A stretch of DNA of 64,000 nucleotides from a virus. Position 1 is the first letter of the stretch. The number at the start of each line of letters is the position of its first letter. Below the pieces are notes generated by a model that saw nothing but the letters and a program-made list of their open reading frames with translations, ran no database searches and had not been told where the DNA came from. The stretch spans positions 1-64,000 of IMG/VR virus record IMGVR_UViG_3300037486_000582. One strand, written 5' to 3'. Below, piece after piece: positions 1 through 64,000 of the stretch. The translations under genes were made by a program, and so were the position numbers.

Positions 1-530
1 TTGCCCTCACGGCCGCACTGCTGACAGCTCTGCTGCTCCTTGAGGAGCGCCCGGAAGTACGCCTCCGCGGTCCAGCCACGTTCCAGGCCGAACTTCTCGG
101 CAAGGATTCCACCATCGTCTGGCAACGTGACGCCGGCCGCGACGAGGTCGTCGTTGATCTCCATGTCCGTCGCGATGTTCCACAGCGGGAAGAACGCATC
201 GTGGTCCAGCCCCAGGCTGCGGGCCAGCTTCTCTCCGCGCTCGGCATGGCCGCGAATGGGGTGCTGAACCTCGTGGCATAGGACGCCTTCCAGCTCGGAC
301 ACCGACCAGCGGTCCAGCGGTTCCGGGTCCACCAGCATGACGTAGTTCGGCAGGATGCCGACCGTCCCGACCGCGCCGCGTTCGACCCAGACGGGAACGA
401 GCTTCACGAAGCTCGCCCCGTAGTAGCCGAACCGCCGACGCGCCATGTACCGCGCCGTCGACAGCTTCTGCTCCGGGCTGAGCCGCTTCGACTTCTCGAC
501 CGCCGCCCTCCGCTCGTCGCGCCTACTCAT
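1..530 (-). CDS. Putative zinc metallopeptidase (DUF2201/VWA-associated type), 3' end cut by window edge
   Basis: The gene runs off the left edge; 176 codons are visible. Residues 86-90 read HEVQH in the context LCHEVQHPIRGHAERG, followed about 25 residues later by WNIATDMEIND. An HExxH followed by WN.A.D..IN is the signature I associate with the putative metallopeptidase domain of the DUF2201 family, where a VWA-like domain usually follows; that part would lie outside the window. The start ATG overlaps the last 8 nt of the upstream gene (ATGAGTAG), so the two genes are translationally coupled. A CxxC pair (CQQC) appears near the visible end. In cells this family often travels with MoxR-type AAA+ ATPases; no such gene is visible here. 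Family assignment is inference from the motif; the metal site is seen directly. Confidence 0.7.
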   Translation of the reverse strand, partial: MSRRDERRAAVEKSKRLSPEQKLSTARYMARRRFGYYGASFVKLVPVWVERGAVGTVGILPNYVMLVDPEPLDRWSVSELEGVLCHEVQHPIRGHAERGEKLARSLGLDHDAFFPLWNIATDMEINDDLVAAGVTLPDDGGILAEKFGLERGWTAEAYFRALLKEQQSCQQCGREG

Positions 531-1473
531 GGGCACCCTCCTCCGCTTCCGCCATCAGGATTGCCTGCGCCACGTTGGCCTTGAGCGAGTCGAGCCGCGC
601 GTCGATGTCGTCGAGCTTCGTGTCGAGCAGCTCCGCGTACCTGTCCAGCTTGGCGCGCATCTCGTCGCAGTACCGCACGCGGGTCTGGAGCGCCCGCTTG
701 CCGAGCTCCTCGCCGTCGTTCAGCTCGCGCTCGATGCTGGTCGCGAGCGTCTTTGCCTCCTGCGTCACGGCGTCGAGGATCGCGTCCACGGCGTCCTGCG
801 TCTGCATCGCGGGGAGCTGGAAGATGGCGTGGTCGGAGACGCTTCGAATGACCTCGACCATGCGGTCCCAGACGGGGATCATGTCGCGCGGAAGGAAGTA
901 CACACCGCCCTTGTCCCGCAGCGACACCGCGTTCATCTTGGGCAACAGGTTCGTGAGCCAGTACGAGGTCGCGCCCGGGTCGTGCTCCATGCAGGCGACG
1001 CCGAACTGGCGCTGAACGTCGCGCTGAACGCCTCCGTTGGCCCACCCCGCCGCGTCCAGGTCGATGATGTTGAGCGCCGGGCCGGGCCGGACGTCGAGGA
1101 TCGGCGTTCCAGCCTCCGTCCGCTCGTCGGAGATGGACGCGGTCAGGATCGTCGCGTGCTCCAGGTCGCGGCCGTCCGCCGCCTCGTGGACCAGGGCGAA
1201 CCCATCCACTCCGCGGCCCAGCGGGCGGACGAGCAGCCGCCGCTTGGAGCGCGTGCCCGTCAGCACGGCCATCGTTCGGCGCAACGAGTGAAGCGGGCTC
1301 GGCGGCGAGGGCAGGAGCGCGAGGTCCAGGTCGGCCTCGGTCCACGCGTCCACGAGTACCTCGTGTTCGACGGTTCCGGCGAGCCGCCAGTAGACGACCC
1401 TCCCGGCTACGTTTCCGGCGTCCGCGACGACCACCACCCCGGCGGTCCCGTTCTTGATCTCTTCTCCCGTCAT
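523..1473 (-). CDS. Conserved phage-type protein, possibly DUF6744-like
   Basis: 316 residues. I chose the ATG at 1473 over one 21 nt upstream because GGAGG lies at 1479-1483, 5 nt before it. The protein has a mixed alpha/beta N-terminal two thirds with a phrase LLPKMNAVSLRDKGGVYFLP around its middle and a long helical, probably coiled-coil C-terminus rich in Glu, Lys and Leu. It resembles proteins annotated DUF6744 in phages, but I recall this only loosely and the function is unknown. It is transcribed with the metallopeptidase-like gene downstream. A promoter candidate is visible upstream (TTGCGT, 18 bp, AATAAT at 1509-1538), in an AT-richer pocket between divergent genes. Confidence 0.75.
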   Translation of the reverse strand: MTGEEIKNGTAGVVVVADAGNVAGRVVYWRLAGTVEHEVLVDAWTEADLDLALLPSPPSPLHSLRRTMAVLTGTRSKRRLLVRPLGRGVDGFALVHEAADGRDLEHATILTASISDERTEAGTPILDVRPGPALNIIDLDAAGWANGGVQRDVQRQFGVACMEHDPGATSYWLTNLLPKMNAVSLRDKGGVYFLPRDMIPVWDRMVEVIRSVSDHAIFQLPAMQTQDAVDAILDAVTQEAKTLATSIERELNDGEELGKRALQTRVRYCDEMRAKLDRYAELLDTKLDDIDARLDSLKANVAQAILMAEAEEGAHE

Positions 1474-1508
1474 TTCAGCCTCCGTCGGCGCCACTCGGCA
1501 CCGAGTTC

Positions 1509-1538
1509 ATTATTGTGCTACGAATGCACCGAACGCAA
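1509..1538 (-). promoter_or_regulatory. Sigma70-like promoter for the 523-1473 gene
   Basis: On the minus strand TTGCGT (1538-1533) and AATAAT (1514-1509) are separated by 18 bp, in the least GC-rich stretch nearby and about 36 nt before the chosen ATG. The region 1495-1612 separates divergent genes. Confidence 0.5.
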
Positions 1539-1563
1539 GGGAAACAATCAACGCACCGTACAG

Positions 1564-1574
1564 GGAGTGATCCC
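1564..1574 (-). promoter_or_regulatory. Possible operator sharing GGGATCACTCC with the accessory promoters
   Basis: The minus strand reads GGGATCACTCC. The same 11 bases occur in the distal operator element of the promoter at 61.1 kb, and GGGATCAC is present in all three accessory promoter copies. It sits between divergent genes. It is a single short match, so it is only suggestive. Confidence 0.3.
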
Positions 1575-1612
1575 TCTTCCCCTTCCGCCGCGTTCCGCGC
1601 AATGATCGAAGT

Positions 1613-1816
1613 GTGGAAACGAACACGCGACGTACCGTAGACCTCCTTGCCGCCCGCTTGGAGTGCCTTGCCGTGCCGGTCGGTCAGCCCAGCGTGACCG
1701 CCCTGGCAATCGTCCTCGGGAAGCTCTGTCGGAGATTCGGCGTGGACCCAGGCGAAGCCTTCGCCGTTGCCCGGCTCGCACATTGCGCCTTCGGTGCCGA
1801 GCGGAGGATGAACTGA
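1613..1816 (+). CDS. Small hypothetical protein, GTG start
   Basis: 67 residues, starting at GTG. There is no Shine-Dalgarno; instead AATGAT lies exactly 6 nt upstream (1601-1606), which fits a leaderless start as seen for several other genes here. The protein is helical (VDLLAARLECLAVP.., VTALAIVLGKLCRRFGV) with no recognised domain. Its stop overlaps the next ATG (TGATG at 1814-1818), and GGAGG at 1802-1806 inside this gene serves the downstream nuclease, so the pair is coupled. It is one of only six plus-strand genes apparent in the window, counting the nuclease beside it. Confidence 0.5.
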   Translation: METNTRRTVDLLAARLECLAVPVGQPSVTALAIVLGKLCRRFGVDPGEAFAVARLAHCAFGAERRMN

Positions 1817-2265
1817 TGGGCTCGAGGAGCGCGCGGAAGGGAAAGGTCTGGGAACGGGCGGTCTGTCGGCTGCTCCGCCCCGTCTTCGGCGACGGTGTGC
1901 ACCGCGGCGACCAGCGGCGGCAGGGCGGCTCGGCTCCCGGCGAAGGATGCGACAACGAAGGCACCCCGTTCTGGGTCGAAGCCAAGCACGAGCAGCTATC
2001 GAACCCGCGTGCCGCGCTCCGCCAAGCGCGAACGAAGCAGGCCGAACGGGGCGACCTCCGCCCCGCGGTCGCCATCTGCAAGGACGACAAGCCACCTCCG
2101 GGCTGGAAGGTCGGGCGGGCGCTCGCCCCGCCAACGGTGACGATGGAGCTATCCGACTGGATCGCTCTGGTCGAGGACTGGGTCCGCCTCCGCCGCCTCG
2201 CCGGGGAGCCTGTCCTGGCTCCCGTCGGGAGCGGTGACGTGCGGAACGGCCGGGTCGAGCCGTAG
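1816..2265 (+). CDS. PDDEXK-like endonuclease / Holliday-junction-resolvase-like protein
   Basis: 149 residues. It starts with MGSRSARKGKVWERAVCRLL; the buried Glu after an RKGK is the typical first acidic residue of PDDEXK nucleases. Later come a GEGCDNEG acidic stretch and PFWVEAKHEQLSNPRAALRQA, which supplies the E-x-K catalytic pair (VEAKHE). The layout, length and the PRAALRQA helix match small phage and archaeal resolvase-like nucleases. Substrate is unknown: recombination intermediates or packaging-related branch cleavage are both plausible. Start is fixed by GGAGG at 1802-1806 and a TGATG overlap with the preceding gene. The last 117 bp overlap the convergent lipoprotein gene on the other strand, which is unusual in a phage with many tight but few antisense overlaps. 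Confidence 0.7.
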   Translation: MGSRSARKGKVWERAVCRLLRPVFGDGVHRGDQRRQGGSAPGEGCDNEGTPFWVEAKHEQLSNPRAALRQARTKQAERGDLRPAVAICKDDKPPPGWKVGRALAPPTVTMELSDWIALVEDWVRLRRLAGEPVLAPVGSGDVRNGRVEP

Positions 2266-3180
2266 GTACTGCGCGCAGAGCGGGTCCATCTCTTCCGCGC
2301 ATCCCTGGGTACCAGGAACACACCAGAAGGCATTGAGTGTCTCGACTCCCGTAACCCGGGCGAGCCCGCGGCCACACGCCACCGTGTCGTCGCAGGCTCC
2401 GCGCTCGTCCTCGCAGCGCCCGCCCCAGGTGATCGGCCTGACCCCGGGGAAGGGCATGGGCGGCTCGTCCCCGGCAATGAGCCTCTGCGCCAGAGCAGCG
2501 GTGCCTGGGCAGGACCGCCCGTACTGACTTGCCCAGGATGCGTCCGATCCTGGGTAGCTTCGCGGCCGGGTGCAATCGAGCTCGAGCTCGGCCACCCACT
2601 GCGTGCGCCGCGACCGCGGCGGGAGCATCCCTGTGGCGAACCTCTGTGCACGGCGCATCACGGACAGCATCGTCTCTCCGTCGTCGTCGCATTCCGTGAT
2701 CCGCTGCCGGAAGCCCTCCCTGGTGCAGCCCCGGCTGCGGATGTTTCGCAGAACCTGCCAGATTCCAAGGCAGTCGAGTTCGCTTCCGTCCGCCTCGCAC
2801 ATGCAGACCCGGAGCAGCGCCGTCGCCTCTGCCTCCGCCGACTCCTCTTCGGGCACGTTCCACAGGCGAGAGCGCACCTCCGCCGGCGACTCCCACGCCC
2901 ACCGTCGTAGCTGGCGCTCGCGCAGCCGCTTGGCGCGCAAGGCCTCCGCTTCGGCTTCGGCCGCCGCGACCTCCTCCGGGGTTGCCCGCTGTACGTCGGG
3001 AAGGCGCAGCTCCCCGCGGATCGCGTTCACCCTGGCTTCCATGTCGAAGTCGTCGAGGGCGACGCTCCGCGGTACGGACCGCGCCCCGCGGTACGGTCGA
3101 GGTTGCTCGACCGGTGCGGGTTCGGCGCCGCAACCGACTCCGACCAGTATCGTCCAGATCAAGAACATGACAGCCCGCAT
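2149..3180 (-). CDS. Cys-rich lipoprotein, candidate peptidoglycan hydrolase
   Basis: 343 residues with an N-terminal lipoprotein signal (MRAVMFLIWTILVGVGC, lipobox LVGVGC with Cys17). Residues about 60-110 are Glu/Arg-rich helix. A middle segment contains LLRVCMCEADGSELDCLGIWQVLRNIRSR and later QWVAELELDCTRP and PITWGG. This order (an E-A after a helix, a Cys-Leu-Gly-Ile-W-V-L helix, then W.AEL.LD and WGG) resembles transglycosylase-like proteins I associate with Gram-negative phages; the Glu in CMCEADG would be the catalytic candidate. Eleven or more Cys residues suggest disulfides, hence export. Start: GGAGG six nt before ATG at 3180. It sits at the edge of the lysis region. The 3' end overlaps the convergent nuclease gene. 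Enzymatic role is inference. Confidence 0.7.
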   Translation of the reverse strand: MRAVMFLIWTILVGVGCGAEPAPVEQPRPYRGARSVPRSVALDDFDMEARVNAIRGELRLPDVQRATPEEVAAAEAEAEALRAKRLRERQLRRWAWESPAEVRSRLWNVPEEESAEAEATALLRVCMCEADGSELDCLGIWQVLRNIRSRGCTREGFRQRITECDDDGETMLSVMRRAQRFATGMLPPRSRRTQWVAELELDCTRPRSYPGSDASWASQYGRSCPGTAALAQRLIAGDEPPMPFPGVRPITWGGRCEDERGACDDTVACGRGLARVTGVETLNAFWCVPGTQGCAEEMDPLCAQYLRLDPAVPHVTAPDGSQDRLPGEAAEADPVLDQSDPVG

Positions 3181-3287
3181 GAGGTACCTCCTTGTGTGGG
3201 CTCGGGCGCAAGCCGCGGCCGGTCATTGGGCGGCACGCGCCGTCGGTGCTCGGTGATGGTAGGCTGGGCTGTACACGGAGGCAACCG

Positions 3288-3680
3288 ATGCCCGGGTCGA
3301 ACTGGAAGTCTGTCGAGTGGCGCTGCTCCACGGTGGGGTGCAAGCACGCTGTCCAGCAGCGGTTCCACGTCCCCACCGACGGCGACCCTGGGAAGGCCGA
3401 ACCGCCCGCGCCCTGGACGGTCGCCCAAACGGACGATGGGAGTTGCTTCCTGTGTCCGGACTGCTCGAAACGCCGAGCCGCCGAGGCCGTCGTGGAGGAC
3501 GACCTGACGCTCGCCTACGCGGACGTGCCCCGGGAAGCGGCGGAGGCGCTCTGGGCGTCGCGCCACCTGTGCTTGCGGTGCGCGCACGCCACGGTCTGCC
3601 GTTTCGCCCCGGACGCCGACGGCTCCACCATCCTCGTGACGATTTCTGCGTGCGGGGAGTTCATCGCGGAGCCCAAGTAG
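3288..3680 (+). CDS. Small zinc-binding protein with paired Cys motifs
   Basis: 130 residues; ATG at 3288 chosen because GGAGG (3278-3282) precedes it, although the frame is open further upstream. Three Cys clusters are visible: CSTVGC near residue 16, CLCPDC near residue 57 and CLRCAHATVC near residue 95, enough for one or two zinc ribbons. No catalytic motif was recognised. It is divergently arranged with the lipoprotein gene, with 107 bp between them serving as a bidirectional control region, and convergent with the membrane-protein gene at 3753, with an inverted repeat between them. Confidence 0.65.
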   Translation: MPGSNWKSVEWRCSTVGCKHAVQQRFHVPTDGDPGKAEPPAPWTVAQTDDGSCFLCPDCSKRRAAEAVVEDDLTLAYADVPREAAEALWASRHLCLRCAHATVCRFAPDADGSTILVTISACGEFIAEPK

Positions 3681-3697
3681 CGGTAGAATCGGAGCCG

Positions 3698-3751
3698 GCC
3701 GTCGTCGCGTCGATTCCGGGACCTTCCCCCCCGGGTCGGGGCGGCGACGGC
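3698..3751. terminator. Inverted repeat between convergent genes, probable bidirectional terminator
   Basis: Arms GCCGTCGTCGC (3698-3708) and GCGGCGACGGC (3741-3751) pair with one mismatch over 11 bp; TTT follows on the plus strand. It occupies most of the 72-bp gap between a plus-strand and a minus-strand stop. Confidence 0.5.
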
Positions 3752-3752
3752 T

Positions 3753-4289
3753 TTACCATTCCGGGACTGCCGACAGGGCGTAGGCCGTCAGCGCAACGAG
3801 AGCAGCGGCGGCCACGAACCCGACCACCGTCCAGAGCGCGGGGTGGCGCCACCATGCGCTGGCCCTGTCCTCCGCCGCCTGCCTTCCACGGTCCGCCGCC
3901 GCAAGTGCGGCGACCGCCCTAGCCTCCGCCTCCTCGGACAAACTGACGATCCTGTGGAGCCGTTCGACCTGGTCGTCCCGGAGCTGCAGCCGCTCCCCCA
4001 TCAAGCCGACCCGCTCCCGGAGCAGCGGAAGTTCCTCCAGGTCGGAGAGCATCTCGCGGGCGACGTCCGCGCGGAACCACACACCGGACGCCCCGGCATA
4101 GGTCAAGGTCGCTCGGCGCGGCGACTCCGCCGGCTGCTCCTCGGCGAAACACGCCCCGGCCGCGACCAGGACGATGATGCCGAAGGCGATGGCGAACACG
4201 ACAGCGGCAACCCGCGCCGACGTGCGTGTGTCGGCGAAGACCGCGTTTGCCGCACGGAGCGCCCGCTCCTCATCCCTGGTCAAGCGCAT
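3753..4289 (-). CDS. Two-TM coiled-coil membrane protein, candidate lysis accessory (spanin-like)
   Basis: 178 residues. A hydrophobic segment at about 27-47 (VAAVVFAIAFGIIVLVAAGAC), a central helical region (about 75-140) with heptad-like Leu/Val and many Arg/Glu, and a second hydrophobic segment at about 152-172 (ALWTVVGFVAAAALVALTAYAL). This is a membrane-anchored coiled coil with a C-terminal hairpin. It follows a shorter coiled-coil membrane protein by a TGATG overlap at 4289, and both lie downstream of a holin-like gene. That context suggests a role in envelope disruption, but unlike a classic i-spanin it has a second membrane segment. Function is inference. Confidence 0.6.
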   Translation of the reverse strand: MRLTRDEERALRAANAVFADTRTSARVAAVVFAIAFGIIVLVAAGACFAEEQPAESPRRATLTYAGASGVWFRADVAREMLSDLEELPLLRERVGLMGERLQLRDDQVERLHRIVSLSEEAEARAVAALAAADRGRQAAEDRASAWWRHPALWTVVGFVAAAALVALTAYALSAVPEW

Positions 4290-4636
4290 CAGTACCCGAG
4301 CCTCTCGAACTCCGCGGCAAGCTCGGCGTCCGGAACGTCCGCCTTCTTCCGAGCAGCCGCGATGGCCTGGCGGTTCTCCTCGAGCTTCGTGTCCACGACG
4401 AGGACCGCCGCCGCGTCGTGCTTGTCGGCGGCCAACAGCTCGGCCTTCCGCCCGCGCAGCTCTGCCACCTCGCGCTGTGCGTGCTCGACCGTGACAGCGT
4501 CACGGAGAGAGGATACCCTCCGCTGGTATGCGCCAACGGCGATGGCTGCGCCGATGGCAACCCCAACGACTCCAGCCACCACACCCCACCATCGGCGCAG
4601 CCACCGCCAACCCTTGCGGAGCACACCCGTCGTCAC
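4289..4636 (-). CDS. Rz-like i-spanin candidate (N-terminal TM plus coiled coil)
   Basis: 115 residues, GTG start overlapping the upstream stop (GTGA). A basic N-terminus with three Trp pairs precedes one membrane segment (about residues 18-36, VVAGVVGVAIGAAIAVGAY), then an all-helical region to the C-terminus rich in Ala, Glu and Lys. Size and topology match the inner-membrane spanin subunit of Gram-negative phages, and it lies directly after a holin-like gene. No overlapping o-spanin lipoprotein was found inside it; the lipoprotein at 2149-3180 is too large to be a standard partner. Confidence 0.55.
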   Translation of the reverse strand: MTTGVLRKGWRWLRRWWGVVAGVVGVAIGAAIAVGAYQRRVSSLRDAVTVEHAQREVAELRGRKAELLAADKHDAAAVLVVDTKLEENRQAIAAARKKADVPDAELAAEFERLGY

Positions 4637-5064
4637 ACCGGCCCGCCGTTCTCGGACCCGCCGCCTTCCCCGCCGGCCGCCACCTCTCCGCCTCCCTCAC
4701 CACTCCCGTTGTTGATCCCGGTGAGCACGATGCCTCGCTTCTTCGCGAGCCCTTGGATCACGTCGAACGCCCAGCAACTCGCGAGCCCAGCCGCCGCGTA
4801 GTACACGGCACGCCCGGCCAGCGACTCCGCCGCCGGAACCGTCGTCGGCATCCCTGGGATGAGGCCGAGCAGCGCCCCGACCACGAACGGATGCAGGGCG
4901 AGCGTCTTTCGCCCCCACCAGAACAGCCACTGCCAGCGTCCCTTCGCCTCCGCCCGCCTCTTCGTCCAGACTTCCGCCTTGAAGACCTGGACCGTGAGCC
5001 CCGCGACCAGGGCGAACGTGATGAACGGCCAGTGAGCGAGGACGTATTCGTTGACGAACTCCAT
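4633..5064 (-). CDS. Putative holin
   Basis: 143 residues from ATG at 5064, chosen for GGGAGG 7 nt upstream; the frame extends 48 nt further but lacks a ribosome site there. Three hydrophobic stretches are visible: about 10-29 (WPFITFALVAGLTVQVF), 55-70 (HPFVVGALLGLIPG) and 86-102 (AVYYAAAGLASCWAFDVI). The C-terminus is Gly/Glu-rich and soluble. The three-TM small protein, immediately downstream of a glycosidase-like gene and upstream of a spanin-like gene, fits a class I holin. A TACACT box lies 19 nt before the ATG (5084-5089). Confidence 0.6.
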   Translation of the reverse strand: MEFVNEYVLAHWPFITFALVAGLTVQVFKAEVWTKRRAEAKGRWQWLFWWGRKTLALHPFVVGALLGLIPGMPTTVPAAESLAGRAVYYAAAGLASCWAFDVIQGLAKKRGIVLTGINNGSGEGGGEVAAGGEGGGSENGGPV

Positions 5065-5083
5065 CACGCGACCTCCCGCCCCG

Positions 5084-5089
5084 AGTGTA
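5084..5089 (-). promoter_or_regulatory. TACACT box before holin-like gene
   Basis: Minus-strand TACACT, 19 nt upstream of the ATG in a 25-bp gap. It matches the TAnnCT element recurring in intergenic gaps of the late block; no -35 element is apparent. Confidence 0.3.
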
Positions 5090-5938
5090 TCAGGCCGGGA
5101 GCGCCCCGGCACCGCGGCGGAGCAGCTCCGCCCACCGGGCGAGCACCCGCCACTGCCCCGGTCCGACGAAGTTCTCCGCCCACCCGATCATTCCGCGGAC
5201 GGGGACCGGGCTGCGCACGAAGTCCATCAGGTGAGCCTCCAGCTCCTCCGGCGTCTTCGGGACGGCCTTCCGGTTGGCGCCGGTCAGCGGCAGCCCGGGG
5301 TCGCGCTTGACGAAGCGGTAGCACCCAAAGCTCGGGACGACTGTGTCGAAGCCGATCTTCGCGTAGTCCGCGAGCCCTTCCAGCACGCGCCCCGCCGGCA
5401 CGTCGTAGAGCTGCGGGCTTCCGTAGTCGCATTCGAGCAGCCGCCCCGCCTTGCCCGGCTTGCCGAAGGCAGCGAAGGGGAAGTTCCGGTGGCCCCGCGG
5501 CAGCCCGTAGGACGTGAGCCCGAGCACGACGGACGGTTCGCCGACCGCGTCGAGTGCCGCTCTCGACTGCCGGAACAGGCGAGTCGCCTCCTCGGTGTGG
5601 CCTTTCAGCCCGAGTTCCGGGTCGAGCAGCCATCCGGCGAGCCCGACGCCCCGGCCGCTGGCCAAGCACATGTCGTCCACGAACTTCTCGACGCGGTCCC
5701 ACCACGGGTAACCCCAGACGTGCGCCCCGATTCCGCAGCAGGCGATGCCGTCGAGCGCGCGCTGGACCGTGGCGGGCGGGTTCATCCAGCGCTCCCCGGC
5801 CCGGTCGTGCCAGGGTCCGGCGACGGCGACCCACGACAGCCCGTTGTCGGAGAACTTCTTTCCGAGCGCCCTGGCGTCGGCGACGGTCTTGATCTTCAGT
5901 GCACGGAGGTAGAGCCCAATCCCGGTTGGTACTGGCAT
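5090..5938 (-). CDS. Glycoside-hydrolase-like TIM-barrel protein, endolysin candidate
   Basis: 282 residues, no signal peptide. Repeated beta-alpha pattern: LSWVAVAGPWHD (about 34-45), GIGAHVWGYPWWD (about 68-80), GVGLAGWLLDPELG (about 96-109), SVVLGLTSYGLPRGHRNFP (about 137-155), CDYGSPQLYDVP (about 172-183) and TVVPSFGCYRF. The conserved acidic/aromatic ends of strands (GWLLDPELG, SPQLYDV) look like the active site of DUF1906/GH25-like glycosidase barrels. Position in the lysis block next to a holin makes endolysin the most likely role. The start is supported by AAGGGGAAGGA just before ATG, and a GCGGTACGCT box sits about 20 nt upstream. Precise family not proven. Confidence 0.6.
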   Translation of the reverse strand: MPVPTGIGLYLRALKIKTVADARALGKKFSDNGLSWVAVAGPWHDRAGERWMNPPATVQRALDGIACCGIGAHVWGYPWWDRVEKFVDDMCLASGRGVGLAGWLLDPELGLKGHTEEATRLFRQSRAALDAVGEPSVVLGLTSYGLPRGHRNFPFAAFGKPGKAGRLLECDYGSPQLYDVPAGRVLEGLADYAKIGFDTVVPSFGCYRFVKRDPGLPLTGANRKAVPKTPEELEAHLMDFVRSPVPVRGMIGWAENFVGPGQWRVLARWAELLRRGAGALPA

Positions 5939-5958
5939 GTCCTTCCCCTTCTGCGCCG

Positions 5959-5968
5959 AGCGTACCGC
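5959..5968 (-). promoter_or_regulatory. Late-promoter-like GCGGTACGCT
   Basis: One of five GCGGTAnnCT sites found at gene boundaries of the minus-strand block. The ATG of the glycosidase-like gene follows after 20 nt with an AAGGGGAAGGA ribosome site. Confidence 0.4.
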
Positions 5969-5990
5969 GCGGGCGGCGCGGCAAGCAAGC

Positions 5991-6254
5991 TCAGTCGTCG
6001 GGCGGGTCCTGGATGAACATGGTTGGCGGCGGGGTCAGCGTTTCGCGGATGTGGCGTTTCATTCGCTCCGGGTCCGCGCTTCGTTCGAGGCTGCTCGTGA
6101 GGCGCTCGGCTTTCTCGCCGACCTCGCGCAGATTCCCCGCGCTCTCCTCGACACAGGCGTCGAGCCAGCGCAGCATCCGCGTCACCTCGGTCATGTCGTC
6201 GTCGAACAGCGCGTCGAAGTCGGGTGCCTCGGCACAGGCGTTCCTGCGTACCAT
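5991..6254 (-). CDS. Small acidic helical protein
   Basis: 87 residues from ATG at 6254 (GGAGG 5 nt upstream; a GTG two codons earlier overlaps that ribosome site and is less likely). Mostly helical and acidic, ending in PPPTMFIQDPPDD. No domain recognised. It lies 2 nt downstream of a membrane coiled-coil gene and upstream of the lysis genes. Confidence 0.55.
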   Translation of the reverse strand: MVRRNACAEAPDFDALFDDDMTEVTRMLRWLDACVEESAGNLREVGEKAERLTSSLERSADPERMKRHIRETLTPPPTMFIQDPPDD

Positions 6255-6256
6255 GC

Positions 6257-6685
6257 TCACCTCCCTCCGTCCGTGATGCGGATCAGGACGTCCACGGCCG
6301 AGCCGAGCTTGCCTACGGTCTGGTCGATGCTGGCGATGTGGCCGATGGTCTTCGTGGTCAGGTCGCGCATTTCAACAACTCGTCGCTCGTGCAAAGCGTC
6401 GAGTCGCATGGCGTAGCTCGAGGCTTCCGCGCGGACCTGCTCGTTCAGCTTCCGCAACTCGATCTCGTGCTTCCTTCGTTGCTCCGCGAGTTCCGCGGTG
6501 AAGCCCTTGAGCAGCGTGGTGCGCTCCTCCTCGAATGCCTTGTATGCGTCCAGCCGCTTCGTCGCCTCGGTCTGGTGGCTGTGCCACATGGCGCGGAACG
6601 CGAAGGCCACCCCGATGAGCGTCAGGAAGTACAGAGCAGCGACGACTCCGGCCTGTTCCAGCACGTTGCTCAGGAAGTCCCACAC
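6257..6685 (-). CDS. Membrane-anchored coiled-coil protein
   Basis: 142 residues, GTG start with GGAG 8 nt upstream. One membrane segment at about residues 9-31 (LEQAGVVAALYFLTLIGVAFAF), then an uninterrupted helical region (about 40-130) with charged heptads. Topology again resembles an Rz-type spanin or a tail-fibre chaperone-like membrane protein. It is the third coiled-coil membrane protein in the 3.7-6.7 kb block. Confidence 0.55.
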   Translation of the reverse strand: MWDFLSNVLEQAGVVAALYFLTLIGVAFAFRAMWHSHQTEATKRLDAYKAFEEERTTLLKGFTAELAEQRRKHEIELRKLNEQVRAEASSYAMRLDALHERRVVEMRDLTTKTIGHIASIDQTVGKLGSAVDVLIRITDGGR

Positions 6686-6716
6686 GGCCCCGCTCCATGT
6701 CGACCCCCATGCTTCC

Positions 6717-6722
6717 AGGCTA
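6717..6722 (-). promoter_or_regulatory. TAGCCT box in 37-bp gap
   Basis: Matches TAnnCT, in the gap between two membrane-protein genes. Weak on its own. Confidence 0.2.
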
Positions 6723-7190
6723 TCACGTCAGGAGGAGCAGCACAGCAGCGCCGAGAGCCGCCCAGTAGGCGAGGACCAGGAACAGGAACGGCGTCGCGAC
6801 CTTCCAGTCCACGTTCGAGAGATCGGTGTCGTTGACTCGGCGGTACCGCCCGAGCACGCCGACCGTGGAGTTGACGGCCGGGAGCGCGGCCGCGGTCGCA
6901 AGAACCCATCGCGGGGCGTCGCTGGGCCAGAGCGCGAAGCCGGCCGCGACGCCGGCCACGACGAACGCGTCGAGGACGAACGGCGCGACGCGCACGATCG
7001 TCGAAGGCTCCCCGTCGAAGGCCACCCACGCGAAGGCGAAGCGGCCACTCGGCATCCGGTGAGGCCAGGGTTCGAAGGCCACCACGCGGAGCCCAGACGC
7101 CCGGGCGGCGAGCGCGTGTGCGCCTTCGTGCACGACCGACCAGAGCAGGAAGCCCGGGAGAGCAACGGCCAGTGGCACCCACCAGGGCAC
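6723..7190 (-). CDS. M50-like membrane metalloprotease
   Basis: 155 residues, GTG start two nt after the upstream stop region; no strong ribosome site. Residues about 20-26 read VVHEGAHALAAR: an HExxH zinc motif within the first membrane helix, as in site-2 proteases. Three to four further hydrophobic segments follow, and GRYRRVNDTDLSN near residue 118 could supply the third zinc ligand through an Asp, as in DUF3267/M50-like proteins. Such proteases cut within membranes or process signal peptides. It sits between the tail-fibre gene and the lysis block, an unusual place. A role in lysis timing or in superinfection control is conceivable; the substrate is unknown. Confidence 0.6.
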   Translation of the reverse strand: MPWWVPLAVALPGFLLWSVVHEGAHALAARASGLRVVAFEPWPHRMPSGRFAFAWVAFDGEPSTIVRVAPFVLDAFVVAGVAAGFALWPSDAPRWVLATAAALPAVNSTVGVLGRYRRVNDTDLSNVDWKVATPFLFLVLAYWAALGAAVLLLLT

Positions 7191-7193
7191 GGG

Positions 7194-9146
7194 TCAGCTC
7201 ACGTCCCGCTCTGCTCCGCCGATCAGGGAGGTGAGAACGTATGTGCTGCTGAGCTGCACGAAGCGGCCGCCGATGAAACGCAGGATTGGTCCCCACGATC
7301 CGCCAGCCGGGGAGCCGTCCTCCGTGTCCACGCCGACGTAACCCCACGTCGTTCCGCCGTCCATCGTGTACACCTCTCGGTCGACCGCCATGTTTGCGAG
7401 GACCAGCCCGTCGTCCGCGGCGGCGATGCCGTCGGCCGTGTCCGCCGTCGGCATGGCTCCGGGAGATTGGTCGGTCCAGCCGGAACCCGTCGCGGCCGCC
7501 CTCCAGACCTTGCTGCTCTCGCACCCAATCCAGAAGAACCCGCCGACTTCGTCGAAGCAGCAGCAGCGGGCGTCCGACCCGGTGAGCGTGGCGTTCAGCG
7601 TCCAGGTGGCCCCGCTGTTCACGGACCGCCAGGCCTGCCCGTTCCCGCCCGTCCTGACGGCGGCGACCAGGGTTCCGGTGTCCGGGTTCACCGCGAGGTC
7701 CACGACCTCCACCGCACCGCCGGGCGTCGTGGACGCGGCCCACGCGGTGCCGTTCGCGGAGGTGATGATCTTGCCCGCTGCTCCGCCGGCGATGAACTGC
7801 GCGCCGACCGGGTCCCAGATGAGGCTCTCAATCTGGTCGCCGGCTGCGAGCATCCCCGTCGCCGTCCGCTCCGTCAGACCGGCGAGCGTCGTTCCAGTTG
7901 CGATGTACGCCCCGAGAGCAGCCGAGACGCGCCCCGCCACGACCCAGAGGTTCAGCGTCGGGGAGTAGGCGATGGCCCGAATGCGGTCGCACGTTCCGGG
8001 CAGAGCAGCGCCCGCCTGCCACCCGGAGAGCGGACCTTCGTTCGAGTACCGAACTTCTGGCGCGCCAACCGCCTCTGCGACGGCACCCCACTGGTGCGTC
8101 GACGCCGGAGGCGCGCTCATCGCGACCGCCTGCACGTTGACCCCGGCGCCGGAGCTGACCATCGCAGACATCCGGAAGTTCGACGCCCGTGCCTTCGAAC
8201 CAACCGTTCCTGTCCGCTTCAGCATGTCGATGTCGGTGAGGAGCTGGCCGATCTGGTCATAGAGCGACCCGTTCGCGACGGTCGCGAGCCCGACGGTCTG
8301 GCCTTCGATGCCGATCTTGTCGCCGCCGCCGAGCCCGAACGTTCCGACGTCGGCGAGCTTCACGATGATCTCGTCGATGGCCTGTTCCACCGACTCCGGC
8401 ACCGTCAGCGTCGTCCCATCGTGCCACGTCGGGCTCGACGCGTACTCGACGGCGGTCGCGTTGTGCTCCTTCGTGACCGCTGCCTTGTGAGCAGCCAGGT
8501 CGGTGCCGCTCGTGGCGATGGCCGTGGCCAGTGCTTGGACCGCCGCCTCGACGGTTCCGCAGGCGACGGCCGTTCCGGAGGTCGTCTTGATGGCCCACTC
8601 GCGCCGGAGGGTGCTGATGTCCGCGTTGAAGACCTGCGTCGTACCGAAGACGAGACGCACGTCTGCCAAGAGAATCTGGCTGGCTCGGAGCGCCGGCCTC
8701 GTCGCGGTCGGGATGACCGCCTCCGCGCCTTGTACCACACGGAGGGCGAACGAGTCGGTCAACTCGTAGAAGACGGTGTTTCCGTCGCCATCCAGCCGCG
8801 GGTCCGACTGCACCTGGACGTAATCAGCGAAGATGGTCAGCCACTTCTCGTTGCCGGGTGCCGCCACCGCAGTCGGATTGCTGTTCTCGTCCACGGCGCA
8901 GTTCACGTCCTGCGTGCCGGTCCATGTGACGCGGTTCCCGTTCTGGTTGTAGATGGACGCCGGGCCACCGACGTCGACCGTCAGGTTCGGCGTCCCGGCG
9001 TTCTCCGAGACGGCCGCTCCGCTCGTGATGCCGACGACCCCGTTGTCCAGCGCCCAGTCCTTCAGGGCATCCTCGACGGCTGTGAAGGCAGCGTCCAGCT
9101 CCCCTTCGGTGACCTTCTGCCGGAAGAAGAAGTTGAAGCGGTCCAT
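7194..9146 (-). CDS. Tail fibre / receptor-binding protein with BNR-like propeller
   Basis: 650 residues; GGAGG before ATG. The N-terminal part (MDRFNFFFRQKVTEGELDAAFTAVEDAL) looks like a baseplate attachment segment. A helical linker with DIDMLKR occurs near residue 300. From about 330 to the end the protein shows repeated strands with W.S.NSGATW, ITSANGTAWAAS and YTMDGGTTWG, i.e. Asp-box/BNR-like propeller blades as in sialidases and WD-like fibre tips. It comes right after the tail protein I gene, the usual position of the fibre. No enzymatic residues were identified, so binding rather than cleavage is the safer reading. Confidence 0.7.
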   Translation of the reverse strand: MDRFNFFFRQKVTEGELDAAFTAVEDALKDWALDNGVVGITSGAAVSENAGTPNLTVDVGGPASIYNQNGNRVTWTGTQDVNCAVDENSNPTAVAAPGNEKWLTIFADYVQVQSDPRLDGDGNTVFYELTDSFALRVVQGAEAVIPTATRPALRASQILLADVRLVFGTTQVFNADISTLRREWAIKTTSGTAVACGTVEAAVQALATAIATSGTDLAAHKAAVTKEHNATAVEYASSPTWHDGTTLTVPESVEQAIDEIIVKLADVGTFGLGGGDKIGIEGQTVGLATVANGSLYDQIGQLLTDIDMLKRTGTVGSKARASNFRMSAMVSSGAGVNVQAVAMSAPPASTHQWGAVAEAVGAPEVRYSNEGPLSGWQAGAALPGTCDRIRAIAYSPTLNLWVVAGRVSAALGAYIATGTTLAGLTERTATGMLAAGDQIESLIWDPVGAQFIAGGAAGKIITSANGTAWAASTTPGGAVEVVDLAVNPDTGTLVAAVRTGGNGQAWRSVNSGATWTLNATLTGSDARCCCFDEVGGFFWIGCESSKVWRAAATGSGWTDQSPGAMPTADTADGIAAADDGLVLANMAVDREVYTMDGGTTWGYVGVDTEDGSPAGGSWGPILRFIGGRFVQLSSTYVLTSLIGGAERDVS

Positions 9147-9155
9147 GCTTCCCTC

Positions 9156-10925
9156 CTAGTGCAGCCGCCAGTTGCCCGGCGTGCTCGCTCCGCCAAGAGC
9201 GGAGAGGCTCAGCTCGAGGTGGTCGATGACCTCCTCGGTCTGCGGTTCGATGATGCGCCCGAGGTGCGTGTGCGCGGGCTTCATCAGGTCCACGATGTCT
9301 TCGATCCGGTCGCGCTGTTCATCCGTCAGGTTGACCGCCGAGATGATGTCGAACGTGTAGAGCAACCGCCGCTCTCCCGGTCCCAGCACCGCGTAGTTGG
9401 CGGGGATGACGTAGTCGTTCGAGAGCTCCTTGCCCGGGCCGGGCGGTGGGCTTTGGCCGTCCAGGGTTGGGTTGTCGCTCGCGGCAAGCTCCCAGCCATC
9501 GCCGTTGAAGACGTCGACGGTAACGGTGAGGCCGAGCAAGAACAGGATGACCGAGGTGACACCGACCTCCGTCCCCTTGAGCTTGTAGATGTCGATAAGC
9601 ACCCGGAGCAGCCGCCGCTTGTCGACCTCCGTCAGCTCGAGGAAACGGAAGGGGTTGCCCATGTCGGCGAGCATCGCGTCGAGGAAGTCCTCCGGCGCGA
9701 GGTCCGGGTCGAGGATCGTGGACCAGCGGTCGATCTCACACAGGAGCAGCCAGATGACGTCCTGCTTGCAGGCTGCGTACATGGCGAGTTCGCCGGTGAC
9801 GTCCTCCGTCCTGTTCATCTGCGGAAGCAGTTCGAGGTACAAGAACCGCCGGCCGGCCGGAGCACACCCCGGGAGCGACGTGAAGCTCGCACTGTTCGTC
9901 GGCGGGGACACGGCGTTCCCGACCAGGTCCTCGACGGCGACGACCGTGACCTCGTAGATGGACCCGAAGGCGAACTCCACGTTGACCGTCACGTCCACCG
10001 TGAAGGCGTCGACAGCCGCGACGCTGACCGCCACAACGTCCACGGTCGGGACGGAGCCCGGCTCGAACTCGTAGTTCTCCGGGTTCAGCGCGTCGTCGGC
10101 AGCCGCCGCGTCCGTCATCTTCACCGGCTCGGCGAAGACGATTCGGACCACGTCGAGCGTCTGCGGTGTCGCGGTGAGGACGGACGGCGGAGTCTCGTCC
10201 GCGGTGTAGAAGGCGTAGGACTCGGCCAGGCTGCTCACGGCCTCGGCGACGTCGACCTCGACGCGGGAGTCGCTGACGAAGTCCGCGGCCGGGACGATCA
10301 CGATGCGGAGCGTGGCCGCGTCCGGGTTGCTTGTCGTGCCGGAGAACCCGGGCTGGAAGCCGCCCGCCCCGCCGTCGTAGGCCAGGACCAGGTCGATGGC
10401 GACCGTCACCCCGGTCGACGCTGGCGCGGTGCCGTCTCCGTCGTGGAGTTCCAGCGCGACCCCGCCGTCGAGCGGGTGGCCGACCTCTGCCGGCTCGGGC
10501 AGTCGGTTGATGAGCTGCACGACCGGGGCGAAGTCGGTCCCGCTGTGGAGCAGCAGATCAAACGCGAGCCCCGCATTCGCCGTCCCGCCCGTGACCTGGA
10601 CCGAGCCGACCACGCCCCACGAGCCCGTCGTGAGGCGGACCTTGCCTCCGTCCACGGAGGCACTTGCCCCGACGAGCCCGCCCGTCGTCCGGTTGATGCA
10701 GGCGACGACCTCTTCGGCGGTGGCCTCCGTTATGTCGTCGAAGTCCACGGCGGCGAAGGCGACCGTCTGACCCGCCCCTCCGTCGGCCTGGATGACGAGC
10801 GTCTGACCGTCGAGCAGCGCGAACGGCTCGGCATTCCCGGACAGGACCGTTCCATGGACGGCGTCCCCGACGTCCTCGGCAACGAGGTCCAGCGCGATGC
10901 CTGGAAGTGTGACCGTCGTGGCCAT
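9156..10925 (-). CDS. Baseplate protein, phage tail protein I-like, with N-terminal beta modules
   Basis: 589 residues from ATG at 10925, overlapping the upstream stop (TGATG). Residues about 30-121 form a beta module (EPFALLDGQTLVIQ ... ATAEEVVACIN ... GGTANAGLAFD) that also occurs in the tail sheath here. About 228-330 looks like an SbsA-type Ig domain (TPPSVLTATPQTLDVVRIVF..). From about 335 the protein matches the P2 gpI-type tail domain: long helices, TEVDKRRLLRVLIDIYKLKG, TEVGVTSVILFLLG and MKPAHTHLGRIIEP. Tail protein I connects fibre to baseplate. The added modules probably decorate the surface. Typical gpI proteins are about 180-250 residues, so this one is strongly expanded. Confidence 0.8.
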   Translation of the reverse strand: MATTVTLPGIALDLVAEDVGDAVHGTVLSGNAEPFALLDGQTLVIQADGGAGQTVAFAAVDFDDITEATAEEVVACINRTTGGLVGASASVDGGKVRLTTGSWGVVGSVQVTGGTANAGLAFDLLLHSGTDFAPVVQLINRLPEPAEVGHPLDGGVALELHDGDGTAPASTGVTVAIDLVLAYDGGAGGFQPGFSGTTSNPDAATLRIVIVPAADFVSDSRVEVDVAEAVSSLAESYAFYTADETPPSVLTATPQTLDVVRIVFAEPVKMTDAAAADDALNPENYEFEPGSVPTVDVVAVSVAAVDAFTVDVTVNVEFAFGSIYEVTVVAVEDLVGNAVSPPTNSASFTSLPGCAPAGRRFLYLELLPQMNRTEDVTGELAMYAACKQDVIWLLLCEIDRWSTILDPDLAPEDFLDAMLADMGNPFRFLELTEVDKRRLLRVLIDIYKLKGTEVGVTSVILFLLGLTVTVDVFNGDGWELAASDNPTLDGQSPPPGPGKELSNDYVIPANYAVLGPGERRLLYTFDIISAVNLTDEQRDRIEDIVDLMKPAHTHLGRIIEPQTEEVIDHLELSLSALGGASTPGNWRLH

Positions 10926-11323
10926 CAGGCAGCCTTCAGCTCCAGCCGAAAGGCGAGCGTGTCGCCGCCGCCAGCGGCCACCGTCGGGACGGCGATGTCG
11001 CGCAACGCCAGCGTCCGTGGTTCGGCACGCAAGCGCCTCGTGTAGCGGACCGACCCGTTCAGCCTGGCCGTGAACTCCCATTCCACAGCTGGGCTTGTGG
11101 GAAGCGTGGCTGGGAGCGCGACGTTGACCTGGACACGGACGAGCGCCGCTTGCCCGTCGAAGGTGATTCCGGTCTGGCGCACCTCGACGTAGTCGCCGAT
11201 GTTGAAGCTCCCGCCCTCTCGGCGCGCGTGCCCAAGCTCGAACACGTAGCCCCCGGACATCTCGTTGCTCGGGATGCGCCCCTGGTCTTCAGCGAGGTCG
11301 CGCTGGAATGGCGACAGAGCCAC
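10925..11323 (-). CDS. Virion-associated beta protein, unknown
   Basis: 132 residues, GTG start with GGAGG 5 nt upstream. Beta-rich (VEVRQTGITFDGQAALVRVQVNVALP.., VEWEFTARLNGSVRYTRRLR). It overlaps the next gene by TGATG and lies in the baseplate/fibre block, so it is probably a structural tail component. No family recognised. Confidence 0.6.
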   Translation of the reverse strand: MALSPFQRDLAEDQGRIPSNEMSGGYVFELGHARREGGSFNIGDYVEVRQTGITFDGQAALVRVQVNVALPATLPTSPAVEWEFTARLNGSVRYTRRLRAEPRTLALRDIAVPTVAAGGGDTLAFRLELKAA

Positions 11324-11332
11324 GGTCCCTCC

Positions 11333-12061
11333 TTACAGCTGGCGGGCGATCTCGAGATGGTCGAAGAACGCGCGCCTCGTCACGTCCTCGACGCGGAACG
11401 CGAACCCGCCCCGGCCACTGGTGAAGGGCGGGCTGCCGGTGTTCACGCCGAGGGCATCGTCCACGAACCCGGCGATGGCTGGGTACTGTGGCCCCTCCAT
11501 CCCTGGGATGAGCGCCCACACAGGCGCCGTCACCGGGTTGACGCCCAGGTCGTTCTGGAAGCACTGGAGCAACACGTCGCCCGTTCCCTGGACGATCATG
11601 TCCAGGCGGAGGTGGTGCCACTCGTCTTCCGAGAAGCTGGCGCTGCTCCGCAGCAAGACGTCGGTCGTCGGCGGATTCGGAACGTCGTCTGGCAGCCCGC
11701 CCACGATGGACCCCTTGCGGAGCACGATGTGGTGCGGGTCGTCGTCGCCGAGGCCGAGCAGGTACCCCTGATCCGTGACCGCACCGCCCTGGAGTCCGCC
11801 GAACAGGAACGGCGCGAAGCCTATCGGCCCGCCGCCGGGAGCGCGCTTGATCGCACCGCGGATCGAGCAGCCCTTGACCATCGGCACGAAGCTCGCCTGG
11901 TTGTTGTGGAGGGCGACGGCGCCGTCCACTATGGCCCGGCTGTTGAAGCCGTAGACGAAGGAGCCGCCTCCGTTGGGCTTCGCCACACCGGCTGTCACAC
12001 CCCGAGCCACGCTCCCGATGCCGAGGCCTCCGGTCAGGAAGGTCCACTCTGATTCAGCCAT
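11333..12061 (-). CDS. Probable virion protein, lectin-like beta sandwich
   Basis: 242 residues. Gly-rich and beta-rich with SEDEWHHLRLDMIVQGTGDVLLQCFQND and FRVEDVTRRAFFDHLEIARQL near the end. A W-H-x-L-R-L-D phrase before a strand, and a C-terminal FFDHLEI, are typical of concanavalin/LamG-like jelly rolls in phage tail proteins. Carries the palindrome ATCCCTGGGAT (11499-11509), encoding IPGM. Carbohydrate binding is inference. Confidence 0.6.
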   Translation of the reverse strand: MAESEWTFLTGGLGIGSVARGVTAGVAKPNGGGSFVYGFNSRAIVDGAVALHNNQASFVPMVKGCSIRGAIKRAPGGGPIGFAPFLFGGLQGGAVTDQGYLLGLGDDDPHHIVLRKGSIVGGLPDDVPNPPTTDVLLRSSASFSEDEWHHLRLDMIVQGTGDVLLQCFQNDLGVNPVTAPVWALIPGMEGPQYPAIAGFVDDALGVNTGSPPFTSGRGGFAFRVEDVTRRAFFDHLEIARQL

Positions 12062-12070
12062 GGCGTTCTC

Positions 12071-12976
12071 CTACACTCCGGTCAACTCCGTCGCCCACCA
12101 CCAAGTCGTGTCGTGTCTCGCCGAGTGCTGTCCGAAGCCGACGTCCGTCCCGCCGACGATCGTCCCTCCGGCCACCGCCGCGAGCTGGAACGTGTCGGCC
12201 GTCTTGTTCTGGACGACGTACTCGGTCTCCGTGAGGAAGCCGTTCGGCAGCCGGCCTCCGGAGTTCGTGAGCGTGACCGCCCAGCCGTTCTGAAGGCCGT
12301 GTCCGACCTTCGTCCAGACGTCCGTCGCCGGCGCAAAGATGGCGGCGACCAGGTCGAGCAGCGTCCCCTCGAACCCATCGTACCCGGCCACGCTCGTGTA
12401 TCCGATCGCGAAGTAGGCCGGACCAATGTCCGTCAGAAGGCCGACGAACGCCGGGATGAAGTCCTCGTTGTCGCGCCACTCCGTCTCGAACCCGTCGTAG
12501 GGCTGCGGGCTCGACCCGAACGACGCGAAGACGATGTTGTCCCCTGGGATCAACGCCGGGATGAGCTCGTCGCTTACCGTCGGCCACGTCTCGAACCCGT
12601 CGAACGGCGGGTCGTCGATGAGGAACTCGTTGAACATCGCGAACACAAGCGGCAGCGAGTAGTAGGTGAACGGACCCATGCTGGACTCCGGCCAGCCGTT
12701 CTCAAAGTCCTCGCGCGGCCGCCCTCCCGGGGCGCAGAAGAAGGCGGGGTACAGGTCGTCGAAGTAGCTCGCGTACCCTTCGATGACGCCGACGGTGAAG
12801 CCGGCCGGCCACTCGCCTTCGAACGTCTCCTGTCCCCGCGTTGCGGCGTCGGCAACGGCGACGGTGAACTCGGCGTATTCCTCGGCGGTGTAGACCTCGA
12901 CGACGTCCCAGCCTTCGGCTTCTCCGGGTCCGCCGCCCGTCTTCCGCTGCTCGAAATCGCCGTTCGAGATCGACAT
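12071..12976 (-). CDS. Tail structural protein with about five GFE-W repeats
   Basis: 301 residues. An internal repeat of about 37-42 residues runs from about 50 to 240, each marked by an acidic-aromatic core: FEGEWP, FENGWP, DGFETWP, DGFETEW, DGFEGTL, followed by hydrophobic stretches such as PAFF, PLVFAMF, PALIPG, PAFVGLL, AYFAIG. The C-terminus (NKTADTFQLAAVAGGTIV) is a beta segment like those closing phage fibre subunits. It lies between baseplate J and lectin-like genes. I do not recognise the repeat family; it may form a solenoid or a stack of small decorating units. Confidence 0.6.
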   Translation of the reverse strand: MSISNGDFEQRKTGGGPGEAEGWDVVEVYTAEEYAEFTVAVADAATRGQETFEGEWPAGFTVGVIEGYASYFDDLYPAFFCAPGGRPREDFENGWPESSMGPFTYYSLPLVFAMFNEFLIDDPPFDGFETWPTVSDELIPALIPGDNIVFASFGSSPQPYDGFETEWRDNEDFIPAFVGLLTDIGPAYFAIGYTSVAGYDGFEGTLLDLVAAIFAPATDVWTKVGHGLQNGWAVTLTNSGGRLPNGFLTETEYVVQNKTADTFQLAAVAGGTIVGGTDVGFGQHSARHDTTWWWATELTGV

Positions 12977-12979
12977 CGG

Positions 12980-14497
12980 CTACACCAGCACCCCACCCGT
13001 GTCCCCGTTCAGCAGGACCACGGTTCCCAGCACGGGGAACTGCTGCACCGCGATGGCGACGTCGCGCTGCTCGCCGTTGAGCAGGAAGCTGCCGAGCCGG
13101 TCGCCGACCTTCCGGACCCCGGTCGTGTCGCGAACCACGTCGAAGACGTCGCTCCAGGCGATCTCTCCGGCCGGGTCGCCGTTCGCGTTGCGGTAGTTCA
13201 GGCCGAAGTCCACGGTCAGGTTCGGGCTCCCGTCGTCGTTCTCCAAGGCGAAGAACACGGCGAGGTTCGCCCGGATGGCCGCGTCCACCGTGGCCGGCGC
13301 AGCGCCCTGTGCCAGATAGACCGTGGCCTGGACGTTGACCGTGAGGTACTCGGGGTCGACGACGTCCACGACGAACGTCAGCGTGTGCGGATACGTCGTG
13401 GTGACGGCGGCGAGGACGTCGTCCTTGAGTACTGTGGTCGGGAGCCCGCCTCCAGAGGGGACGACGTGGAGCTTGCCCGCGTTCTCGTCGATGACGGCGC
13501 GTTCGTTGGACGTGAGCATGAGCGCCCGGGCAACACCCGCAACCTGGCGCGCGACGATCTCAAAGTCCTCGCGGGCGACCGTCCTGTTCAGCACCCGGAT
13601 GCTCTCCGGTGCGTTGTACCGAATCTGCTCGACCGTCTCGCGGTTCGCACCTCCGTTGGCCGGGTCGGTGTTCGTCACGGCGGTAAGCGTGACCGGGTTG
13701 CCGAGGTTGTCCGTGTAGTTCCTGTCCGCCTTCTGGATGGCCCCGGCGACGACGTTCCCGTCCCGTCCGCCGCCCGTCTTGTAGCCGACGGTGATGGCCC
13801 CGCTCGGGATGGTGCCGTTGATGCCGTTTCCGAAGGTGATGGTCGCCCGGTCGTTCTCGTCGACCTGGAGGGTGAAGTGTCGGTCCGTGCTCCCGCTGGT
13901 CAGGAAGTTGTCGACCTCCGTGTACGTTCCGTCGGTCGCAGTCACGACGGCCGAGCCGTCCAGATAGGGCGAGTCGCTGAAGACGATGGACTGGTTGGCC
14001 AGACCGTTGCTCGAGAAGACCTCCGAAGCGTTCGCGCTGTGCTCGACCGTGAGGATGATGACGGGCGGGTTCGTTCCGGCAGGCATGGTAACGCCGGCGA
14101 GCAACTGAAACACGACAGGGTCGGTAATCTCCAGGGTTCGGAACGTGTCCCCGGCCGCGAAGGTGACGGAGCCGACGGGCGGCACGGCAAGGGTCACGGT
14201 GACCTCCGCCGCGGCGGCTGCTGCTCCGCCCGGTTCGTAGCCGATGAGCTTCACGAGGCCGAGCAGGTTCTTCCGCAGTTGCGCGGAGGTGATGCGGCTC
14301 TCGTCGGCTTGCCTGTCTTGGTAGAACAGAAGGATGTCGCCAACGAAGGCAAACGATTCCAACAGGATGTTCCCGATGTTCGCGATGTTGAAGTCGGTCC
14401 ACTCCGGGAAGGCTGAGCGCACGAGCGAAATGAGACGCGCCCGCAGGCTGTCGAAGTCCTTGTCCGTGTAGTCGACGTTCTGCCCGAGGAGTGCCAT
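12980..14497 (-). CDS. J: Baseplate wedge protein, J/gp47 family
   Basis: 505 residues from the ATG at 14497. Characteristic opening: DYTDKDFDSLRARLISLVRSAFPEW followed by NIGNILLESFAFVGDILLFYQDRQADE, the conserved N-terminal signature of J-like baseplate proteins. Mid-region phrases RTVAREDFEIVARQVAGVARA and the C-terminal GDRLGSFLLNGEQRD are also typical. It assembles the baseplate wedge with gp25, encoded just upstream. There is no Shine-Dalgarno; TATGCT lies 7 nt before this ATG (14505-14510), so I prefer 14497 to the ATG at 14509, which is embedded in that box. This suggests a leaderless mRNA. Confidence 0.85.
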   Translation of the reverse strand: MALLGQNVDYTDKDFDSLRARLISLVRSAFPEWTDFNIANIGNILLESFAFVGDILLFYQDRQADESRITSAQLRKNLLGLVKLIGYEPGGAAAAAAEVTVTLAVPPVGSVTFAAGDTFRTLEITDPVVFQLLAGVTMPAGTNPPVIILTVEHSANASEVFSSNGLANQSIVFSDSPYLDGSAVVTATDGTYTEVDNFLTSGSTDRHFTLQVDENDRATITFGNGINGTIPSGAITVGYKTGGGRDGNVVAGAIQKADRNYTDNLGNPVTLTAVTNTDPANGGANRETVEQIRYNAPESIRVLNRTVAREDFEIVARQVAGVARALMLTSNERAVIDENAGKLHVVPSGGGLPTTVLKDDVLAAVTTTYPHTLTFVVDVVDPEYLTVNVQATVYLAQGAAPATVDAAIRANLAVFFALENDDGSPNLTVDFGLNYRNANGDPAGEIAWSDVFDVVRDTTGVRKVGDRLGSFLLNGEQRDVAIAVQQFPVLGTVVLLNGDTGGVLV

Positions 14498-14504
14498 CGG
14501 GGAG

Positions 14505-14514
14505 AGCATACCGC
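14505..14514 (-). promoter_or_regulatory. GCGGTATGCT box giving a probable leaderless start of baseplate J
   Basis: TATGCT (14510-14505) is followed by 7 nt and ATG. The same 11-mer TGCGGTATGCT precedes the terminase start with the same 7-nt spacing. No -35 hexamer is evident. Confidence 0.45.
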
Positions 14515-14522
14515 AGCCGGAG

Positions 14523-15041
14523 CTACAGAGCGATATCTACCTCGGCTCCGGTGAGGATGACGGCGTTGCCCGGGCGGTTGCTGCTCACGACATCGTACCG
14601 CACGCGGAGGGCCATGGCGACCTCGCCGAGCCCGGGCACGTCCTGCGACTTCACCTCGACTCCGGTGACCCGGACGCGCGGCTCCCACCGACCGATTGCC
14701 TCTGCAACGTAGACGCGGGCCAGCTCCCGGGTCGTCGGATCGTTGTTCCTGTGCCGGATGAGGTACAGGAGGCTTCCGAACTCGGTTCTCCAGCGCACCT
14801 CCCCGCCCGCGTAGTCGCAGTCGCAGCGCGTTCCCAGCACCTGTCCGACGCACGAGGCGATCAGCTTCTGACCGCCGGCCGTGGCCCAGTCGTGCTTGAT
14901 GTCCCGCCGCCATGGTCGGACTGGCCCGAAGCCGAGGAAGTCAGCGAGCCCGCCGGGTGCCGGGCCGGGCGCGAACGTGGGAGCAGCCGGCCCCGGAACC
15001 GCCCCGCCGCCCGCGACTGGGTATGTTGCGTCCCTGCTCAT
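14523..15041 (-). CDS. Baseplate wedge protein, gp25/GpW-type lysozyme-like
   Basis: 172 residues. After a Pro/Gly-rich N-terminus comes a Cys motif (TRCDCDYAGG) and then the gp25 core: GEVRWRTEFGSLLYLIRHRNNDPTTRELARVYVAEAIGRWEPRVRVTGVEV, with the canonical R-T-x-F-G-S-L and R-x-x-V-x-x-A-I-x-R-W-E-P-R. gp25 joins the J-type proteins in the wedge. TAACAT within GCGGTAACAT lies 8 nt upstream of the ATG, another possible leaderless start. Next gene downstream is J, as in P2 and T4-like baseplate clusters. Confidence 0.85.
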   Translation of the reverse strand: MSRDATYPVAGGGAVPGPAAPTFAPGPAPGGLADFLGFGPVRPWRRDIKHDWATAGGQKLIASCVGQVLGTRCDCDYAGGEVRWRTEFGSLLYLIRHRNNDPTTRELARVYVAEAIGRWEPRVRVTGVEVKSQDVPGLGEVAMALRVRYDVVSSNRPGNAVILTGAEVDIAL

Positions 15042-15042
15042 C

Positions 15043-15513
15043 TCAGACCATGTTACCGCTCTTGTCGACCGACCACACGCGAAGCGTGAGTACCATGCCG
15101 GCAGGCCACCCGCCGGCTCGTCGCAAGAAGTACCGGAACCCGTCCGTGATGGCCGTCCTGTAGGAGTGGCCGACGTAGCGAGGCATGAAGCTGCTCCCGT
15201 CGTGGACCAGCTCCACGAGCTCCGTCCCGGACTCGATGATCGCCAGGAACGTGAGCCGCAGGCCGGAGCCCGGATCGGTCACGTCTACGGTGATCGTGCC
15301 CCCCGGCTGCAGGGTCGTCCCCGGCGTCGGGGCGACGAAGGTCACGACAGGCGGGTCCGGGTCCGGGGTTGGCGGAGCTGGGCAGGGATACGGCCAGGGG
15401 TAGACCAACTCCCCGATCGGGTCCGTTTCTGGGTACACCGTGGCAAACCGCGGGTCCCCGTCCAAGAGTGGCCCACCCCCAAGGAACTCCACCAAGTAGA
15501 TAGTTGTCGCCAC
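15043..15513 (-). CDS. Ig-like-domain tail protein
   Basis: 156 residues, GTG start with GGAGG upstream. A short N-terminal segment, a Pro/Asp linker (PAPPTPDPDPP, about 46-56), then an Ig-like beta sandwich: PPVVTFVAPTPGTTLQPGGTITVDVTDPGSG and ITDGFRYFLRR, LRVWSVDKSGN. The pattern matches bacterial Ig-like domains with a D.SGN terminal strand. Probably an accessory surface module of the tail. Confidence 0.65.
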   Translation of the reverse strand: MATTIYLVEFLGGGPLLDGDPRFATVYPETDPIGELVYPWPYPCPAPPTPDPDPPVVTFVAPTPGTTLQPGGTITVDVTDPGSGLRLTFLAIIESGTELVELVHDGSSFMPRYVGHSYRTAITDGFRYFLRRAGGWPAGMVLTLRVWSVDKSGNMV

Positions 15514-15525
15514 GAGTTCCGCCTC

Positions 15526-17526
15526 CTACGGCGCGAGCGCCTCGCCGTCCCACTCCCAGATGACTCCGTAGCCGAGGTGCAAGAAGGCATTCGCGTCGAA
15601 GGTCAGGATCTCGGCCATGTTCGCCCGCCCCTGGTGCTGCCCGAAGTCGCTCTGCCAGTAGCTGCTCTGGCCGACCGCGCCCACCGGGTCGCGCATGACA
15701 ATGAACGGACGCATCCATTCCGTCCCGTCGATTGGGTTGGCCTTCGCCAGCGAGTACAGCTCGGGCTCGTAGTCGTCGCTCGTCCCGAGCCCGAGCCCAA
15801 GCTGGGCGATGCTCAACTCGCAAGCGAGCCCGTCGCCACCGAACCCTGTTCCGCTGTACCCGAACCGTGTTGCGGCTGCGTCGAAGTACAACGCGCTCAC
15901 GGAAGAGAGCACTTCCCACTGAGCCAGAATCGCAAAGGTCTCCTCCGCGCTGTCGAGCCACGCGGGGAGGTCCGTCCGCGTGAAGCCGACCGTGAACGCG
16001 CCGTGCTCGTGCGTGCCATCCGCGTCCATCACCGCGAAGGCGAAGAAGGAGCAGTCCTCGTCGGTCATGACGAAGACGCGACTCTTCGTGTCCGCGGTTC
16101 CGTAGGTGTAATGCCCTCGCCAGGTGTGCATCAGCGGCGTGTTGCCGCCGCCGCTTACGTTCCGCGTCCACGTCGCGCAGCGATTCCGCATACACGACGC
16201 CCCGGTCAGATAGAAGTGCCCGTTCGAGAAGTCGAAGTCCGTGTCCTCAGGAGCAGCCCAGAGTTGCGAGTTCTTCGAGGCCTGGGCGGATGTCTGGTTC
16301 TGACGAAGGAAGAAGCGCCACTTCGACGCGTGGGGCGACTCGACTCCGAACCCAGCCGACTGCTGCCAAAGCGGCATGGTCGAGTTCGGGACGCTCCTGA
16401 TGTGGACGATCCGCCACCGCAATCCAGTAGCTGCCACCAGGACCTTCGTTGACGAGCGGAGGTTCAGCGTGACCTGGCCACCACCCGCATCGCCAGCGAT
16501 CTCGTAGCACCCAGAGTTCTTCGGGTTTGTCGCGTCCCAGACGAACAGGTGCATTCCAACGACGCCACCGTCGCAGATGAACCCGCTCGACACGGAGAAC
16601 CTATCCGGCGCGGCGATGACCCCGGTGGCCTCGCCCGCCGCCCATATCCAGCCTTCGAACAGCGACCTGTGGGCGCTCATCCCCTCGACGTACAGCGTGC
16701 CCGCGCCGCTGGCGACCAAGCGCACATAGCAGCTTCCAGACCCGTTGACGTAGAACGTGAAGCGTTGAAGCTCTGCAGCCCCGCCGCCGGTGGGCAGCAA
16801 CGAGCCGACCGACGCGAAGACCCCGGTTCCGGGGTCGACCTGGACGTCCCAAGCAGGCCCGCCATTCGACGCCAGCACGACGAGCTCGTACCGTCGCTGG
16901 ATTCGATAGGCGACCGTGTAGATGCTCGAGTAGCTCTCCGCGATGCCGGCCGGGTTGTAGAAGACCAGCTTCGTCAGGTTGTCGTCGTCGGGGCCGCCCT
17001 GCTTCAGAATGCGGAAACTGCCATTGTTGCTCGGCCTGACAGAACCGCTGATCGTGATCTGCTGATTCGAGTGCTCGTGATCGAAATACGTGGACCCGCG
17101 GGTCAGCGTCATGAACCCATTGGTCGGGCCGCTCAACGTGTCCCCGTTGGCCGTTGCTGTGACCGTGGGAGCAGTCATAGCCAGTAGAGCAGCGGTCGTG
17201 AAGCCATTGCCCGCCGCGCCGACGACGGCTTTGAGCCGGCGCACCCCCGTCACGACGCCGACCGTCTCCTTTGACAGCGTGCAGGAGCCGTACTGGGAGA
17301 AGAGAGCCGCGTCGACCGCCTGGACGTTGCCATCCTGAACGTGGTTTGGGTTGAGCGCGTGGGTACCCACCTCGCCGTCGCATTCCCACAGCCACTCCCA
17401 TCCGGTTGGCCCGGCGACACGAAGGAAGTGGAACAGCAGCGCGTTCGCTCGGTTGTGGTTGCCGCCCGCGATGTAGTCCTGCGTGTCGGTGAGCAGGACG
17501 TCATGGACCCAGTGCTTCGTTGCCAT
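15526..17526 (-). CDS. Large tail-associated virion protein
   Basis: 666 residues, almost wholly beta, Gly/Ser/Thr/Trp rich, no signal peptide or transmembrane segment. It shares its genomic context and composition with the 376-residue protein encoded at 17873. Segments such as RYELVVLASNGGPAWDVQVD and RFTFYVNGSGSCYVRLVASGAGTLYVEG look like jelly-roll strands. Its start overlaps the previous stop by ATG within SD spacing (GGAGGAGCTG). Function unknown; fibre or baseplate periphery is likely. Confidence 0.65.
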   Translation of the reverse strand: MATKHWVHDVLLTDTQDYIAGGNHNRANALLFHFLRVAGPTGWEWLWECDGEVGTHALNPNHVQDGNVQAVDAALFSQYGSCTLSKETVGVVTGVRRLKAVVGAAGNGFTTAALLAMTAPTVTATANGDTLSGPTNGFMTLTRGSTYFDHEHSNQQITISGSVRPSNNGSFRILKQGGPDDDNLTKLVFYNPAGIAESYSSIYTVAYRIQRRYELVVLASNGGPAWDVQVDPGTGVFASVGSLLPTGGGAAELQRFTFYVNGSGSCYVRLVASGAGTLYVEGMSAHRSLFEGWIWAAGEATGVIAAPDRFSVSSGFICDGGVVGMHLFVWDATNPKNSGCYEIAGDAGGGQVTLNLRSSTKVLVAATGLRWRIVHIRSVPNSTMPLWQQSAGFGVESPHASKWRFFLRQNQTSAQASKNSQLWAAPEDTDFDFSNGHFYLTGASCMRNRCATWTRNVSGGGNTPLMHTWRGHYTYGTADTKSRVFVMTDEDCSFFAFAVMDADGTHEHGAFTVGFTRTDLPAWLDSAEETFAILAQWEVLSSVSALYFDAAATRFGYSGTGFGGDGLACELSIAQLGLGLGTSDDYEPELYSLAKANPIDGTEWMRPFIVMRDPVGAVGQSSYWQSDFGQHQGRANMAEILTFDANAFLHLGYGVIWEWDGEALAP

Positions 17527-17858
17527 CAGCTCCTCCAGGGGAACGGAACGTCGGTCGTGAACCGCAGCGCCGTTTCTCCAGACAGCGTGCGCACCATGAA
17601 CGTCAGCGCGTGTTGACTTGGAGGGTATCCGTCAAAGAGCCAGTCGGCCATCTCCTCCGCCGTTGGCGCGTGCGCGGCTCCACGCCAATCGGTGACGAGC
17701 TCAATTCCGTCGGCCGTGAGCGCCGAGCAACTAGCCAGGATCTCGGCCACGAGGACCTCGTCCGGGAGGTCACGACCCCCAGGGTCGAGGAACTCCATGC
17801 CGTCGAGCAGCGCCTTGAGCGCGTCCGCTGCCGTTTGGATGTCATCAAGCAACGCCAT
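17526..17858 (-). CDS. Small tail-region protein
   Basis: 110 residues, GGAGG before ATG. Helical N-terminus (DDIQTAADALKALLDG), acidic. It shares one base with the next gene's start. No recognised family; possibly a chaperone or assembly factor for the adjacent large protein. Confidence 0.55.
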   Translation of the reverse strand: MALLDDIQTAADALKALLDGMEFLDPGGRDLPDEVLVAEILASCSALTADGIELVTDWRGAAHAPTAEEMADWLFDGYPPSQHALTFMVRTLSGETALRFTTDVPFPWRS

Positions 17859-17872
17859 CGGTTCCCTCCTTC

Positions 17873-19003
17873 TCAGAGCGCGCGAAGGGGAAGAGGGTCA
17901 TCTGCGCCAGCTCGCGGCACGATGATTCCAGAGTCAAGGTGCAGCCAGTTCCCCGCTGAGTCGAATGGCCGTTCCCGGTCGTAGAGCTGATAAGTCTGAC
18001 CCAGGATTGGCGGAAACCTGCCTCGCAAGTACGCACCCGTGGCCACGTTATCCATGAAGACCTCGGGGCGTCGGACGGGCGCCTTCTTCCCTCCCAAGAG
18101 CCTGAAGTGGGACTGACGATATGTCTGTGCGCTGTTCCTGTCGTCCCAGGTGCGCCGCAGCCAAGTCAAGAGCCCGTTGATTGGCCCGTCCGCGTGGTCG
18201 AGCATACGCACCGTGAGATTGTTCCCGTAGTCCGCGTGGAGATTCCCGTTCCCAAACACGAACCCAGGACGCACATCGGCAAGCGGTGCTTCATCGAGTT
18301 CGCCCCACCCAAATATGTAGGTTATAGGCGACCCATTGGAGTTCGCGAAGGCATAGATGACGACGTTCTGGCCGTCCGCGTACATGTTGAAGTGGAGCGT
18401 GAAGAGATAGTAGGCGTTGATCGCGGCGTACAAAGCGGACTCTGCTGGCACAGCGATCTTCCCTCTGGGTCTCACATACAAGTTCACGTTTCCAGACGTC
18501 GCAACAACGAAGATGCGCGCTTGCATGTTCGACGGGCTTGGCGCGTTCATGATCGTGTAGTCGGAAGCGATGAGCCAGGTGTCCAGATCAATTACTCTTC
18601 CTGGGATTCCAGTCTCGAGTAGCCATCCAGCAGGCAGCGCCGCGATGGTGGAAATGCGGATGTTGTTCGCGTCGATGCGCTCGGCGATACGGTACATGCC
18701 GCAGTTCTGGTCGTTGGCCGCGAACAGACTGATCATCGCCCCGTTCGTGACCATCGCCGTCGTGAACCGCCCGAGCGGATCGTAGATGACACGCGGGCTT
18801 GCCGGATTCACACGGAACCCGGTAGCGAACCCACCTGGCTCGTCGAGCGTCACGTTGCTCTGCCAGCGACCGCCGCCCTCGTCCGAGGAGAAGGTCCATC
18901 GAGCGACGCGCAGCAGCTCGGCAGCGACGACGGAGAACAGCGTGACACCGCGAAGCGAGGTGACGCTGGGAGCAACAAGGTTTCGGACGTGGATTCCTGC
19001 CAT
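17873..19003 (-). CDS. Tail-region virion protein
   Basis: 376 residues, GGAGG before ATG. Beta-rich with few charged runs; includes FSSDEGGGRWQSNVTLDEPGG, NPASPRVIYDPLG and ITYIFGWGELDE. Its codon composition is visibly less GC-rich than neighbours (many AT-rich codons between 18,300 and 18,600), which may indicate recent acquisition. Preceded by GCGGTAGACT 24 nt upstream of the ATG. Function unknown. Confidence 0.6.
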   Translation of the reverse strand: MAGIHVRNLVAPSVTSLRGVTLFSVVAAELLRVARWTFSSDEGGGRWQSNVTLDEPGGFATGFRVNPASPRVIYDPLGRFTTAMVTNGAMISLFAANDQNCGMYRIAERIDANNIRISTIAALPAGWLLETGIPGRVIDLDTWLIASDYTIMNAPSPSNMQARIFVVATSGNVNLYVRPRGKIAVPAESALYAAINAYYLFTLHFNMYADGQNVVIYAFANSNGSPITYIFGWGELDEAPLADVRPGFVFGNGNLHADYGNNLTVRMLDHADGPINGLLTWLRRTWDDRNSAQTYRQSHFRLLGGKKAPVRRPEVFMDNVATGAYLRGRFPPILGQTYQLYDRERPFDSAGNWLHLDSGIIVPRAGADDPLPLRAL

Positions 19004-19027
19004 CTCTCTCTCCTCCAGCGCACGGCC

Positions 19028-19037
19028 AGTCTACCGC
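19028..19037 (-). promoter_or_regulatory. Late-promoter-like GCGGTAGACT
   Basis: In the 51-bp gap upstream of the gene ending at 17873; TAGACT lies 24 nt before the ATG. The same decamer precedes the tape-measure region (25539). Confidence 0.45.
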
Positions 19038-19054
19038 GCCCGGTACGCGCGCCC

Positions 19055-19759
19055 CTACACCGGAATGAGCCGACGGATGCCTTCCAGCACGGCGACCAGA
19101 GCAGCGACGGAGTCGGCCGCCTCCTGCACGCTCTCGCCAAGGTCGCCCATGCCTGGGATCTCAGGAGCGCCCGGCACCACGGAGAGGAACGAGTTGAGCA
19201 ACGCGATGATCGCGTCGACCGGCCCGCCGCTCGCCTTGACCCCGGCGAAGTAGGCGTCGAGCTGCTCCCGAGCGCAGGCGGCGGACTGACGCAGCACGTC
19301 CAAGTCCTCGCTCTCGGCGACCGCCTCGGCGTTAGCGATCCGCGCCTCTTGAGCAGCCATTCCGGACAGAAGGCTGCTGAGTCCGGAGAGATACGCCAAC
19401 AGGCAGTCGATGAGGTCCAAGGCCATCAGCGGAACGGACAGGACGGGGACCAGGGACGCGAGCCTGTCGACCTTCTCGATGAGCGTCTGGATGGCGTCTA
19501 CGAGCGCGGCCGGGTTGGCGATCATCTCAGGCACGGCCGTGATACAGTCCATAACCGCCTGAATGGCACCGACGATGTCGAAGATCGGCTGAAGGGGAGC
19601 CATCGCCGAGGACGCCTGGCCCATGAGCGCCCGGGCCAGTTCCAGTGGTTGCGCGTTCAAGCCTGGGTGCGTAGCCGTCACGCGCGCCCCGCCCGGGAAC
19701 CGCACAGACAGCCCCTGATCGTTGACGGGGATGACCGGACACTGGAACGGGGTCGTCAC
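19055..19759 (-). CDS. Helical tail-region protein
   Basis: 234 residues, GTG start with GGAGG 5 nt upstream. Opens with PVNDQGLSVRFPGGARVTATHPG, a beta segment resembling PAAR-like or spike-tip plug regions, then long hydrophobic helices (about 60-150, LIEKVDRLASLVPVLSVPLMALDLIDCLLAYL) and a C-terminal helical half. Placed immediately after the gp5-like spike gene, where spike-tip or effector-like proteins are often encoded. I cannot assign a family. Confidence 0.55.
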   Translation of the reverse strand: MTTPFQCPVIPVNDQGLSVRFPGGARVTATHPGLNAQPLELARALMGQASSAMAPLQPIFDIVGAIQAVMDCITAVPEMIANPAALVDAIQTLIEKVDRLASLVPVLSVPLMALDLIDCLLAYLSGLSSLLSGMAAQEARIANAEAVAESEDLDVLRQSAACAREQLDAYFAGVKASGGPVDAIIALLNSFLSVVPGAPEIPGMGDLGESVQEAADSVAALVAVLEGIRRLIPV

Positions 19760-19768
19760 GCTGGCCTC

Positions 19769-20329
19769 CTAGATCGGCTGCCCGTTTGGCAGAACGGGCC
19801 GACCCATGATGGTCACGCCGACCGCGTCGATGTTGACCTGGCCGACCGAACGAATGGTCAGCGCCGAGGTCGCCGAGATGGTCATCGCCCTGGTCAGGCC
19901 GTCGTACTCGATGCCGTCGCCGCTGACCTTGTCCTGGAGGAGCAGCGCAGGCGTCTCCGCGCTGTCGTCGTAGACGATGAGCCACCGCTCCGTCTCGATG
20001 AGTTTGACCTTCGGGGCGTCGGCCGGCGACTTGCTGGTCACGCGGGAGTTGAGCTCGCTCTGTCCCGACGGTGCGTGCGGGTTGCCGGGCGCGTACTGAA
20101 GCTCGTCCACGTCGCCCTGGTGGAACCACACGCAGACCTCGGCCCCGACGTCCGGGACGTCGTAGCCGTGGGCCTGCCGAACTGGAAGCGCCCACCCGGA
20201 GTCGGGCTCGATGAGCCCCGGTACCCGGACGCGGACGCGACCGATCTTCATCGGGTCGTCGTTGGCGACGACAACTCCGCGGTGCATGGCCGTGTAGCGG
20301 AGGTCCCTGTTCCCGTCGTGCTCGTCCAT
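19769..20329 (-). CDS. V: Baseplate spike protein, gpV/gp5-OB type
   Basis: 186 residues. The N-terminal half is the OB-fold of gp5/VgrG/gpV: MHRGVVVANDDPMKIGRVRVRVPGL, SGWALPV, DVPDVGAEVCVWFHQGDVDELQYAPG. The C-terminal part (ALLLQDKVSGDGIEYDGLTRAMTI ... VTIMGRPVLP) is a beta-helix repeat typical of the spike needle. It sits directly downstream of the gpD-like hub gene with TGATG overlap, the standard order. Forms the membrane-puncturing tip. Confidence 0.85.
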   Translation of the reverse strand: MDEHDGNRDLRYTAMHRGVVVANDDPMKIGRVRVRVPGLIEPDSGWALPVRQAHGYDVPDVGAEVCVWFHQGDVDELQYAPGNPHAPSGQSELNSRVTSKSPADAPKVKLIETERWLIVYDDSAETPALLLQDKVSGDGIEYDGLTRAMTISATSALTIRSVGQVNIDAVGVTIMGRPVLPNGQPI

Positions 20330-21786
20330 CAGTGTTGCTCCGCCCGCGGGGCTCGCCCGGTCGGCCGCTCGAACGTCGTCGTCTCGCGTCCTGTCTCGGG
20401 GTCGACCCGCGTGATCGTCTCGAGAGCAGCCGGCTCAGCGTCCGCCGCGCCCGCGCCACCCTGCCCGCCCGGGCCGCCGGTGCCCTCGGCGCCCGCTTCG
20501 CTTCCCGGAGCTTCCTGGTTGTTGGGTCGGCCCGGGTTCCGTTCCGGCGTCGAGAACAGCTCCAGGCCACTCGCCAGCTCGCTTCGCGTGCTGTGCCCGC
20601 CGGTCCCATCGGAGAGGACGGTCAGCTCCATCGTGTACCCGCTCGAGCCGAGCGTGTGCTTCACCTCCTTCACGTAGTACCTGATGGATAGCCGTCGGCC
20701 GAGGCCTTCAAGCTGGATGACGGTCTTGGCGAACTGCATCGGATCGCCGACCGCCTGGAAGGTAGCCTGGACCGCGGTGTGGCGGTGCCGCCGCGCCCGC
20801 CCGGCCGCTTCGCGCTGCGCAACCTGTGGGCTGCTCGTGCTGGTCGGGGCGGTGTCGCTCTGCGCGGTCGCTTCCTGGTGCGCCTCCCGCGACTGAGGAA
20901 GCTCACGCTCCTGACCGGACTCCGGGTCGATGAGCAGCACCAGCTCGTCCAGCCCAGTCAGCAACTGCTCGGCGACCGGCGCAAGGGCGGGCTCCGTTCG
21001 TTCGTTCGGCTGCTCTGTTCCCGTGCTGTCCCCAGTGATGTCTTCCCCGGCGACGGGGTTCCGGCCACGCTGGACGTTCCTCCGCGGCCGGGCGGTCAAG
21101 TCGTTCGTGATGTTGAACGACATGATCTCGCCCATGAACGGGTCGGTGTACCAGCGATAGACGCGGAGCGGCCGCTCGTCGAGTCGGCGCTGGTGGAAGT
21201 GGAAGCCGTCGAAGTCGACGTACCAGACGAAGCCCTCGGCGTCGGCGAGGCGGCGCACGAGCTGGGCGTCGGTCTGCCTTGCCTGCTGGATGCTCGGCAA
21301 GACGGCGCTCGTGTCCTCGATGTCGAGCTGCTCGTCCCGGAACCCGGCGCGAAGGGCGAGCTCGCGGACGACGTCGCTCCGACGGGCGTTCTCCCACCGA
21401 CCGGTCCTGACGATGCGGTTCATCAGGACGGCCTCGGCCTTCGCCTCGATGGTCAGTTGCTGGGCTCCGGTCACCTTCTGGATGACCATGCGCTGATCCG
21501 GACGCATCCGCGCCGGGTAGCCCCAACTCGCGATGATGACGTTCCCTTCCTTCCACACGGGGTCGTCGAAGTTGCGGAGGTCCCAGTTGTCCACCGTCAG
21601 CGAGAGCTTGTCCGCCTTGTCGTCGCTGTCCGTGAACTCGAAGGACAGCACACGAGCAGCCCCGCGGTCGTACAGCGGGCTGCCCGGGGTCTCTCCGTCT
21701 GCAACGGCAACGCGGTGCTCACCGCTCTCGGCTTCGACCGAGACGAAGAACTGAGGCTCGCTCCGCTGGAACGGGCGGAAGGTCAT
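20329..21786 (-). CDS. D: Tail hub protein, gpD/gp27-like
   Basis: 485 residues. FEFTDSDDKADKLSLTVDN, VVRELALRAGF, RQTDAQLVRRLADAEGFVWYVDFDGFHFHQ and the later FAKTVIQLEGLGRRLSIRYYVKEVKHTLG are classic for late-control gpD/gp27 hub proteins. The C-terminus carries a long disordered Pro/Gly/Glu extension (about 405-485) not needed for the hub fold. ATGA overlap with the LysM gene and TGATG with the spike gene show tight coupling. Role: adaptor between tail tube and spike. Confidence 0.85.
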   Translation of the reverse strand: MTFRPFQRSEPQFFVSVEAESGEHRVAVADGETPGSPLYDRGAARVLSFEFTDSDDKADKLSLTVDNWDLRNFDDPVWKEGNVIIASWGYPARMRPDQRMVIQKVTGAQQLTIEAKAEAVLMNRIVRTGRWENARRSDVVRELALRAGFRDEQLDIEDTSAVLPSIQQARQTDAQLVRRLADAEGFVWYVDFDGFHFHQRRLDERPLRVYRWYTDPFMGEIMSFNITNDLTARPRRNVQRGRNPVAGEDITGDSTGTEQPNERTEPALAPVAEQLLTGLDELVLLIDPESGQERELPQSREAHQEATAQSDTAPTSTSSPQVAQREAAGRARRHRHTAVQATFQAVGDPMQFAKTVIQLEGLGRRLSIRYYVKEVKHTLGSSGYTMELTVLSDGTGGHSTRSELASGLELFSTPERNPGRPNNQEAPGSEAGAEGTGGPGGQGGAGAADAEPAALETITRVDPETGRETTTFERPTGRAPRAEQH

Positions 21787-22130
21787 CCGGTCAGCCTCCG
21801 CTTCTCACCGAACACCTCTCGCTCCACCGTCCGTCGGCTCGGGATGGCCAGGACTGACCCCTCGGTCAACTCCAAGGTCGGGTCGTGAACGCGCTGGGGC
21901 TGGTAGTCAGCGATGACCCACCACAGCCCACTCGGGCGCGGAAGCCCTCGGTAGTACCGAGCAGCAACGCTCTGCAGCGTGTCCCCGGCCCGAACGAGGT
22001 GCGTTCGGTTGTCCGAGAACTGCCGGAAGCCGAAGCACTCCCGGTCGGTGAGGAACCGCCGGTCGTCGTCCAGGTCGGACAGCGCCGTGGCCTCGCTGAA
22101 GGAGTGGCGTGACATGAAACGCGGTGGCAT
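21783..22130 (-). CDS. LysM-domain tail protein
   Basis: 115 residues, start with GGAGG 8 nt upstream. Core THLVRAGDTLQSVAARYYRGLPRPSGLWWVIADYQPQRVHDP is a LysM domain, as in gpX of P2 and in the LysM companion of contractile-injection tube proteins. It directly follows the CIS-tube gene, the same pairing as in Afp/PVC-type particles. Binds the tube or hub rather than acting as a cell-wall enzyme. Confidence 0.8.
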   Translation of the reverse strand: MPPRFMSRHSFSEATALSDLDDDRRFLTDRECFGFRQFSDNRTHLVRAGDTLQSVAARYYRGLPRPSGLWWVIADYQPQRVHDPTLELTEGSVLAIPSRRTVEREVFGEKRRLTG

Positions 22131-22133
22131 GGC

Positions 22134-22700
22134 TCAGTCCTCCATCGTCCGCCGAATGCGCGCGTCCGGAGGAACGCCGATGTCCGGCCGCTCGCCAAGC
22201 CGAAGGCTCGTGTCGTCGAAGACGTCGTCACTGCCGATGCGGGTGTCGCGAATCTCCTCGCATTGTACGGTGGCCATGTAGGCGCGGGACCGCATGAACT
22301 TCGTGAACAAGGCGTGCGAGAACTTGACCGACATGATGACGCACGTCATCGCGATCATTCCTGGCCACACGACCAGCACCCTGGGCGGCCCGCCACTGGC
22401 CATGTCCTCGGCTCCGGACTTTGGGTACAGGAGGCTCTTGAGGAACCGCCGAGCGCGCTGAAGCGTCTCGACGTCCCCCCGGCTCTCGGCACGCCAGAAC
22501 AAGTTCAGGGGGAATGCCTCGTTCGTCGTGTTGCTGAACTGGAGGACCTCGTGCGACAGCCCGGGGACGGTCTGCTTCGCGTAGTTCGCGCTGACCGTCT
22601 CCTCGAGCGCGTCCGGATTGAACTGCGCCTCCAACGTGACGCCCGTGGACAGGTTCGTCAGCGTCACCTTCGGGGGCACCCATCTGTCGACGGTCGACAT
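22134..22700 (-). CDS. CIS-type tail tube initiator / tube protein
   Basis: 188 residues from ATG at 22700 with GGAGG 6 nt upstream (the frame is open further but overlaps the tape measure). KVTLTNLSTGVTLEAQFNPDALEETVSANYAKQTVPGLSHEVLQFSNTTNEAFPLNLFW is the signature of the CIS tube protein family (Afp7/Pvc7-like), here coupled to LysM and hub genes. It probably caps the tube at the baseplate. Confidence 0.85.
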   Translation of the reverse strand: MSTVDRWVPPKVTLTNLSTGVTLEAQFNPDALEETVSANYAKQTVPGLSHEVLQFSNTTNEAFPLNLFWRAESRGDVETLQRARRFLKSLLYPKSGAEDMASGGPPRVLVVWPGMIAMTCVIMSVKFSHALFTKFMRSRAYMATVQCEEIRDTRIGSDDVFDDTSLRLGERPDIGVPPDARIRRTMED

Positions 22701-22701
22701 G

Positions 22702-25359
22702 TCAGTCCTCCGCGAACCCCGGCGTCGGGGCACCGGCTGCTGCTGCTCCGCCGCGGGCGGCTCGTGCCGTCGCCCGTGCCAGCACCTCCCCGTCCACGAT
22801 GAGCTGGATCGGGCGGTTCCCCTCCGTCTGGTCCCGCTGGCGTAGTGCGCCGAGGAAGGCTGCGTTCTGGGATTGCATCGCCTGTGCAGCTTGGAGCATG
22901 GCGTTCTGTCCGCCACGCGCTTCCGGGCTGGCGCTGATGGTCGCCATCGCCGTCGGGGCCGGCTCTGCTGCTCGCGGCGCGGTGGCCTTCGCCTGCCTGG
23001 ATGCCTGCGACTGCGCCTGGCCCACCACCTGCGGTGTCGGGATGGACGGAATCGTCGTGATTCCGAGTCCGTTCCGCATGAACGGCGGAAGGGCTTGGAC
23101 CAACGAATTGACGCCGGCGATCATCGCGTTGAGCATGTTGAAGAACTGCCCGCGCGCCCAGTTCCACGAGGCGACGAAGATGAGCGCCGGGTTCTGGATC
23201 ACGAACATCATCCGGTCCCATCCCGCGTTCAGCTCGTTGAACAGCTGGATGCACCAGGTAATGGCGTGGACGAAGGCAATGATCCATCCAAGCGCGATCC
23301 GCAGGCCGGTCGCGATGAGCGGAACGACGATCATCGCGAACTCGCGCCAAGGCGAGACGCCAGTTCGCCCGGCGGTACCCGCCTGCTCCGCGAGCCCGAG
23401 CGCCGTGGTGAGCGCGTTGCCGAGCTCTCGGAAGGCGTTGACGAGGTCGTACCACACCGGGGCAAGGACGGCCGCCGCGATCCGTCCGTAGTGAAGCAAC
23501 CCCTGGAAGAACTGAACGACGCCGCGGACCACATCGATGAGGACGACCAGAGGACGCACGACCCACCTGCCAATGGAGTCCCCCATGTCACGGAAGCCGC
23601 GGCTCGGCGTGCGCGCGAGCTTGCCCAAGGGTTCCGCTGCTCCCATGAGCATTCGCCCCAGCGTACGGAAGGCTTCGACGAGCGCGTTGATGGCCGGGCG
23701 TGCCCGGACGAACCCCTCGGTGATGCCCGTGCGAAAGCCGACCGTGAACTGCTGCACGCGATGGCCGATGCGGTAGAGCCAGATGATGAGCTTCCGCAGC
23801 GTCGGGCTTGCGTCCAGCGACCTGTCCATCGCTTCCGTGAGCCCGCCGCGGGTGAACAGCATCCGGAGTCCGTCGATGCCGAGAGAGACCTGGCGAACGA
23901 AGTCGGTCCAGACGGCGCGGATGTTCCCGATGTTCCGTTGGAACAGCTGGAACAGCCCGTAGAAGGCGGCGGTGGCGGCAAGCGCCCCGGCGATCATCGG
24001 TGCCATGACGGCGACGAGGACGCCAATGACGCCCGCGAGCGTTTCGATGAACGGGATGACCAACGCGATGAGCAGCCCGAGCGTGGCAATCGCTCCGCCG
24101 CCCGTCAGGAGCCCGCCGAACGCGACGATCATCGTAGCCACACCGGTCTTCACGGCGTCGGGCATCGTGTTGAAGACCATGATCCATGCGTTGACGAACG
24201 CGACCACCAGCGAGACGAGCGGAGAGAAGACCCGGGCGAGCGGCTCGCCCATGACCACGGCGAGGGTGGCCATGGACCCACGGAGCAACGTGTTCTGACC
24301 GGCGAACGTGTTGAGCATCCTGTCCCGAAACTGGCCCGCCGCCCCGGCTGCGTTCTCCATCTGCTGGCGCAGCATGGTCACGGCTTCGCCGTTGCGGCGA
24401 ATGGCCCCGGTCGAGTCTCGGATGCCGGCCGCCAGCTGCGTCGAGATGCCCTGGAAGGCGGTCGTGCCGTACCTCCCGAACAGCTCCGTCGCCGCCGACG
24501 CGCGCTCCGCCTCCGACGTGTACCGCGTTCCGAGCGCCGTCTGCGTTTCCATGACGATGTCGAGGAACGGACGGAAGCGCCCCTGTGCGTCGGTCACGCT
24601 GACGCCCAGCTCCTGGAACGCCTCTCGGTTGTTCGCCATCTCCGTGAGAGCAGCGGACACCGACGACGACGCGACGGAGGCCTCGACGCCCGTGTTCCGC
24701 ACGAGTCCGATGGCCGGGAGCATCTCGTTGAGGCTCTGGTGTGCGAGCCCGGCGCCGCGGGAGATGTTGCCGAGAGCGAGTCCGAGGTCGGACGCCTGAA
24801 GTGCGGTGGAGTTCGAGATGGCCAGCAACCTGTCGGTGACCGACGCGGCTTCGGAGGCATCGAGCGAGAAGACGCGCATCGCTGCTCCGAGCGTGCCGGA
24901 CGCTTCTTCGACGGAGATCGCCCCGCCGGCCGCTAGGTCGAGCGCTCCGCCGAGCGCGCTCATCGACTCCTGTGCCGTGTAGCCGAGGGTGGCCAGGTTG
25001 AACAGACCTTCGACTGCCTGGTCCGGGGTGAACTGCGTGGCGATACCCGCCTCGATTGCGCGGTTCCGTAGCTGAGCGAGTTCTTCGGCCGTTGCATTCG
25101 ACGCGCCGGCGACGCGCGAGATGCCCTGTGAGAAGGCGGCACTGGACTGCGCCATGTCCCAAGCACCGCGGAGCAGCCCGAGCCCGGACACCATCGTCGC
25201 AGTGCTGGCGCCGACGGCGACCATCCCCACCTGCATGACCCGGCTCGCCATCCGCGCCCGAGCAGCCTGCCGGTCGAACGCGGTGCCAACCCTGGCCATG
25301 GTCGCCGACGCTTGGTCGCGTGCGGTGAAGATGAAGCCGAGTCCGAGGTTGTTCAGCAT
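22702..25359 (-). CDS. Tape measure protein (TP901-type)
   Basis: 885 residues. N-terminus VGTAFDRQAARARMASRVMQ, then the TP901 core: SSAAFSQGISRVAGASNATAEELAQL, TQFTPDQAVEGLFNLATLGYTAQESMSALGGALDLAAGG, LALGNISRGAGLAHQSLNEMLPAIG. Hydrophobic segments at about 345-480 (MATLAVVMGEPLARVF.., MIVAFGGLLTGGGAIATLGLLIALVIPF) could act in DNA ejection. The C-terminus is Ala/Gln-rich. Length sets tail length; 885 residues would predict a tail of roughly 130 nm at the usual 1.5 angstrom per residue, a generic estimate. GAGGAGAGG precedes the ATG. Confidence 0.9.
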   Translation of the reverse strand: MLNNLGLGFIFTARDQASATMARVGTAFDRQAARARMASRVMQVGMVAVGASTATMVSGLGLLRGAWDMAQSSAAFSQGISRVAGASNATAEELAQLRNRAIEAGIATQFTPDQAVEGLFNLATLGYTAQESMSALGGALDLAAGGAISVEEASGTLGAAMRVFSLDASEAASVTDRLLAISNSTALQASDLGLALGNISRGAGLAHQSLNEMLPAIGLVRNTGVEASVASSSVSAALTEMANNREAFQELGVSVTDAQGRFRPFLDIVMETQTALGTRYTSEAERASAATELFGRYGTTAFQGISTQLAAGIRDSTGAIRRNGEAVTMLRQQMENAAGAAGQFRDRMLNTFAGQNTLLRGSMATLAVVMGEPLARVFSPLVSLVVAFVNAWIMVFNTMPDAVKTGVATMIVAFGGLLTGGGAIATLGLLIALVIPFIETLAGVIGVLVAVMAPMIAGALAATAAFYGLFQLFQRNIGNIRAVWTDFVRQVSLGIDGLRMLFTRGGLTEAMDRSLDASPTLRKLIIWLYRIGHRVQQFTVGFRTGITEGFVRARPAINALVEAFRTLGRMLMGAAEPLGKLARTPSRGFRDMGDSIGRWVVRPLVVLIDVVRGVVQFFQGLLHYGRIAAAVLAPVWYDLVNAFRELGNALTTALGLAEQAGTAGRTGVSPWREFAMIVVPLIATGLRIALGWIIAFVHAITWCIQLFNELNAGWDRMMFVIQNPALIFVASWNWARGQFFNMLNAMIAGVNSLVQALPPFMRNGLGITTIPSIPTPQVVGQAQSQASRQAKATAPRAAEPAPTAMATISASPEARGGQNAMLQAAQAMQSQNAAFLGALRQRDQTEGNRPIQLIVDGEVLARATARAARGGAAAAGAPTPGFAED

Positions 25360-25387
25360 GGCCTCTCCTCACGCCCGGCCCGCCTTG

Positions 25388-25410
25388 GCCTCTGGCGCGT
25401 CGCCAGAGGC
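25388..25410. other. Strong hairpin in tape measure leader
   Basis: Perfect 10-bp stem GCCTCTGGCG / CGCCAGAGGC with a 3-nt loop in the 182-bp gap (25360-25541) between the tail chaperone and tape measure. A weaker GGCCC-GA-GGGCC hairpin follows at 25434-25445. No U-tract, so attenuation or mRNA processing is more likely than classic termination. I see no gene in the gap. Confidence 0.45.
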
Positions 25411-25538
25411 TCGCTTTCCAGGGACGGCCCACCGGCCCGAGGGCCAGCCTCCGGCCCGCTGCGCACGAAGGCTGACGTCGCCCCGCCCCGGCGCTCGGTC
25501 AGTGGCTCGAACGTCTGCCCAGGGTACGTCACCTGGTC

Positions 25539-25548
25539 AGTCTACCGC
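25539..25548 (-). promoter_or_regulatory. Late-promoter-like GCGGTAGACT
   Basis: Overlaps the TAG stop of the frameshifted chaperone product and lies 180 nt upstream of the tape-measure ATG. Same decamer as at 19028-19037. Confidence 0.35.
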
Positions 25549-26569
25549 TTCTTGGATGCCCGCTCCACAGCCCGGCGCTCGGCTGCTCGCTGTTCTTCCA
25601 GCCACTCGACGTGGGAGATCGCCTCGCCCATCCCCATCCGCAGGAAGTCGGCATGGGTGAACATGAAGCCGCCGCCGCCATCCGGGTGGTAGCAGAGCGC
25701 CCGACACAGGGCGCGCAGCTCCTCCTCCGTGATGAGCGGGAACAGACCCCAGAAGACCCCGGGCGCAGCCGCTACGACTTCGCCTTCTCCACGGCCGCCC
25801 GCCCGCCCGTCCCGGACTCCATCCGCTTCCTCCGCCGCGGAGTCGCCTTCTTGGGAGCGAACATCCGCGAGAGGTCCAAAGGGAGGTCGACCTCCCACTC
25901 GACTGTGCAGCTTGGGCAGTAAACGTCGAAGCCGGTGTCGATCCCGCCGTCGTGAGCGTCCATCGCGTCCACGAGCGTCTGGACGTCGCCCATGCTCATG
26001 TCCGAGAACCACGCACCGAGCGCCTTCGGGTCGACCCCGGACACGTCGAGGACGCGCTGGCGGAGCATGGCGACGACCAGGTCGCCCTCTCCCAGCCTGA
26101 CCTCCTTGACGGCCTTCACCTGGTCAGCCCCGTTCGCCAGCTTGAACCCGACTACCGTGCCGCCGGGGAGCACACACTCGAATCGGTTCCTCCCGGCGGC
26201 GATGGCAGCCCGGCTCGTGTCGGGAAGCCGGCGGAAAGGCAGCTCGAGCAGCGGCAAGTCCCACACGAAGCGGTGGCCGCACTCCGGGCACCGAAGCTCC
26301 AGCTCCTCCGTCTCGCCGTAGGTGGCGATGCGGATCATGAGCAGCGCCCAGATGCGGTCGCAGACCAGGACGTTCGACCATTCCGGGCCGGTCGCGGCGA
26401 AGTGGTAGGGACCGGCCTCGCTCGTCTCGGTCCAGCACCGTTGAAGGATGCGGTCGGCGGCACGGCCGCTCCTGACCGCCCGACCATCGGCAAGAACTCC
26501 GGCGTCCTCGGCGCGAAGGTGTGTGACCCGGCCGGAGAGCCCGGACGGGCATTCGCAGAGTCGTTCCAT
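25542..26569 (-). CDS. Tail assembly chaperone, long form by -1 frameshift
   Basis: Predicted 342-residue fusion. The zero frame encodes 231 residues to CCCTTTG (25877-25883), then -1 slippage enters a frame open to 25542 and adds 111 residues. That extension has no ATG/GTG/TTG start of its own before residue 72 of it and reads PLITEEELRALCRALCYHPDGG ... MGEAISHVEWLEEQRAAERR. A long/short pair from a -1 shift, directly upstream of the tape measure, is a hallmark of long-tailed phages. The short form ends at 25772. The heptamer is in the correct phase (C CCT TTG). A small CTCCG-CCG-CGGAG hairpin lies about 35 nt downstream. Confidence 0.7.
25772..26569 (-). CDS. Tail assembly chaperone, short form
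   Basis: 265 residues, AAGGGGAAGGA ribosome site before ATG. Contains two Cys pairs: LRCPECGHRF (about 93-102) and VYCPSCTVEW (about 214-223), a possible zinc ribbon, and a helical middle (ALLMIRIATYGETEELEL, VVAMLRQRVLDVSGVDPKALGAWF). It ends in a basic tail (KKATPRRRKR). Position between tail tube and tape measure identifies the role: it binds the tape measure during tail assembly. Homology to T4-like or P2-like chaperones is not obvious by sequence. Confidence 0.7.
   Translation of the reverse strand: MERLCECPSGLSGRVTHLRAEDAGVLADGRAVRSGRAADRILQRCWTETSEAGPYHFAATGPEWSNVLVCDRIWALLMIRIATYGETEELELRCPECGHRFVWDLPLLELPFRRLPDTSRAAIAAGRNRFECVLPGGTVVGFKLANGADQVKAVKEVRLGEGDLVVAMLRQRVLDVSGVDPKALGAWFSDMSMGDVQTLVDAMDAHDGGIDTGFDVYCPSCTVEWEVDLPLDLSRMFAPKKATPRRRKRMESGTGGRAAVEKAKS
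25877..25883 (-). other. Slippery heptamer CCCTTTG for -1 frameshift
   Basis: X XXY YYZ in the zero frame of the tail chaperone gene (codons CCT TTG preceded by C). Re-pairing gives CCC TTT, after which the -1 frame is open for 111 codons. Confidence 0.7.
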
Positions 26570-26588
26570 CGTGTCCTTCCCCTTGCTA

Positions 26589-26605
26589 CGCGGGCTCTAC
26601 CCGCG
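26589..26605. other. Hairpin between tail tube and chaperone genes
   Basis: CGCGGG-(5 nt)-CCCGCG, 6-bp perfect stem in the 80-bp gap. No T-run follows; it may reduce read-through from the highly expressed tube gene. A TACCCT box lies at 26612-26617. Confidence 0.4.
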
Positions 26606-26649
26606 CAGCCGAGGGTAGCACAGGGAACGCTGGAGGTGGAAGTTCGGCC

Positions 26650-27126
26650 CTACGCCTGGATGAGCTCCGGGAAGTCGTAGACCAGCACGCAGGTTTCGAT
26701 GACGTTCTCGTCCGCCTCGTTATCCCACGCGCCCGCGACGAACCGTTTGATCCATGCGTTGTGCAGACGCCAGCGCCGGAGGACGGTGTTGTCCCGGTCG
26801 TACTGGACCACGTCGATCATCCGCTTGTAGCGGGCGTCGACCTCCCCGCCGTTCGCCGCGATGTTGGCCACCTGGAGCAGCCAGTCGTACAGGTCGCGGT
26901 CCATCGTCGCGCCGCGTTCCAGCGTCACGTCATCGACGGTCGCCAGCCCCGGCGACTTGTCGGGGATGAGCACGCCGCCCTCGCGGTGTTCGACCGTCGC
27001 CAGCTCGATCGCGATATCGCTGCACGTGCGGAACGCTGCGCTCCCGAGCCCGTCCACCTCCACGCGGAACTTGAACCGCTTGTGGAAGGAACGGGGCGTG
27101 CCGATGATCCCTGGGATCGCTGCCAT
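26650..27126 (-). CDS. Major tail tube protein
   Basis: 158 residues, GGAGG upstream. FHKRFKFRVEVDGLGSAAFRTCSDIAIELATVEHREGG ... KSPGLATVDDVTLERGATMDRDLYDWLLQV ... RRWRLHNAWIKRFVAGAWD is the gp19/CIS-tube (Afp1-like, TIGR02241) pattern. It polymerises into the inner tube inside the sheath encoded upstream. The start codon region contains the ATCCCTGGGAT palindrome (27107-27117; residues IPGI). Confidence 0.9.
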   Translation of the reverse strand: MAAIPGIIGTPRSFHKRFKFRVEVDGLGSAAFRTCSDIAIELATVEHREGGVLIPDKSPGLATVDDVTLERGATMDRDLYDWLLQVANIAANGGEVDARYKRMIDVVQYDRDNTVLRRWRLHNAWIKRFVAGAWDNEADENVIETCVLVYDFPELIQA

Positions 27127-27143
27127 AGTTCAGCCTCCTCGAG

Positions 27144-29384
27144 CTACGCGCCCGCCGCCTGCAGCTCCGTCTCCAGCTCCCGGGTGTCCTGGGAGAACCG
27201 AAGGATGACGAAGTCCACGGGCTTGTTCGTGGCCAACCCGATCCGCGCGTGCAGCTTGCGCGCAAACTGCTCGCTCGGCGGGTTGATGCCGTCGCCCACG
27301 TCCACGAAGAAGGACGTCGCCGGGGTCGCGCCTCGGAACGCGCCCTGCTTGAACTGAATGAGCAGGAACGCCGTGATGGCGCGGTCCACGCGACGACGAA
27401 GCTCCGCCGTGTTGTTGGAGTGGCGCGCGAACTGGAGCCCGCCCTTCAGGGACTGCTGGATGTAGATGACGCCTCGCCGCTCGGCGACGCTCGGGAAGTT
27501 GCTGTCCCCGCGCAGCGTCTTCGTGCCGTCGATGAAGAGGGGCAGGCCGGGTCCCGTCGTGAGCGGGTTGATGCGCTTCGGGTACACGATGTCCCGCACC
27601 GCCTCCTGCTTCACGGTGTCCGTCTCGAACCCGACGACCCCGCGCAGAACTCCGCGTTCGACGCCAGCCGGCGGCTGGTAGATGCCGCCCGGGCGGCTGC
27701 CGTCGGTCCGGGCGAAGACGCCCGCGATGTGCCCGGAAGGCGGGACCACGATGCTGTCCACGTCGCCGAAGACGGGCACGCTCGGGTTGACGACCTTGAT
27801 CTGCGGCCAGTAGATGGCCGCGTACTCCGTCAGGTTGAGCAGCCCGGCCGTGACCTCGACGTAGTCGACGATCTCGTCCCTGTCCAGCCCTGCCGGCGGG
27901 TCGATGATGGCGAACGCCTGGCCGTCCCGCGTGTCCTCGCAGTACGTGACCATGGCGTTGTGGACGGCGGAGGTGGGCTGGTCCGGGATCGCGAGCAGCG
28001 CGAGGTCCAACGACTGGTCGAGCACGCGCAGCCCGGTCGGCCCGGCGCTCGACCCGATGAAGTCGTTGTCCACGAGCCCGACCAGGCCATCGTTCCCACC
28101 GACGAGGCTGGAGTACGTGCCGTTCGCCGGCCGCCGCTCGGTCGGGGTACCGCCCGCGCTCTCGTCGGTGACGGCGAGGAGCAGGCTGCCCGTGTTCACG
28201 TTGTTGAGCAACGTCTCGACGTACCGCTCTCCGGCCGTGTCCATCGTCAGGTTCGGCCAGACCTCCACGACGACCCCGGCGTCGAGGAGCTTCAGGTTGA
28301 ACTCCGACACCACGCCGCTCGTCGCCGCCGCGATGACGACCGAGAGGTCGTCCGTGTACGTGCCGTCGTACTTCCCGGTCACGGTCAGCGTGTCCTGAGC
28401 AGCCCCGCTCGTGCCCGAGTGGGTGGCGTTGTCGAGCCCGAGCTCGTCGTCCGCCGTGGACGCCGCGGTCACGGCGACGGAGAACGAAGCACCTGCCGTG
28501 TTCCGCGTGATGCGCGCCGCCCCGCCGTCGTTCGTGACGGTGACGCCGACCACCGCAGCCTCGACGATTGTCTTCACCTCGGCGACGGCCACCGCGTTGA
28601 TGTCGGCGACGTTGCCCGTGCCGGTGGCCGACAGGCCGGTGAAGCCGAGCGCCGCGCAGGCCGTCCCGCCAAACGTGTCGAGGTCGGAGTCGGTGCCGTA
28701 GGTGTCGCTCTTGATGACGACCGCTCCGGCGACCGCTGTGACCTCGACGCCCGTGCACTCCGCGTTGATGACCGCAGCGACCTCGGCTGCCGTGGCCGCC
28801 GCGATGTTGACGAACTCGGCCGTGTTGAAGATGGCCGTCCTGATCGCCCCGCTGTCGACGCGGAAGGTGAGCGCCTGTCCGTCGACCAGCGCGAACGGTT
28901 GCGTTGACGCCCCGGTCACGCTCGCCTGCGTGGCGTTGAACGTGGCGGTCAGCGGCCCGGCTCCGTCCACGGACACGAGCAACGTGTCGCCCGGCGCCAG
29001 GTCGAACGGGCCGACGACCGTTCCCAGCACGGTTCCCTGCGTCGGAGCCCCGGCCGCTGTCTGGATCGTCTCCTCGCCGGCCGCCGAGGTCTTGCTCGCT
29101 GGGGTGTTGATGTCCGTGTAGTGGACGGTCCGCACGAAGTCGAGCACCTGCCCTCCGTTCAGGTAGAACCCCTGGACGGAGTGGTAGGCATCGCCGTTGG
29201 CGATGGCGCCACCGAACACGTCGAACCACTCGTTGAAGCTCGTGCTTCGCACGCGCTCGCCGACCGGCCCGCGCTCGGTGATGCCGACCATCCCGAGGAC
29301 GTTCGTCGGGACGCCCTGAATCTGAGGAACGCGAGCTTCTTCCTCGACGATGATGACCTTGCTCGCGAGCAGCTCCTTGCTCAT
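27144..29384 (-). CDS. Tail sheath protein with large inserted beta domains
   Basis: 746 residues, GGAGG upstream. N-terminus VPTNVLGMVGITERGPVGE and C-terminal half (VERGVLRGVVGFETDTVKQEAVRDIVYPKRINPL, GLPLFIDGTKTL, RRGVIYIQQSLKGGLQFA, NNTAELRRRVDRAITAFLLIQFKQGAFRG, PPSEQFARKLHARIGLATNKPVDFVILRFSQD) are diagnostic of contractile sheath. Residues about 105-340 form an insertion with two or more beta modules; the one at about 158-252 (QPFALVDGQALTFRVDSG ... ATAAEVAAVIN ... GGTACAALGFTG) recurs in tail protein I. Typical sheaths are 350-650 residues, so the insert likely projects from the tail surface. Confidence 0.92.
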   Translation of the reverse strand: MSKELLASKVIIVEEEARVPQIQGVPTNVLGMVGITERGPVGERVRSTSFNEWFDVFGGAIANGDAYHSVQGFYLNGGQVLDFVRTVHYTDINTPASKTSAAGEETIQTAAGAPTQGTVLGTVVGPFDLAPGDTLLVSVDGAGPLTATFNATQASVTGASTQPFALVDGQALTFRVDSGAIRTAIFNTAEFVNIAAATAAEVAAVINAECTGVEVTAVAGAVVIKSDTYGTDSDLDTFGGTACAALGFTGLSATGTGNVADINAVAVAEVKTIVEAAVVGVTVTNDGGAARITRNTAGASFSVAVTAASTADDELGLDNATHSGTSGAAQDTLTVTGKYDGTYTDDLSVVIAAATSGVVSEFNLKLLDAGVVVEVWPNLTMDTAGERYVETLLNNVNTGSLLLAVTDESAGGTPTERRPANGTYSSLVGGNDGLVGLVDNDFIGSSAGPTGLRVLDQSLDLALLAIPDQPTSAVHNAMVTYCEDTRDGQAFAIIDPPAGLDRDEIVDYVEVTAGLLNLTEYAAIYWPQIKVVNPSVPVFGDVDSIVVPPSGHIAGVFARTDGSRPGGIYQPPAGVERGVLRGVVGFETDTVKQEAVRDIVYPKRINPLTTGPGLPLFIDGTKTLRGDSNFPSVAERRGVIYIQQSLKGGLQFARHSNNTAELRRRVDRAITAFLLIQFKQGAFRGATPATSFFVDVGDGINPPSEQFARKLHARIGLATNKPVDFVILRFSQDTRELETELQAAGA

Positions 29385-29386
29385 GG

Positions 29387-29734
29387 TCAGGCCTCCTCGC
29401 CCTTACGCCGCGCGCCGTTCTTGACCTTCGGCTTGGCGGAGGGCTGCTCGGTGGCGCGGACGAGCTCGAGGTCGCCGCGCGCCTTGGCCCGCTTCACGTC
29501 CGGCACAGCCGCGATCTGATCCGGAAGATCTTCGACTCGGCCGCCGGCCGGCAGCGAGATGGACCCGATGAGCGCCTTGTTGGCCTCTCGGATGCCGACC
29601 GCCCCGGTGCGCGGGTTGAGGTCGTGGATTCGGATGACCCGCCGCTGGAACCCGAAGCGTTTCCGCATGAACTCCGGGTGTGCCAGCTGGAGGACCAACC
29701 GACGGCGCGACCTGTTGATTAGGGTCGTTGACAT
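29387..29734 (-). CDS. Small basic head-tail region protein
   Basis: 115 residues from ATG at 29734 (TGATG overlap with the upstream stop). Basic, with RSRRRLVLQLAHPEFMRKRFGFQRRVIRIHDLNPRTGAVG and an Lys-rich C-terminus. No family recognised. It sits directly ahead of the sheath gene. Confidence 0.6.
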   Translation of the reverse strand: MSTTLINRSRRRLVLQLAHPEFMRKRFGFQRRVIRIHDLNPRTGAVGIREANKALIGSISLPAGGRVEDLPDQIAAVPDVKRAKARGDLELVRATEQPSAKPKVKNGARRKGEEA

Positions 29735-31011
29735 CAGCAATCACCTCCCGGGCTCGGCCCCTCGTCGTAGGTCTCGCCCAGCTGTTCCACGACTACTGTC
29801 GCCCCAACGACAGCGAGGCCTTCTTGCACATCCTCGACTGTCTGCGTCAGGTCGGCCCCGAGGCTCCCGGCGAACCCGGCCATGTCCTCGATGTCGAACC
29901 CTCGGATGATGACTGTACCGCTGAACGACCTCAAATTCGAGATGTTCGTTCCGGCAGCCGTCGCGAAGTTGCCGTTCGGCGCGAAGTCGAACTCGTACCG
30001 CACGCGTCCGCGCGCCGGATCGGCCGGGTCGCGGTCCAGGTAGATGTAGGGGTTCATGTCCACGAACTGCGTGGACAGCGCCATCAGGTTGAGCAGCTCG
30101 ACGTGGCTGTCGCTGACGCCGGTGACGGCGAAGGTCAGGTCGACCGTGTACGGAGCCGTGTAGAGCAGGACCTCGCCGTCCGGGAGCACGGCTTCCTTGG
30201 TCCCGTTCTCGGAGAAGAAGCGGTTCTCCGCCATGTCCGGTCCGGTGAGCGCGATGCCGGGGAGCGTAGCCAGGTCGGTGACGTTCAGCCCGTCGCCGGT
30301 CTCCGAATCGTACTCGGTGTGGACGCTCAAGACGGTGTTCGGCAACACCTGCCGGCGCCACTCCCGAATGAACTGGCGGACGAGCCTGGTCAGATGAGCT
30401 TCGTCGGCAAGCTGGACCCGCCGGTAGGTGAAGGCGCGCGGAACGGTGACGGACTCGCCGGGGATCGGAACGCCACTGTCGTCCACATTGCGGACGGTCA
30501 GGTCCACCACCCCTTCACCGTGCGCCTTCGACTCGACGACGGCCCCGGCCGACGGCCCCTCTGCTACCAGGACGTCGCCAGCGGCCAGGGTCAACACGGA
30601 CGGCGTGACCAGGGCGACGGTGTACTCGCCGTCGTTGGACGCGGACCGGGCGACCCGGACGAGCTGCCCGGTGCGGAAGCCGTCGCTGCTCCAGCTACCG
30701 ACAGACCGCGTGATGGTCCCGGGCGGCCCGACGACGAAGGTCAGGTTCGGCCCGCCCTGCACGCGGACGACTCCGCCAGAGAGCGGACTCGGCGGAGCGC
30801 CCACGAGCAGCCTGTTGGTCTTCAGCACGCGGACGTTCAGCCCGAGCGTCGTGTCGAACAGCACCTCCACGGTCGGCGCGGCAACTGGCGTGACCCCGGT
30901 CGGGTTCTCCACGACAGACTTCATGCGGAACCCGTCCCCGTAGACCTGGACCAGCATCCGGCCTCCGACTGGAGCCCGAGCAGGAACGACGTTCACGACG
31001 GAAGGGACCAC
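29734..31011 (-). CDS. IPT/TIG-domain tail terminator-region protein
   Basis: 425 residues, GTG start without a Shine-Dalgarno; TAGACT lies exactly 6 nt upstream (31018-31023), again fitting a leaderless mRNA. N-terminus SVVNVVPARAPVGGRMLVQVYGDGFR is an IPT/TIG fold. The middle has RLVRQFIREWRRQVLPNTV and ETGDGLNVTDLATLPGIALTGPDMAENRFF. The C-terminal part (TVDLTFAVTGVSDSHVELLNLMALSTQFVD.., RYEFDF) resembles proteins encoded next to sheath genes in long contractile phages. It may connect neck and sheath. Function inferred from position only. Confidence 0.6.
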   Translation of the reverse strand: MVPSVVNVVPARAPVGGRMLVQVYGDGFRMKSVVENPTGVTPVAAPTVEVLFDTTLGLNVRVLKTNRLLVGAPPSPLSGGVVRVQGGPNLTFVVGPPGTITRSVGSWSSDGFRTGQLVRVARSASNDGEYTVALVTPSVLTLAAGDVLVAEGPSAGAVVESKAHGEGVVDLTVRNVDDSGVPIPGESVTVPRAFTYRRVQLADEAHLTRLVRQFIREWRRQVLPNTVLSVHTEYDSETGDGLNVTDLATLPGIALTGPDMAENRFFSENGTKEAVLPDGEVLLYTAPYTVDLTFAVTGVSDSHVELLNLMALSTQFVDMNPYIYLDRDPADPARGRVRYEFDFAPNGNFATAAGTNISNLRSFSGTVIIRGFDIEDMAGFAGSLGADLTQTVEDVQEGLAVVGATVVVEQLGETYDEGPSPGGDC

Positions 31012-31017
31012 GAGGCG

Positions 31018-31027
31018 AGTCTACCAG
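31018..31027 (-). promoter_or_regulatory. CTGGTAGACT box, leaderless start
   Basis: TAGACT followed by 6 nt and GTG. In a 39-bp gap. Confidence 0.45.
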
Positions 31028-31050
31028 ACGAGGCGACCAACGTCCTAGAG

Positions 31051-31788
31051 CTACCCGCCGAGGCTTCCAAGCGGCCCGCCGCCGCCGGACGATGTGATCC
31101 GTGCAAAGGTCGGCATTCCGAAGTCTCTTCCGAGCATGACGGCGACCCGCTGCATAATGGCTGCTCCGGCCTTCTCCCCACCCGGCCCATACAGCGCGTC
31201 GAACGTCGGCTGCATGAACGGCCGGGCAGGGATGACGATGACCAGGATGGCGCCGATGCGGAAGGCGGGTTGCGCCCCGCCGCCACCACTCCGCCGCGCC
31301 GTTGTCCCGCTGAAGCGCCCCTTCGCGTCCCGCGGCGGGCCAGCCACGCGCACCGCCCGAAGGAACGTGCGAAACCAGTGGAACATCGCCTGCGTGATCC
31401 GCATGGTGATGCGGCCGCCCTTCTCGTGCAGCTCGGCAATGTTCGCCAGAGGCTTGCCTCCCTTGCTTCGTGCCGTCCGGTGCACGCCGACGAAGAAGGT
31501 CATGTCGTCGAGCCGGTGTACGGCGATGCTCTGGAACATGGACCCGGTGTCGATGAGCGCCTTCGACGACTTCTTCTTCAGGATCGTGAGCGGGTGCAAC
31601 GGGGTGAACGCCTGCCCGCCCGGCGCCTGCTTGCGGATGCCCTGGACGACCTCGCGGCGGAACGCCTGTGCCTCCTGCGCGACGGCCCGCTGGAACGCCC
31701 GGTGCATGAGCAGCCCGCTCCTGTACTTCCGCGCCAGGACGTGCGCCTTCTCCCAGTCGCCGACGAGCCGGAGCTGAGGAACGCCCAT
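31051..31788 (-). CDS. Virion morphogenesis / tail completion protein (gpG/gpS-like)
   Basis: 245 residues. FRREVVQGIRKQAPGG.., LTILKKKSSKALIDTGSMFQSIAVH and a later PARPFMQPTFDAL are hallmarks of Mu gpG/P2 gpS-type virion morphogenesis proteins (HK97 gp10-like): a DTG followed by a strand, and a C-terminal PARPF. It overlaps the preceding stop by TGATG. It completes tail-tube ends before joining heads. Confidence 0.75.
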   Translation of the reverse strand: MGVPQLRLVGDWEKAHVLARKYRSGLLMHRAFQRAVAQEAQAFRREVVQGIRKQAPGGQAFTPLHPLTILKKKSSKALIDTGSMFQSIAVHRLDDMTFFVGVHRTARSKGGKPLANIAELHEKGGRITMRITQAMFHWFRTFLRAVRVAGPPRDAKGRFSGTTARRSGGGGAQPAFRIGAILVIVIPARPFMQPTFDALYGPGGEKAGAAIMQRVAVMLGRDFGMPTFARITSSGGGGPLGSLGG

Positions 31789-32306
31789 CAGGCCACCGCC
31801 CGCGCTCGAGTTTCGAAGACCATGAGGAACAGGTTCCGTTGGGAGCCGACCCAGAACGAGCGTGGCTGAGCTTGGATGCAGTGCAGGCCGGGCGGGTTCG
31901 GCACCGTCTGGATGAGCGCCCCGCTCCTCCTTCGAATGGCGGCCAGGCGATCGTTGACCCGGAGCAGCGGCAACCCGTTGGGGTCCAGCAGGGCGAGCGT
32001 CTCCAGCTCCTTGAAGTGGAGGACGCAGCGCACCTGGCCGGTCGGGCTGCGCCCCGTGCCGAGCATGGACAGCACCTCCCAGGACTCGTCCTCGATCTGA
32101 GCATGAAGCTGAACAACGCTCTCGACGCGGCGAACGGAGCCCCGCGTGCTCGTGTCGGTGGCCGGCGGGACGATGACCGGCTCGTTGAAGTCGTCGTCGT
32201 ACCCGAGCCCCGCGGGGCCGGAGCCGGCGGGGTCCTCCGCCGTGGCGTCCGTATCCAGTCGTGCGATGTCGACCAGGAACGGGTATATCAAGCGGCCACG
32301 GGTCAT
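31788..32306 (-). CDS. Head-tail region protein
   Basis: 172 residues from ATG at 32306 (GGAGG 4 nt upstream; an adjacent ATG at 32309 overlaps that site). LHFKELETLALLDPNGLPLLRVNDRLAAI and a beta-rich remainder, no transmembrane segment. Placement between connector and gpS-like genes suggests a neck or stopper role; family not recognised. Confidence 0.6.
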   Translation of the reverse strand: MTRGRLIYPFLVDIARLDTDATAEDPAGSGPAGLGYDDDFNEPVIVPPATDTSTRGSVRRVESVVQLHAQIEDESWEVLSMLGTGRSPTGQVRCVLHFKELETLALLDPNGLPLLRVNDRLAAIRRRSGALIQTVPNPPGLHCIQAQPRSFWVGSQRNLFLMVFETRARAVA

Positions 32307-32458
32307 CATTCCTCCCAGCGTGGAGACCAGCCCGGGTGGCTGCGCCGTGCCATGGGACGGCAGTTCACGCTTCCTCGACGACACCCCGGGCAACGTCAGA
32401 GGAGCCCGCCGTGGGCGCCAGCGGGCAACACACCCGGGCCGGCCGCCACGCCCATCCA

Positions 32459-32464
32459 GGGTAT
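32459..32464 (-). promoter_or_regulatory. TACCCT box in the 157-bp gap before the neck gene
   Basis: It overlaps the TGA stop of the connector-like gene. The gap 32307-32463 shows no other element that I recognise. Weak evidence alone. Confidence 0.2.
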
Positions 32465-33453
32465 CACACGGAGCGCATCATCGGCTGGCGCCTGTAGCGG
32501 AGGAGGATGGTGTCGATCTCCGGGTCGCCAGTGAAGATGCCGACGCTGGCGCGCCCGGTCGAGGACTTCCCCGGCGCTCCCCACGAGACGGACTGGTCCC
32601 TGGTCTTGTGGGATGTGACCCGCCAGGCGTTCTTGAGGTCTTCGCGCTCGTCCGACTGGCTCATTGGCGGGAGGTTTCGCACGCAGAGCAACTTGCACGC
32701 GTGCCGGATGAGGTCGGGCGTCTTTCCGTTCGACGTCCCGTCGTAGTCCGTGTACCCGAACGTCCCGACGATCCGCACGTTCTTCTGTCCCGGGGTCCAG
32801 ACCTTGAGCCCCGCCTTGAGCAGCACGTCGTCGTCCCGCGGCTGGGCGAGCTCGATCTTCGGGTTGTCGCGGTCGTCCGGACACAGGAGCCGCTGGGTGA
32901 CGTGACGGTTGTAGACCATCACGTCGTTGGCCACTTCCAGCGCCTCGTCGTCGAGCCAGACCTCGCTGACGGCGATGACCGGAAACTCGAGCATCATGGT
33001 CGGCTGGCCGCTTCCGTCCAGCGTGACGTCGAGCGGCCGCGGTTCAAACCAGCGCCCCGTGTACTCCTCGATGTACGTGCTGGCGAGGCGCATCACAGAG
33101 GTCAGGCGGACGTCCGAGTAGGGTGGGTCGGTGAAGCCCTCGTCGCGAAGGTCCTGCACGGTGCAGTACAGCCCGTCCATCCCTTCGCCCTGGATTGGCG
33201 GGCTCGCGGTTCCTTCCGAGCTGGTCGAGCTGTTCCAGTACGCGAAGCGGTACCAATACGAAGGGTCGCCGACCAGGTCGATGTACTCGTACAGGGTCGT
33301 CGGTGAGACGAGGTTGATGCGTGTCAGCGGAACCGTGAGCTCGGTGTACGGGCCGCCCTGCCCGGCCGTGGAGCGATAGACCTTGATTTGGTTGAAGGCG
33401 AGCAACACGTTCGACAGCTCGTTCACGACGATCCGCAGCTTGATCGCGGCCAT
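32464..33453 (-). CDS. Head-tail connector (gp6/Gp15-like) fused to FN3-like domain
   Basis: 329 residues, GGAGG upstream. Residues about 8-85 look like a fibronectin type III domain (FNQIKVYRSTAGQGGPYTELTVPL ... YEYIDLVGDPSYWYRFAYWN). From about 92 comes the connector: CTVQDLRDEGFTDPPYSDVRLTSVMRLASTYIEEYTGRWFEPR, EFPVIAVSEVWLDD and the TPDLIRHACKLLCVRNLP helix, matching phage gp6-like adaptors. It would dock the portal and extend the FN3 unit outwards. Confidence 0.75.
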   Translation of the reverse strand: MAAIKLRIVVNELSNVLLAFNQIKVYRSTAGQGGPYTELTVPLTRINLVSPTTLYEYIDLVGDPSYWYRFAYWNSSTSSEGTASPPIQGEGMDGLYCTVQDLRDEGFTDPPYSDVRLTSVMRLASTYIEEYTGRWFEPRPLDVTLDGSGQPTMMLEFPVIAVSEVWLDDEALEVANDVMVYNRHVTQRLLCPDDRDNPKIELAQPRDDDVLLKAGLKVWTPGQKNVRIVGTFGYTDYDGTSNGKTPDLIRHACKLLCVRNLPPMSQSDEREDLKNAWRVTSHKTRDQSVSWGAPGKSSTGRASVGIFTGDPEIDTILLRYRRQPMMRSV

Positions 33454-33456
33454 GGC

Positions 33457-33903
33457 TCACACCTCCTTCGCGGACAGCGGGGTCGGCACCAGGTCTACCA
33501 CGTCGGCCCCGGCCGGAGCGAGGTCGAGCGAACTCCATCCTGTCGGCGTCGCCGTAGCTGCTCCGCCGGTGACGACCGTCCCGCAGCCGATTGGGTGCAG
33601 GTCGTTAGCGGCCGCCGGGATAGGCACCAGGTTCAGCGTCTGGTAGAGCAGCGGCGGCTCCGGGTACGGCGACGGCGTCTGCCCGCGCTCCTGGTAGTAG
33701 GCATGAAGCGTGTCGCCAGTGCGAAGTCCCTCGTGAAGCCGGAAGGCGTTGCCGCCAAGCTCGATGAGCCCTTCTGTTCCCGCCCGTTGCGTGAGGAGCC
33801 CGTTGATGTACAGGTACAGCGTCCCCGCGAAGTAGGCGCTCGGGGTGGTGTAGTCGGTCGCCCCGGGGACGACAGCGATCTCTGCAAGGACCGGGTCGCT
33901 CAT
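33457..33903 (-). CDS. Small beta virion protein, paralogue of 33900-34133
   Basis: 148 residues. YFAGTLYLYINGLLTQRAGTEGLIELGGNAFRLHEGLRTGDTLHAYY matches the neighbouring 77-residue protein in order: A-x-G-T-L-x-x-x-x-N-G-L-L, then FR, then R-x-G-D-T-x-H-A. It overlaps that gene by ATGA. Probably a decoration unit; no enzymatic motif. Confidence 0.6.
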   Translation of the reverse strand: MSDPVLAEIAVVPGATDYTTPSAYFAGTLYLYINGLLTQRAGTEGLIELGGNAFRLHEGLRTGDTLHAYYQERGQTPSPYPEPPLLYQTLNLVPIPAAANDLHPIGCGTVVTGGAATATPTGWSSLDLAPAGADVVDLVPTPLSAKEV

Positions 33904-34133
33904 GCCTCGATAAACCTGGCATGTATCGTATCACCCGAGCGCGGTGCTTCACGAGTGCGGAAGGACGACGGCCCCGTCTCGTCCCAGCCATCGTCATCGC
34001 CGGCGCGAGCGAGAAGCCCGTTCAGCCACACGCGCAACGTCCCCGTCGCGTACGCCAGGGTCGTCGTGAAGTCGCGGAGCGCCCCATCTGGGACCTCGGG
34101 CGGTTCTTCGACGTGCTCGTCGCCAATGGCCAT
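33900..34133 (-). CDS. Small beta virion protein, paralogue of 33457-33903
   Basis: 77 residues, ATG immediately after the previous stop with no visible ribosome site. AYATGTLRVWLNGLLARAGDDDG ... PRSGDTIHARFIEA aligns with its downstream neighbour. One-domain version of the same fold. Confidence 0.6.
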   Translation of the reverse strand: MAIGDEHVEEPPEVPDGALRDFTTTLAYATGTLRVWLNGLLARAGDDDGWDETGPSSFRTREAPRSGDTIHARFIEA

Positions 34134-34349
34134 CTAGCCGCCGTTGTCAGGGAGGCTCGGCGGCGGTGCTTCCGACGCCCTGCGCTCGACGTTGTGGAGC
34201 CGAAGCCCGAACTCCCGCACCATCTCCACGGTCACGTCGAGAGAACGCCGCATCACGGCCAGCTGGCGCCCAACTTCTTCCCGCATTTCCCGTACCTCTT
34301 CCAGTATGACCGGAAGGAGGTCGGGGGCCGTCTGCCCGCAGTCGCTCAC
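34134..34349 (-). CDS. Short coiled-coil protein
   Basis: 71 residues, GTG start overlapping the upstream stop (GTGA). Helical: LLPVILEEVREMREEVGRQLAVMRRSLDVTVEMVREFGLRLHNVERR. No family recognised. Confidence 0.5.
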   Translation of the reverse strand: MSDCGQTAPDLLPVILEEVREMREEVGRQLAVMRRSLDVTVEMVREFGLRLHNVERRASEAPPPSLPDNGG

Positions 34350-35236
34350 AGCTTGGCCGCGAACACCGCCGCCACGGCGTCAGCGATGGGCTGCCAGTAG
34401 CTCGAGCGGGCTCCGCTGGGCTGCTCGATCTGCACGCCGCCGCCGGTTGCGGCGAGCCAGTTCACGAGGTTCGCCGGGTCCGTGCCGCCGTAGGGGCCGC
34501 TCGTCACGACCTCGACTTCGTAGTCGGCGCCGACGACGGAATGGATCGCGGCGGCGACCTCGGACTTGAGCGCCAGCGTGGCTGCTCCGCCGACCGCGAT
34601 GGTGTCCTCGCCGTAGCCGTGGAAGCTGACGGCGTAGGCGAAGCCGCGGTCCTTGATCTGGTTCAGGCAGGGGAAGCTCGCCGGATGGACATCGGTCGAG
34701 GTGATGTGCCAGGCCAGGCTCGCCCCGCCGCCGCTGCGCCAGCCCTTGCACCGCCAGGCCGAACACGGCTTCGCCGCCGCCTGCATTTGGGTCAGCACAC
34801 GCTCGGCCTGGTCGTCGGTGTAGTTCTCGATCATGCCACCGTGTGGGGCACAGGCGACGAGGCCGGTGTGACCCGCGCTCGTCTCGGAGAGCCGCTCCAC
34901 GAACTCGCCCTGGTTCTCCGCCTCGGCATCGGTGAGGTCGGAGCGGAGACAGGACGAGTCGCACGAACCGCTGTTGAACGTGCCGCCCGCGTCGGACAGT
35001 CGCTTGCGCGCGTCGAGGCACATCCGGACACGCCGATCCGGGCTCTCCTGTCGCAGCTCGGCGACCGTGTAGAGCGCCTTCAATCCGGTCGTCGGGTGGA
35101 CGATCCTGACCTGATGGCCCAGGCCACGCCCGATTGCCGCGAGCTTCTCGGGGTCCGCCGAGCAGTGCTCGGGCAGGCCCATGAGCTGCGCCTGCGATGA
35201 GTACGCGGTCAGCACGTCACACAAGAACGTTCCCAT
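34346..35236 (-). CDS. Poly-gamma-glutamate hydrolase family protein (PghP/YjqB-like)
   Basis: 296 residues, GGAGG 5 nt before ATG. Core motifs of the zinc-dependent poly-gamma-glutamate hydrolase family: LVACAPHGGMIENYTDDQAE (about 127-146), AWHITSTDVHPASFP (about 175-189) and YAVSFHGYGEDTIAVGG (about 199-215). His and Glu in PHGG..E, plus later His, are the expected zinc ligands and catalytic residues. It carries no signal peptide. Two extra Cys clusters near residues 92-97 (CDSSC) and 158-163 are additional. Its place among decoration genes suggests a virion-borne capsule depolymerase; if so, the host surface carries polyglutamate. Confidence 0.8.
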   Translation of the reverse strand: MGTFLCDVLTAYSSQAQLMGLPEHCSADPEKLAAIGRGLGHQVRIVHPTTGLKALYTVAELRQESPDRRVRMCLDARKRLSDAGGTFNSGSCDSSCLRSDLTDAEAENQGEFVERLSETSAGHTGLVACAPHGGMIENYTDDQAERVLTQMQAAAKPCSAWRCKGWRSGGGASLAWHITSTDVHPASFPCLNQIKDRGFAYAVSFHGYGEDTIAVGGAATLALKSEVAAAIHSVVGADYEVEVVTSGPYGGTDPANLVNWLAATGGGVQIEQPSGARSSYWQPIADAVAAVFAAKL

Positions 35237-35245
35237 CGAAACCTC

Positions 35246-36688
35246 CTACTGGCCCGGTTGGCCGGCCAGCCGCCTCCCGGAATACCTCAGCTCGACGAGG
35301 TGAACATGCACGACCAGCGTGCAGGTGTCCTCGGCATGGTCCCCGTCCCGGCGCAGCCACAGCACGAGCATGTCCTTCGCCTTGTTGAACTGCGCCGAGG
35401 GGATCGTGAAGTCAACGGAGAACAGCGTGTCGTTGCCCTTGTCGTTCTCGTTCTGCGTGAACTCGCTCGAGTACGGGTAGCTCGCGGGGAGCACGTCTCC
35501 CGCGCCGACGCACTGCCAGTCGAGGCGCCAGCGGACTCCGGTGTTGCCCGCCGTGCCCGCGAGCGAGCACAGGGCGCACAGCGTCAGGTCTCCGCTGACG
35601 TAGTTCTGCGGTGGGCGACAGGTCCACCGGATGCGACTCTCACCGGCCGCCGCGAAGGTCACGGACGGGACGTCGTTGTTGGAGCTGGTCGCCGCCGACC
35701 CGCCGCGGATGCCGGTGTCCACCGGGAACCCTACCCTGCACGTCCCGACGGCGATGGCCTCGGCCTCCGCGAGCCACAGCGCCCCGTCGTGATCGACCCG
35801 AAGCCGCTCGACGAGGCCACTCCCGCCTGAGCGGAGCATGACCTTCGCTGCCGACTGGCGAACGTCCGTGTCCGGGTCCGACCACAGGACGTGGAGCGCA
35901 CCTGCATCGCGGAGCACGTCGGCGTCGTCCGTGAGCCGCACGAAGAGGCCGGAGCCGAACCCGGCCAGCACCAGTTCGCTCGACCTCCTGGTGATCGAGA
36001 TGAGCGACGAGACGGTGGAGTCGTCGGAGGTGAGCTCTCGCACGTCGAGCTTCTTCACCGACGAGGCCACGACGTCGCCGCCCAGCACGAGCGCGCCCGA
36101 CCGGTCCTCTGAAGGGAGCCCGCCCGATGCTGCGAGCCCCTTGTCGTTGCAGGCGAGCGAGGTCGTTCGCCTGATGCAGCCCACGGACCCTGGAGTCCCT
36201 CCCGACGTTGTGCGGTAAACGCCGTACTTCACCGCTCCCTCGACTGGTTCCCAGGTGACGCGGTTGTAGTTCGTCCCGTTCAGCGTCGCTGCCCCGGTCG
36301 AGATCAGAACCTCAACGCACTCCGGCGTTTCGCCCGTTGGCGAGTACGCCGTAACGGAGTAGCCCCAGGCGGTCGAGCCGGGCGTGCCCTGCGGCGCGAC
36401 CTGTAGCCCGCCGGGTTTCTGGAGCGCGTTGAGCGTGAGCCCGCCCTCCATCACCGGGTCGAGCGGCGTCGCCTCGTGCGCTGCCACGATGCCGTCGAGC
36501 AGCGTCTCGTCTCCACCGGAAAGCGCCGCGTCGAACCAGATGAGACAGACGTCGCCGTCCGTATCCGTCCTGAGGTACTCGGCTGACGAGATCGCTGAGT
36601 CGACGATCTCCTCCGAGAGATGGCTCTCCGAGACGCAGCCTTCCGGGAAGTCGTTGGCGAGGCTGTACTGGTAGCTCGTCTCGGCCAT
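35246..36688 (-). CDS. Virion surface protein with FN3-like region
   Basis: 480 residues from ATG at 36688 (TGATG; GGAGG upstream). The N-terminal 70 residues are acidic (SESHLSEEIVDSAISSAEYLR). Residues about 110-180 look like an FN3 domain (GYSVTAYSPTGETPECVEVL ... YNRVTWEPVEGAVKYGVYRTTSGG). The C-terminal half resembles capsid-associated jelly rolls (VRWRLDWQCVGAGDVLPAS, FTIPSAQFNKAKDMLVLWLRRD). No enzymatic motif. Likely a head fibre or decoration protein. Confidence 0.6.
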   Translation of the reverse strand: MAETSYQYSLANDFPEGCVSESHLSEEIVDSAISSAEYLRTDTDGDVCLIWFDAALSGGDETLLDGIVAAHEATPLDPVMEGGLTLNALQKPGGLQVAPQGTPGSTAWGYSVTAYSPTGETPECVEVLISTGAATLNGTNYNRVTWEPVEGAVKYGVYRTTSGGTPGSVGCIRRTTSLACNDKGLAASGGLPSEDRSGALVLGGDVVASSVKKLDVRELTSDDSTVSSLISITRRSSELVLAGFGSGLFVRLTDDADVLRDAGALHVLWSDPDTDVRQSAAKVMLRSGGSGLVERLRVDHDGALWLAEAEAIAVGTCRVGFPVDTGIRGGSAATSSNNDVPSVTFAAAGESRIRWTCRPPQNYVSGDLTLCALCSLAGTAGNTGVRWRLDWQCVGAGDVLPASYPYSSEFTQNENDKGNDTLFSVDFTIPSAQFNKAKDMLVLWLRRDGDHAEDTCTLVVHVHLVELRYSGRRLAGQPGQ

Positions 36689-37242
36689 CAGGACACCCTC
36701 CACAGGGTCGCTCGGGCGTTCTCCATCGCGACCGAGCCGTTACCGTCCACCTTGCGGACGTCGAAGTCGATGTTCTGCGCTCCGCTGATGCTGCCGAGGT
36801 GGAAGGCGCCTCCCATGAGCGCGCGAGCGTTCGCGACTCCGGGCTTTATCCGACCCTTGGCGAGCGTCACGGAGTCGTTCTGCTGTATCTGTGCTTCGAC
36901 CTGAGCGCCTGCAGACGAACCGTCAGTCCCGATCTCAGCGAAGGCCAAGAGCAGGTAAACGCCCGTGGGCAACGCAGTCGTCGTGAACCGCCACCGCTGC
37001 TGAAACGACGTGGCCGATGTCGTGTAGATTCCGAGGCTCGACGCCTGCCGGTACTCCGTGCCGAAGACAGCACCGGAGCCGCCGTCCCGTGGGTTGAAGA
37101 CGCCCGCGTCGTCCCGCATTCTGAAGGCGCTGCCGACACGCCGGATCTCTCCGATTTCGGTAGGATCGCTACCGCCGTCCCCGAGAAGGATGCCTTCCTC
37201 CTCGATCAGCTCTCCGGGGTGTGCGTCAGGAGTCCTTGGCAC
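36688..37242 (-). CDS. Virion protein, unknown
   Basis: 184 residues, GTG start inside the 3' end of the next upstream gene (17-nt overlap). Beta-rich, with NPRDGGSGAVFGTEYRQA and LPTGVYLLLAFAEI. Probably trimeric head or tail decoration; no recognised family. Confidence 0.55.
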   Translation of the reverse strand: MPRTPDAHPGELIEEEGILLGDGGSDPTEIGEIRRVGSAFRMRDDAGVFNPRDGGSGAVFGTEYRQASSLGIYTTSATSFQQRWRFTTTALPTGVYLLLAFAEIGTDGSSAGAQVEAQIQQNDSVTLAKGRIKPGVANARALMGGAFHLGSISGAQNIDFDVRKVDGNGSVAMENARATLWRVS

Positions 37243-37798
37243 GAGCCGTCTTCTTGCCGGAGCGGCTGGGCTTCCGCGGAGGCTTCGTCTTCGGCGCCTC
37301 GGCGGGCGTCGCCTCCGCCTGGCGCTGCGCTTTCAGTGTCAGCCCCGGGTGGACGCCCGGCGGGCGCGGTCCACCATGTTCCAGCGGAGCAGCCTCCTCA
37401 CGCCGCGCAGCATCGGCCTTGCCCTGTTCGCGCACGCGCATGTCCACGACCTGTCGAAGCGCCTTCCGCATTCCCTCGACCTCGCCCTCGGCGCGCAGCA
37501 CCGACTGCGCCGCGTTCTCGCCGATGTCGTGGACCTTCCGAGCCGCCGCCATGAGTCGGTCCACGGCGTATTTGCCGGCGGCCACGGGGTCTTCTGGGTC
37601 GAGCGTGACCTTGCCCTCCTTCCATTCGGCGACGACCGCTTGGACGATGGTCTGAATCTCCCGTTGCGTGGCGGCGACGATGGTCGCTGCTCCGCGTGCG
37701 GCATGGATGCGCGCCTCCGCTTCGCGGAGCGCTTCTCTCAGCCCGTTGCCGATCTCGTCGGCGACGAGCACTTTCAGCTCGGCCTTCTCGGTGCTCAT
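37226..37798 (-). CDS. Helical, basic-tailed protein
   Basis: 190 residues. N-terminal two thirds helical (LREALREAEARIHAARGAATIVAATQREI.., VDRLMAAARKVHDIGENAAQ); C-terminal third Pro/Lys/Arg-rich (PPRKPSRSGKKTARAKD), likely nucleic-acid binding. AAGGGGAAGA ribosome site. Next to the 533-residue virion gene. Confidence 0.55.
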   Translation of the reverse strand: MSTEKAELKVLVADEIGNGLREALREAEARIHAARGAATIVAATQREIQTIVQAVVAEWKEGKVTLDPEDPVAAGKYAVDRLMAAARKVHDIGENAAQSVLRAEGEVEGMRKALRQVVDMRVREQGKADAARREEAAPLEHGGPRPPGVHPGLTLKAQRQAEATPAEAPKTKPPRKPSRSGKKTARAKDS

Positions 37799-37821
37799 GC
37801 TCTTCCCCTTCTCAGGTCAGC

Positions 37822-39423
37822 TTAGGGAGTCGGCTGGCCCCAAACGACCATGTTGATGTTGTCCGGGTTGTTTCCGCCGCGGAAGCGCAAGACGAACTCC
37901 GCATAGAAGTTGCCGAGCGCCTGCTCTGCGGCGACCGCCGACGGGTACACGTCGTTGTTCGACAGCGCGGTCGCGCCCGGCCGCTGCTTGGTGCCGTTGA
38001 TGAAGATCTCCACGTCCGTGATGAAGCTCAGTCCCTTGTAGCTCGGAAGCACCGCCGAAATGTTCGCCACCGCGTCGCCCTTGATGAGCGTGTCGGCTGG
38101 AATGTCCGCGACGATGACGTTCGCCCAGGCCGTCGCCCGCTCGGTGCTCTGCTTGGCCTGGACGATGGCGTTGAGCAGCGAGACCTCGCCGCCGAACTCG
38201 GCTTCGAAGTTCGTCCACTCGGCCGCGGAGTCGGCCAGGTGGATGCCTTCGATCAGCGACCACCCGACGGGCTTGTAGCCGTCGTCGAAGGACAGGACGG
38301 TGGCGGCTTCCAGCTCCAGGGCACCGGCCGTCGACTCGATAATGCCGTCCTGCACGCCGACGTCGATGGGGCGCGTCCCGCCCGTGTTGGCCGAGATGCC
38401 GTTGTCGAAGTCGTTGAGGATGGCGTCCACGCGGAACAGGTCGACGTCAGCCTCGAACGCAACCGACGTGGTCCCCGCGCCCGAGCCCTCGGTGATGCGG
38501 AACAACGGTTGCTCGGCGTCGTCGCGGATCTCCCAGTACTTGCCCGCCGACTCGATGTCCAGCGTGGCGTTCGTGACAAGGTCGACCGGCGTCGTCCCCT
38601 GGTTGCTGTAGGAGGTCTGGCGCGTGGCCGTGCCCGCCCCGGCGTCCACGAAGTCGTCGCCCAGCCACGCCTCCTCGGGAATGTCCTTGAACGCGTACCG
38701 CTCGACGGGCGCGTAGTCGATGGACAGGCCGTCCATCGTTCCGGCCGCGGCGAGGACGAGGTCGTCGTAGGTGGCGTTCCGCACGACGAACGAGAGCTGC
38801 GCCCGCTGAGTCGTGAGGTTGATCGTGTGGCCGTCGGTGGCGATCTCCGTCTGGATCAGCCCGTACACCTCTCGCCCGGTTGAGTCCTCGATGGGTTCGC
38901 CGGTGGCGGTGTCGACGATGAGGCACAGGTTCATCGGTTGGATGTTGCTGGCTCCGCCGACCTCGGCCAGCGACGGGGCATCGAACGCTCCGGCGACGGA
39001 CGCGACGATGGTACCGCGGGTCGCGACGACACCCACCGCAGCGGTCGTGTTGCCGGGTAGCTCTCCGGTCGCGTTGAGGATGGCGTGCTGAGCGTTGACC
39101 GCGATGGGTCCGACGTTCGCGCCAACGACGGCACGTCGGCGGGCGATGCGCTTGCGCTCGATGTCGTACAGGCTCACGTTCAGGTTCTGCACACCTCGCG
39201 CAGCCGCACCCTCGCCGGGAAACGCAGTCGGAGCCGTGAGCGCCCGCCACCAGTCGGACGACCGAACGTCCCGCAGCTCGTGAAGGTACGACCTGATGTT
39301 GGTCAGGTCGGTCTGTCCGTCCAGCGGGCTCGTTTCGAACGCCGCTTCAGTCGGCGCGATCGAATCGACGTAGCTCTCGCTGTTCCAGAGTTGCGTGTCC
39401 TGCCGTGTCTTCGTCCTCGACAT
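37822..39423 (-). CDS. Large virion protein (head-associated)
   Basis: 533 residues, AAGGAG before ATG. Opens with a helical arm (TQLWNSESYVDSIAP), LHELRDVRSSDWWRALTAPT; mainly beta afterwards, e.g. SVSLYDIERKRIARRRAVVGANVGPI and VNAQHAILNATGELPGNTTAAVG. No catalytic motif. Length and place between decoration genes suggest a head protein or fibre; not assigned. Confidence 0.6.
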   Translation of the reverse strand: MSRTKTRQDTQLWNSESYVDSIAPTEAAFETSPLDGQTDLTNIRSYLHELRDVRSSDWWRALTAPTAFPGEGAAARGVQNLNVSLYDIERKRIARRRAVVGANVGPIAVNAQHAILNATGELPGNTTAAVGVVATRGTIVASVAGAFDAPSLAEVGGASNIQPMNLCLIVDTATGEPIEDSTGREVYGLIQTEIATDGHTINLTTQRAQLSFVVRNATYDDLVLAAAGTMDGLSIDYAPVERYAFKDIPEEAWLGDDFVDAGAGTATRQTSYSNQGTTPVDLVTNATLDIESAGKYWEIRDDAEQPLFRITEGSGAGTTSVAFEADVDLFRVDAILNDFDNGISANTGGTRPIDVGVQDGIIESTAGALELEAATVLSFDDGYKPVGWSLIEGIHLADSAAEWTNFEAEFGGEVSLLNAIVQAKQSTERATAWANVIVADIPADTLIKGDAVANISAVLPSYKGLSFITDVEIFINGTKQRPGATALSNNDVYPSAVAAEQALGNFYAEFVLRFRGGNNPDNINMVVWGQPTP

Positions 39424-39460
39424 CTGGGCTAGCTCCTTCCTGCTTCCTGCACGCCTTCCC

Positions 39461-39479
39461 CTGGCTTCGTTGAAGCCAG
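39461..39479. other. Perfect hairpin upstream of virion gene
   Basis: CTGGCTTC-GTT-GAAGCCAG, 8-bp stem and 3-nt loop within the 138-bp gap 39424-39561. A TAGACT box (39478-39483) touches it. No U-tract; could be the 5' boundary or processing site of the mRNA. Confidence 0.4.
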
Positions 39480-39561
39480 TCTAGCACTCGGGCTGAGCCG
39501 GTGTCATGTGCGATGAAACACAGGGCGAACGGATTGTGGAAGGCGCGCGGGGACGAGGCGG

Positions 39562-40191
39562 TCAGTCGGCGTCGAAGACTTCGGCCATGAGCGTCTGGAC
39601 CATCTCACGCTTCGCCAGCCGCGTGTCGAGCGAGACGCCGTGCTCGGCGCCGAAGGCGACGATGTCCGCCTTCGTCATCATCGCCCACTCCGGGACGACG
39701 GGCCGCTCCTTCTGACGGACGTGCGCGGACTTCAAGATGCCCTTGTCCGCCGGCTTCGGCGGCTCCGTCACCGAGGCCATCGCCTGCGGCATCATCGCGG
39801 CGACCGCTGCTCGCGCGGCGGTGGCCTCGTCGACCTCCTTCGCACGGAGCCCGTCGAACCTGGACGGGAGGCGCTCGCCTTCCTTCTTGGGCGGCGGGCT
39901 CGGCGCCGGTGGCTGGAACGCGACCATCGCGGCGAGAGCAGCCGCGCCCGGCCCGCCGACCGCCTCGGCCAGCTCCTGTCGCACGATGTCCCGCCACCTC
40001 CCGTCGTCCCGGACGACCTGAAAGAACGGAGCACCGGACCCCTGCTTGAGCGGCTCCACGGTGGACGCGATCGATTCGTCGACCTCGTACCAGCGGTCGG
40101 CCTCGAACAGCTGCCCGCCGAGCGTCAGCCTACGCGCGAGCGCCCCTGTCGCCTTGTGGTACGGCGACAGCCGAATGCGAACCGTTGCCAT
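39562..40191 (-). CDS. Capsid-region accessory protein
   Basis: 209 residues, GGAGGAG before ATG. N-terminal MATVRIRLSPYHKATGALARRLTLGGQLFEADRWYEVDESIA is beta; central Pro-rich linker (PPAPSPPPKKEG); C-terminal SAP/HeH-like helix pair (MMTKADIVAFGAEHGVSLDTRLAKREMVQTLM) as in FI-like head-completion proteins. The combination suggests a head-to-tail assembly or DNA-contacting role. Confidence 0.6.
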   Translation of the reverse strand: MATVRIRLSPYHKATGALARRLTLGGQLFEADRWYEVDESIASTVEPLKQGSGAPFFQVVRDDGRWRDIVRQELAEAVGGPGAAALAAMVAFQPPAPSPPPKKEGERLPSRFDGLRAKEVDEATAARAAVAAMMPQAMASVTEPPKPADKGILKSAHVRQKERPVVPEWAMMTKADIVAFGAEHGVSLDTRLAKREMVQTLMAEVFDAD

Positions 40192-40250
40192 GACTCCTCC
40201 TCTCTGCGGCCGTGGCCGTAGACTTCCCCGAGGTTATTGGGCCACCTGAG

Positions 40251-40637
40251 CTAGCCCTTGATCGTGCGAACCGACGCCGGACGCGGAGCGAGCAGCACAC
40301 GCGCCTTCGTGACGGCGTCCGCCGCCGCGAAGGTCAGCTTGGGCACACCGGCCGTGAACTCGGCCCGCACCTGCCCGGCGGCCGCCGCCGAGTAGGAGAT
40401 GGCCTTCACGCCGACGGAGCCGGCGACCGTCGCCTCGACGGCGATAGGGACGCCCGGAACCGTGAGCTGGAGGACGTGGGTGGCCACGTTCAGCTCTGCG
40501 CTCCAGGCCGACAGGCCACCGGCGAGCTCGCCGAGGTCGTCGGCGACGGCGCGCAGCGTCTCGGCCAGGTCGGGGTCTCCGTGACCGGGCTGGAGCCCGA
40601 CGCCACCGGCCCCGAAGTCCTTCTTGATGGTCGTCAT
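40251..40637 (-). CDS. Small head-region protein
   Basis: 128 residues, GGAGG before ATG. Helical then beta: LAETLRAVADDLGELAGGLSAW, then VPGVPIAVEATVAGSVGVKAISYSAA. No family recognised. It follows a putative decoration gene by 10 nt. Confidence 0.55.
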   Translation of the reverse strand: MTTIKKDFGAGGVGLQPGHGDPDLAETLRAVADDLGELAGGLSAWSAELNVATHVLQLTVPGVPIAVEATVAGSVGVKAISYSAAAAGQVRAEFTAGVPKLTFAAADAVTKARVLLAPRPASVRTIKG

Positions 40638-40646
40638 GGGGACCTC

Positions 40647-40979
40647 CTACTCGCCGATCCAGAGGACGACGACGTTGTCGTGCCCGCTGAGATCGGTCGC
40701 GGGGGCGACCTCCGCCGCCGGTGCTCCGCTGCCGTTGGCGTAGCACTTCAGCGTCGGCGTCCCGGTCACGTCCACGATGCGGAACCACCTGAGGGTGGCG
40801 CCGTCGTAGTGCGGGACGTACGGGCTGTGGATGACCTCGACCCCGTTCGGCAGGTTCGCCTTCACGGAGTATCCGCCCGCGGGGTACGAGCTGTCCGGGC
40901 TGGCGTCGAGCCGGCCAGCCATGATGGGCGCGGAAGGCTGCGAGCCGCCCTGCCGCGTGCTGTTGACGACGAGTGCCAT
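40647..40979 (-). CDS. Possible head decoration protein
   Basis: 110 residues, GGAGG 6 nt before ATG. Beta-rich (GYSVKANLPNGVEVIHSPYVPHYDGATLRWFRIVD). It lies just downstream of the major capsid gene, the usual place for decoration proteins; assignment is by position. Confidence 0.55.
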   Translation of the reverse strand: MALVVNSTRQGGSQPSAPIMAGRLDASPDSSYPAGGYSVKANLPNGVEVIHSPYVPHYDGATLRWFRIVDVTGTPTLKCYANGSGAPAAEVAPATDLSGHDNVVVLWIGE

Positions 40980-40998
40980 GTCAGACCTCCATCGGTAC

Positions 40999-41028
40999 GG
41001 GGCCGACGCCTATGAAGACGCCGGCCCC
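40999..41028. other. Hairpin downstream of major capsid gene
   Basis: GGGGCCG / CGGCCCC arms, 7 bp, within the 110-bp gap 40980-41089. A shorter CCACG-CGTGG hairpin lies near 41078. These may stabilise or partly terminate the capsid mRNA. Confidence 0.4.
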
Positions 41029-41089
41029 GGCCCACTCACTCCCCAAGCAGCGCGGCCGCGGAGCAGTCCGCAACCACGCCGGCCGTGGC

Positions 41090-42022
41090 TCAGACCGCGA
41101 CCACTCCCGTCGCCTTCACGACCGCCGGCTCGTGCGCGAAGCGGAAGTCCACTCGCGCCGTGACGACGATGATGAAGACGCCCGCCGACACGTCGCGGTC
41201 GGTGTCGATGCGGATCTGACGCCACACGCCGAAGAGCATGTTGGCCGGGTCCGTCATCAGGACGACCGTCTCGTTCGTGCCGCCGCCCAGGTTGGTCGGG
41301 AACACGGGCACGCCCATGACCTCGATCCCCTGGAACGGCCGGGACTGGAGCCCCGTGACCTGCTCGTCGCCGAGCAGCGTGGCGCGGTCGCCGAGGTGCT
41401 CCTGGTAGTCGATGTCGGCCTCGTCCGCGGTGAGGAAGCGGAGGGTCCGCTTGTCCCGCCGGAACTCGGACGGCATCGTCTTCAGGATGTCCTTCAGCAC
41501 GGACCGCTGGAGCGTCGCCCCGCCCGCGAGCACGGTGTTCGTCACGGCGCGGACGATGAACCCGTTGAGCGTCTTCAGCAGGTCGTCGGTGGACGAGGTG
41601 TCGCCGTTGAACGCGAGGTCCTCCAGGTCGAGCCCGATGCGCTCGGCCATGGTCGCCCGCACGGTCGACTCGAACGTCCCGCGTTCGATGCTGTCCTCCA
41701 GTGCTTCGAAGCTGATGCGCGTTTCCGCCTTCACCAGCTGAGCGTCCAGCTCCACCTTGGACGTGTCGGGCACGGAGCGCTGGCCCAGAGGCAGCGACTG
41801 CGCCTCCGTTCCCTTGCGCAGCGCGCGGCTGCCGTACCGAATCTTCTCCCTGAGCTCCTTCGGCGCGTTCATGTCGACACGCGTCATCTGCGGCATCACG
41901 ACTGCCTGGTCGATTGCCAGCTGGATGAAGCGGTCGGCCTGGGCGGGCTCGAGAAGACCGCCGGGCGCGAGGTTGGCCAGGAGGAAGTCCGCCTTCTGGA
42001 CGATGTCTCTGTTGTCCTGCAT
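41090..42022 (-). CDS. Major capsid protein (HK97 fold)
   Basis: 310 residues from ATG at 42022 (GGAG upstream). Helical N-arm, then AQADRFIQLAIDQAVVMPQMTRVDM, ETRISFEALEDSIERG, ERIGLDLEDLAFNGD, RSVLKDILKTMPSEFRRDKRTLRFL and GIEVMGVPVFPTN. These are the spine helix, P-domain and A-domain of HK97-type capsids. It follows the scaffold-like gene by 13 nt and is expected to be cleaved by the XkdF-type protease encoded upstream. Confidence 0.9.
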   Translation of the reverse strand: MQDNRDIVQKADFLLANLAPGGLLEPAQADRFIQLAIDQAVVMPQMTRVDMNAPKELREKIRYGSRALRKGTEAQSLPLGQRSVPDTSKVELDAQLVKAETRISFEALEDSIERGTFESTVRATMAERIGLDLEDLAFNGDTSSTDDLLKTLNGFIVRAVTNTVLAGGATLQRSVLKDILKTMPSEFRRDKRTLRFLTADEADIDYQEHLGDRATLLGDEQVTGLQSRPFQGIEVMGVPVFPTNLGGGTNETVVLMTDPANMLFGVWRQIRIDTDRDVSAGVFIIVVTARVDFRFAHEPAVVKATGVVAV

Positions 42023-42035
42023 GGCTCCTTCTCCC

Positions 42036-43442
42036 TCACATGATCCACGGTCCGCCGCGGCGCCCGCTGCGAGACCTGTCCGTCGAGCCGTCGCCCTTCC
42101 CCTGCGTCGGCGCCTCACTCCTGCTCGCCGGTGCCTCGGGCGCGGCGGCGAGCGTCCTCTCCATGGTGTCCAGCCGCTTCATGACGGCCGTCATCGGATC
42201 GTCGGTCGGGCCGTCCTTGGCCGCCTTGTCGGCGGTCGGGCCGGAACCGACGTTGCCCAGGTTGCCGCCCTCGCGGGCGGGCGGGCTCGGCTGCGTCTCG
42301 GCGGATCGCTTCGCCGTGTCGGCCGTCGCTGTGACCGGCGTCGCGGCGTCGGCCAGAGCAGCGCCCGGTGTCTCGTCGCCGGCCGTGCCCTCGGTCTGCT
42401 CCAGCATCGCGAAGATGGGGCGGAGCGCGGCGAGGACACGCATGAGGCGCGACGGGCCGACCGCCTTCGACACGGTCTCGAGCTCGTCGTCGGAAAGCCC
42501 GGTGAGCGACTTGGCGACCCCGGCCACCTGATTGCGGATGGACACGAGCTCGTCCGGGGTCGTCGCTTCGGCGATCCGCGTGATGGCCTGGGCGATCACA
42601 GCGAGCTTGTCACCTGCCTCGCTCCCGACCCGCGAGAGCTTGGTGTCCATCTCCTTGTGGGACTCCTGCTCCGCCGGAGCAGCCAGCACCGCCCCCGCCT
42701 CGGCGACGACCGGCGGAGCTACCGCCGTTGCTGTCTCCGTGGCCTTCTCGCTCGTCGCGCTCTCCTTCTCCATCTCGACGGCTCCGCTCGGGGCAGCTCC
42801 AGCCGTCGGCTGCGGATACCGCTCCGCCAGCGCGTTCAGTTGAGCTGCCAGGTTACGGACGGCAGCCAGGGTGGCACCGTCCAGGGTTTCCGCGCCGGAC
42901 GCGCGCTGCGCGATCTCGCTCGCCGTGGCCGCGATCGTGGAGAGCGCCTGCGCCACCGCGCCACCGGCCTTCTCCGCCATCGCCGCCTCTCCCGGCTCTG
43001 CTGCCGCGCCGTCGCTCATGGGCGAAGGATACCGCGAGAGCGCCCCGCGCAGAAGGTCCGAGATCGTCTGGACCTCGGTGGCCAGTTCCGCGGGGACCGG
43101 CTGCGCGTTCGCTTCCGCCGTCTCCTGCGCGCCGCGGATCATGTTGCCGATGGACACGAGGCGCTCCGTCGCCTCGGTGACGACGCGCATCAGCCCTTCC
43201 TTCACCGGCGTCGGGAGCGACAACTCGGCCTTGGCGGTCGGCTGCTCCTCGGCTGCCCTGCTGTCTCCCTCCATGGTCCCTCCGTGCTTCACCACTAGGA
43301 ATCGGCGACGGTTCGCAGCTCGGTCAACCAGCGAGACCTCCTCAACGAGTATCTCGCTGAGCCGGTGCTGTGCTTCCACTGGGTCCAGCCCGAGGAAGAT
43401 GCGCGCCACTTCCAGCGCGTGATCGAGCTTGCTGATGTCCAC
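42036..43442 (-). CDS. Scaffold-like protein starting with a split XkdF C-terminal segment
   Basis: 468 residues from the GTG at 43442; TAGTCT lies 6 nt upstream (43449-43454), so a leaderless start is likely. The first 55 residues end in RLSEILVEEVSLVDRAANRRRFLVVK, which matches the C-terminal segment of XkdF-type prohead proteases. The protease core itself is at the end of the giant gene just upstream. The remainder is low-complexity, Ala/Glu-rich and helical, as expected of a scaffold. It immediately precedes the major capsid gene. Confidence 0.7.
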   Translation of the reverse strand: MDISKLDHALEVARIFLGLDPVEAQHRLSEILVEEVSLVDRAANRRRFLVVKHGGTMEGDSRAAEEQPTAKAELSLPTPVKEGLMRVVTEATERLVSIGNMIRGAQETAEANAQPVPAELATEVQTISDLLRGALSRYPSPMSDGAAAEPGEAAMAEKAGGAVAQALSTIAATASEIAQRASGAETLDGATLAAVRNLAAQLNALAERYPQPTAGAAPSGAVEMEKESATSEKATETATAVAPPVVAEAGAVLAAPAEQESHKEMDTKLSRVGSEAGDKLAVIAQAITRIAEATTPDELVSIRNQVAGVAKSLTGLSDDELETVSKAVGPSRLMRVLAALRPIFAMLEQTEGTAGDETPGAALADAATPVTATADTAKRSAETQPSPPAREGGNLGNVGSGPTADKAAKDGPTDDPMTAVMKRLDTMERTLAAAPEAPASRSEAPTQGKGDGSTDRSRSGRRGGPWIM

Positions 43443-43459
43443 GAGCACAGACTATACCC

Positions 43460-46400
43460 CTACGGAGCCTCAGGTCCAAGGGCTTCGCGCAACGCGGTTC
43501 CACCCATGCTGTAGCCGGTGAACGCGCCAGCCTTCACCGCAGCCCACACGTCGTCGTTCTTGACACGGGTGGCCAGGAACCACGTTCCCACGGGAAATGA
43601 CTCGCCGCCGTGCTCCTCGACGCGCTTGGAAAGGTAGCTCTCGATGGGGATGACGCCTTCCACGGGCTTCCCCTTGTGCATCACCTTCACCTTCCCGCCA
43701 AAGTGCTCCAGGAACGAATGAGCAGCCTTCTCGACCTCCTTCGCGCTGTAGACGTCGCCCTGCGCGTCGACCTCGTCTGGCACCAGAACGACGCCAAAGA
43801 CGTACCGCTCCTCTGTCTCGGGCGACTCGGCCTTCAGCAGCCGCACCGCGCGCTCGAGCTTGTGGAGCTTCGCGACGGGCTCGCCGCCGCGCACGAGCTC
43901 GCCGGGCCGGAGCAACCCGCGCACGTCCTCAGTCGACGACGGGGCGGCCCCGGGAATAATCTCGAGTGCCTCGGCCGGGCCGAACCACCTGACACGCCGC
44001 GGCGGCCCATCTTCCCAGAGGAGCTCCAGCAACTGGACCAAGATCGTGTCGCCGACGTTCGCGTCGAGCTTCTTGTTCCCGGTGCGCCCCACGGTGACGT
44101 AGGTCTTTCCGTCGTGCTCGACCGGCTCCGCCCACCCTGCGGCGTCACCCGCTGGGATCGGCCCCACGGCCCCGACGAAGTCGTAGACCCCGGGCGAGCC
44201 CTTCACCTCATGCCGGCCGACGACCAGCGCACGCAGCTCGCGTGTCAGCTTCACCTTCGCCCAGAGGTCGTTCTCTCCGCCAAGACTGTACGTGCTCCCG
44301 AACTGCTTGAGCAGCGCGCCTTCGCTCCCCGGCTGAGCCTTCGCCCATTCCATGCTGCGCACGAGCTGGCTTCTGGTCTTGGCCATGCGTCGCGGCGCGA
44401 GGATGAACCGCTCCCCGAGCTTCTGGCCTGCCCACCACCGCTCGAGCAGCCGCCGCCGCTGAGCCAACGGGACGGCCGTGAGGTTCCCTTGTGGACTGAG
44501 GTACAGCGCGTCGAAGACGACGAAGCGCAGGGCGCTGTCGTCGGCTGGCCCGGTCCCGCGAAAGCGCGCCAGCTCCCGCCGTGGCAGGAAGTTACCCTTG
44601 GCGTCCACGCCCATGATCTCGCCGTCGAGGATGAAGTTGCCTCCGACCTTCCGCAAGTCTGCCGTGAGCCCAGGAAGAACGGAGGAGAGGTCGCGCTTCC
44701 TGTCCTCCGTGAAGACAAGCACACCGCCGTCCTCCACGCCGGGAGCCACACCGGCGTCCCAGGACTCAGCAACGGCGCGGAAGCCGTTGTACTTGGGCTC
44801 GACCTGGACTCCGTCACGGACGAGCTGGTCCGTGAAGACGGTCCGCGCCGCGAGGTCGGCGTCGGTGAACGTGGACGTCTCGCGTTTCGCCGGCTTCATC
44901 GGCTGGAACAGGGCTGGCGGACGGAGCAACGTGCGGTCGCCGCCCTTGTCGTCGGTATCGTCGATGTCGGCCGGGTCCCACACCTGTGTTCCATCTGACT
45001 GGACGCGGAATCGCTTCTCGGCCGGCTCCACCGGAGTGCTGCTCACGGTGCCGTTCGCGAGCGCGTGGACGTGCGTGTTGCCGCGCAACGCCGGGCCGCC
45101 GGTGCGCCCAGCGTCGGCGAGGCCGTGGACGTGCGCCTGGCCGCCGCGTTCGGTTGTCGTAACCCCGCCGCCGGGCAGCCGGTGGCTGTGACCTTGTGCC
45201 TCCGTCTGCTTCGGAATGGCGCGCCGCGGGTCGGACCCCGGGCTGAACTGGAACAGGTCTGAGTCGACCTCCTCAGCGACGAGCGTGAACAATCCCTTGA
45301 GCCGCTGACCGCCGAGCCGGAACTTCAGGAACGCGCGCTGGGCGTCGAGGAGGTCGGCGCGACCGCTGTCGATCCGCTGGATGCCGGACGCCGTGTTCTT
45401 CGTATCGTTCAGCGCCAGCCCGGCGACGCGCGTCCCTGGAGCCACGTCGCCTTCGAAGTTGAGCAGCGCGTTGCCGGCCTCCTGTCTGACGCCGGCAATG
45501 ACCTCCTCACCCGAGAGCGGATCGCGCTGGAGCTGGAAGTCCCACACCCCGGAGCCGTCCGGTTTCCCCAGGACCAGGTGCCACACCTGACGACTCGGCG
45601 CCGCACGGACGACGGTCTGTCCCTTCCACCACTGCCAGAGCAGCGCGAAGGGCACGCGCTCCTGTTTCGCGACGGGCTCCGTCTCTTCTTCCTCCGGGTC
45701 GTACCCCTCTCGGAGAACCTTCCGCTCGCTCCTGCGGTACTGGAACTCCCCATCGAGGACGACGTTCTCCTCCGTGAAGAAGCGGGCGTCCACGAGCGCG
45801 TCTCGGATGCGCCGCGCCTCGGCCTCACTGTCCGCGAGCCAGAACCTGTACTCCCGCGGCGTCGCCTGCATGAGCGTCGTAGGCATCCCGCTCTGCCCAA
45901 GCGGGGGCATCGTCTCGTTGTCGACGGAGTGCCGGCGCAACACGCCGGGGAGCAGCACCTTGTTGAACCCGCCCGTCCAGAAGGTTTCGCCCTCCTGCGC
46001 GACGCCTTCCTCCATTGGCTGGTCCCCGCCTTCCAGCATCCGGAAGGTCAGCGTCCCACTGAACTTCGGGTCACCCGTGAGGAAGTACTCGTGCGAGAAC
46101 GGCTTCTGCAGTCCCCACTCCGCCTGCGGTGTCGCCACCTCGACGTAGACCCCGGGCTCGTTCCGCGTCGCCCCGACCCCGCCCGGCTCCACGACGACGT
46201 CGCCGAGGTCAAGCCAGACAGTCGGCTGCCGGCTCTTGGCCGCCGCGAAGATCCGGTCCGGGAGCATCATCGGCTTGGTGTAGCGGCTGCCGGCCACGTC
46301 GAAGGCGTCGGCAATGACGCGCGCCTCGGCAACCGTGTTGACCTCGGGGACGGCCCCAGCCTTCTGGAGCGCCATGGTCCAGCCGACCAGGAAGTCCTTC

Positions 46401-49135
46401 ACCTGCATTCGGAGGTCGGCGTGCAGCGTCTTCCCGCGGAAGTGGAACTGCATCACGGCCGGCCGCTTGCCGGGCGCGTCGGGCCAGTCTTGAAGCGGGT
46501 CGTCCTGCTTCGCTGTGAGTGCCATCTCCTTGACGGTTCGGTCCTCGTGCGGAACGAGGACCAGGTCGTACAAGGCGACGTGGTTCGTGTACGGGCCGCC
46601 CTGCCCCTCCGTGTGGAACTGCACCCGCTGAGAGAGCCGCGGCCCGAGCGCGCGTCCGAGGCGAAACTTGATGACGTGCTCCGTGTCCGCGTCGAACGGG
46701 CCACGAATCAGAAGGTCGATGTCGTTCTCGCTCTTACCCGCGTTGCAGACCGAGCCGACCAGGTAGACGGCCGGCATCCGCAACGCCATCGGCTTCGACA
46801 GGGCGCCGAGAACCTCGGTCAGCGCGACCGGGTCGTCGGCATGGACAGCGGCCCCTCCGGGATAGATGGGGGCGAACTGCCCGTCTCCATCCACGTCGCC
46901 CTTCGACATGCCCCGCCGGAGCAACGCGGTCGTCTCCTCCGCGAGCGGGTCGACCTCGACGGTCTGCACGTTCCGGCGCTCGAGCTCGCGGAGCAGCATG
47001 ATGTGGGCGTTGACCACGTCCTCCCGCGTGACGCCTTCCGCCCTGGTCGTGCGCGGAGGGAAGGCTCGGGCGAACAGCCTGTGAAGCTCCCTGTCCATGG
47101 AGATGAGCTGCCCGTCCGGCTCCGTCGCGAGCGCCTCCGGGCTCGGGTCGGCGACGAACTCCTGAATCGCCTTGAGCGTCCTGTCGCGAAGGGCATCGTC
47201 GATGGTCAACTGCCTGGACTTCTCGACGTCCCTGTCGAAGTCCACCGTGGCGCCGAACCGCCGGCCGCCGGGCGGCTGCTTCAGCCGAAGCGGTGGCTCG
47301 AACAGCACGACCAGGTTCAAGGGCAGGTACCAGATGCTCTGCTCGGTGGCGAACTCCCTGGCCGAGAACTCGTCGACTCCGGCCCGCTGTTCCGCCGTGA
47401 GCTGCGCCATCGAGTCGATCTGCACCGGGTCGTCCTGAGCAACGACAGCCCAGACGTAAGCTCCGTCGAAGTCCGCTGGCGCGACCTCGTTGACGAGCGC
47501 CTGGGGCTGGCCGACGCGGGTCGTGCGCCGCCGCCTGGAGAGCAGCCCGGCCGTCTGCCCAGCCCGCAGCCTTGCGATGAAGTGCTTCGGGTCCGGCACC
47601 TTGAGCGCCGGAAGCTCTCCGCGCGGCGGCTCGGCCTGCCACACCATGACCGGAACGAGCCCGCGCGACGTGATGACCGCCGCTCCAAGTTCCTCGATGT
47701 CGCCGGACTGGGCAAGGGAACAGACCGCCGGGTCCAGGAACGCTGCCTTCCGCGCCTCGCGAACGACGTCCGCCGCGAGGTCGACGTGCGCGCCCTGGGC
47801 ACGCCCCGCAGGGGCAGCCCGAAGCTGAAGCGGTGGGCTGAACGACCGGACGACTGTGGCCGGGATGTAGAAGAGGCTCTCCGCCTTGGCGAAGTACGCC
47901 TTCGTCTGCTCCGCGACGTGAGCAGCGCGGCCGCCGAGGGCTTCGACGGAAGCCACGCGCTCCGCGTCCCCAAGGGTAGCGACTGCCCAGACGAACGAGT
48001 CGGAGAAGCCCAGCGGCTCCAACTCGTTCACGAGCGCCTGCTGGACCCCGGTGCGCCCGCGCATCGCCGTCGAGGAGAGAACGCCGACAGGCAAGCCCTG
48101 GCGTGCACGCTCGAGCAGGAACCGCGGGTTGGGCACACGCAGCGTCGGGAAGGAGCCGGATTCCGCCATGAAGACCTGGACGTCTCGAACGACGACCTGT
48201 GGGCCAGTCGGAACGTTCGTCTCCAGGGGTTCCGGGAAGGCGGCGACAACCTTGACCGGCCAAGCGTACAGCGGAGCAGCACACCAAGACGGCTGCGCCC
48301 CGCACCATTCGGCGCGGATGGCCTGCGTGATCCTGTGCTCGTCTTCGCGGGCAGCGAACTGCTCATCCGAGAGCTCCGCGACGGTGCCAAGTTCAACGAC
48401 GCCGAGCGCTCGCCTCCCGTTGAGCAGCACGTACCGCGCCTCTCCGATGTCGAGCGGGCGGCTCTTGACGAGCAACGTCTTCTCCCCGGACAGGATGGCC
48501 TCGGCCATGGCCATCGGAGAGACGGCAAGCCCAACGGTCGGAAGATCGTCGTCCTGCTTGCCGAGGCCGACGACGACCCCGGGATGGACCGCTTCGGACA
48601 ACGCGCGCAATGCGGAACGCGCAAGGCTCGTCAGGACGGTCGGGCCGAATCGCAGCGTGTGCGTGTGCTCGCCGTCCATCACCGTTCGCGCGCCGGCGAG
48701 CGCGTGCGGGTGAAGCCCGGCCGTCTCGGTGATCAGTTCGACGCCGTCGCCGAGCGCCACGACGTGGCGGTGCCCGCTTCCAGCCGGAGCAGCCGCCCCG
48801 TCCACGATCTGGTGGGCGTGCGGTCCATCGCTGTTCGTCACGAGCATCGCCCCGGCCGGAAGCGTAACCCGTTCGCCGCCGGCCAGGCCGACGATGGTGG
48901 TCCCGCCGAGGTGGAAGACGTGCTGATGGAGCCCGCCCAGGCCGGTCTCCGTCGTGGACGATACGTCGTGGACGTGGGCGCCGGAGGCACACTCGAGATC
49001 GCCGAGCCTGTGCATCATGTCGATCTGCGTGCGCTCCGCGTCCTTCGCGCGTTCAGCGAGCAGCGCCTCGGCGTTCTTCAGCGCCACGTCCATACGACGC
49101 TCGAGCTCCTCTCGCGGTGTGCAGGCAGCCGTCAT
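43460..49135 (-). CDS. Giant polyvalent protein: NTase, phosphoesterase, ATP-dependent ligase and XkdF-type prohead protease
   Basis: 1,891 residues from ATG at 49135 (ATGA overlap). Order: paired-His repeats (about 50-160: AHVH, HQH, HAH, HRH, HPH, HTH); ASCH-like module (about 205-325, ILSGEKTLLVKSR); two tandem repeats (about 326-460 and 508-642); pol-beta-type nucleotidyltransferase (about 793-860, GSVCNAGKSENDIDLLI, later LYDLVL); LigD-type phosphoesterase motif (about 893-911, FHFRGKTLHADLRM), plus a degenerate second copy (about 1165-1290); a second His-pair cluster (about 1315-1358). The ATP-dependent ligase core is at about 1445-1700: motif I EPKYNGFR at Lys1448, ILDGEI, FDALYL, EGALLK, WAKVKL, then OB fold. 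The XkdF protease is at about 1775-1885 (FGVVLVPDEVDAQGDVYS, PVGTWFLATRV, TGYSMGG). Activities are inferred from motifs. Confidence 0.8.
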   Translation of the reverse strand: MTAACTPREELERRMDVALKNAEALLAERAKDAERTQIDMMHRLGDLECASGAHVHDVSSTTETGLGGLHQHVFHLGGTTIVGLAGGERVTLPAGAMLVTNSDGPHAHQIVDGAAAPAGSGHRHVVALGDGVELITETAGLHPHALAGARTVMDGEHTHTLRFGPTVLTSLARSALRALSEAVHPGVVVGLGKQDDDLPTVGLAVSPMAMAEAILSGEKTLLVKSRPLDIGEARYVLLNGRRALGVVELGTVAELSDEQFAAREDEHRITQAIRAEWCGAQPSWCAAPLYAWPVKVVAAFPEPLETNVPTGPQVVVRDVQVFMAESGSFPTLRVPNPRFLLERARQGLPVGVLSSTAMRGRTGVQQALVNELEPLGFSDSFVWAVATLGDAERVASVEALGGRAAHVAEQTKAYFAKAESLFYIPATVVRSFSPPLQLRAAPAGRAQGAHVDLAADVVREARKAAFLDPAVCSLAQSGDIEELGAAVITSRGLVPVMVWQAEPPRGELPALKVPDPKHFIARLRAGQTAGLLSRRRRTTRVGQPQALVNEVAPADFDGAYVWAVVAQDDPVQIDSMAQLTAEQRAGVDEFSAREFATEQSIWYLPLNLVVLFEPPLRLKQPPGGRRFGATVDFDRDVEKSRQLTIDDALRDRTLKAIQEFVADPSPEALATEPDGQLISMDRELHRLFARAFPPRTTRAEGVTREDVVNAHIMLLRELERRNVQTVEVDPLAEETTALLRRGMSKGDVDGDGQFAPIYPGGAAVHADDPVALTEVLGALSKPMALRMPAVYLVGSVCNAGKSENDIDLLIRGPFDADTEHVIKFRLGRALGPRLSQRVQFHTEGQGGPYTNHVALYDLVLVPHEDRTVKEMALTAKQDDPLQDWPDAPGKRPAVMQFHFRGKTLHADLRMQVKDFLVGWTMALQKAGAVPEVNTVAEARVIADAFDVAGSRYTKPMMLPDRIFAAAKSRQPTVWLDLGDVVVEPGGVGATRNEPGVYVEVATPQAEWGLQKPFSHEYFLTGDPKFSGTLTFRMLEGGDQPMEEGVAQEGETFWTGGFNKVLLPGVLRRHSVDNETMPPLGQSGMPTTLMQATPREYRFWLADSEAEARRIRDALVDARFFTEENVVLDGEFQYRRSERKVLREGYDPEEEETEPVAKQERVPFALLWQWWKGQTVVRAAPSRQVWHLVLGKPDGSGVWDFQLQRDPLSGEEVIAGVRQEAGNALLNFEGDVAPGTRVAGLALNDTKNTASGIQRIDSGRADLLDAQRAFLKFRLGGQRLKGLFTLVAEEVDSDLFQFSPGSDPRRAIPKQTEAQGHSHRLPGGGVTTTERGGQAHVHGLADAGRTGGPALRGNTHVHALANGTVSSTPVEPAEKRFRVQSDGTQVWDPADIDDTDDKGGDRTLLRPPALFQPMKPAKRETSTFTDADLAARTVFTDQLVRDGVQVEPKYNGFRAVAESWDAGVAPGVEDGGVLVFTEDRKRDLSSVLPGLTADLRKVGGNFILDGEIMGVDAKGNFLPRRELARFRGTGPADDSALRFVVFDALYLSPQGNLTAVPLAQRRRLLERWWAGQKLGERFILAPRRMAKTRSQLVRSMEWAKAQPGSEGALLKQFGSTYSLGGENDLWAKVKLTRELRALVVGRHEVKGSPGVYDFVGAVGPIPAGDAAGWAEPVEHDGKTYVTVGRTGNKKLDANVGDTILVQLLELLWEDGPPRRVRWFGPAEALEIIPGAAPSSTEDVRGLLRPGELVRGGEPVAKLHKLERAVRLLKAESPETEERYVFGVVLVPDEVDAQGDVYSAKEVEKAAHSFLEHFGGKVKVMHKGKPVEGVIPIESYLSKRVEEHGGESFPVGTWFLATRVKNDDVWAAVKAGAFTGYSMGGTALREALGPEAP

Positions 49136-49479
49136 GTCGTCACCTTCGGCCCCTCCGGTGGACCCCAAGCCCGCTCCGGAGCGGGCGGTTCCCACACGGT
49201 TCCGTCCAGCGTCGCACGCAGCGCCCGCGGAAGCGAGTCCAGCGCACGCTGGGTGCTGTAGTGGAGGTCCACGCGGAGCTTCGCGAACCAGTCGTAGCAG
49301 ATGTTCGCCCTCCGCTTCACCTCGGCCTCCGTCGGAGCAACCGAGACGGTGACGATGAGGCTCGCCGCCCGGTCCTCCACGAAGCTGTTGCGAACGACCC
49401 GCCCGACCGCGGCAAAGACACGGCGCAGAGAGGCCTCGTCCTTCACTAGAGCGACCAGGAACTCGCGCTTCGTTGACAT
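49132..49479 (-). CDS. Small protein upstream of the giant gene
   Basis: 115 residues from ATG at 49479, ribosome site GGGGAAGG adjoining. The frame is open further upstream but overlaps the MuF-like gene without a signal. Contains FLVALVKDEASLRRVFAAVGRVVRNSFVEDRAASLIVTVSV and a helical RANICYDWFAKLRVDLHYSTQRALDSL. No family recognised; stop overlaps the giant gene's start, so they are coupled. Confidence 0.55.
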   Translation of the reverse strand: MSTKREFLVALVKDEASLRRVFAAVGRVVRNSFVEDRAASLIVTVSVAPTEAEVKRRANICYDWFAKLRVDLHYSTQRALDSLPRALRATLDGTVWEPPAPERAWGPPEGPKVTT

Positions 49480-49490
49480 CCTTCCCCTCG

Positions 49491-50735
49491 TTACAGGACA
49501 GGGACCGTCGTGCACCGGCAGCTCGCGTGAGCGGGAGGCACCATCGCCCCGCCACCGCTCCCCGCCCCGCCACCGACCGGCCTGTAGACGCCGACTCGGT
49601 CGACGACCCCGAACCCGCGCTGCTGAATCTGTGCGACGGGCGGACCGAGCGGACCGCCGCGCGGAGAGACATGAATTTGGTCCCCGACGACCCTGTACCA
49701 CGCCGACATGTTGACCGCGGCTTCAGGGTCGGGGCTCCGCAGGGCGGCTTCGGTGCGCGTCAGCGACGACTCGACGGGGAACTGCTGGCCGTGTAGCCAA
49801 CGGCACGTCTCACACGTCCGCTCGTCGAGGACAGCCTCCCACGTGTAGGAGTCGATCTCGGCCACGCCGTAACCAACCATCTGTCCGTAGGACCGGGCCT
49901 GGGCGACGGCCGCACTCGCGACGGCGCGGTAGTAGTTCTCGTCCCGTCCAAGAGCAGCACCGCGCATAGCCACGGCGAGGTCTTGTGCGATTTGCCTGTA
50001 GCCGAGCCCCTCGGCGGCACCCTCGCCAACGATGCGCCGAGCAGCCCGGGAGAACCGCTCACTTCGGCGAGCGAACTCGTCGGAGATGAAGACGGACCCG
50101 TTCCGTCCGATTCTCCGGGCGAGCTCCCGTTCGACCGGACTGAACGTGAAGGCCAACCCGCGAGCAGCCGTCGCCCCCAACGCTGACCTCTGGGCGACGG
50201 ACGCCGCAACCTGCTGAAGCTGGCCGAGCGCACCTTCTCGGAAGTCCCGGCTCCCCGGGATGTCCCGTACTGCAGTCGCCAGCATGGCGATGGCGTTGTC
50301 GACCTGAGCCGCGGTCATGGTTGGCCACGGTCGGCGGAGCTGGTCCAGCGCACGACGAAGGGTCCTCCGTGCTGACGCACGGCTGGTGGCCCGGAGAGCG
50401 CGTTCCAAGCGTTCGATGGCCAACGCAAACGCACGACGAGACAGCGGGAGGTCCGCCTTCTCGACGGTCACCGTGTCCTGCTGGAACGGCCAGAGCCAGA
50501 GGCCACTCTGCGTCTGGATGGCGCCACGGTAGACGAGGACATCGCGCTCGGTCGCCTCGGCCAACGCCTTCGCAGCCGGCCCGACCTCCCGGGCATCGGC
50601 GATGCGATGCAGCAGGCCGATCTCTGGAATCGCAATTGCGACCGCACCGCAGGCCGTCAGGGCAGGCGGGTCCGCGAACAGGACGCCCCGTGGGTCGCCC
50701 ACCTCGGTCCAGGGCGGTCCGAGCAACGCGGTCAT
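49491..50735 (-). CDS. MuF-like head morphogenesis protein (SPP1 gp7 type)
   Basis: 414 residues. C-terminal domain: YTWEAVLDERTCETCRWLHGQQFPV ... PPAHASCRCTTVPVL, the Cys/His hallmark of MuF/SPP1 gp7 (D-x-x-T-C-x-x-C ... P-P-x-H-x-x-C-R-C). The N-terminal 250 residues are helical (AIERLERALRATSRASARRTLRRAL). It is injected or assembled at the portal vertex. Placed between portal and protease genes as in SPP1-like and Mu-like phages. Confidence 0.85.
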   Translation of the reverse strand: MTALLGPPWTEVGDPRGVLFADPPALTACGAVAIAIPEIGLLHRIADAREVGPAAKALAEATERDVLVYRGAIQTQSGLWLWPFQQDTVTVEKADLPLSRRAFALAIERLERALRATSRASARRTLRRALDQLRRPWPTMTAAQVDNAIAMLATAVRDIPGSRDFREGALGQLQQVAASVAQRSALGATAARGLAFTFSPVERELARRIGRNGSVFISDEFARRSERFSRAARRIVGEGAAEGLGYRQIAQDLAVAMRGAALGRDENYYRAVASAAVAQARSYGQMVGYGVAEIDSYTWEAVLDERTCETCRWLHGQQFPVESSLTRTEAALRSPDPEAAVNMSAWYRVVGDQIHVSPRGGPLGPPVAQIQQRGFGVVDRVGVYRPVGGGAGSGGGAMVPPAHASCRCTTVPVL

Positions 50736-50738
50736 CGC

Positions 50739-51194
50739 TCAGACGGCGTCCCTGGGCATCGGAGCTCCGCCGGTCGCGCAGAGCACAACGTCCGTCGCCC
50801 CGGCCGCCACGTAGGCCGTGATACGGAACGCGACCAGGTGTCCGTCCACCGGAACCTGCGCGCTGGCGGCCAGCCCGGTCAAGCCACCGACCGACGTGAG
50901 CGTCTTCCAGCGCCGTCCGAGCGGAGCAGCGGCGTCCGGCGTCGCGACCATTGGCAGGACGTCGACGGACCCGCCGTCCACTGGTGCCCCGGTCGGGCCA
51001 CGGAAGTCGGCGATCAGCCTGACGCTCAGCCACTCTCGAGCATCGAGGATGACGACGTCGGGGCCGAGCTCACCCGCGTTCCTGTTGTCCGGTGTCCAGA
51101 GACCCGACACCGGAGCGTCCGGCGCGTTCCGCGGAGCCCGGACGTCTGTCTTCGCACTCGGACTGTAGAGCCTACGCTTCGTGGGAGCTGTCAT
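50739..51194 (-). CDS. Small head-region protein
   Basis: 151 residues, GGAGG before ATG, overlapping the portal gene by 23 nt. N-terminal basic segment, beta-rich centre (WLSVRLIADFRG, VDVLPMVATPD), C-terminal ITAYVAAGATDVVLCATGG. Looks like a small portal-associated or capsid-vertex beta protein. No family recognised. Confidence 0.55.
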   Translation of the reverse strand: MTAPTKRRLYSPSAKTDVRAPRNAPDAPVSGLWTPDNRNAGELGPDVVILDAREWLSVRLIADFRGPTGAPVDGGSVDVLPMVATPDAAAPLGRRWKTLTSVGGLTGLAASAQVPVDGHLVAFRITAYVAAGATDVVLCATGGAPMPRDAV

Positions 51195-53058
51195 CTGCGT
51201 CCTCCTCGTGCCCGAGCGGGTTCGAAGCCGCCCGAGCAGCCGCGGCGTCCAGTGCGGCCAGCGCGCTGTCGCCTTCCGTGTGCGTCCTGCGTCGGCCGAG
51301 GGCGAGCCCTTGGTGCGACAAGTTCACGAGGTCTTGCGCCTCGGCGACGTCGAGCCCGGCGACCGCCGGTGGCATGTCCTCCGGTGCGCCCTCCACCGGA
51401 GGGGCGAAGCCGGCGAGCGTGAGCTGGATCGGCTGCTTCGCCCACGGCAGGTCCAGCGGGTCGAGCTCGTGGCCGAGGATGTCGCTCGAAAGGTAGCGTG
51501 CTTCGTTCGGGGTGATTGCCCCGACCTTCGCCAGATCGAGGATGACAGCCGCCACCCGTTCCGGGTCGCGGGTCTGCGGCCCGAGCGAGCGGAAGGTCCA
51601 CATTCGGATGTCGAGCATCGGAAGGATGACCCTGTTCAGCCAGGAGTCGAACTCCTTCCGCTCGGGCTCGAACACCTGCTCGTCGGCAAAGCGCAAACTC
51701 GCGTCGGCCGTGGACTTGTTGAAGTCGCGCACGTCACCGCGGAGCAGCCGGGGCAGGCGGAAGGAGCTGCCGATCTTGTCCACGTTCCGCTCGTCGTACT
51801 TCTGGAACATGGCGTCGCCCTTCTGCACGTCGCCGAGGCGTTCGAACGTGAGCCGCGGGTGCTCGTGCGGCGACATCGGGTCGCCTTCGTCGTCGGCCTC
51901 GATGACCATGATCTTGTGGAAGTTCTCGCGCCCCTTGATGTGGTCGCGGATGAACGTCTCGATCCTGGTCACGCTCTCCGAGCTGAGCCGCCCGCCGGAC
52001 ACGAGCAGCGCCAGCGGCGGAATGGCCTTGTTGTCGAAGTAGGCGAAGTTGACCTCGTCCGACGCCCGGCTGCCGAGGACCGCGAGCAGGTTCCCGATCC
52101 AGCGCGGGACACCGTAGGGCTCGCCAGTCCTGTGAATGCGGAAGTGGACCATCTCGGTCGCCTGGTGCTCGCGACCGCGGGTCTGCTCCGCGAAGACCGC
52201 CAGGTTCGCATAGATGCGCCCAGTCTCTCTGGAGACGACCCGCGGGTCGCCAAACTGCTTGAACCAGATGATCTTTGAACCGACCGCCTGGACGTAGCGG
52301 CGGAAGAACTTCGGCTGGTAGATGACCTCCCAGCCAAGCCCGAGGTGGACGCGGTCGGGTACCATGACAGGAATCTCGTCCAGCGCGGTGCAGCGGACGT
52401 GTGTCGGCGGCACCCCAACGAAGCGACTCACCTCCCCGACGCGGTTCCGAAGGATCTCCCAGAAGCCGTTGCCGACGATCTCAAGGTCCTGTCTCGTGTG
52501 GCGGCGAAGCGTCTCGAAACTCCCGTCTGGGTAGACGCCTTCGAAGAACGAGTCGAGCCGCGCCTTCTCGAACCGCGCTCGGATGCGGAGTGCCTCGACG
52601 GTCTTCGCGACCACCTCGTCCGTCGGAAGGTACTGCTCTGGGTCCTTGACCCGGCTCGCCTGTGCCAGCACGTCCGCGTCGTCCGCCGCGTCTCGGAGGT
52701 CGTCGCTCGCTGCCGTCGATGCCTCCGCCGCGCGCACGCGCTCGACCCACATGGCGTCGCGGACCTTCTCCTCCGCCTCCTCGCCGAACAGGTCGAACCG
52801 AGCAGCGAAGCGGTAGCCGAGGCCGTCGATGTTGGTGACGTACGCCTGGACGTTCTGCGGAAGGGCGCTGCTGTTTTCCCACATCCGCAGAAGGTCGATC
52901 GGATTGTACGGCGGTTCGAGGACACCGGCCTCGCGGAAGATGGACTGAAGCTGGTCCGTGTCCTCGCGAATGGAGACCGGAGCGTGGACGGCTTGTCCGA
53001 GCAGCCGCGCCTTCAGCGTCGCGCGTGGTTCCTTCGGTTCTTCCTGTGCGTCGGCCAT
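51172..53058 (-). CDS. Portal protein
   Basis: 628 residues. No Shine-Dalgarno; TAACGT lies 6 nt before ATG, suggesting a leaderless start. PPYNPIDLLRMWENSSALPQNVQAYVTNIDGLGYRF, LRRHTRQDLEIVGNGFWEILRN, YGVPRWIGNLLAVLGSRASDEVNFAYFDNKAIPPLALLVSGG and DKIGSSFRLPRLLRGDVRDFNKSTADASLRFADEQVF match PBSX/HK97-type portals. Forms the dodecameric DNA entry channel; N-terminal tail helical and C-terminus acidic. Confidence 0.9.
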   Translation of the reverse strand: MADAQEEPKEPRATLKARLLGQAVHAPVSIREDTDQLQSIFREAGVLEPPYNPIDLLRMWENSSALPQNVQAYVTNIDGLGYRFAARFDLFGEEAEEKVRDAMWVERVRAAEASTAASDDLRDAADDADVLAQASRVKDPEQYLPTDEVVAKTVEALRIRARFEKARLDSFFEGVYPDGSFETLRRHTRQDLEIVGNGFWEILRNRVGEVSRFVGVPPTHVRCTALDEIPVMVPDRVHLGLGWEVIYQPKFFRRYVQAVGSKIIWFKQFGDPRVVSRETGRIYANLAVFAEQTRGREHQATEMVHFRIHRTGEPYGVPRWIGNLLAVLGSRASDEVNFAYFDNKAIPPLALLVSGGRLSSESVTRIETFIRDHIKGRENFHKIMVIEADDEGDPMSPHEHPRLTFERLGDVQKGDAMFQKYDERNVDKIGSSFRLPRLLRGDVRDFNKSTADASLRFADEQVFEPERKEFDSWLNRVILPMLDIRMWTFRSLGPQTRDPERVAAVILDLAKVGAITPNEARYLSSDILGHELDPLDLPWAKQPIQLTLAGFAPPVEGAPEDMPPAVAGLDVAEAQDLVNLSHQGLALGRRRTHTEGDSALAALDAAAARAASNPLGHEEDADDSSHEA

Positions 53059-53064
53059 GGAGGG

Positions 53065-53070
53065 ACGTTA
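53065..53070 (-). promoter_or_regulatory. TAACGT box with leaderless portal start
   Basis: Followed by exactly 6 nt and ATG. No ribosome site in the 38-bp gap. Confidence 0.4.
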
Positions 53071-53096
53071 CCACGCCACGGCCCGCGCTCCCAGGT

Positions 53097-53471
53097 TCAC
53101 GTTGGCTGTTCGTCGGCGCCCGGTGGCACCGCTGCGCTCTCGGCCGGTGCCACCGCTGGTCCCTGGGCGGGCTCGGCGACGAGCTTCGCCCCGAACGCCT
53201 TGAGCTCCTCCTGGAGCTGGGCGATGCGCTCCTCCTGAAGCTGCTTCGCCCGCGCGACGCCGTTCATGAGTGCTTCGGCCAAGTTCGCTGCCGTCTCGGC
53301 GGACATCGACACGTCCGCGGTCGTCGAGCTGAACTGCATCTTGACCTGGCCTGCCGCGACCCCGACACGGATGTCGATCGCCGGCCGCTTGCCGGAGCCG
53401 TTTCCCGCCGGACGTTGCCTGCCCGGTACGCGCCGCTTCCCGTTGTGCTTGTGGTTGCTCTTGCTCGACAT
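53097..53471 (-). CDS. Small coiled-coil protein
   Basis: 124 residues from ATG at 53471 (GGGGAAGG 6 nt upstream). N-terminal basic stretch (KSNHKHNGKRRVPGRQRPAG), then a beta pair resembling small HPF-like or scaffold proteins (DIRVGVAAGQVKMQFSSTTADVSM), then heptads (NLAEALMNGVARAKQLQEERIAQLQEELKAF). Function unknown. Confidence 0.5.
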   Translation of the reverse strand: MSSKSNHKHNGKRRVPGRQRPAGNGSGKRPAIDIRVGVAAGQVKMQFSSTTADVSMSAETAANLAEALMNGVARAKQLQEERIAQLQEELKAFGAKLVAEPAQGPAVAPAESAAVPPGADEQPT

Positions 53472-53473
53472 CG

Positions 53474-53725
53474 TCATCCTTCCCCGGGCTCCGTGTCGTC
53501 GTCGCGGCCGCTCGCGCCAGACACGCTCACTTCCGAGCAGCCAGCACGCTGCAGCATCAGGTCGGCGGCGCACTCGGCCGAGCAGACGTGGAAGTCTCCA
53601 GCCCACCCTGGGAGACAGGTGGCGGTCCACGGCGACGGGAGCTGCTCGCCGTGCGCGATACCGTCGAACTGGGCCGCCCGCCCGCAGGCGTCGCAGACGA
53701 CCAGACAGTGACCTTGGAAGCCCAC
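53474..53725 (-). CDS. Small zinc-ribbon protein with probable leaderless start
   Basis: 83 residues from the GTG at 53725, preferred to the GTG at 53740 because TATGCT lies 6 nt before it (53732-53737). VVCDACGRAAQFDG, then HVCSAECAADLM: two Cys pairs forming a ribbon, as in small phage DNA-binding or terminase-adjacent proteins. Acidic, disordered C-terminus (GRDDDTEPGEG). Confidence 0.6.
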   Translation of the reverse strand: MGFQGHCLVVCDACGRAAQFDGIAHGEQLPSPWTATCLPGWAGDFHVCSAECAADLMLQRAGCSEVSVSGASGRDDDTEPGEG

Positions 53726-53785
53726 GCCAGGAGCATACACGGACCTTGACGCCGGCGCAGCAGGAACGACACAATGAGAGCTCCT

Positions 53786-53831
53786 CCGGGGTCCACGGTG
53801 CCCTTCCCCCCCAGGGCACCGTGGACCCCGG
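53786..53831. terminator. Perfect 19-bp inverted repeat downstream of the terminase gene
   Basis: Arms 53786-53804 and 53813-53831 (GGGTCCACGGTGCCC core, with CCGG ends) pair without mismatch around an 8-nt C-rich loop. It starts 7 nt after the terminase stop. No U-tract follows, so it may act as a barrier, processing site or packaging-related element rather than a simple rho-independent terminator. Confidence 0.6.
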
Positions 53832-53837
53832 TTTCGC

Positions 53838-55424
53838 TCATCCGATGGCGCGAACTCCAGACGACGACGATGAAGACGCCCGCCGGCCGGTGTCGCGACG
53901 GAGTTTCCGCTCGTACATGCGCGCCGCTTCCCGCGCGATCCAGGAGGCCATGAGCCGGTCGCCGGTGTGACCTTGCGGGTCGTAGGCCAGCATGTCGTCG
54001 ATCCAGTCGGCGACGCCCCTGGCGACGCGCCGGGAACCGACTTCGCAGGGGATGAGCCACCGGGAAGCCGCCATCTCCGCGGCGAGGCTCTCGACGCCGT
54101 ACTCCGGGGACAGCTTGTTGCGGCCCGTGGTGAAAGCGCGGACGCGCATCCCAGGAGCGCGTTCCCTGACCCACTGGACGAGGAAGTCCTGAGCAGCGTT
54201 GTTCTCCACGACGACCGTCGAGCGGAAGCGTTCGTTCACCGAGACGACCCGGTCGATGATCTCCGGGCCGCTCCACCGCCCCGCCTGAACCTCCAGCACT
54301 TGGCGCATCCCATTTGGCCAGAGCAGCAGCGTGAACAAGGCGCTCTTGCCGGACCCCGGCCGTGCGCTGATCGCGAGGTCGACGCCGGTGATGGTCATGA
54401 AGCCGGCCGGCATCCCGCCCATCTCGAGCAACTCCTCCGTCAGACTCATCTCGGCGGCGAACTCGGGGTCGCGCTCCGCGATGTCTTGCAGACTGCTGTA
54501 CGTCGCGAACCCTTCGCCGAGCGCCAGGCACTGCTCGATCCACGACCGCTGGAACCGCGCGGTGCTCTCGTCGCGCGGCTGGCAGAGCATCTGACGAGAG
54601 AACTCGATCGGCCCGAGCACCTGGGTTCGGACGTGCTCGATCCGGTCCAGCGGCCACCGCTCCGGCCAGGCCAGCTTGCCGTCCTGGTCCAAGACGGGAA
54701 ACCGCATCGAGTGCCACCCCTGGCGCTCCAAGTTGTGGGCCATGTCCTTCGGGTGCCAAGCGTTCGTCAGGAGGCAGACCCACGCACCCTTCGCGAGCCG
54801 CGGGAAGGCGGAAGCGCGAATCCACTCCTCGATCTTGTCCCGCTGGTAGTTGGTGCGTGTGTTGTTCTCGGTCAGGACGTCGTCGATGATGAGCCCGTCG
54901 AGCCGCGCGCCCTGGATGGTTCCTCCCTCCGGCGAGTAGGCTTGCAGGGACGGGTCCTTGATGCCGCCCGGACGCTCCACTTCCAACGAAACGTCGGTCC
55001 AGAGCGTGCCGCGACGAAGGTCTGGGAAGACCTGGTGGAGTATCTGGTTCTCGATGATGTGCTGCTGCGCGGTGCGGATGATCTTCTTTGCCTGGCTCTG
55101 CGTCGCGGACAGAACTGCGTACCGCCGACGCTGGTCCTTCCCGAGCAGCCAGAGGACGCGGGCGATGGCGAGCTGCTGTGTCTTTCCGCTCTCGGGGAAC
55201 GCCCAGATGACCACGTTGCGGTAGCGCTCGATGGCGTAGTGCCAGGCTGCCTGGAAGGGCTTCACCTGGATGTGGTTCCCCGTCTCCTCGTCCCGGAGGA
55301 CCATCTCGCAGAACGCGGGACAGTCCCGCCGCGCCAGACGGAGCATCGCCGCCCACGCAAGCTGCGCCTGCTCACCGATACCATCCGTCGGCGCGTCGCG
55401 CGCCACGCCCGTTCCAATGCCCAT
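53838..55424 (-). CDS. Terminase large subunit
   Basis: 528 residues from ATG at 55424. An earlier ATG (55436) is embedded in the TATGCT box, and there is no Shine-Dalgarno, so a leaderless start is likely. ATPase: VVIWAFPESGKTQQLAIARVLWLLG (Walker A-like, with a Gly-Lys-Thr), DGLIIDDVLTENN (Walker B) and LLTNAWHPKDMA. Nuclease: ITGVDLAIS, STVVVENNAAQDF, then GVADWIDDMLAYDP. No small subunit was recognised nearby. The 5' end faces the plus-strand accessory promoter at 55.5 kb. Confidence 0.85.
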   Translation of the reverse strand: MGIGTGVARDAPTDGIGEQAQLAWAAMLRLARRDCPAFCEMVLRDEETGNHIQVKPFQAAWHYAIERYRNVVIWAFPESGKTQQLAIARVLWLLGKDQRRRYAVLSATQSQAKKIIRTAQQHIIENQILHQVFPDLRRGTLWTDVSLEVERPGGIKDPSLQAYSPEGGTIQGARLDGLIIDDVLTENNTRTNYQRDKIEEWIRASAFPRLAKGAWVCLLTNAWHPKDMAHNLERQGWHSMRFPVLDQDGKLAWPERWPLDRIEHVRTQVLGPIEFSRQMLCQPRDESTARFQRSWIEQCLALGEGFATYSSLQDIAERDPEFAAEMSLTEELLEMGGMPAGFMTITGVDLAISARPGSGKSALFTLLLWPNGMRQVLEVQAGRWSGPEIIDRVVSVNERFRSTVVVENNAAQDFLVQWVRERAPGMRVRAFTTGRNKLSPEYGVESLAAEMAASRWLIPCEVGSRRVARGVADWIDDMLAYDPQGHTGDRLMASWIAREAARMYERKLRRDTGRRASSSSSSGVRAIG

Positions 55425-55431
55425 CGGCCCA

Positions 55432-55441
55432 AGCATACCGC
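55432..55441 (-). promoter_or_regulatory. GCGGTATGCT box giving a leaderless terminase start
   Basis: TATGCT, 7 nt, ATG; identical 11-mer and spacing to the J gene. Divergent from the accessory promoter at 55589-55617. Confidence 0.5.
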
Positions 55442-55502
55442 ACTGTGACGCGCGCCGCGACCGCAACGGAAGCGGCGGACGAGCAACGTCCTACAGCCTC
55501 CG

Positions 55503-55617
55503 ATAAATCGTCCGGGGGATCACACACTATAATCCACTGGCATTATTGGAGAAACACGGACGTCCTCCAGTAATCGTCCTGGGATGTCTTGCAGGATACC
55601 GCCGGGTTTCCTATAAA
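55503..55617 (+). promoter_or_regulatory. Accessory promoter copy A with two operator elements
   Basis: Distal AATCGTCC at 55506-55513, followed by GGGGGATCAC; proximal AATCGTCC at 55572-55579, 66 bp later. TTGCAG (55589-55594), 17-bp spacer forming the imperfect palindrome GGATACCGCCGGGTTTCC, TATAAA (55612-55617). GGAGG at 55625-55629 and ATG at 55637 leave a leader of about 13 nt. Two further copies occur at 61.0 and 63.7 kb. Confidence 0.8.
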
Positions 55618-55636
55618 GGGTGGTGGAGGCGACGCG

Positions 55637-56038
55637 ATGGGAAAGAAAGACGGGACGCGGGTAGCGAGAGTGGTCGACGCGGGGCACCCGTTGCACGGCC
55701 AGCGGTTCGTGGTCCAGCAGTGGAACAACGGTGCCTGGTACTGCTGGGGCCAGGTAACGTCGTTCAAGAACGGCCACCGCCGCCACGAGGGGTCCTGGCG
55801 TTTCCAGGAGGCGCAGGTCGAAGTCGTCGAGGTCGCGGACTCGGGCGTGGCGCTCTCGATGTCCCTGTTCGAGCAGTGCCGCCAAGACCTCCGCCGCCGC
55901 GGCGCGATGATCTACCGGAACACGATCGTGAAGCCGCCGCACAGCGAGCGGTTTGTGAAGATGGCGCGGGAGCTTGGAATGGCTCTCGAGTCCCTGACGA
56001 CCGATGACGAGCGAACCATAAACGAGATGCTGGAGTAG
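55637..56038 (+). CDS. Accessory protein under promoter copy A
   Basis: 133 residues, GGAGG 7 nt before ATG. Beta-rich N-terminus (VARVVDAGHPLHGQRFVVQQWNNGAWYCWGQVTSFKNG), helical C-terminus (FEQCRQDLRRRGAMIYRNTIVKPPH). No family recognised. First gene of a plus-strand pair whose second gene shares a domain with a gene under promoter copy C. Confidence 0.6.
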   Translation: MGKKDGTRVARVVDAGHPLHGQRFVVQQWNNGAWYCWGQVTSFKNGHRRHEGSWRFQEAQVEVVEVADSGVALSMSLFEQCRQDLRRRGAMIYRNTIVKPPHSERFVKMARELGMALESLTTDDERTINEMLE

Positions 56039-56047
56039 GAGACGAAC

Positions 56048-56926
56048 ATGACGAAGGCGAACGAGAACACGAAGGCGATCAAGGTCACGGCGAAGGAGCT
56101 CGCGATCCTTCAGGGCATCGTGAGGAGCGAGTTCCAAGACTTCGGGGCCGGCGGCCCCGTCGGCCAGTACGTCTGGTCATGGAGTGCGACGTCGAACGCG
56201 GGCGATGCGATCAAGAGCCAGCGCAGCGCGGGCGGTGTTGTGGCATCCCTGGTCAAGAAGGGTCTCGCGACCCAGATGGACGAAGGTCGGGACGCGTGCC
56301 TCGCGGTGACCGCGCTCGGCTTTGCCGCCTACCAGGCCAACCTCGCGGTGACCGAGCCCGCCCCGGTTGCCGAGCCCGCCCCGGTTGCCGAGCCCGCCCC
56401 GGTTGCCGAGCCCACCGCCGAGGAGCTGGACGTGATCCGCCGCGCCGTCGAGGACCTCGCCCTGGATGAGCCCGGCACGAGCCCCGTCGACGTCCCGCTG
56501 TATGCGACGATGACCAGCGCGCTCGCGGCGTCCCTGGCCACGAAGGGCTTGGCCGTCGTGACCGAGGTGCGCGCCCGGGACGCCTTCATGGCGATTACCC
56601 AGCGCGGGTACGACGCCGTCGCGGCGACGGTGCGCGTTGCCGCCGCGGTCCCCGCCGAGGAGCCGGCCCCGGTCGAGGTCAAGAGCTATGCCGAGCGCCT
56701 GGCCGCGATCCTCGGGGCCGGCTGCGCCGTGAACACGAACGGTACCCTTCGCGTCGGCGACGCCGCGCTCGCCAAGCTCGAGGAGCTTCTGCCCGGTCAC
56801 GACTACGCGACCAACTTCCCAGAGAGCGGGCTCCTGGAGACCGGGATCAAGATCAACAAGAACAGCATCACCGTCTACCCGATCCGGATCGGAACCTTCC
56901 TCGTCGCGCTCGGGGACCTCTGCTGA
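56048..56926 (+). CDS. Accessory protein: tandem winged-helix-like modules, EPAPVA repeats and AVNTNGTLRVG domain
   Basis: 292 residues, GGAGA upstream. Two copies of a winged-helix-like unit (about 14-100: KELAILQGIVRSEF ... AGGVVASLVKKGLATQMDEG.., and about 123-200: EELDVIRRAVEDLAL ... ALAASLATKGLAVVTEVR) are joined by an (EPAPVA)3 linker encoded by an 18-bp repeat. The C-terminal part (about 221-283) has RLAAILGAGCAVNTNGTLRVGDAALAKLEELLPG.., closely matching the N-terminus of the 197-residue protein at 63094. Probably nucleic-acid binding; function unknown. Confidence 0.65.
   Translation: MTKANENTKAIKVTAKELAILQGIVRSEFQDFGAGGPVGQYVWSWSATSNAGDAIKSQRSAGGVVASLVKKGLATQMDEGRDACLAVTALGFAAYQANLAVTEPAPVAEPAPVAEPAPVAEPTAEELDVIRRAVEDLALDEPGTSPVDVPLYATMTSALAASLATKGLAVVTEVRARDAFMAITQRGYDAVAATVRVAAAVPAEEPAPVEVKSYAERLAAILGAGCAVNTNGTLRVGDAALAKLEELLPGHDYATNFPESGLLETGIKINKNSITVYPIRIGTFLVALGDLC
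56354..56407 (+). repeat. 18-bp tandem repeat (x3)
   Basis: GAGCCCGCCCCGGTTGCC repeated three times exactly, followed by a partial copy, encoding EPAPVA in the accessory gene at 56048. Prone to copy-number change. Confidence 0.9.
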
Positions 56927-57031
56927 CCGGCCGCGGCGCTCCTCCCTTTCGCCTCCCAGACCACACCCAGACGCCCCGCCGCCCGACCCGGGCCGGCGTC
57001 CGTCACGCCGACCGAGATGAGCACGGCTGCC

Positions 57032-57130
57032 GCCCCCAGCGCCGAGCACGACCAACCAGGTCTAGTCGGGGTCGTCCGCCCCCAGCCTCGGAGCGACATG
57101 GCCGCACCAGGCGACCTTGGCGCTGGGGGC
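57032..57130. other. Long-loop inverted repeat in a 282-bp gap between convergent genes
   Basis: GCCCCCAGCGCC (57032-57043) and GGCGCTGGGGGC (57119-57130) are exact complements 75 nt apart, with a third GCCCCCAGC at 57079-57087. The gap 56927-57208 shows no coding signal that I recognise, and no tRNA. It could serve as a terminator pair. Confidence 0.35.
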
Positions 57131-57208
57131 CACCGCCCTAGCTCGAGCCGGCCAGTATCGCTTGGCGTGGCCAAGCTGCTCCGGTGCGGACGAGTCGCGT
57201 CGGCGGCC

Positions 57209-58228
57209 CTACTGCCACCCGAGGGCTTGGACCAGAAGGGGTGCCACGACCGCCGGCGAGTGCGCAGCCAGCGTGCGCCCCGCCCCGTCGGCGAGCACGG
57301 CCGTGTCGGAGGCAGAAGGCGGCGAGGACAGGAGCCGGGCGAGCGCCTCCGACGACCCGACCGAAAGGCAGTTGACGCCCGGGGCAAGCTCGCCACCCGG
57401 GCGCAGCCAGCCGTCGTGTACGACCAGAGCCGCGCCCGCGTCCCAGGCCTCAAAGAACGTGTACTGCGTCCCTCCGCCGTCGTCTCGGATGGTGCTCATG
57501 TCGACGACGTACTCGGCCTGCCCCGCGATGAGAAGGGGAGCGTCGGCCGTCTTCGGAAACCGCCCGCGGTAGTACCGCGCCTCCCAGCCCGGGCAAGCCT
57601 TCTCGAGCTTGTGGAAGGCGTACAGCCTGTTGACTGCGCCGTAGATGTGGCAGCGGCCGCGGTCGCCCGGCGGCAGCGCGTCGAAGGCTGGGACGACAAG
57701 GTGCGTCCCCTTGTCGAAGTCGACCCTGGACAGGGTAACCGCCCGCTCGGACCGCGGGTGCTGGCTGCTCACCGCCCGGCGGACGTAGGGGTGTGGAACG
57801 AAGGTAACCCGACTGACACCTCGGCGCCGGACGTTCTCCACGTTCGTCGGCCGGATGACCACGACGCGGCGGCGGTGCCGCTCGATGCACTCCATGAGCG
57901 GCGGGGTCATCTCGGTCGGGTCGTGGAGGATGATGTCGGCCCCGGCACGGAGCAGCGCCTCCGTTGCCTCGGCGTGCGTCCGCCAGTACGAACAGGTGAT
58001 GAGTCCCTGTCCCGCCGCCTTCAGGTCGCGGAGCATCGTGTCGAGCGACGTGGAGAAGGCACGGACGCCGTGACTCCACGGCTTGTCGCCTCGCGCGTCC
58101 CGCTTGGCGAGTCGGTAGAGCATGGGGCAGTGGCCGGTGCGCTCGAGCGCAAGGGCAAGGTGGGCCGTGTAGGACACGAAGCCGCCGAACGCCACGTCGG
58201 TCAGGTAGAACAGGGGCGCGACCGTCAC
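57209..58228 (-). CDS. Glycosyltransferase (GT4-like)
   Basis: 339 residues from GTG at 58228 (GGGGAGG 5 nt upstream). Opens with APLFYLTDVAFGGFVSYTAHLALALERTGH, a Rossmann-type first strand and helix. VTLSRVDFDKGTHLVVPAF is the GT-B R-K-G segment before the C-terminal half; later FFEAWDAGAALVVHDGWLRPGGELAPGVNCLSV gives the E-A..G..VV..D.W..PG nucleotide-sugar motif typical of GT4. Last of an operon with radical-SAM and ParB-like genes. Sugar acceptor unknown: DNA base, tRNA or host surface are all possible. Confidence 0.75.
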   Translation of the reverse strand: MTVAPLFYLTDVAFGGFVSYTAHLALALERTGHCPMLYRLAKRDARGDKPWSHGVRAFSTSLDTMLRDLKAAGQGLITCSYWRTHAEATEALLRAGADIILHDPTEMTPPLMECIERHRRRVVVIRPTNVENVRRRGVSRVTFVPHPYVRRAVSSQHPRSERAVTLSRVDFDKGTHLVVPAFDALPPGDRGRCHIYGAVNRLYAFHKLEKACPGWEARYYRGRFPKTADAPLLIAGQAEYVVDMSTIRDDGGGTQYTFFEAWDAGAALVVHDGWLRPGGELAPGVNCLSVGSSEALARLLSSPPSASDTAVLADGAGRTLAAHSPAVVAPLLVQALGWQ

Positions 58229-58239
58229 GGAACCCTCCC

Positions 58240-59511
58240 CTACGCCCGCTCGGCGTTCCAGTAGTAGATCAAGTCGCCGTTCTCGTCCTTGCCCTCCGGC
58301 CGGATGACGCCTTCGAAGTAGCGGTATGGGGAGCGCCCGCGGTTCGGATTGTTCCAGAGCCAGTGCAGGAGGTCGTACATGGACTGGTGCCAGATCTTCG
58401 ACGCGCCTTCCACCGTGCCCCAGTTGAGGACGCGGGCGCGGATGTTCTTGAGCAGCCTCAAGTCCTTCTCGAAGTCGCTCCAACGGACTGAGCCGTTTCT
58501 GCGAGCCAGGACGAGCGCCTCGGTGAACTGGCCTCGGCTGTAGTTCCAGGTCGGGGGCAACCCGCAGCAGGAGCCGTTCGCGCAGCGCTCCTTGAAGTGG
58601 GCGTCCGAGACGTAGAAGCGCAAGCCGACCTCCTTGCACAGCTCCTCCATCCGGTCGATGACGGGCCGCTTCACGTTCCGGTTGAGCCGCATGTAACCGC
58701 GCATCGCCGAGTACCGCTTGTAGAAGGCGTACAGGTCGAAGCCGGCGAGCTTCGACATCTCGTGGAAGTGGAGCCGCCCGCCCGGGCTGCGCTCCTCCAT
58801 GCAGAAGTACTCGGTGCTGAGCGCCGTCGCCCCGGCACTGGCCGCGTCACGGATGAGTTGCTCGTAGGTCGCGTCGCTGATCCCAGGGATGAAGGGGCGT
58901 AGCCGAAGGGTCACGCCACCCTTGTTCAGCTTGGCGTACTTCTCCATCGCCCGGAGGCGCTCCATTGGGCTCGGCACACCCTTCTCGACCTTCCGGGCGA
59001 GTTCCTGGTCGCCCGTGACGATCGAGATCTTCATGTTCCAGTTGTCCTGACCTCGGAAGATGTCCGTGTACCGCTCGTCGTCGAGCCACCAGGTCCCCTT
59101 CGTGCTGAAGCAGATGGGGTAGTCGAGGTCGCGCCAGAACCGGAGCAGCTCCAACCCAACGCCGTACCGCTTCTCGAACGGGCAGAACGGGTCGGACAAC
59201 CCGCCCCACTGAAGGACCTTCCGCGCCCGGATGAAGTCGGTGAAGCGATGGTCCGTGGTCGGGTCGAGCCACAGCCGCATGACCCGGTCGACGTTGACGG
59301 GGACGGCCTCGTGGCTCCAATACTTGTCCTTGCACTTCCCGACCCCGCGGGAGAACTGCGAGAAGCAGTACAGGCAGAAGTACCCGCACACGCTGTACTG
59401 GTCGAAGGTGACCGGCATCGAGCAGTCGGCGACCTCCGCGGAGCAGCGCGGCGAATCGTAGAACCGCTGAAGCCGTGCCTTCGGCCGGCCGTCACTCGTT
59501 TCCGCTGCCAT
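58240..59511 (-). CDS. Radical SAM enzyme
   Basis: 423 residues from ATG at 59511, overlapping the ParB-like gene by 20 nt. DQYSVCGYFCLYCFSQFSRG supplies CxxxCxxC for the [4Fe-4S] cluster. LQWGGLSDPFCPFEKRYGVGLELLRFW and KISIVTGDQELARKVEKGVPSPMERL follow; FYVSDAHFKERCANGSCCGLPP adds Cys residues that may bind a second cluster. The overall layout recalls SPL-like (spore photoproduct lyase-type) phage proteins. Carries ATCCCAGGGAT at 58880-58890. Forms one operon with ParB-like and glycosyltransferase genes. Confidence 0.8.
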   Translation of the reverse strand: MAAETSDGRPKARLQRFYDSPRCSAEVADCSMPVTFDQYSVCGYFCLYCFSQFSRGVGKCKDKYWSHEAVPVNVDRVMRLWLDPTTDHRFTDFIRARKVLQWGGLSDPFCPFEKRYGVGLELLRFWRDLDYPICFSTKGTWWLDDERYTDIFRGQDNWNMKISIVTGDQELARKVEKGVPSPMERLRAMEKYAKLNKGGVTLRLRPFIPGISDATYEQLIRDAASAGATALSTEYFCMEERSPGGRLHFHEMSKLAGFDLYAFYKRYSAMRGYMRLNRNVKRPVIDRMEELCKEVGLRFYVSDAHFKERCANGSCCGLPPTWNYSRGQFTEALVLARRNGSVRWSDFEKDLRLLKNIRARVLNWGTVEGASKIWHQSMYDLLHWLWNNPNRGRSPYRYFEGVIRPEGKDENGDLIYYWNAERA

Positions 59512-60253
59512 GCTGCGTCCCAGCGCCACGCCCGGCGACCTCGTCGGCCATCCGCTGAAGCTCCTGCACAGGGTAGATGATGCGGTTCGTGCGGAAGGGC
59601 ACGCCGAAGCACCTCTCCAGCCACGTCCGCTCCGCCTCGCCCTTGAAGACGATGATGAGCCGTTCGCTCTGGAGTGAGTCGTCCTCGGCATCGAGCGGCG
59701 GAAGCGGGTCCGGGCGGAGCCCGGAGTCCTGCGTCCGAGACAGCCGACCATAGTCGATGCCTCCGGGCGCGTTGGGCTGGTCGGGCACCTGGAAGGTGAC
59801 CGGGGCGAGCAACTCGTCGATGTTCAGGTCCGGGATGCGGGTGCTCTCGATGATCGCCTGGACCTCGTCCTCGCTCATCCCCATCCCGCTGAAGAACGTG
59901 GTCTCGGGGTTCCAGTCGGCATAGCGGCTGTTGAGCTGGAGCAGCTTCGCGGCTGCGTCTTGACGGTCCTTCGCCCGGACCTCGACGTAGACGATGGGCG
60001 GGATGGTCCAGCCTTCCTGCTCCAGCGACCGCAGCGCGGCACACGTCTGGTGTCCGTCGAGGATCAGCGGCGAGCCCTCCTCGTCGCGCCACACGAACTT
60101 CGGCACGAACTGGCCGTAGCTCGTGAGACTGGACTTCAGCTTGGCGAGCGCCTCCTCGTCCAGCGGCTTCTTCAGGTCGCCCTGGAAGTCGCGGAGTTCC
60201 GTGTACGGAATGGTCGGTAGGCTGTGTGGGTTGTCGATCTGCAGCGTAGGCAT
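59492..60253 (-). CDS. ParB/Srx-like protein
   Basis: 253 residues, AAGGGGAAGGA ribosome site. N-terminal IPYTELRDFQGDLKKPLDEEALAKLKSSLTSYGQFVPKFVWRDEEGSPLILDGHQTCAALRSLEQEGW is a ParB-N domain with the nucleotide-binding L-D-G-H. ParB-N domains can act as CTPase switches, nucleases or kinase-like enzymes. The C-terminal part (SERLIIVFKGEAERTWLERCFGVP) is distinct. Upstream partner of the radical-SAM gene. Confidence 0.75.
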   Translation of the reverse strand: MPTLQIDNPHSLPTIPYTELRDFQGDLKKPLDEEALAKLKSSLTSYGQFVPKFVWRDEEGSPLILDGHQTCAALRSLEQEGWTIPPIVYVEVRAKDRQDAAAKLLQLNSRYADWNPETTFFSGMGMSEDEVQAIIESTRIPDLNIDELLAPVTFQVPDQPNAPGGIDYGRLSRTQDSGLRPDPLPPLDAEDDSLQSERLIIVFKGEAERTWLERCFGVPFRTNRIIYPVQELQRMADEVAGRGAGTQHGSGNE

Positions 60254-60275
60254 GGGCTCTGTTCCTTCCCCTTAT

Positions 60276-60291
60276 CCGCCCTCGCGGGCGG
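60276..60291. other. Hairpin before ParB-like gene
   Basis: CCGCCC-TCGC-GGGCGG, 6-bp stem and 4-nt loop in the 79-bp gap 60254-60332. Minus-strand TATGAT lies near 60305. Confidence 0.35.
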
Positions 60292-60332
60292 GAACGGGGT
60301 TCATCATAGAACAGGAAGCGCGGGCGGGGAAG

Positions 60333-60596
60333 CTAGGCGGTGAAGGTCTGGAAGGAGCAGGCGGGGCGGCTGGAGTCGACGCGGAAGCCTTCCGCGCCGT
60401 ACTGCGCGCACTGCCACCACCCGGTCAGTGCCGAGTTGCGGCGAAGCGAAGCGCCGCACTGAGGGCAGCACCCAGTCGCCACGACCGTCTGAGCCTCGGC
60501 CTGGAGCCGGGCGATGTACGCGGCGTGGCACTTGTTGCAGCGAGTCGCGTACCGGCTCATCACACGTCCACAGGCACAACGATTCCTGGTTGCCAT
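60333..60596 (-). CDS. Double zinc-ribbon protein
   Basis: 87 residues, GAGG upstream. Cys pairs CACGRV, CNKC, CCPQC and CSF near the end suggest two treble-clef or ribbon units. Stop two nt before the next gene's stop region. Function unknown; likely nucleic-acid binding. Confidence 0.6.
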   Translation of the reverse strand: MATRNRCACGRVMSRYATRCNKCHAAYIARLQAEAQTVVATGCCPQCGASLRRNSALTGWWQCAQYGAEGFRVDSSRPACSFQTFTA

Positions 60597-60597
60597 C

Positions 60598-61008
60598 TCA
60601 GACCTCCTCGTCCATTCCCTGTTCGCGCTTCTGCTCGTCGGTCATCGCCGCCGCGCCGCAGGCGCAGCAGACCTCGCCGTCCCACCAGCGTTCGCAGTGC
60701 GTATCGCCCGGCCGGGCAGGGCACCGCTCCTCGGGCTCCCACGCGCTGTCCGGGTCGTCGTCCGCGGCCGCCGCCGCGTCAGCCTCGGCGGCGGTCTTCT
60801 GGGCGTGCGGCCCGTCGGCCTCGAGCGGCAGGCAGTCGGTGAAGAGGGCGAGCAGATCGCCGCTGACGACCAGGTGGCCGTCGGCGTCCACGCTCGCGTC
60901 GCGGTCCAACTCGGCAATGTCGGCGGGAGCGTCGGTGTCGCATCCGACGATCTCTGCCACGCATGCGATCTCCCTCGGGTCCGTCACGGTCAGCTCGTTT
61001 CGCGTCAT
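60598..61008 (-). CDS. Acidic accessory protein under promoter copy B
   Basis: 136 residues, GGAGG 7 nt before ATG. Asp/Glu-rich with C-terminal CPARPGDTHCERWWDGEVCCACGAAAM, a likely zinc site. First gene of the operon leading to the ParB-like, radical SAM and glycosyltransferase genes. No family recognised. Confidence 0.6.
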   Translation of the reverse strand: MTRNELTVTDPREIACVAEIVGCDTDAPADIAELDRDASVDADGHLVVSGDLLALFTDCLPLEADGPHAQKTAAEADAAAAADDDPDSAWEPEERCPARPGDTHCERWWDGEVCCACGAAAMTDEQKREQGMDEEV

Positions 61009-61026
61009 CTTCAGCCTCCACCACCC

Positions 61027-61141
61027 TTTATAGGAAACCCGCGGGTTTCCCACAACACATCCCGGGACGATTATCTGGAGGCTTGCCAGTTCGCCCTGTG
61101 TTTCCGCAGGATTATTAGGAGTGATCCCCCGGACGATTTCT
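61027..61141 (-). promoter_or_regulatory. Accessory promoter copy B with two operator elements
   Basis: Minus strand: distal AATCGTCC (61138-61131) followed by GGGGGATCAC; proximal AATCGTCC (61072-61065), 66 bp away; TTGTGG (61055-61050), 17-bp spacer containing the perfect palindrome GGAAACCCGCGGGTTTCC, TATAAA (61032-61027), then GGTGGTGGAGGC and ATG at 61008. Confidence 0.85.
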
Positions 61142-61175
61142 GGATGCGCACCGGAGCCGCGCGACGTGGAGGAAG

Positions 61176-62381
61176 TCAGACGGTGGGGAGCGGGGTCACG
61201 GCCACGTCCTCGACGATGACCGCCTGAAGCTCGCGGCGCGATCCCGCCGTGAAGCACCGCCCGTCAGACAGCGTGGCGGAGAAGGCGCCGTCGTTCAGCG
61301 CCCAGGAGCCGATGACCGCCTTCGTGGCGTCGTCGGTGACGTCTCCGTCGCGGGACAGGATGGCCCAGAACCCAGCCGGCTTCGACGACGTGCCGCGGGT
61401 CAGCTTCTCACCGTCCCGGACGTTGAGCCCGAGCAGCCGCGCCAGCGCAGCCAGCGCCGGACCGGTCACGTTCACGCTGACGACACCGGCCGTCGCGCCG
61501 GTGCCGAGCGCCCCGGCGACCGCGGCGAGCAACGCGGCGGTGTCGACCAGGCCACCCATCGGGTTCAGGATGACGACGGCGCCGTCGCGCGCCAGCTCGC
61601 CGGAGGCGTTCATGGCGGCGACGATCTGCTCGAACCCAGCCCGCTGGACCTTGGAAGCCACACCAACGAGCCGCGCGAGCTCCGAGCCCGGCCGGCCCCG
61701 GCCGTCCGCGAGAACGAGAGCCATCCTGTCGCAGACGCCTGCGCTGCGGAGGGCTGCCGCTGCAGCCGAGGCCTCGGCCGGAGCGACGCCGTTCGTCGCG
61801 GGCTCCGGCGCCTTCTTCGGCTTGGCCGCGGGCGCGGCGACGGGTTCGGCCTTCGGGGTCCGCGCCTTCCCGGTCCGGCGCTTCGCGACCGTGGCGCCCA
61901 GGGTGGCCTGGACGGCGGGCGGCTCGTCCGCCTCGAGCGCGATGGGCTGGCCGGCCTCCTCGCGCATGAACGAGAGCGCCTCGGGCGAAGGGGCGTCCGC
62001 CGCGGGCTTGCCGCACCGGATGCAGAAGCCGTCCGCGTCCCGGTTGTGGCTCTGGTCGTCGCAGAAGGCGCAGAGGTCGATGGCGGGCGGCTCGGTGGCG
62101 ACGGGCACCAGCACGCCGGCGTGCTCGGCCTTCTGTGCGGCGGTCGTGACCACGAGCGCCCAGCTCACGCGAGGGACGCGCGTCGCGCGGGCGACGAGCC
62201 CTTCGGCCTCCATCTGCTCGAGCGCGTAGCGGATGCGATGCCCGGGAACAGCTGCCATGAGCGACTCCCCGGCGGTGTGGGCCACGGTCGCGGTCGGCAT
62301 CGGGGCTTCGGCCCGGCTCAGCACGACGGCGATGGCGTTGCGGATCGCGGTGGTGTCGATCTTCTGGGTTCCCTGCGTCAT
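61176..62381 (-). CDS. Accessory DNA-binding-like protein with zinc ribbon
   Basis: 401 residues from ATG at 62381 (GGAGG 8 nt upstream). GTG codons at 62528 or 62522 are possible alternatives that would add about 49 residues, and the frame is open to there. Residues about 8-85 are winged-helix-like (AIRNAIAVVLSRAEAPMPTATVAHTAG.., IRYALEQMEAEGLVARATRV). CAFCDDQSHNRDADGFCIRCGK (about 105-125) is a zinc ribbon. A Pro/Lys linker leads to a further winged-helix-like unit and beta segments. Third gene from promoter copy C. Confidence 0.55.
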   Translation of the reverse strand: MTQGTQKIDTTAIRNAIAVVLSRAEAPMPTATVAHTAGESLMAAVPGHRIRYALEQMEAEGLVARATRVPRVSWALVVTTAAQKAEHAGVLVPVATEPPAIDLCAFCDDQSHNRDADGFCIRCGKPAADAPSPEALSFMREEAGQPIALEADEPPAVQATLGATVAKRRTGKARTPKAEPVAAPAAKPKKAPEPATNGVAPAEASAAAAALRSAGVCDRMALVLADGRGRPGSELARLVGVASKVQRAGFEQIVAAMNASGELARDGAVVILNPMGGLVDTAALLAAVAGALGTGATAGVVSVNVTGPALAALARLLGLNVRDGEKLTRGTSSKPAGFWAILSRDGDVTDDATKAVIGSWALNDGAFSATLSDGRCFTAGSRRELQAVIVEDVAVTPLPTV

Positions 62382-62524
62382 GGTCCTAGCCTCCCTCTCG
62401 CAACCGCCCGTGGCGGCCAGCTCGGCGGCGGTCCCGTCGCCGCCAGTTGCCTCATTGAGCGAAGCCGCGACCATCGCAGCCTCGTTGCTCTCGAACTCGG
62501 TCCCTGTCCCGAAGCGGCTCACGG

Positions 62525-63064
62525 TCACTTCCCCGCCCCGACGATGGCGCGGATCGCCGCGAGAATCGCGGTCGCCTGCCACTCCTCCACGTCCATGTCG
62601 ACCAGGACGGCGAGCTGGCCGGTGCCCTTCCGCGCGACCGCCCGGGCTGTCGAGGTCGCGGACGCCGTCTCGTTGATCCGCGCCGCGACCTGGAGCCCCG
62701 CCGCCTCGCGGCCGTCGCGCTCGGCCCGCCTCCGCGCCGCGGCCAGCTCGGCCCGGGCGTAGGCGCCGATCGCTTCGACGATCTTCGCGACGTTGAGCCC
62801 GGTCTTGCCCTCGGGGAACTGCCGGACGTCCCCGTGAGCGCCCAGCTTCGCGCGGACCTTGCCGTTGGGGCTGGAGTAGAGCGCCCCGCCCGAGTACTCC
62901 AGGCCGACCTCGAACGGGACGCGCTGGCCGTTCACGACCAGGTACAGTCCCTTGTCCTCGACGCTCGCCTCCGCCGCCGTGAGCGCCGCGACGATCTCGG
63001 CCCGTGCCGCCGCCGCCTTCGCCAGCCCCGCCTCGGTCCTCTGCTGCCTCGTGATGGTGTTCAT
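62525..63064 (-). CDS. Accessory protein, helical
   Basis: 179 residues, GGAGG 5 nt before ATG. Central VPFEVGLEYSGGALYSSPNGKVRAKLGAHGDVRQFPEG is beta; the rest is Ala/Arg/Glu-rich helix. Second gene under promoter copy C. No family recognised. Confidence 0.55.
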   Translation of the reverse strand: MNTITRQQRTEAGLAKAAAARAEIVAALTAAEASVEDKGLYLVVNGQRVPFEVGLEYSGGALYSSPNGKVRAKLGAHGDVRQFPEGKTGLNVAKIVEAIGAYARAELAAARRRAERDGREAAGLQVAARINETASATSTARAVARKGTGQLAVLVDMDVEEWQATAILAAIRAIVGAGK

Positions 63065-63093
63065 GGTGTCCTCCTGTTCCTCTCTTGCCTTGC

Positions 63094-63687
63094 CTACCAG
63101 CACTCCTCGGGGTCCAGCTCCGTCGTCGACTCGCCCGTGGAGCGCGGCCCGATGTAGTCGCCGTAGAAGTGATCGCCGTTGGCCGGCTTCACGGTGATGA
63201 CCGTCCGGCGGTTCCAGTACTCGCGGCGGTCCTCGATCGACACGATGATGCCGTCCTGCTCGATGTCGCTCTTGAACCCGACCAGGTCGCCGACGCCCAC
63301 GACGCGCGCCCCGCGGTCGATGATGACGGTCGGACCGGTCGAGGCGGCGGGCGTCGCCTTCGCGCCCGGGAACGCCTTCGCGGTCGTCTTCGGCGCCTTC
63401 GGAACGGAGAAGCCCGGGGCGGGCGTCTCGGAGCGGATCACGACCGGGGCGTCCTTCATGGCGAGCGCGGCGACGTAGGGGAACGAGGTCGGGTCGATGG
63501 TGACGCTGTTGGTGTTCACGCGCACGCCGACGTAGTCGGCATAGCCCGGGGCGAGCTCGGCCAGGCGCGCGAGCGCCGCGTTGCCGACCCGGAGGGTGCC
63601 GTTCGTGTTCACGGCTGTCCCGCTCGCTCCCAGGAGTTCAGCCAGAACCGCCGCCGCCTTCGCCGTCTTCTCGTTTCGCTTCGCCAT
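63094..63687 (-). CDS. Accessory protein sharing the AVNTNGTLRVG module
   Basis: 197 residues, GGAGG upstream. Residues about 14-66 read VLAELLGASGTAVNTNGTLRVGNAALARLAELAPG.., nearly the same as the C-terminus of the protein at 56048. C-terminal half has a small beta barrel (VVGVGDLVGFKSDIEQDGIIVSIEDR..RRTVITVKPANGDHF) like a SH3/Tudor fold. First gene of the promoter C operon. Function unknown. Confidence 0.6.
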   Translation of the reverse strand: MAKRNEKTAKAAAVLAELLGASGTAVNTNGTLRVGNAALARLAELAPGYADYVGVRVNTNSVTIDPTSFPYVAALAMKDAPVVIRSETPAPGFSVPKAPKTTAKAFPGAKATPAASTGPTVIIDRGARVVGVGDLVGFKSDIEQDGIIVSIEDRREYWNRRTVITVKPANGDHFYGDYIGPRSTGESTTELDPEECW

Positions 63688-63705
63688 TCTCAGCCTCCAC
63701 CACCA

Positions 63706-63820
63706 TTTATAGGAAACCCGCCGGTTTCCCGCAAGACATCCGGGGCCGATTGTTGGAACCGCCCTGGTTTCGCAAATGCTTTCGGCAACTTGTGTGGGTG
63801 ATCCCCAGGACGATTTATCG
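63706..63820 (-). promoter_or_regulatory. Accessory promoter copy C with two operator elements
   Basis: Minus strand: distal AATCGTCC (63815-63808) followed by TGGGGATCAC; proximal AATCGGCC (63751-63744), 64 bp away; TTGCGG (63734-63729), 17-bp spacer with GGAAACCGGCGGGTTTCC, TATAAA (63711-63706), GGTGGTGGAGGC, ATG at 63687. Confidence 0.85.
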
Positions 63821-63834
63821 GAGTGGAATGACGG

Positions 63835-64000
63835 TCAGCGCGTCCGCTGGACACGGCGCGTGCCGCGGGCGGGTGCCGGTGCGACGGACCGCCGAGCGAT
63901 GTCCCCGGCCTCCGCGGACGCGGTACTGACGTCGGCGCCACGCCTCCGTGCCGCGGACAGTCCGGCCCGAACCGCAGCCAGAACGACCCGAGCAACACCA
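63835..64000 (-). CDS. Partial Ala/Arg-rich protein at right edge
   Basis: The 3' end of a gene entering from outside the window; 54 codons plus stop TGA at 63835-63837. It reads VLAAVRAGLSAARRRGADVSTASAEAGDIARRSV.. and ends in a basic tail (GTRRVQRTR). Other frames there are also open, so this is a choice by composition. The stop lies 15 nt upstream of the distal operator of promoter copy C. Confidence 0.4.
   Translation of the reverse strand, partial: GVARVVLAAVRAGLSAARRRGADVSTASAEAGDIARRSVAPAPARGTRRVQRTR

Follow-up and report, generated by a model that had tools for sequence, protein, structure and literature searches.

The window analysed here is the whole stretch of 64,000 nucleotides at positions 1 to 64,000 of the IMG/VR virus record IMGVR_UViG_3300037486_000582, which represents an uncultivated tailed phage. 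Its minus strand contains an uninterrupted frame running from 49135 to a stop at 43460 (1,891 codons), as the preliminary description had stated. The encoded polyprotein combines in one chain a nucleotidyltransferase (NTase), two phosphoesterase (PE) domains, an ATP-dependent DNA ligase with a predicted OB fold, and a C-terminal XkdF domain, while an ASCH domain and His-rich repeats occupy the N-terminal half, ahead of the NTase. The gene and its neighbors, in the order of transcription, are as follows.

53838..55466 (-): terminase large subunit (PHROG 38, E 1.5e-56)
51172..53058 (-): portal protein (Phage_portal, E 2.3e-16)
49491..50735 (-): MuF-like minor head protein (Phage_Mu_F, E 1.6e-9)
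49132..49500 (-): small conserved gene, its stop overlapping the polyprotein start (found in 24 loci)
43460..49135 (-): polyprotein gene, 1,891 aa (open frame, full-length homologs, purifying selection)
42036..43448 (-): scaffold-like gene, its start bearing the tag EVSLVDRAANRRRFLVVK (phrog_3017 positions 4-31, E 7e-4)
41090..42118 (-): major capsid protein (Phage_capsid, E 1.1e-8; PHROG 1623, E 1e-81)

Within the polyprotein, the following regions were distinguished.

48629..48988 (-): N-terminal His-rich (HxH) repeats, aa 50-169 (conserved HxH pairs in the alignment, local profile)
48236..48553 (-): ASCH domain, aa 195-300 (AlphaFold model of aa 186-649, Foldseek)
47759..48157 (-): REP domain, copy 1, aa 327-459 (local profile; low model confidence)
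47219..47623 (-): REP domain, copy 2, aa 505-639 (local profile, alignment; confidently folded in the model)
46931..47146 (-): helical MID domain ahead of the NTase, aa 664-735 (helical in the AlphaFold model)
46523..46822 (-): Pol-beta-superfamily NTase, aa 772-871, with G794 S795, D805, D807, D857 (motif, weak fold match)
46034..46459 (-): PE1, LigD-type 3'-phosphoesterase domain, aa 893-1034, with H898, H905, D907, R909 (hhalign, Foldseek)
45251..45637 (-): PE2, a further PE-like copy lacking the His motif, aa 1167-1295 (PE1/PE2 profile cross-match)
45050..45208 (-): second short HxH-rich block, aa 1310-1362
44249..44926 (-): ATP-dependent DNA ligase adenylation domain, aa 1404-1629, with K1448; E1605, K1610; K1627, K1629 (Pfam, family profile)
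43922..44236 (-): putative ligase OB-fold region, aa 1634-1738 (conserved profile)
43487..43822 (-): XkdF head-maturation protease domain, aa 1772-1883, with D1790, H1820, S1876 (Pfam, PHROG)

The gene order listed above, from the terminase to the major capsid protein, is observed both in the window and across relatives, and the polyprotein gene sits in the head-protease slot of the head operon. At 65 XkdF loci, some of which are short contigs, a MuF or portal gene was found upstream in 42, and a scaffold or capsid gene downstream in 61. According to a strict motif search, the tag EVSLVDRAANRRRFLVVK stands at the start of the next gene in at least 26 out of 66 relatives; in phrog_3017 this tag precedes the XkdF protease within one chain, whereas here it is on the next gene.

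The full record comprises 108,577 bases and has a 176-base terminal repeat (175/176 identity), and thus is probably near complete. The polyprotein carries the sole XkdF and the sole ATP-dependent ligase found in it. The record also encodes RecA, SbcCD-like proteins, PolA, and contractile-tail genes; Ku was not found in the 108.6-kb record by a search in which a control genome did match.

The same minus-strand frame continues open upstream of 49135, as far as 49672. A start near 49135 (ATG) is backed by the alignment, as the homologs align from about this point, and the small upstream gene ends overlapping this ATG. Full-length homologs of the polyprotein are present on two independent viral contigs, with identity of 75% (L001) and 60% (L002/L006), and the nonsynonymous-to-synonymous ratios against L001 are 0.10-0.37 in every domain, which shows purifying selection along the entire chain. 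Taken together, these data exclude a frameshift, an assembly error, or any other joining of separate genes, which the preliminary description had named as one of the ways in which its reading could fail. On the opposite strand, a frame of 1,227 aa lies at 45578-49261 (+); given that the minus frame is under purifying selection in all domains, it was treated as a probable shadow of the GC-rich strand that codes for the polyprotein, and not as a gene.

The C-terminal fusion to an XkdF-type capsid protease, claimed initially from the sequence, is borne out by profile searches. Peptidase_S78_2 of Pfam matches aa 1772-1883 with E 7.8e-26 (91 bits, the cut-off being 24), and the PHROG head maturation protease profile matches the same domain with E 1.2e-29. 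The putative catalytic residues are almost invariant across relatives (D1790 in 65/65, H1820 in 65/65, S1876 in 64/65), and the D/H/S columns are also invariant when standalone XkdF proteins are included. A proteolytic role of the domain is predicted from the family annotation.

The ligase core was likewise recovered: DNA_ligase_A_M of Pfam matches aa 1440-1629 with E 5.6e-16, the family profile matches solved DNA ligases with E 1e-25, motifs I, III, IV, and V are present, and the ligase lysine K1448 is kept in 73 out of 75 relatives. The profile that probably represents the OB fold directly follows the core and is conserved in 83 out of 98 relatives. Some members without a recognizable ligase core (L011, L016, L018, L034) still have PE and XkdF.

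The nucleotidyltransferase motif noticed at the outset is real: G..DxD is invariant in 81/81 relatives, and the third Asp is found in 63/81. This is the catalytic motif of the Pol-beta superfamily; the more specific assignment to a polymerase, made originally, may be treated as a candidate reading. The best Foldseek fold match of the domain is an MNT nucleotidyltransferase, and it is weak (prob 0.93, E 0.065); Pol X/TdT are the top sequence matches, with an insignificant E of about 0.3; and PE1 starts directly behind, about 20 residues past the NTase core, which bears on the room for the finger and thumb domains of a Pol X enzyme.

The phosphoesterase of this polyprotein scores under the Pfam and NCBIfam thresholds (LigD_PE_dom matches aa 1226-1289 in PE2 weakly, E 0.085), and in homologs L033 and L106 it exceeds the LigD_N cut-off. 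In hhalign comparisons, the PE1 family matches cellular LigD PE with E 1.2e-8, and control alignments yield 0.07-0.29. AlphaFold models cover aa 644-1303 and aa 186-649 of the polyprotein. For the former, spanning the NTase-PE stretch, the only PDB matches of Foldseek at E <= 0.001, and its top seven, are seven solved LigD PE structures, with TM-score by target of 0.55-0.80. Judged by profile comparison and the predicted structure, the PE domain of the polyprotein is of the LigD type. The domain assignment of the preliminary description thus held, and the segment given for it (1160-1300) needed correction, as the region begins at aa 893 and comprises two copies. The PE1 and PE2 profiles match each other, and only PE1 has the H-x6-H-x-D-x-R motif, with H, H, and D conserved in 82/82 relatives and R in 81/82. 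Opposite the LigD metal ligand His84, 62 out of 82 relatives have Gln, as does this polyprotein (Q970), and just two have His, and therefore the chemistry of this PE may differ from that of LigD.

With the model of aa 186-649, two folded domains taken as a whole, Foldseek yields the ASCH structures 2dp9, 5y6b, and 5guq (prob 1.00). The similarity of the N-terminal His-rich repeats to YmaF reaches E 0.085 at best; both HxH-rich blocks are possibly metal-binding. The MID domain is found in 74 out of 98 relatives.

A search of genome contigs with the polyprotein as a single query gave no confirmed relative. The search with the PE segment identified 36 viral contigs and one contig from a Myxococcales MAG, and two further scans with tighter alignment sets brought the total to 98 distinct relatives. 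Among these, 66 end in XkdF, which is the last domain in all 66; ligase and XkdF occur in one chain in 53, and the four-part combination of NTase, PE, ligase, and XkdF in 49. Relatives at about 25-40% identity retain the catalytic residues of each of the four enzymes. The domains, their near-invariant active sites, the context, and the recurrence of the arrangement are thus matters of observation. The search for other single chains with ligase and XkdF, suggested as a check, therefore gave a clear answer: 53 distinct chains among uncultivated viruses mean that this fusion is not rare in nature.

Two classes of architecture can be distinguished, namely, class A, NTase-PE-PE-ligase-OB-XkdF, which includes the polyprotein of the window, and class B, NTase-(methyltransferase)-ligase-OB-(UDG)-PE-XkdF. 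The domain order is permuted among relatives, the ligase preceding PE in 40 and following it in 23. According to Pfam, the same chains in relatives contain D12 (Dam-type) DNA methylase, other methyltransferases, uracil-DNA glycosylase (UDG; 23 out of 98 relatives), and metallo-beta-lactamase-fold domains; all the swappable modules (D12 methylase, methyltransferase, UDG, metallo-beta-lactamase fold, ASCH) are nucleic-acid-acting or common phage cargo. In the record itself, outside the window, there is a 907-aa fusion of UDG, 3'-5' exonuclease, and family A DNA polymerase (G000:C1:95706-98429 (-); L156:13709-16429), so that UDG is here in a separate polymerase-fusion gene, as opposed to many class B relatives, where it is inside the polyprotein.

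Other family members lack XkdF. On the PE tree, XkdF-bearing forms are separated by at least three changes, and hence the association with XkdF has been gained or lost several times. In the split forms L103, L106, L110, and L112, an NTase-ligase-OB gene is followed by a neighboring gene for a LigD-type PE, and XkdF was not found on either of the two. Among 50,697 GenBank phage records, ANMV-1 alone has the NTase-ligase-PE core, without XkdF. The adjacent ANMV-1 protein AJP62005 (L004:1913-3190), listed as "MutT-like phage hydrolase," matches Phage_portal_3 with E 3e-22, and hence the ANMV-1 ligase gene lies directly behind a portal gene.

The 105.8-kb contig JACPVI010000063.1, binned as a Myxococcales MAG, contains two different polyprotein copies, L042 and L043, one near each end and oppositely oriented, with portal and MuF genes ahead of either copy; the copies may stem from two phages or from a duplication, or the contig may be chimeric. 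The idea of a prophage was rejected, as no family member turned up in 194 other Myxococcota genomes.

Taking all this into account, we propose that the polyprotein is the head-maturation protease of the phage, preceded in the same chain by a kit for DNA repair and protection, a reading to which we give about even chances. Packaging, cleavage, injection, their timing, and the substrate are the parts of this model that we infer; the genomic position and the conservation of the protease residues make packaging, self-processing, and injection, as suggested in the preliminary description, plausible. The XkdF end would carry the polyprotein into the procapsid along with the scaffold; at maturation, the protease would cleave the scaffold and itself, freeing the upstream enzymes within the head; and these would remain with the DNA, acting on ejection or already during packaging. 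PE would clean damaged 3' ends, the ligase would seal nicks, and the NTase would fill gaps or nucleotidylate a target; in some lineages, UDG would excise uracil, and the Dam-type methylase would methylate and protect the DNA. More tentatively, with somewhat less than even chances, the same may apply to a widespread class of tailed-virus proteins, where a repair and protection kit carried in the virion would be built around the head-maturation protease, its enzymes being released in the capsid by self-cleavage and delivered with the genome.

The repair-kit model is favored by the invariably last position of XkdF (66/66), the 49 four-part chains, and the conserved place in the head operon, with even the XkdF-free form of ANMV-1 adjoining a portal gene; by the link to XkdF made or lost repeatedly and the swappable nucleic-acid-acting modules; by the catalytic residues kept across relatives; and by the absence of any further ATP-dependent ligase or XkdF from the probably near-complete record. 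On the other hand, the PE site differs from that of LigD at the His84 position in most relatives, RecA, the SbcCD-like proteins, and PolA of the record itself could perform repair without packaged enzymes, PE2 has no His motif, and the ligase core is lost in L011, L016, L018, and L034.

The neighborhood of portal, MuF, and terminase genes would also suit action at the time of assembly, the chain mending nicks and ends during packaging while in the prohead at the portal, and then being cleaved and destroyed or expelled; indeed, scaffold-protease cores are usually degraded and exit the head. The methylase modules of relatives fit protection in the next host better, though they could act before packaging, and we regard assembly-time action as unlikely, if with an appreciable chance. 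It is also conceivable, with a somewhat smaller chance, that the polyprotein is a polyvalent anti-defence effector, whose methylases, NTase, ASCH, and phosphoesterase act, once injected, against defences based on restriction, signalling nucleotides, or RNA targeting, repair being secondary. Polyvalent phage proteins fuse NTase-like enzymes to head proteins (PMC5512222), the D12 modules resemble restriction-modification methylases, and a 2H phosphoesterase-XkdF fusion exists in a cultured phage. However, the conserved core of NTase, PE, and ligase suits DNA repair, UDG recurs in relatives (23/98), and P0001 matches no defence family.

The translational fusion to a protease could, alternatively, be an expression device, by which ordinary cytoplasmic replication and repair proteins are cut free. 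Although the ligase is the sole ATP-dependent one found in the record, and L103, L106, L110, and L112 have NTase-ligase and PE as adjacent genes without XkdF, the location among late head genes in most lineages, the invariably C-terminal XkdF, and its repeatedly gained or lost link render this improbable. The least probable explanation, in our opinion quite doubtful, is phage-borne end joining, with the polyprotein as a LigD substitute circularizing the injected linear genome, similar to Ku-encoding mycobacteriophages, which are thought to do so with the host LigD. The predicted PE fold, confirmed in the model, and the order NTase-PE-ligase, equal to Pol-PE-Lig of mycobacterial LigD, agree with it; yet neither Ku in the near-complete record nor a primase-type polymerase domain (Pfam, NCBIfam) was found, the domain order is permuted in relatives (ligase before PE in 40, after it in 23), and RecA is encoded in the record.

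If the repair-kit model is true, phages carry active ligase and end-repair enzymes in their heads, loaded via fusion to an obligate prohead protein. This would provide a direct reason for the presence of repair genes inside head operons, a natural route of protein loading into capsids, and a testable answer to the question of how environmentally damaged genomes become usable at infection.

Among the known systems, bacterial LigD is the one suggested by the preliminary description, which saw a LigD-like break-repair machine. The polyprotein has in common with it the LigD-type PE fold with the H/H/D/R motif and the ATP-dependent ligase with an OB region, and the class A order NTase-PE-ligase is LigD-like (in mycobacterial LigD, the domain order is Pol-PE-Lig). 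Unlike LigD, it has an NTase instead of a primase-type polymerase, with no match to a primase-type (AEP) polymerase domain in Pfam and NCBIfam; two PE-like copies; Gln at the His84 position, not conserved here; and a fusion to a capsid protease, and the record has no Ku. Thus, the comparison stands for PE and ligase, and the polyprotein is not LigD by membership, the primase-type polymerase and Ku being absent and the PE site altered. In function, it may resemble the half of LigD responsible for end cleaning and sealing, or else a set for base excision and nick repair; UDG and methyltransferases predicted in relatives suggest repair of nicks or bases, together with protection of the DNA, more than classical end joining.

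The closest annotated relative is the ANMV-1 "ATP-dependent DNA ligase" AJP62006, with NTase, ligase, OB, and PE in 866 aa, similarly encoded next to a portal gene. It differs in the order NTase-ligase-PE and in having no XkdF, belongs to an archaeal virus, and is annotated merely as a DNA ligase. A functional likeness, with no homology claimed, is seen with large DNA viruses of animals, which carry base-excision repair sets in the virion: these also include a Pol-X-like transferase, a ligase, and end-processing enzymes in the particle, as separate proteins unfused to a capsid protease.

With XkdF proteases of cultured phages, the polyprotein shares the Peptidase_S78_2 family, the D/H/S residues, the head-operon slot, and the EVSLVDxxAN tag on the associated scaffold. 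The cultured XkdFs examined are, in contrast, either short and standalone or fused to a scaffold, with one further case of a 2H phosphoesterase-XkdF. The latter, gp18 of Arthrobacter phage Salgado (L047:3293-4411), joins a 2H phosphoesterase domain of the 2'-5' RNA ligase superfamily to XkdF and represents a cultured, simpler case of an enzyme and a head protease in one chain; its label "RNA ligase" was rejected, as the domain is a 2H phosphoesterase. Similarly rejected was the label "DNA methyltransferase" on XkdF proteins of cultured phages, as Lactococcus 28201 and Rhizobium RHph_I4 show no methylase domain.

In polyvalent phage proteins, NTase and similar enzyme domains are fused to head proteins (PMC5512222). 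The family described here resembles them in being large and multi-domain, with swappable enzymes linked to virion proteins, e.g., MuF (Iyer et al., 2017; PMC5512222), and the polyprotein is, as they are, a multi-domain chain encoded among virion structural genes; the differences are the head protease as the hub and a conserved core made up of PE and ligase. XkdF is absent from that paper (PMC5512222), and in a survey of jumbo phages it is mentioned just as a head peptidase (PMC7824862). The arrangement had been expected to be rarely, if ever, described, and this is correct as regards publication, no description of a ligase-PE-XkdF fusion having been found in the literature searched, the scope of which left many subscription papers outside, while in nature, with its 53 ligase-XkdF chains, it is not rare. 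The polyprotein family is thus a real, conserved variant of multi-enzyme virion proteins, so far unnoticed because it has essentially no representative among cultured phages.

Follow-up and report, generated by a model that had tools for sequence, protein, structure and literature searches.

Repeated sigma-70-type promoters with an operator-like spacer dyad may switch accessory operons together in a large phage

Near-identical promoter-like sequences recur at 55.5, 61.0 and 63.7 kb of the window (the whole stretch of DNA analysed, 64,000 nt; bases 1–64000 of a 108,577-bp IMG/VR virus record, G000, of 68.6 % G+C), raising the question of whether they form one regulated family and, if so, what acts on it. 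The record represents a large, probably strictly lytic myovirus. It encodes a large terminase subunit (53838–55436, − strand), a contractile tail sheath (27144–29384, −), a DNA polymerase and RecA-like, gp32-like and DnaB-like proteins, and a search for a tyrosine integrase in G000 and in its relative G001 found none. The copies are located in a phage accessory region lying between the terminase gene and the replication genes. Since the gene content of G000 is viral, the operons at the copies are phage operons.

The sequence-only reading had described three copies built of two upstream elements, a core promoter and a leader, and all of these parts were found. Copy 1 (+ strand) consists of the distal element ATAAATCGTCCGGGGGATCA (55503..55522), the proximal element AGTAATCGTCCTGGGATGTC (55569..55588), the core promoter TTGCAG-17-TATAAA (55589..55617) with the dyad GGATACCGCCGGGTTTCC at 55594–55611, and the leader GGTGGTGGAGGC with a Shine–Dalgarno sequence (55619..55630), followed by an ATG at 55637. 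Copy 2 (− strand) carries AGAAATCGTCCGGGGGATCA (61122..61141) and GATAATCGTCCCGGGATGTG (61056..61075) as its distal and proximal elements, TTGTGG-17-TATAAA (61027..61055) with the perfect 18-bp dyad GGAAACCCGCGGGTTTCC at 61033–61050, and the same leader (61014..61025) before an ATG at 61008. Likewise, copy 3 (− strand) is made up of ATAAATCGTCCTGGGGATCA (63799..63818), a variant proximal element AACAATCGGCCCCGGATGTC (63735..63754), TTGCGG-17-TATAAA (63706..63734) with the dyad GGAAACCGGCGGGTTTCC at 63712–63729, and the leader (63693..63704), with its ATG at 63687. The dyad of copy 1 is imperfect (GGATACC). The −35 hexamers thus read TTGyrG, and the ATG lies 18–19 nt downstream of TATAAA. Boxes of the AATCGTCC type, in direct orientation at about −111 (distal) and −45 (proximal), start at 55506 and 55572 (+) in copy 1, 61138 and 61072 (−) in copy 2, and 63815 and 63751 (−) in copy 3, the last being the variant AATCGGCC.

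A search for the operator motifs beyond the window, which the sequence-only reading had proposed, returned a fourth copy at 66.5 kb of G000 (66507–66634, −) that precedes an HNH endonuclease gene. The suggestion that several operons share one promoter set is thereby borne out with four copies, each placed before a start codon with −35 and −10 hexamers 17 bp apart. The −35 is weak, matching TTGACA only in TTG and lacking the near-consensus character of T4-type promoters; a consensus promoter scan of 55.4–64.0 kb listed no promoter. In all four copies −35, 17 bp, −10, Shine–Dalgarno and ATG follow one another in the direction of the gene downstream. This order toward the next gene, found with different letters in G001 as well, makes it scarcely credible that the repeats are recombination, packaging or replication sites rather than promoters, although near-identical repeats at operon boundaries could bring such sites to mind.

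Operon 1 (55637..56926, +) encodes proteins of 133 aa (55637–56038) and 292 aa (56048–56926). Neither reached the cut-off of any Pfam family; no relatives of the 292-aa protein were found in a search, and its structure prediction gave no usable model (pLDDT 38). The first genes of operon 2 (60333..61008, −) encode a 136-aa protein (60598–61008) and an 87-aa zinc-ribbon-like protein (60333–60596). After a gap of 79 nt, a candidate continuation on the same strand (57209..60253) encodes ParB-like (59492–60253), radical SAM (58240–59511) and glycosyltransferase-like (57209–58228) proteins. No terminator was detected between the first genes and this ‘modification cassette’ (57.2–60.3 kb), so shared transcription, with the cassette read from the 61.0-kb copy, is plausible. 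Operon 3 (61176..63687, −) encodes proteins of 197 aa (63094–63687), 179 aa (62525–63064) and 448 aa (61176–62522); for the 197-aa protein, one partial match was found besides the same phage.

The matches are far above chance. Exact CGGGTTTCCTATAAA occurs at the three window sites and the fourth copy, all in G000, and GGGTTTCCTATAAA with up to 3 mismatches was observed 5 times against 0.30 expected. The 42-bp core scores 67–71 bits at the copies, with a matrix built from those copies, and shuffled sequence gave no score above 11. In contrast to these longer patterns, AATCGTCC alone is not enriched in the window, where 52 matches with up to 1 mismatch would be expected and 39 occur; information is thus carried only by the longer elements of 20 bp, and strong matches to the full elements were restricted to the four promoters in an element scan. 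Apart from G000 itself, the one contig that a pattern scan of IMG/VR for the promoter returned belongs to the same phage (99.3 % identical), and megablast against known phages found no similar DNA.

When the four copies were aligned on TATAAA, with its first base set to −12, mean pairwise identity was 0.85 in the distal element (−122 to −98), 0.83 in the proximal element plus spacer and 0.95 in the −10 and leader, against 0.34 in the filler, 0.35 in the coding sequence and 0.30 in upstream DNA. These islands of conservation on a near-chance background therefore point to maintained function in old copies, not fresh duplications. A stretch of about 60 bp, from the proximal element through the Shine–Dalgarno sequence, is the same in copies 2 and 4, which suggests that recombination between copies probably occurs too. 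The copies might be unregulated strong early promoters, their similarity maintained, as in T4, through recombination and through tuning to the host RNA polymerase, with the dyad coincidental. Multi-copy phage early promoters with an extended consensus are well known (PMC2988021), and the stretch shared by copies 2 and 4 is what recent recombination would leave; the filler between the elements, however, has fully diverged. A further point in its favour is that the repeated promoter family of G021 (140 kb, 47 % G+C) has no spacer dyad. This account is judged unlikely, in view of the diverged filler and of the behaviour of the dyad in a relative.

The nearest distinct sizeable relative is G001 (IMGVR_UViG_3300004481_000271; 108,941 bp), with a TerL 68 % identical. 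The two genomes share their gene order across the structural and replication genes, and matching proteins are 30–84 % identical; g56–g73, which include operons 1–4, have no counterpart in G001. G001 has nine copies of a promoter of its own, TTGnnn-17-(T/G)ATAA(C/A), with T-tracts upstream and a start-associated leader downstream, and the accessory genes behind it are different ones; the promoter sequences of the two phages are otherwise unlike. Every possible dyad axis was scanned along each promoter family, with column permutations as the control. The best axis fell at −21.5, between −35 and −10, in both families. Over the four G000 copies, 88 % of the eight arm pairs are complementary, a value reached in 0 of 300 column permutations, and over the nine G001 copies 65 % are complementary, which about 1 % of permutations reach. 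The arms differ (GGAAACC..GGTTTCC in G000, GGTCcCC..GGgGACC in G001). Several G001 copies replace C-G with T-A at one pair position and so keep the dyad; two have no right arm. Nothing else observed here argues as strongly as this shared axis in unlike sequences that selection acts on the dyad itself and not on the promoter alone, and two phages with unrelated sequences exceeding most or all permutations at −21.5 is not what coincidence in unregulated promoters would give.

A second regulatory site in the spacer had been suggested from G000 alone, and the operator-like dyad, the strongest of the promoter region in both phages, agrees with it. Of the expected conservation in relatives, the sequences did not hold and the design did: the design looks conserved and the operator specificity changed between G000 and G001. 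Among the more distant relatives, nothing with this dyad turned up: scans of G003, G004, G007 and G008 gave no repeated promoter family, and the G021 family lacks it. The dyad was also considered as a terminator or RNA element and set aside; it has no Rfam match, and in the lone terminator-like hit it is followed by TATAAA instead of a T-run. An operator for a host repressor, exploited by the phage for instance to sense the state of the host, was weighed too. A host protein is conceivable in this role. Two related phages have different dyads, though, even if their hosts may also differ, and the dyad in this promoter context is absent from the bacterial genomes of the collection, where the two matches lacked the remainder of the promoter. 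A host repressor is thus very improbable.

In G001, nothing corresponds in position to the two AATCGTCC elements. As a separate observation, the AATCGTCCCGGGAT element resembles GATCGCTCCCGGGATC upstream of one G001 promoter, at a different position. The sequence-only reading had taken a constant spacing of about six helical turns as a hint of looping or cooperative repression by the boxes. That idea is not supported: the spacing is 66, 66 and 64 bp in copies 1, 2 and 3 (6.1–6.3 turns), is therefore not constant, and does not amount to integral turns in fixed phase; the proximal box occupies an activator-like position by the weak −35, and no protein is linked to the boxes. Boxes beside such a −35 could equally suit an activator, and the weak −35 itself is compatible with either kind of regulator, activator or repressor. 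The copies could then be middle-type promoters at which a phage activator bound to the AATCGTCC elements recruits host RNA polymerase to the weak −35, with the dyad secondary or part of the activator site. A −35 that shares only TTG with TTGACA, a proximal element that abuts it, and two highly conserved 20-bp elements confined to the four promoters would all be expected of such promoters. G001 lacks these boxes, yet keeps a spacer dyad at the same position, and no activator has been identified. Dependence on an activator is consequently less likely than not by a wide measure, if the most serious of the competing accounts.

The reading preferred here, with a probability of roughly 0.6, is that the copies are a family of sigma-70-type promoters by which accessory operons are switched together, with the spacer dyad as the operator of a phage repressor. 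Four near-identical promoters with a built-in ribosome-binding leader would each head an accessory operon, and the operons would thus be switched together. The 18-bp dyad fills the spacer between −35 and −10, and a protein on it would exclude RNA polymerase; a bound repressor dimer, or pair of dimers, may block the polymerase from the promoter in this way. The accessory operons would start together early and be shut off once repressor accumulates, and the repressor gene would in turn be controlled by a half-operator or a full one. What the sequences show are the copies, their islands of conservation, and a dyad that sits at an identical place in a relative with other letters; promoter activity and repression are inferred, as is early timing, for which the position and content of the genes are the grounds. 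More speculatively, the AATCGTCC pair at about −45 and −111 may be sites for a second regulator.

For a phage repressor acting at the dyad, P22 offers a parallel: Arc is a small ribbon-helix-helix (RHH) phage protein that shuts off an early promoter, and its operator is roughly symmetric and lies between −10 and −35. Arc governs a single promoter region, whereas the G000 operator recurs at four promoters. The search for a repressor gene, also proposed by the sequence-only reading, did yield a candidate, g119 (G000 90224–90481), an 85-aa RHH-like protein; its assignment to the RHH class is weak. Among 136 called genes, 71 match in G001, and 7 are common to G001 and no other compared phage. One of these seven is g119, so that its distribution matches that of the dyad among the compared phages, and it is the only one in which a DNA-binding-type fold was seen, the other six having been examined in part. 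In the g119 model, helices at residues 14–26 and 31–42 follow an extended segment (pLDDT 82–87 there, mean 66), an order that weakly suggests an RHH domain. Structure matches are weak and include FitA, NikA, VapB12, AtaR and ParG (RHH) but also MerR proteins; Foldseek E values are above 2, and a second structural look ranks MerR chains over RHH chains. There was no match to PF01402, DUF6290 gave E = 0.15, and sequence similarity to Arc was undetectable.

Upstream of g119 lies TTGCAG-GAAACCCACAGACGCTC-AATAAC and then the leader GTGGAGG, a degenerate fifth copy in which the left half-dyad alone is present. Its core score of 10.3 is the fifth-best start-proximal match in the whole record (the sixth is −1.1) and was reached in 1 of 60 shuffled sequences and in 6 of 200 trials with the gene map shifted; the half-dyad promoter is distinct only near start codons, not genome-wide. 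In G001 the promoter at 7602, which has a perfect 16-bp dyad, is followed by one gene and then by the orthologue of g119. The putative DNA-contacting strands read QTSLKMS in g119 and STSIKAN in the orthologue, a difference expected if specificity changed. That g119 is the repressor acting at the spacer dyad is speculative and less likely than not. Two other regulators were considered. By homology, g133 is probably a phage sigma factor; it was rejected as the reader of these promoters because the hexamers resemble the host housekeeping type, and a late role is likelier for it. The protein g131 (HTH_17) has a clear HTH, but similar proteins also occur in G003, G004, G006 and G007 and it thus does not track the dyad.

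Among published systems, the SAS/ESAS sequences of Cluster K mycobacteriophages (TM4, Anaya, Pixie) appear to be the closest arrangement. Many copies lie directly upstream of start codons, each a start-associated sequence with an upstream inverted repeat, and the repeat consensus varies by subcluster while the arrangement is kept (PMC3203893). G000 and G001 are alike in having multiple copies at gene starts and a diverging inverted repeat in a kept arrangement. SAS is the 13-bp GGGATAGGAGCCC with up to 2 differences, and ESAS comprises imperfect 17-bp repeats with a variable spacer of mostly 4–13 bp (PMC3203893); what they do has yet to be verified by experiment (PMC12699233). In contrast, the G000 leader GGGTGGTGGAGGC differs from GGGATAGGAGCCC at 8 of 13 positions, a single 18-bp dyad is fixed at −21.5 inside a recognisable −35/−10 spacer, and two direct-repeat boxes are added upstream. 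Because the defining sequences and geometry differ, the G000 system is not SAS/ESAS.

T4 early promoters (PMC2988021) are likewise multi-copy, sigma-70-type and of extended consensus, and redirect host polymerase to phage gene blocks. They are near-consensus with UP elements, and the passages drawn on describe no repressor dyad; G000, by contrast, has a weak −35 and a dyad within the spacer. The operators and stoperators of Cluster A mycobacteriophages (L5, Bxb1) are dispersed sites of one repressor whose specificity diverges between relatives (PMC6550527), which is also the pattern suggested by G000 and G001. Those sites are 13–14 bp, without dyad symmetry, number 20–30 per genome and lie mostly outside promoters (PMC6550527), whereas the sites in G000 number four, each symmetric and each inside a promoter, and the search for an integrase was negative. 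G000 thus appears, by analogy, to combine features of all three systems.

Large environmental phages have many unexplained accessory genes; a promoter-operator cassette of this kind shows which of them switch together and opens an experimental way to find the regulator. That two related phages share the geometry but not the operator sequence suggests specificity turnover where no lysogeny genes were found, and operator turnover has mainly been studied in temperate immunity systems. A broader proposal, improbable on present evidence, is that a lytic myovirus lineage keeps a fixed promoter design, with its dyad at −21.5, and that within this design repressor and operator change together towards new specificities. 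If true, related phages would carry non-cross-reacting early-gene switches without lysogeny, and such switches could decide whose early programme is silenced in co-infection.

Directly upstream of eight of the repeated promoter copies in G001, the nearest distinct sizeable relative of the phage studied here (G000), lies GATCT followed by T5–T7 (copies at 1117, 3299, 9038, 87673, 88376, 89258, 94597 and 95450), often with AGATC a few bases ahead. Because these elements adjoin the promoters, such copies may be combined terminator-promoter cassettes. A serine recombinase gene (86884–87333, minus strand) lies behind one of the repeated G001 promoters.

The related 140-kb phage G021 carries a separate repeated promoter family, TTTGCAACGTTACTTTTTATTTGCA followed by a −10 such as TATGCT, at approximately 10.0, 12.6, 13.4, 14.0, 14.7, 20.3, 24.6, 25.6, 30.6, 131.6 and 137.5 kb; this family has no spacer palindrome.

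Beyond the window, G000 encodes a divergent sigma-70-like protein (105034–105564, minus strand), whose homologues in G001 and another compared phage, G004, match sigma-factor profiles. The product is probably a phage sigma factor, perhaps with a late role.

Also beyond the window, a run of adjacent small genes (69552–71729, minus strand) shows a repeated protein design, at least three products starting MGGRGGGGGG and containing long Gly/Ala tracts. Within the window, proteins of operon 3 (63094–63687) and operon 1 (56048–56926), the genes behind promoter copies 3 and 1, share the stretch VNTNGTLRVGxAALAxLxEL, by sequence a paralogous module within accessory proteins otherwise unlike each other.
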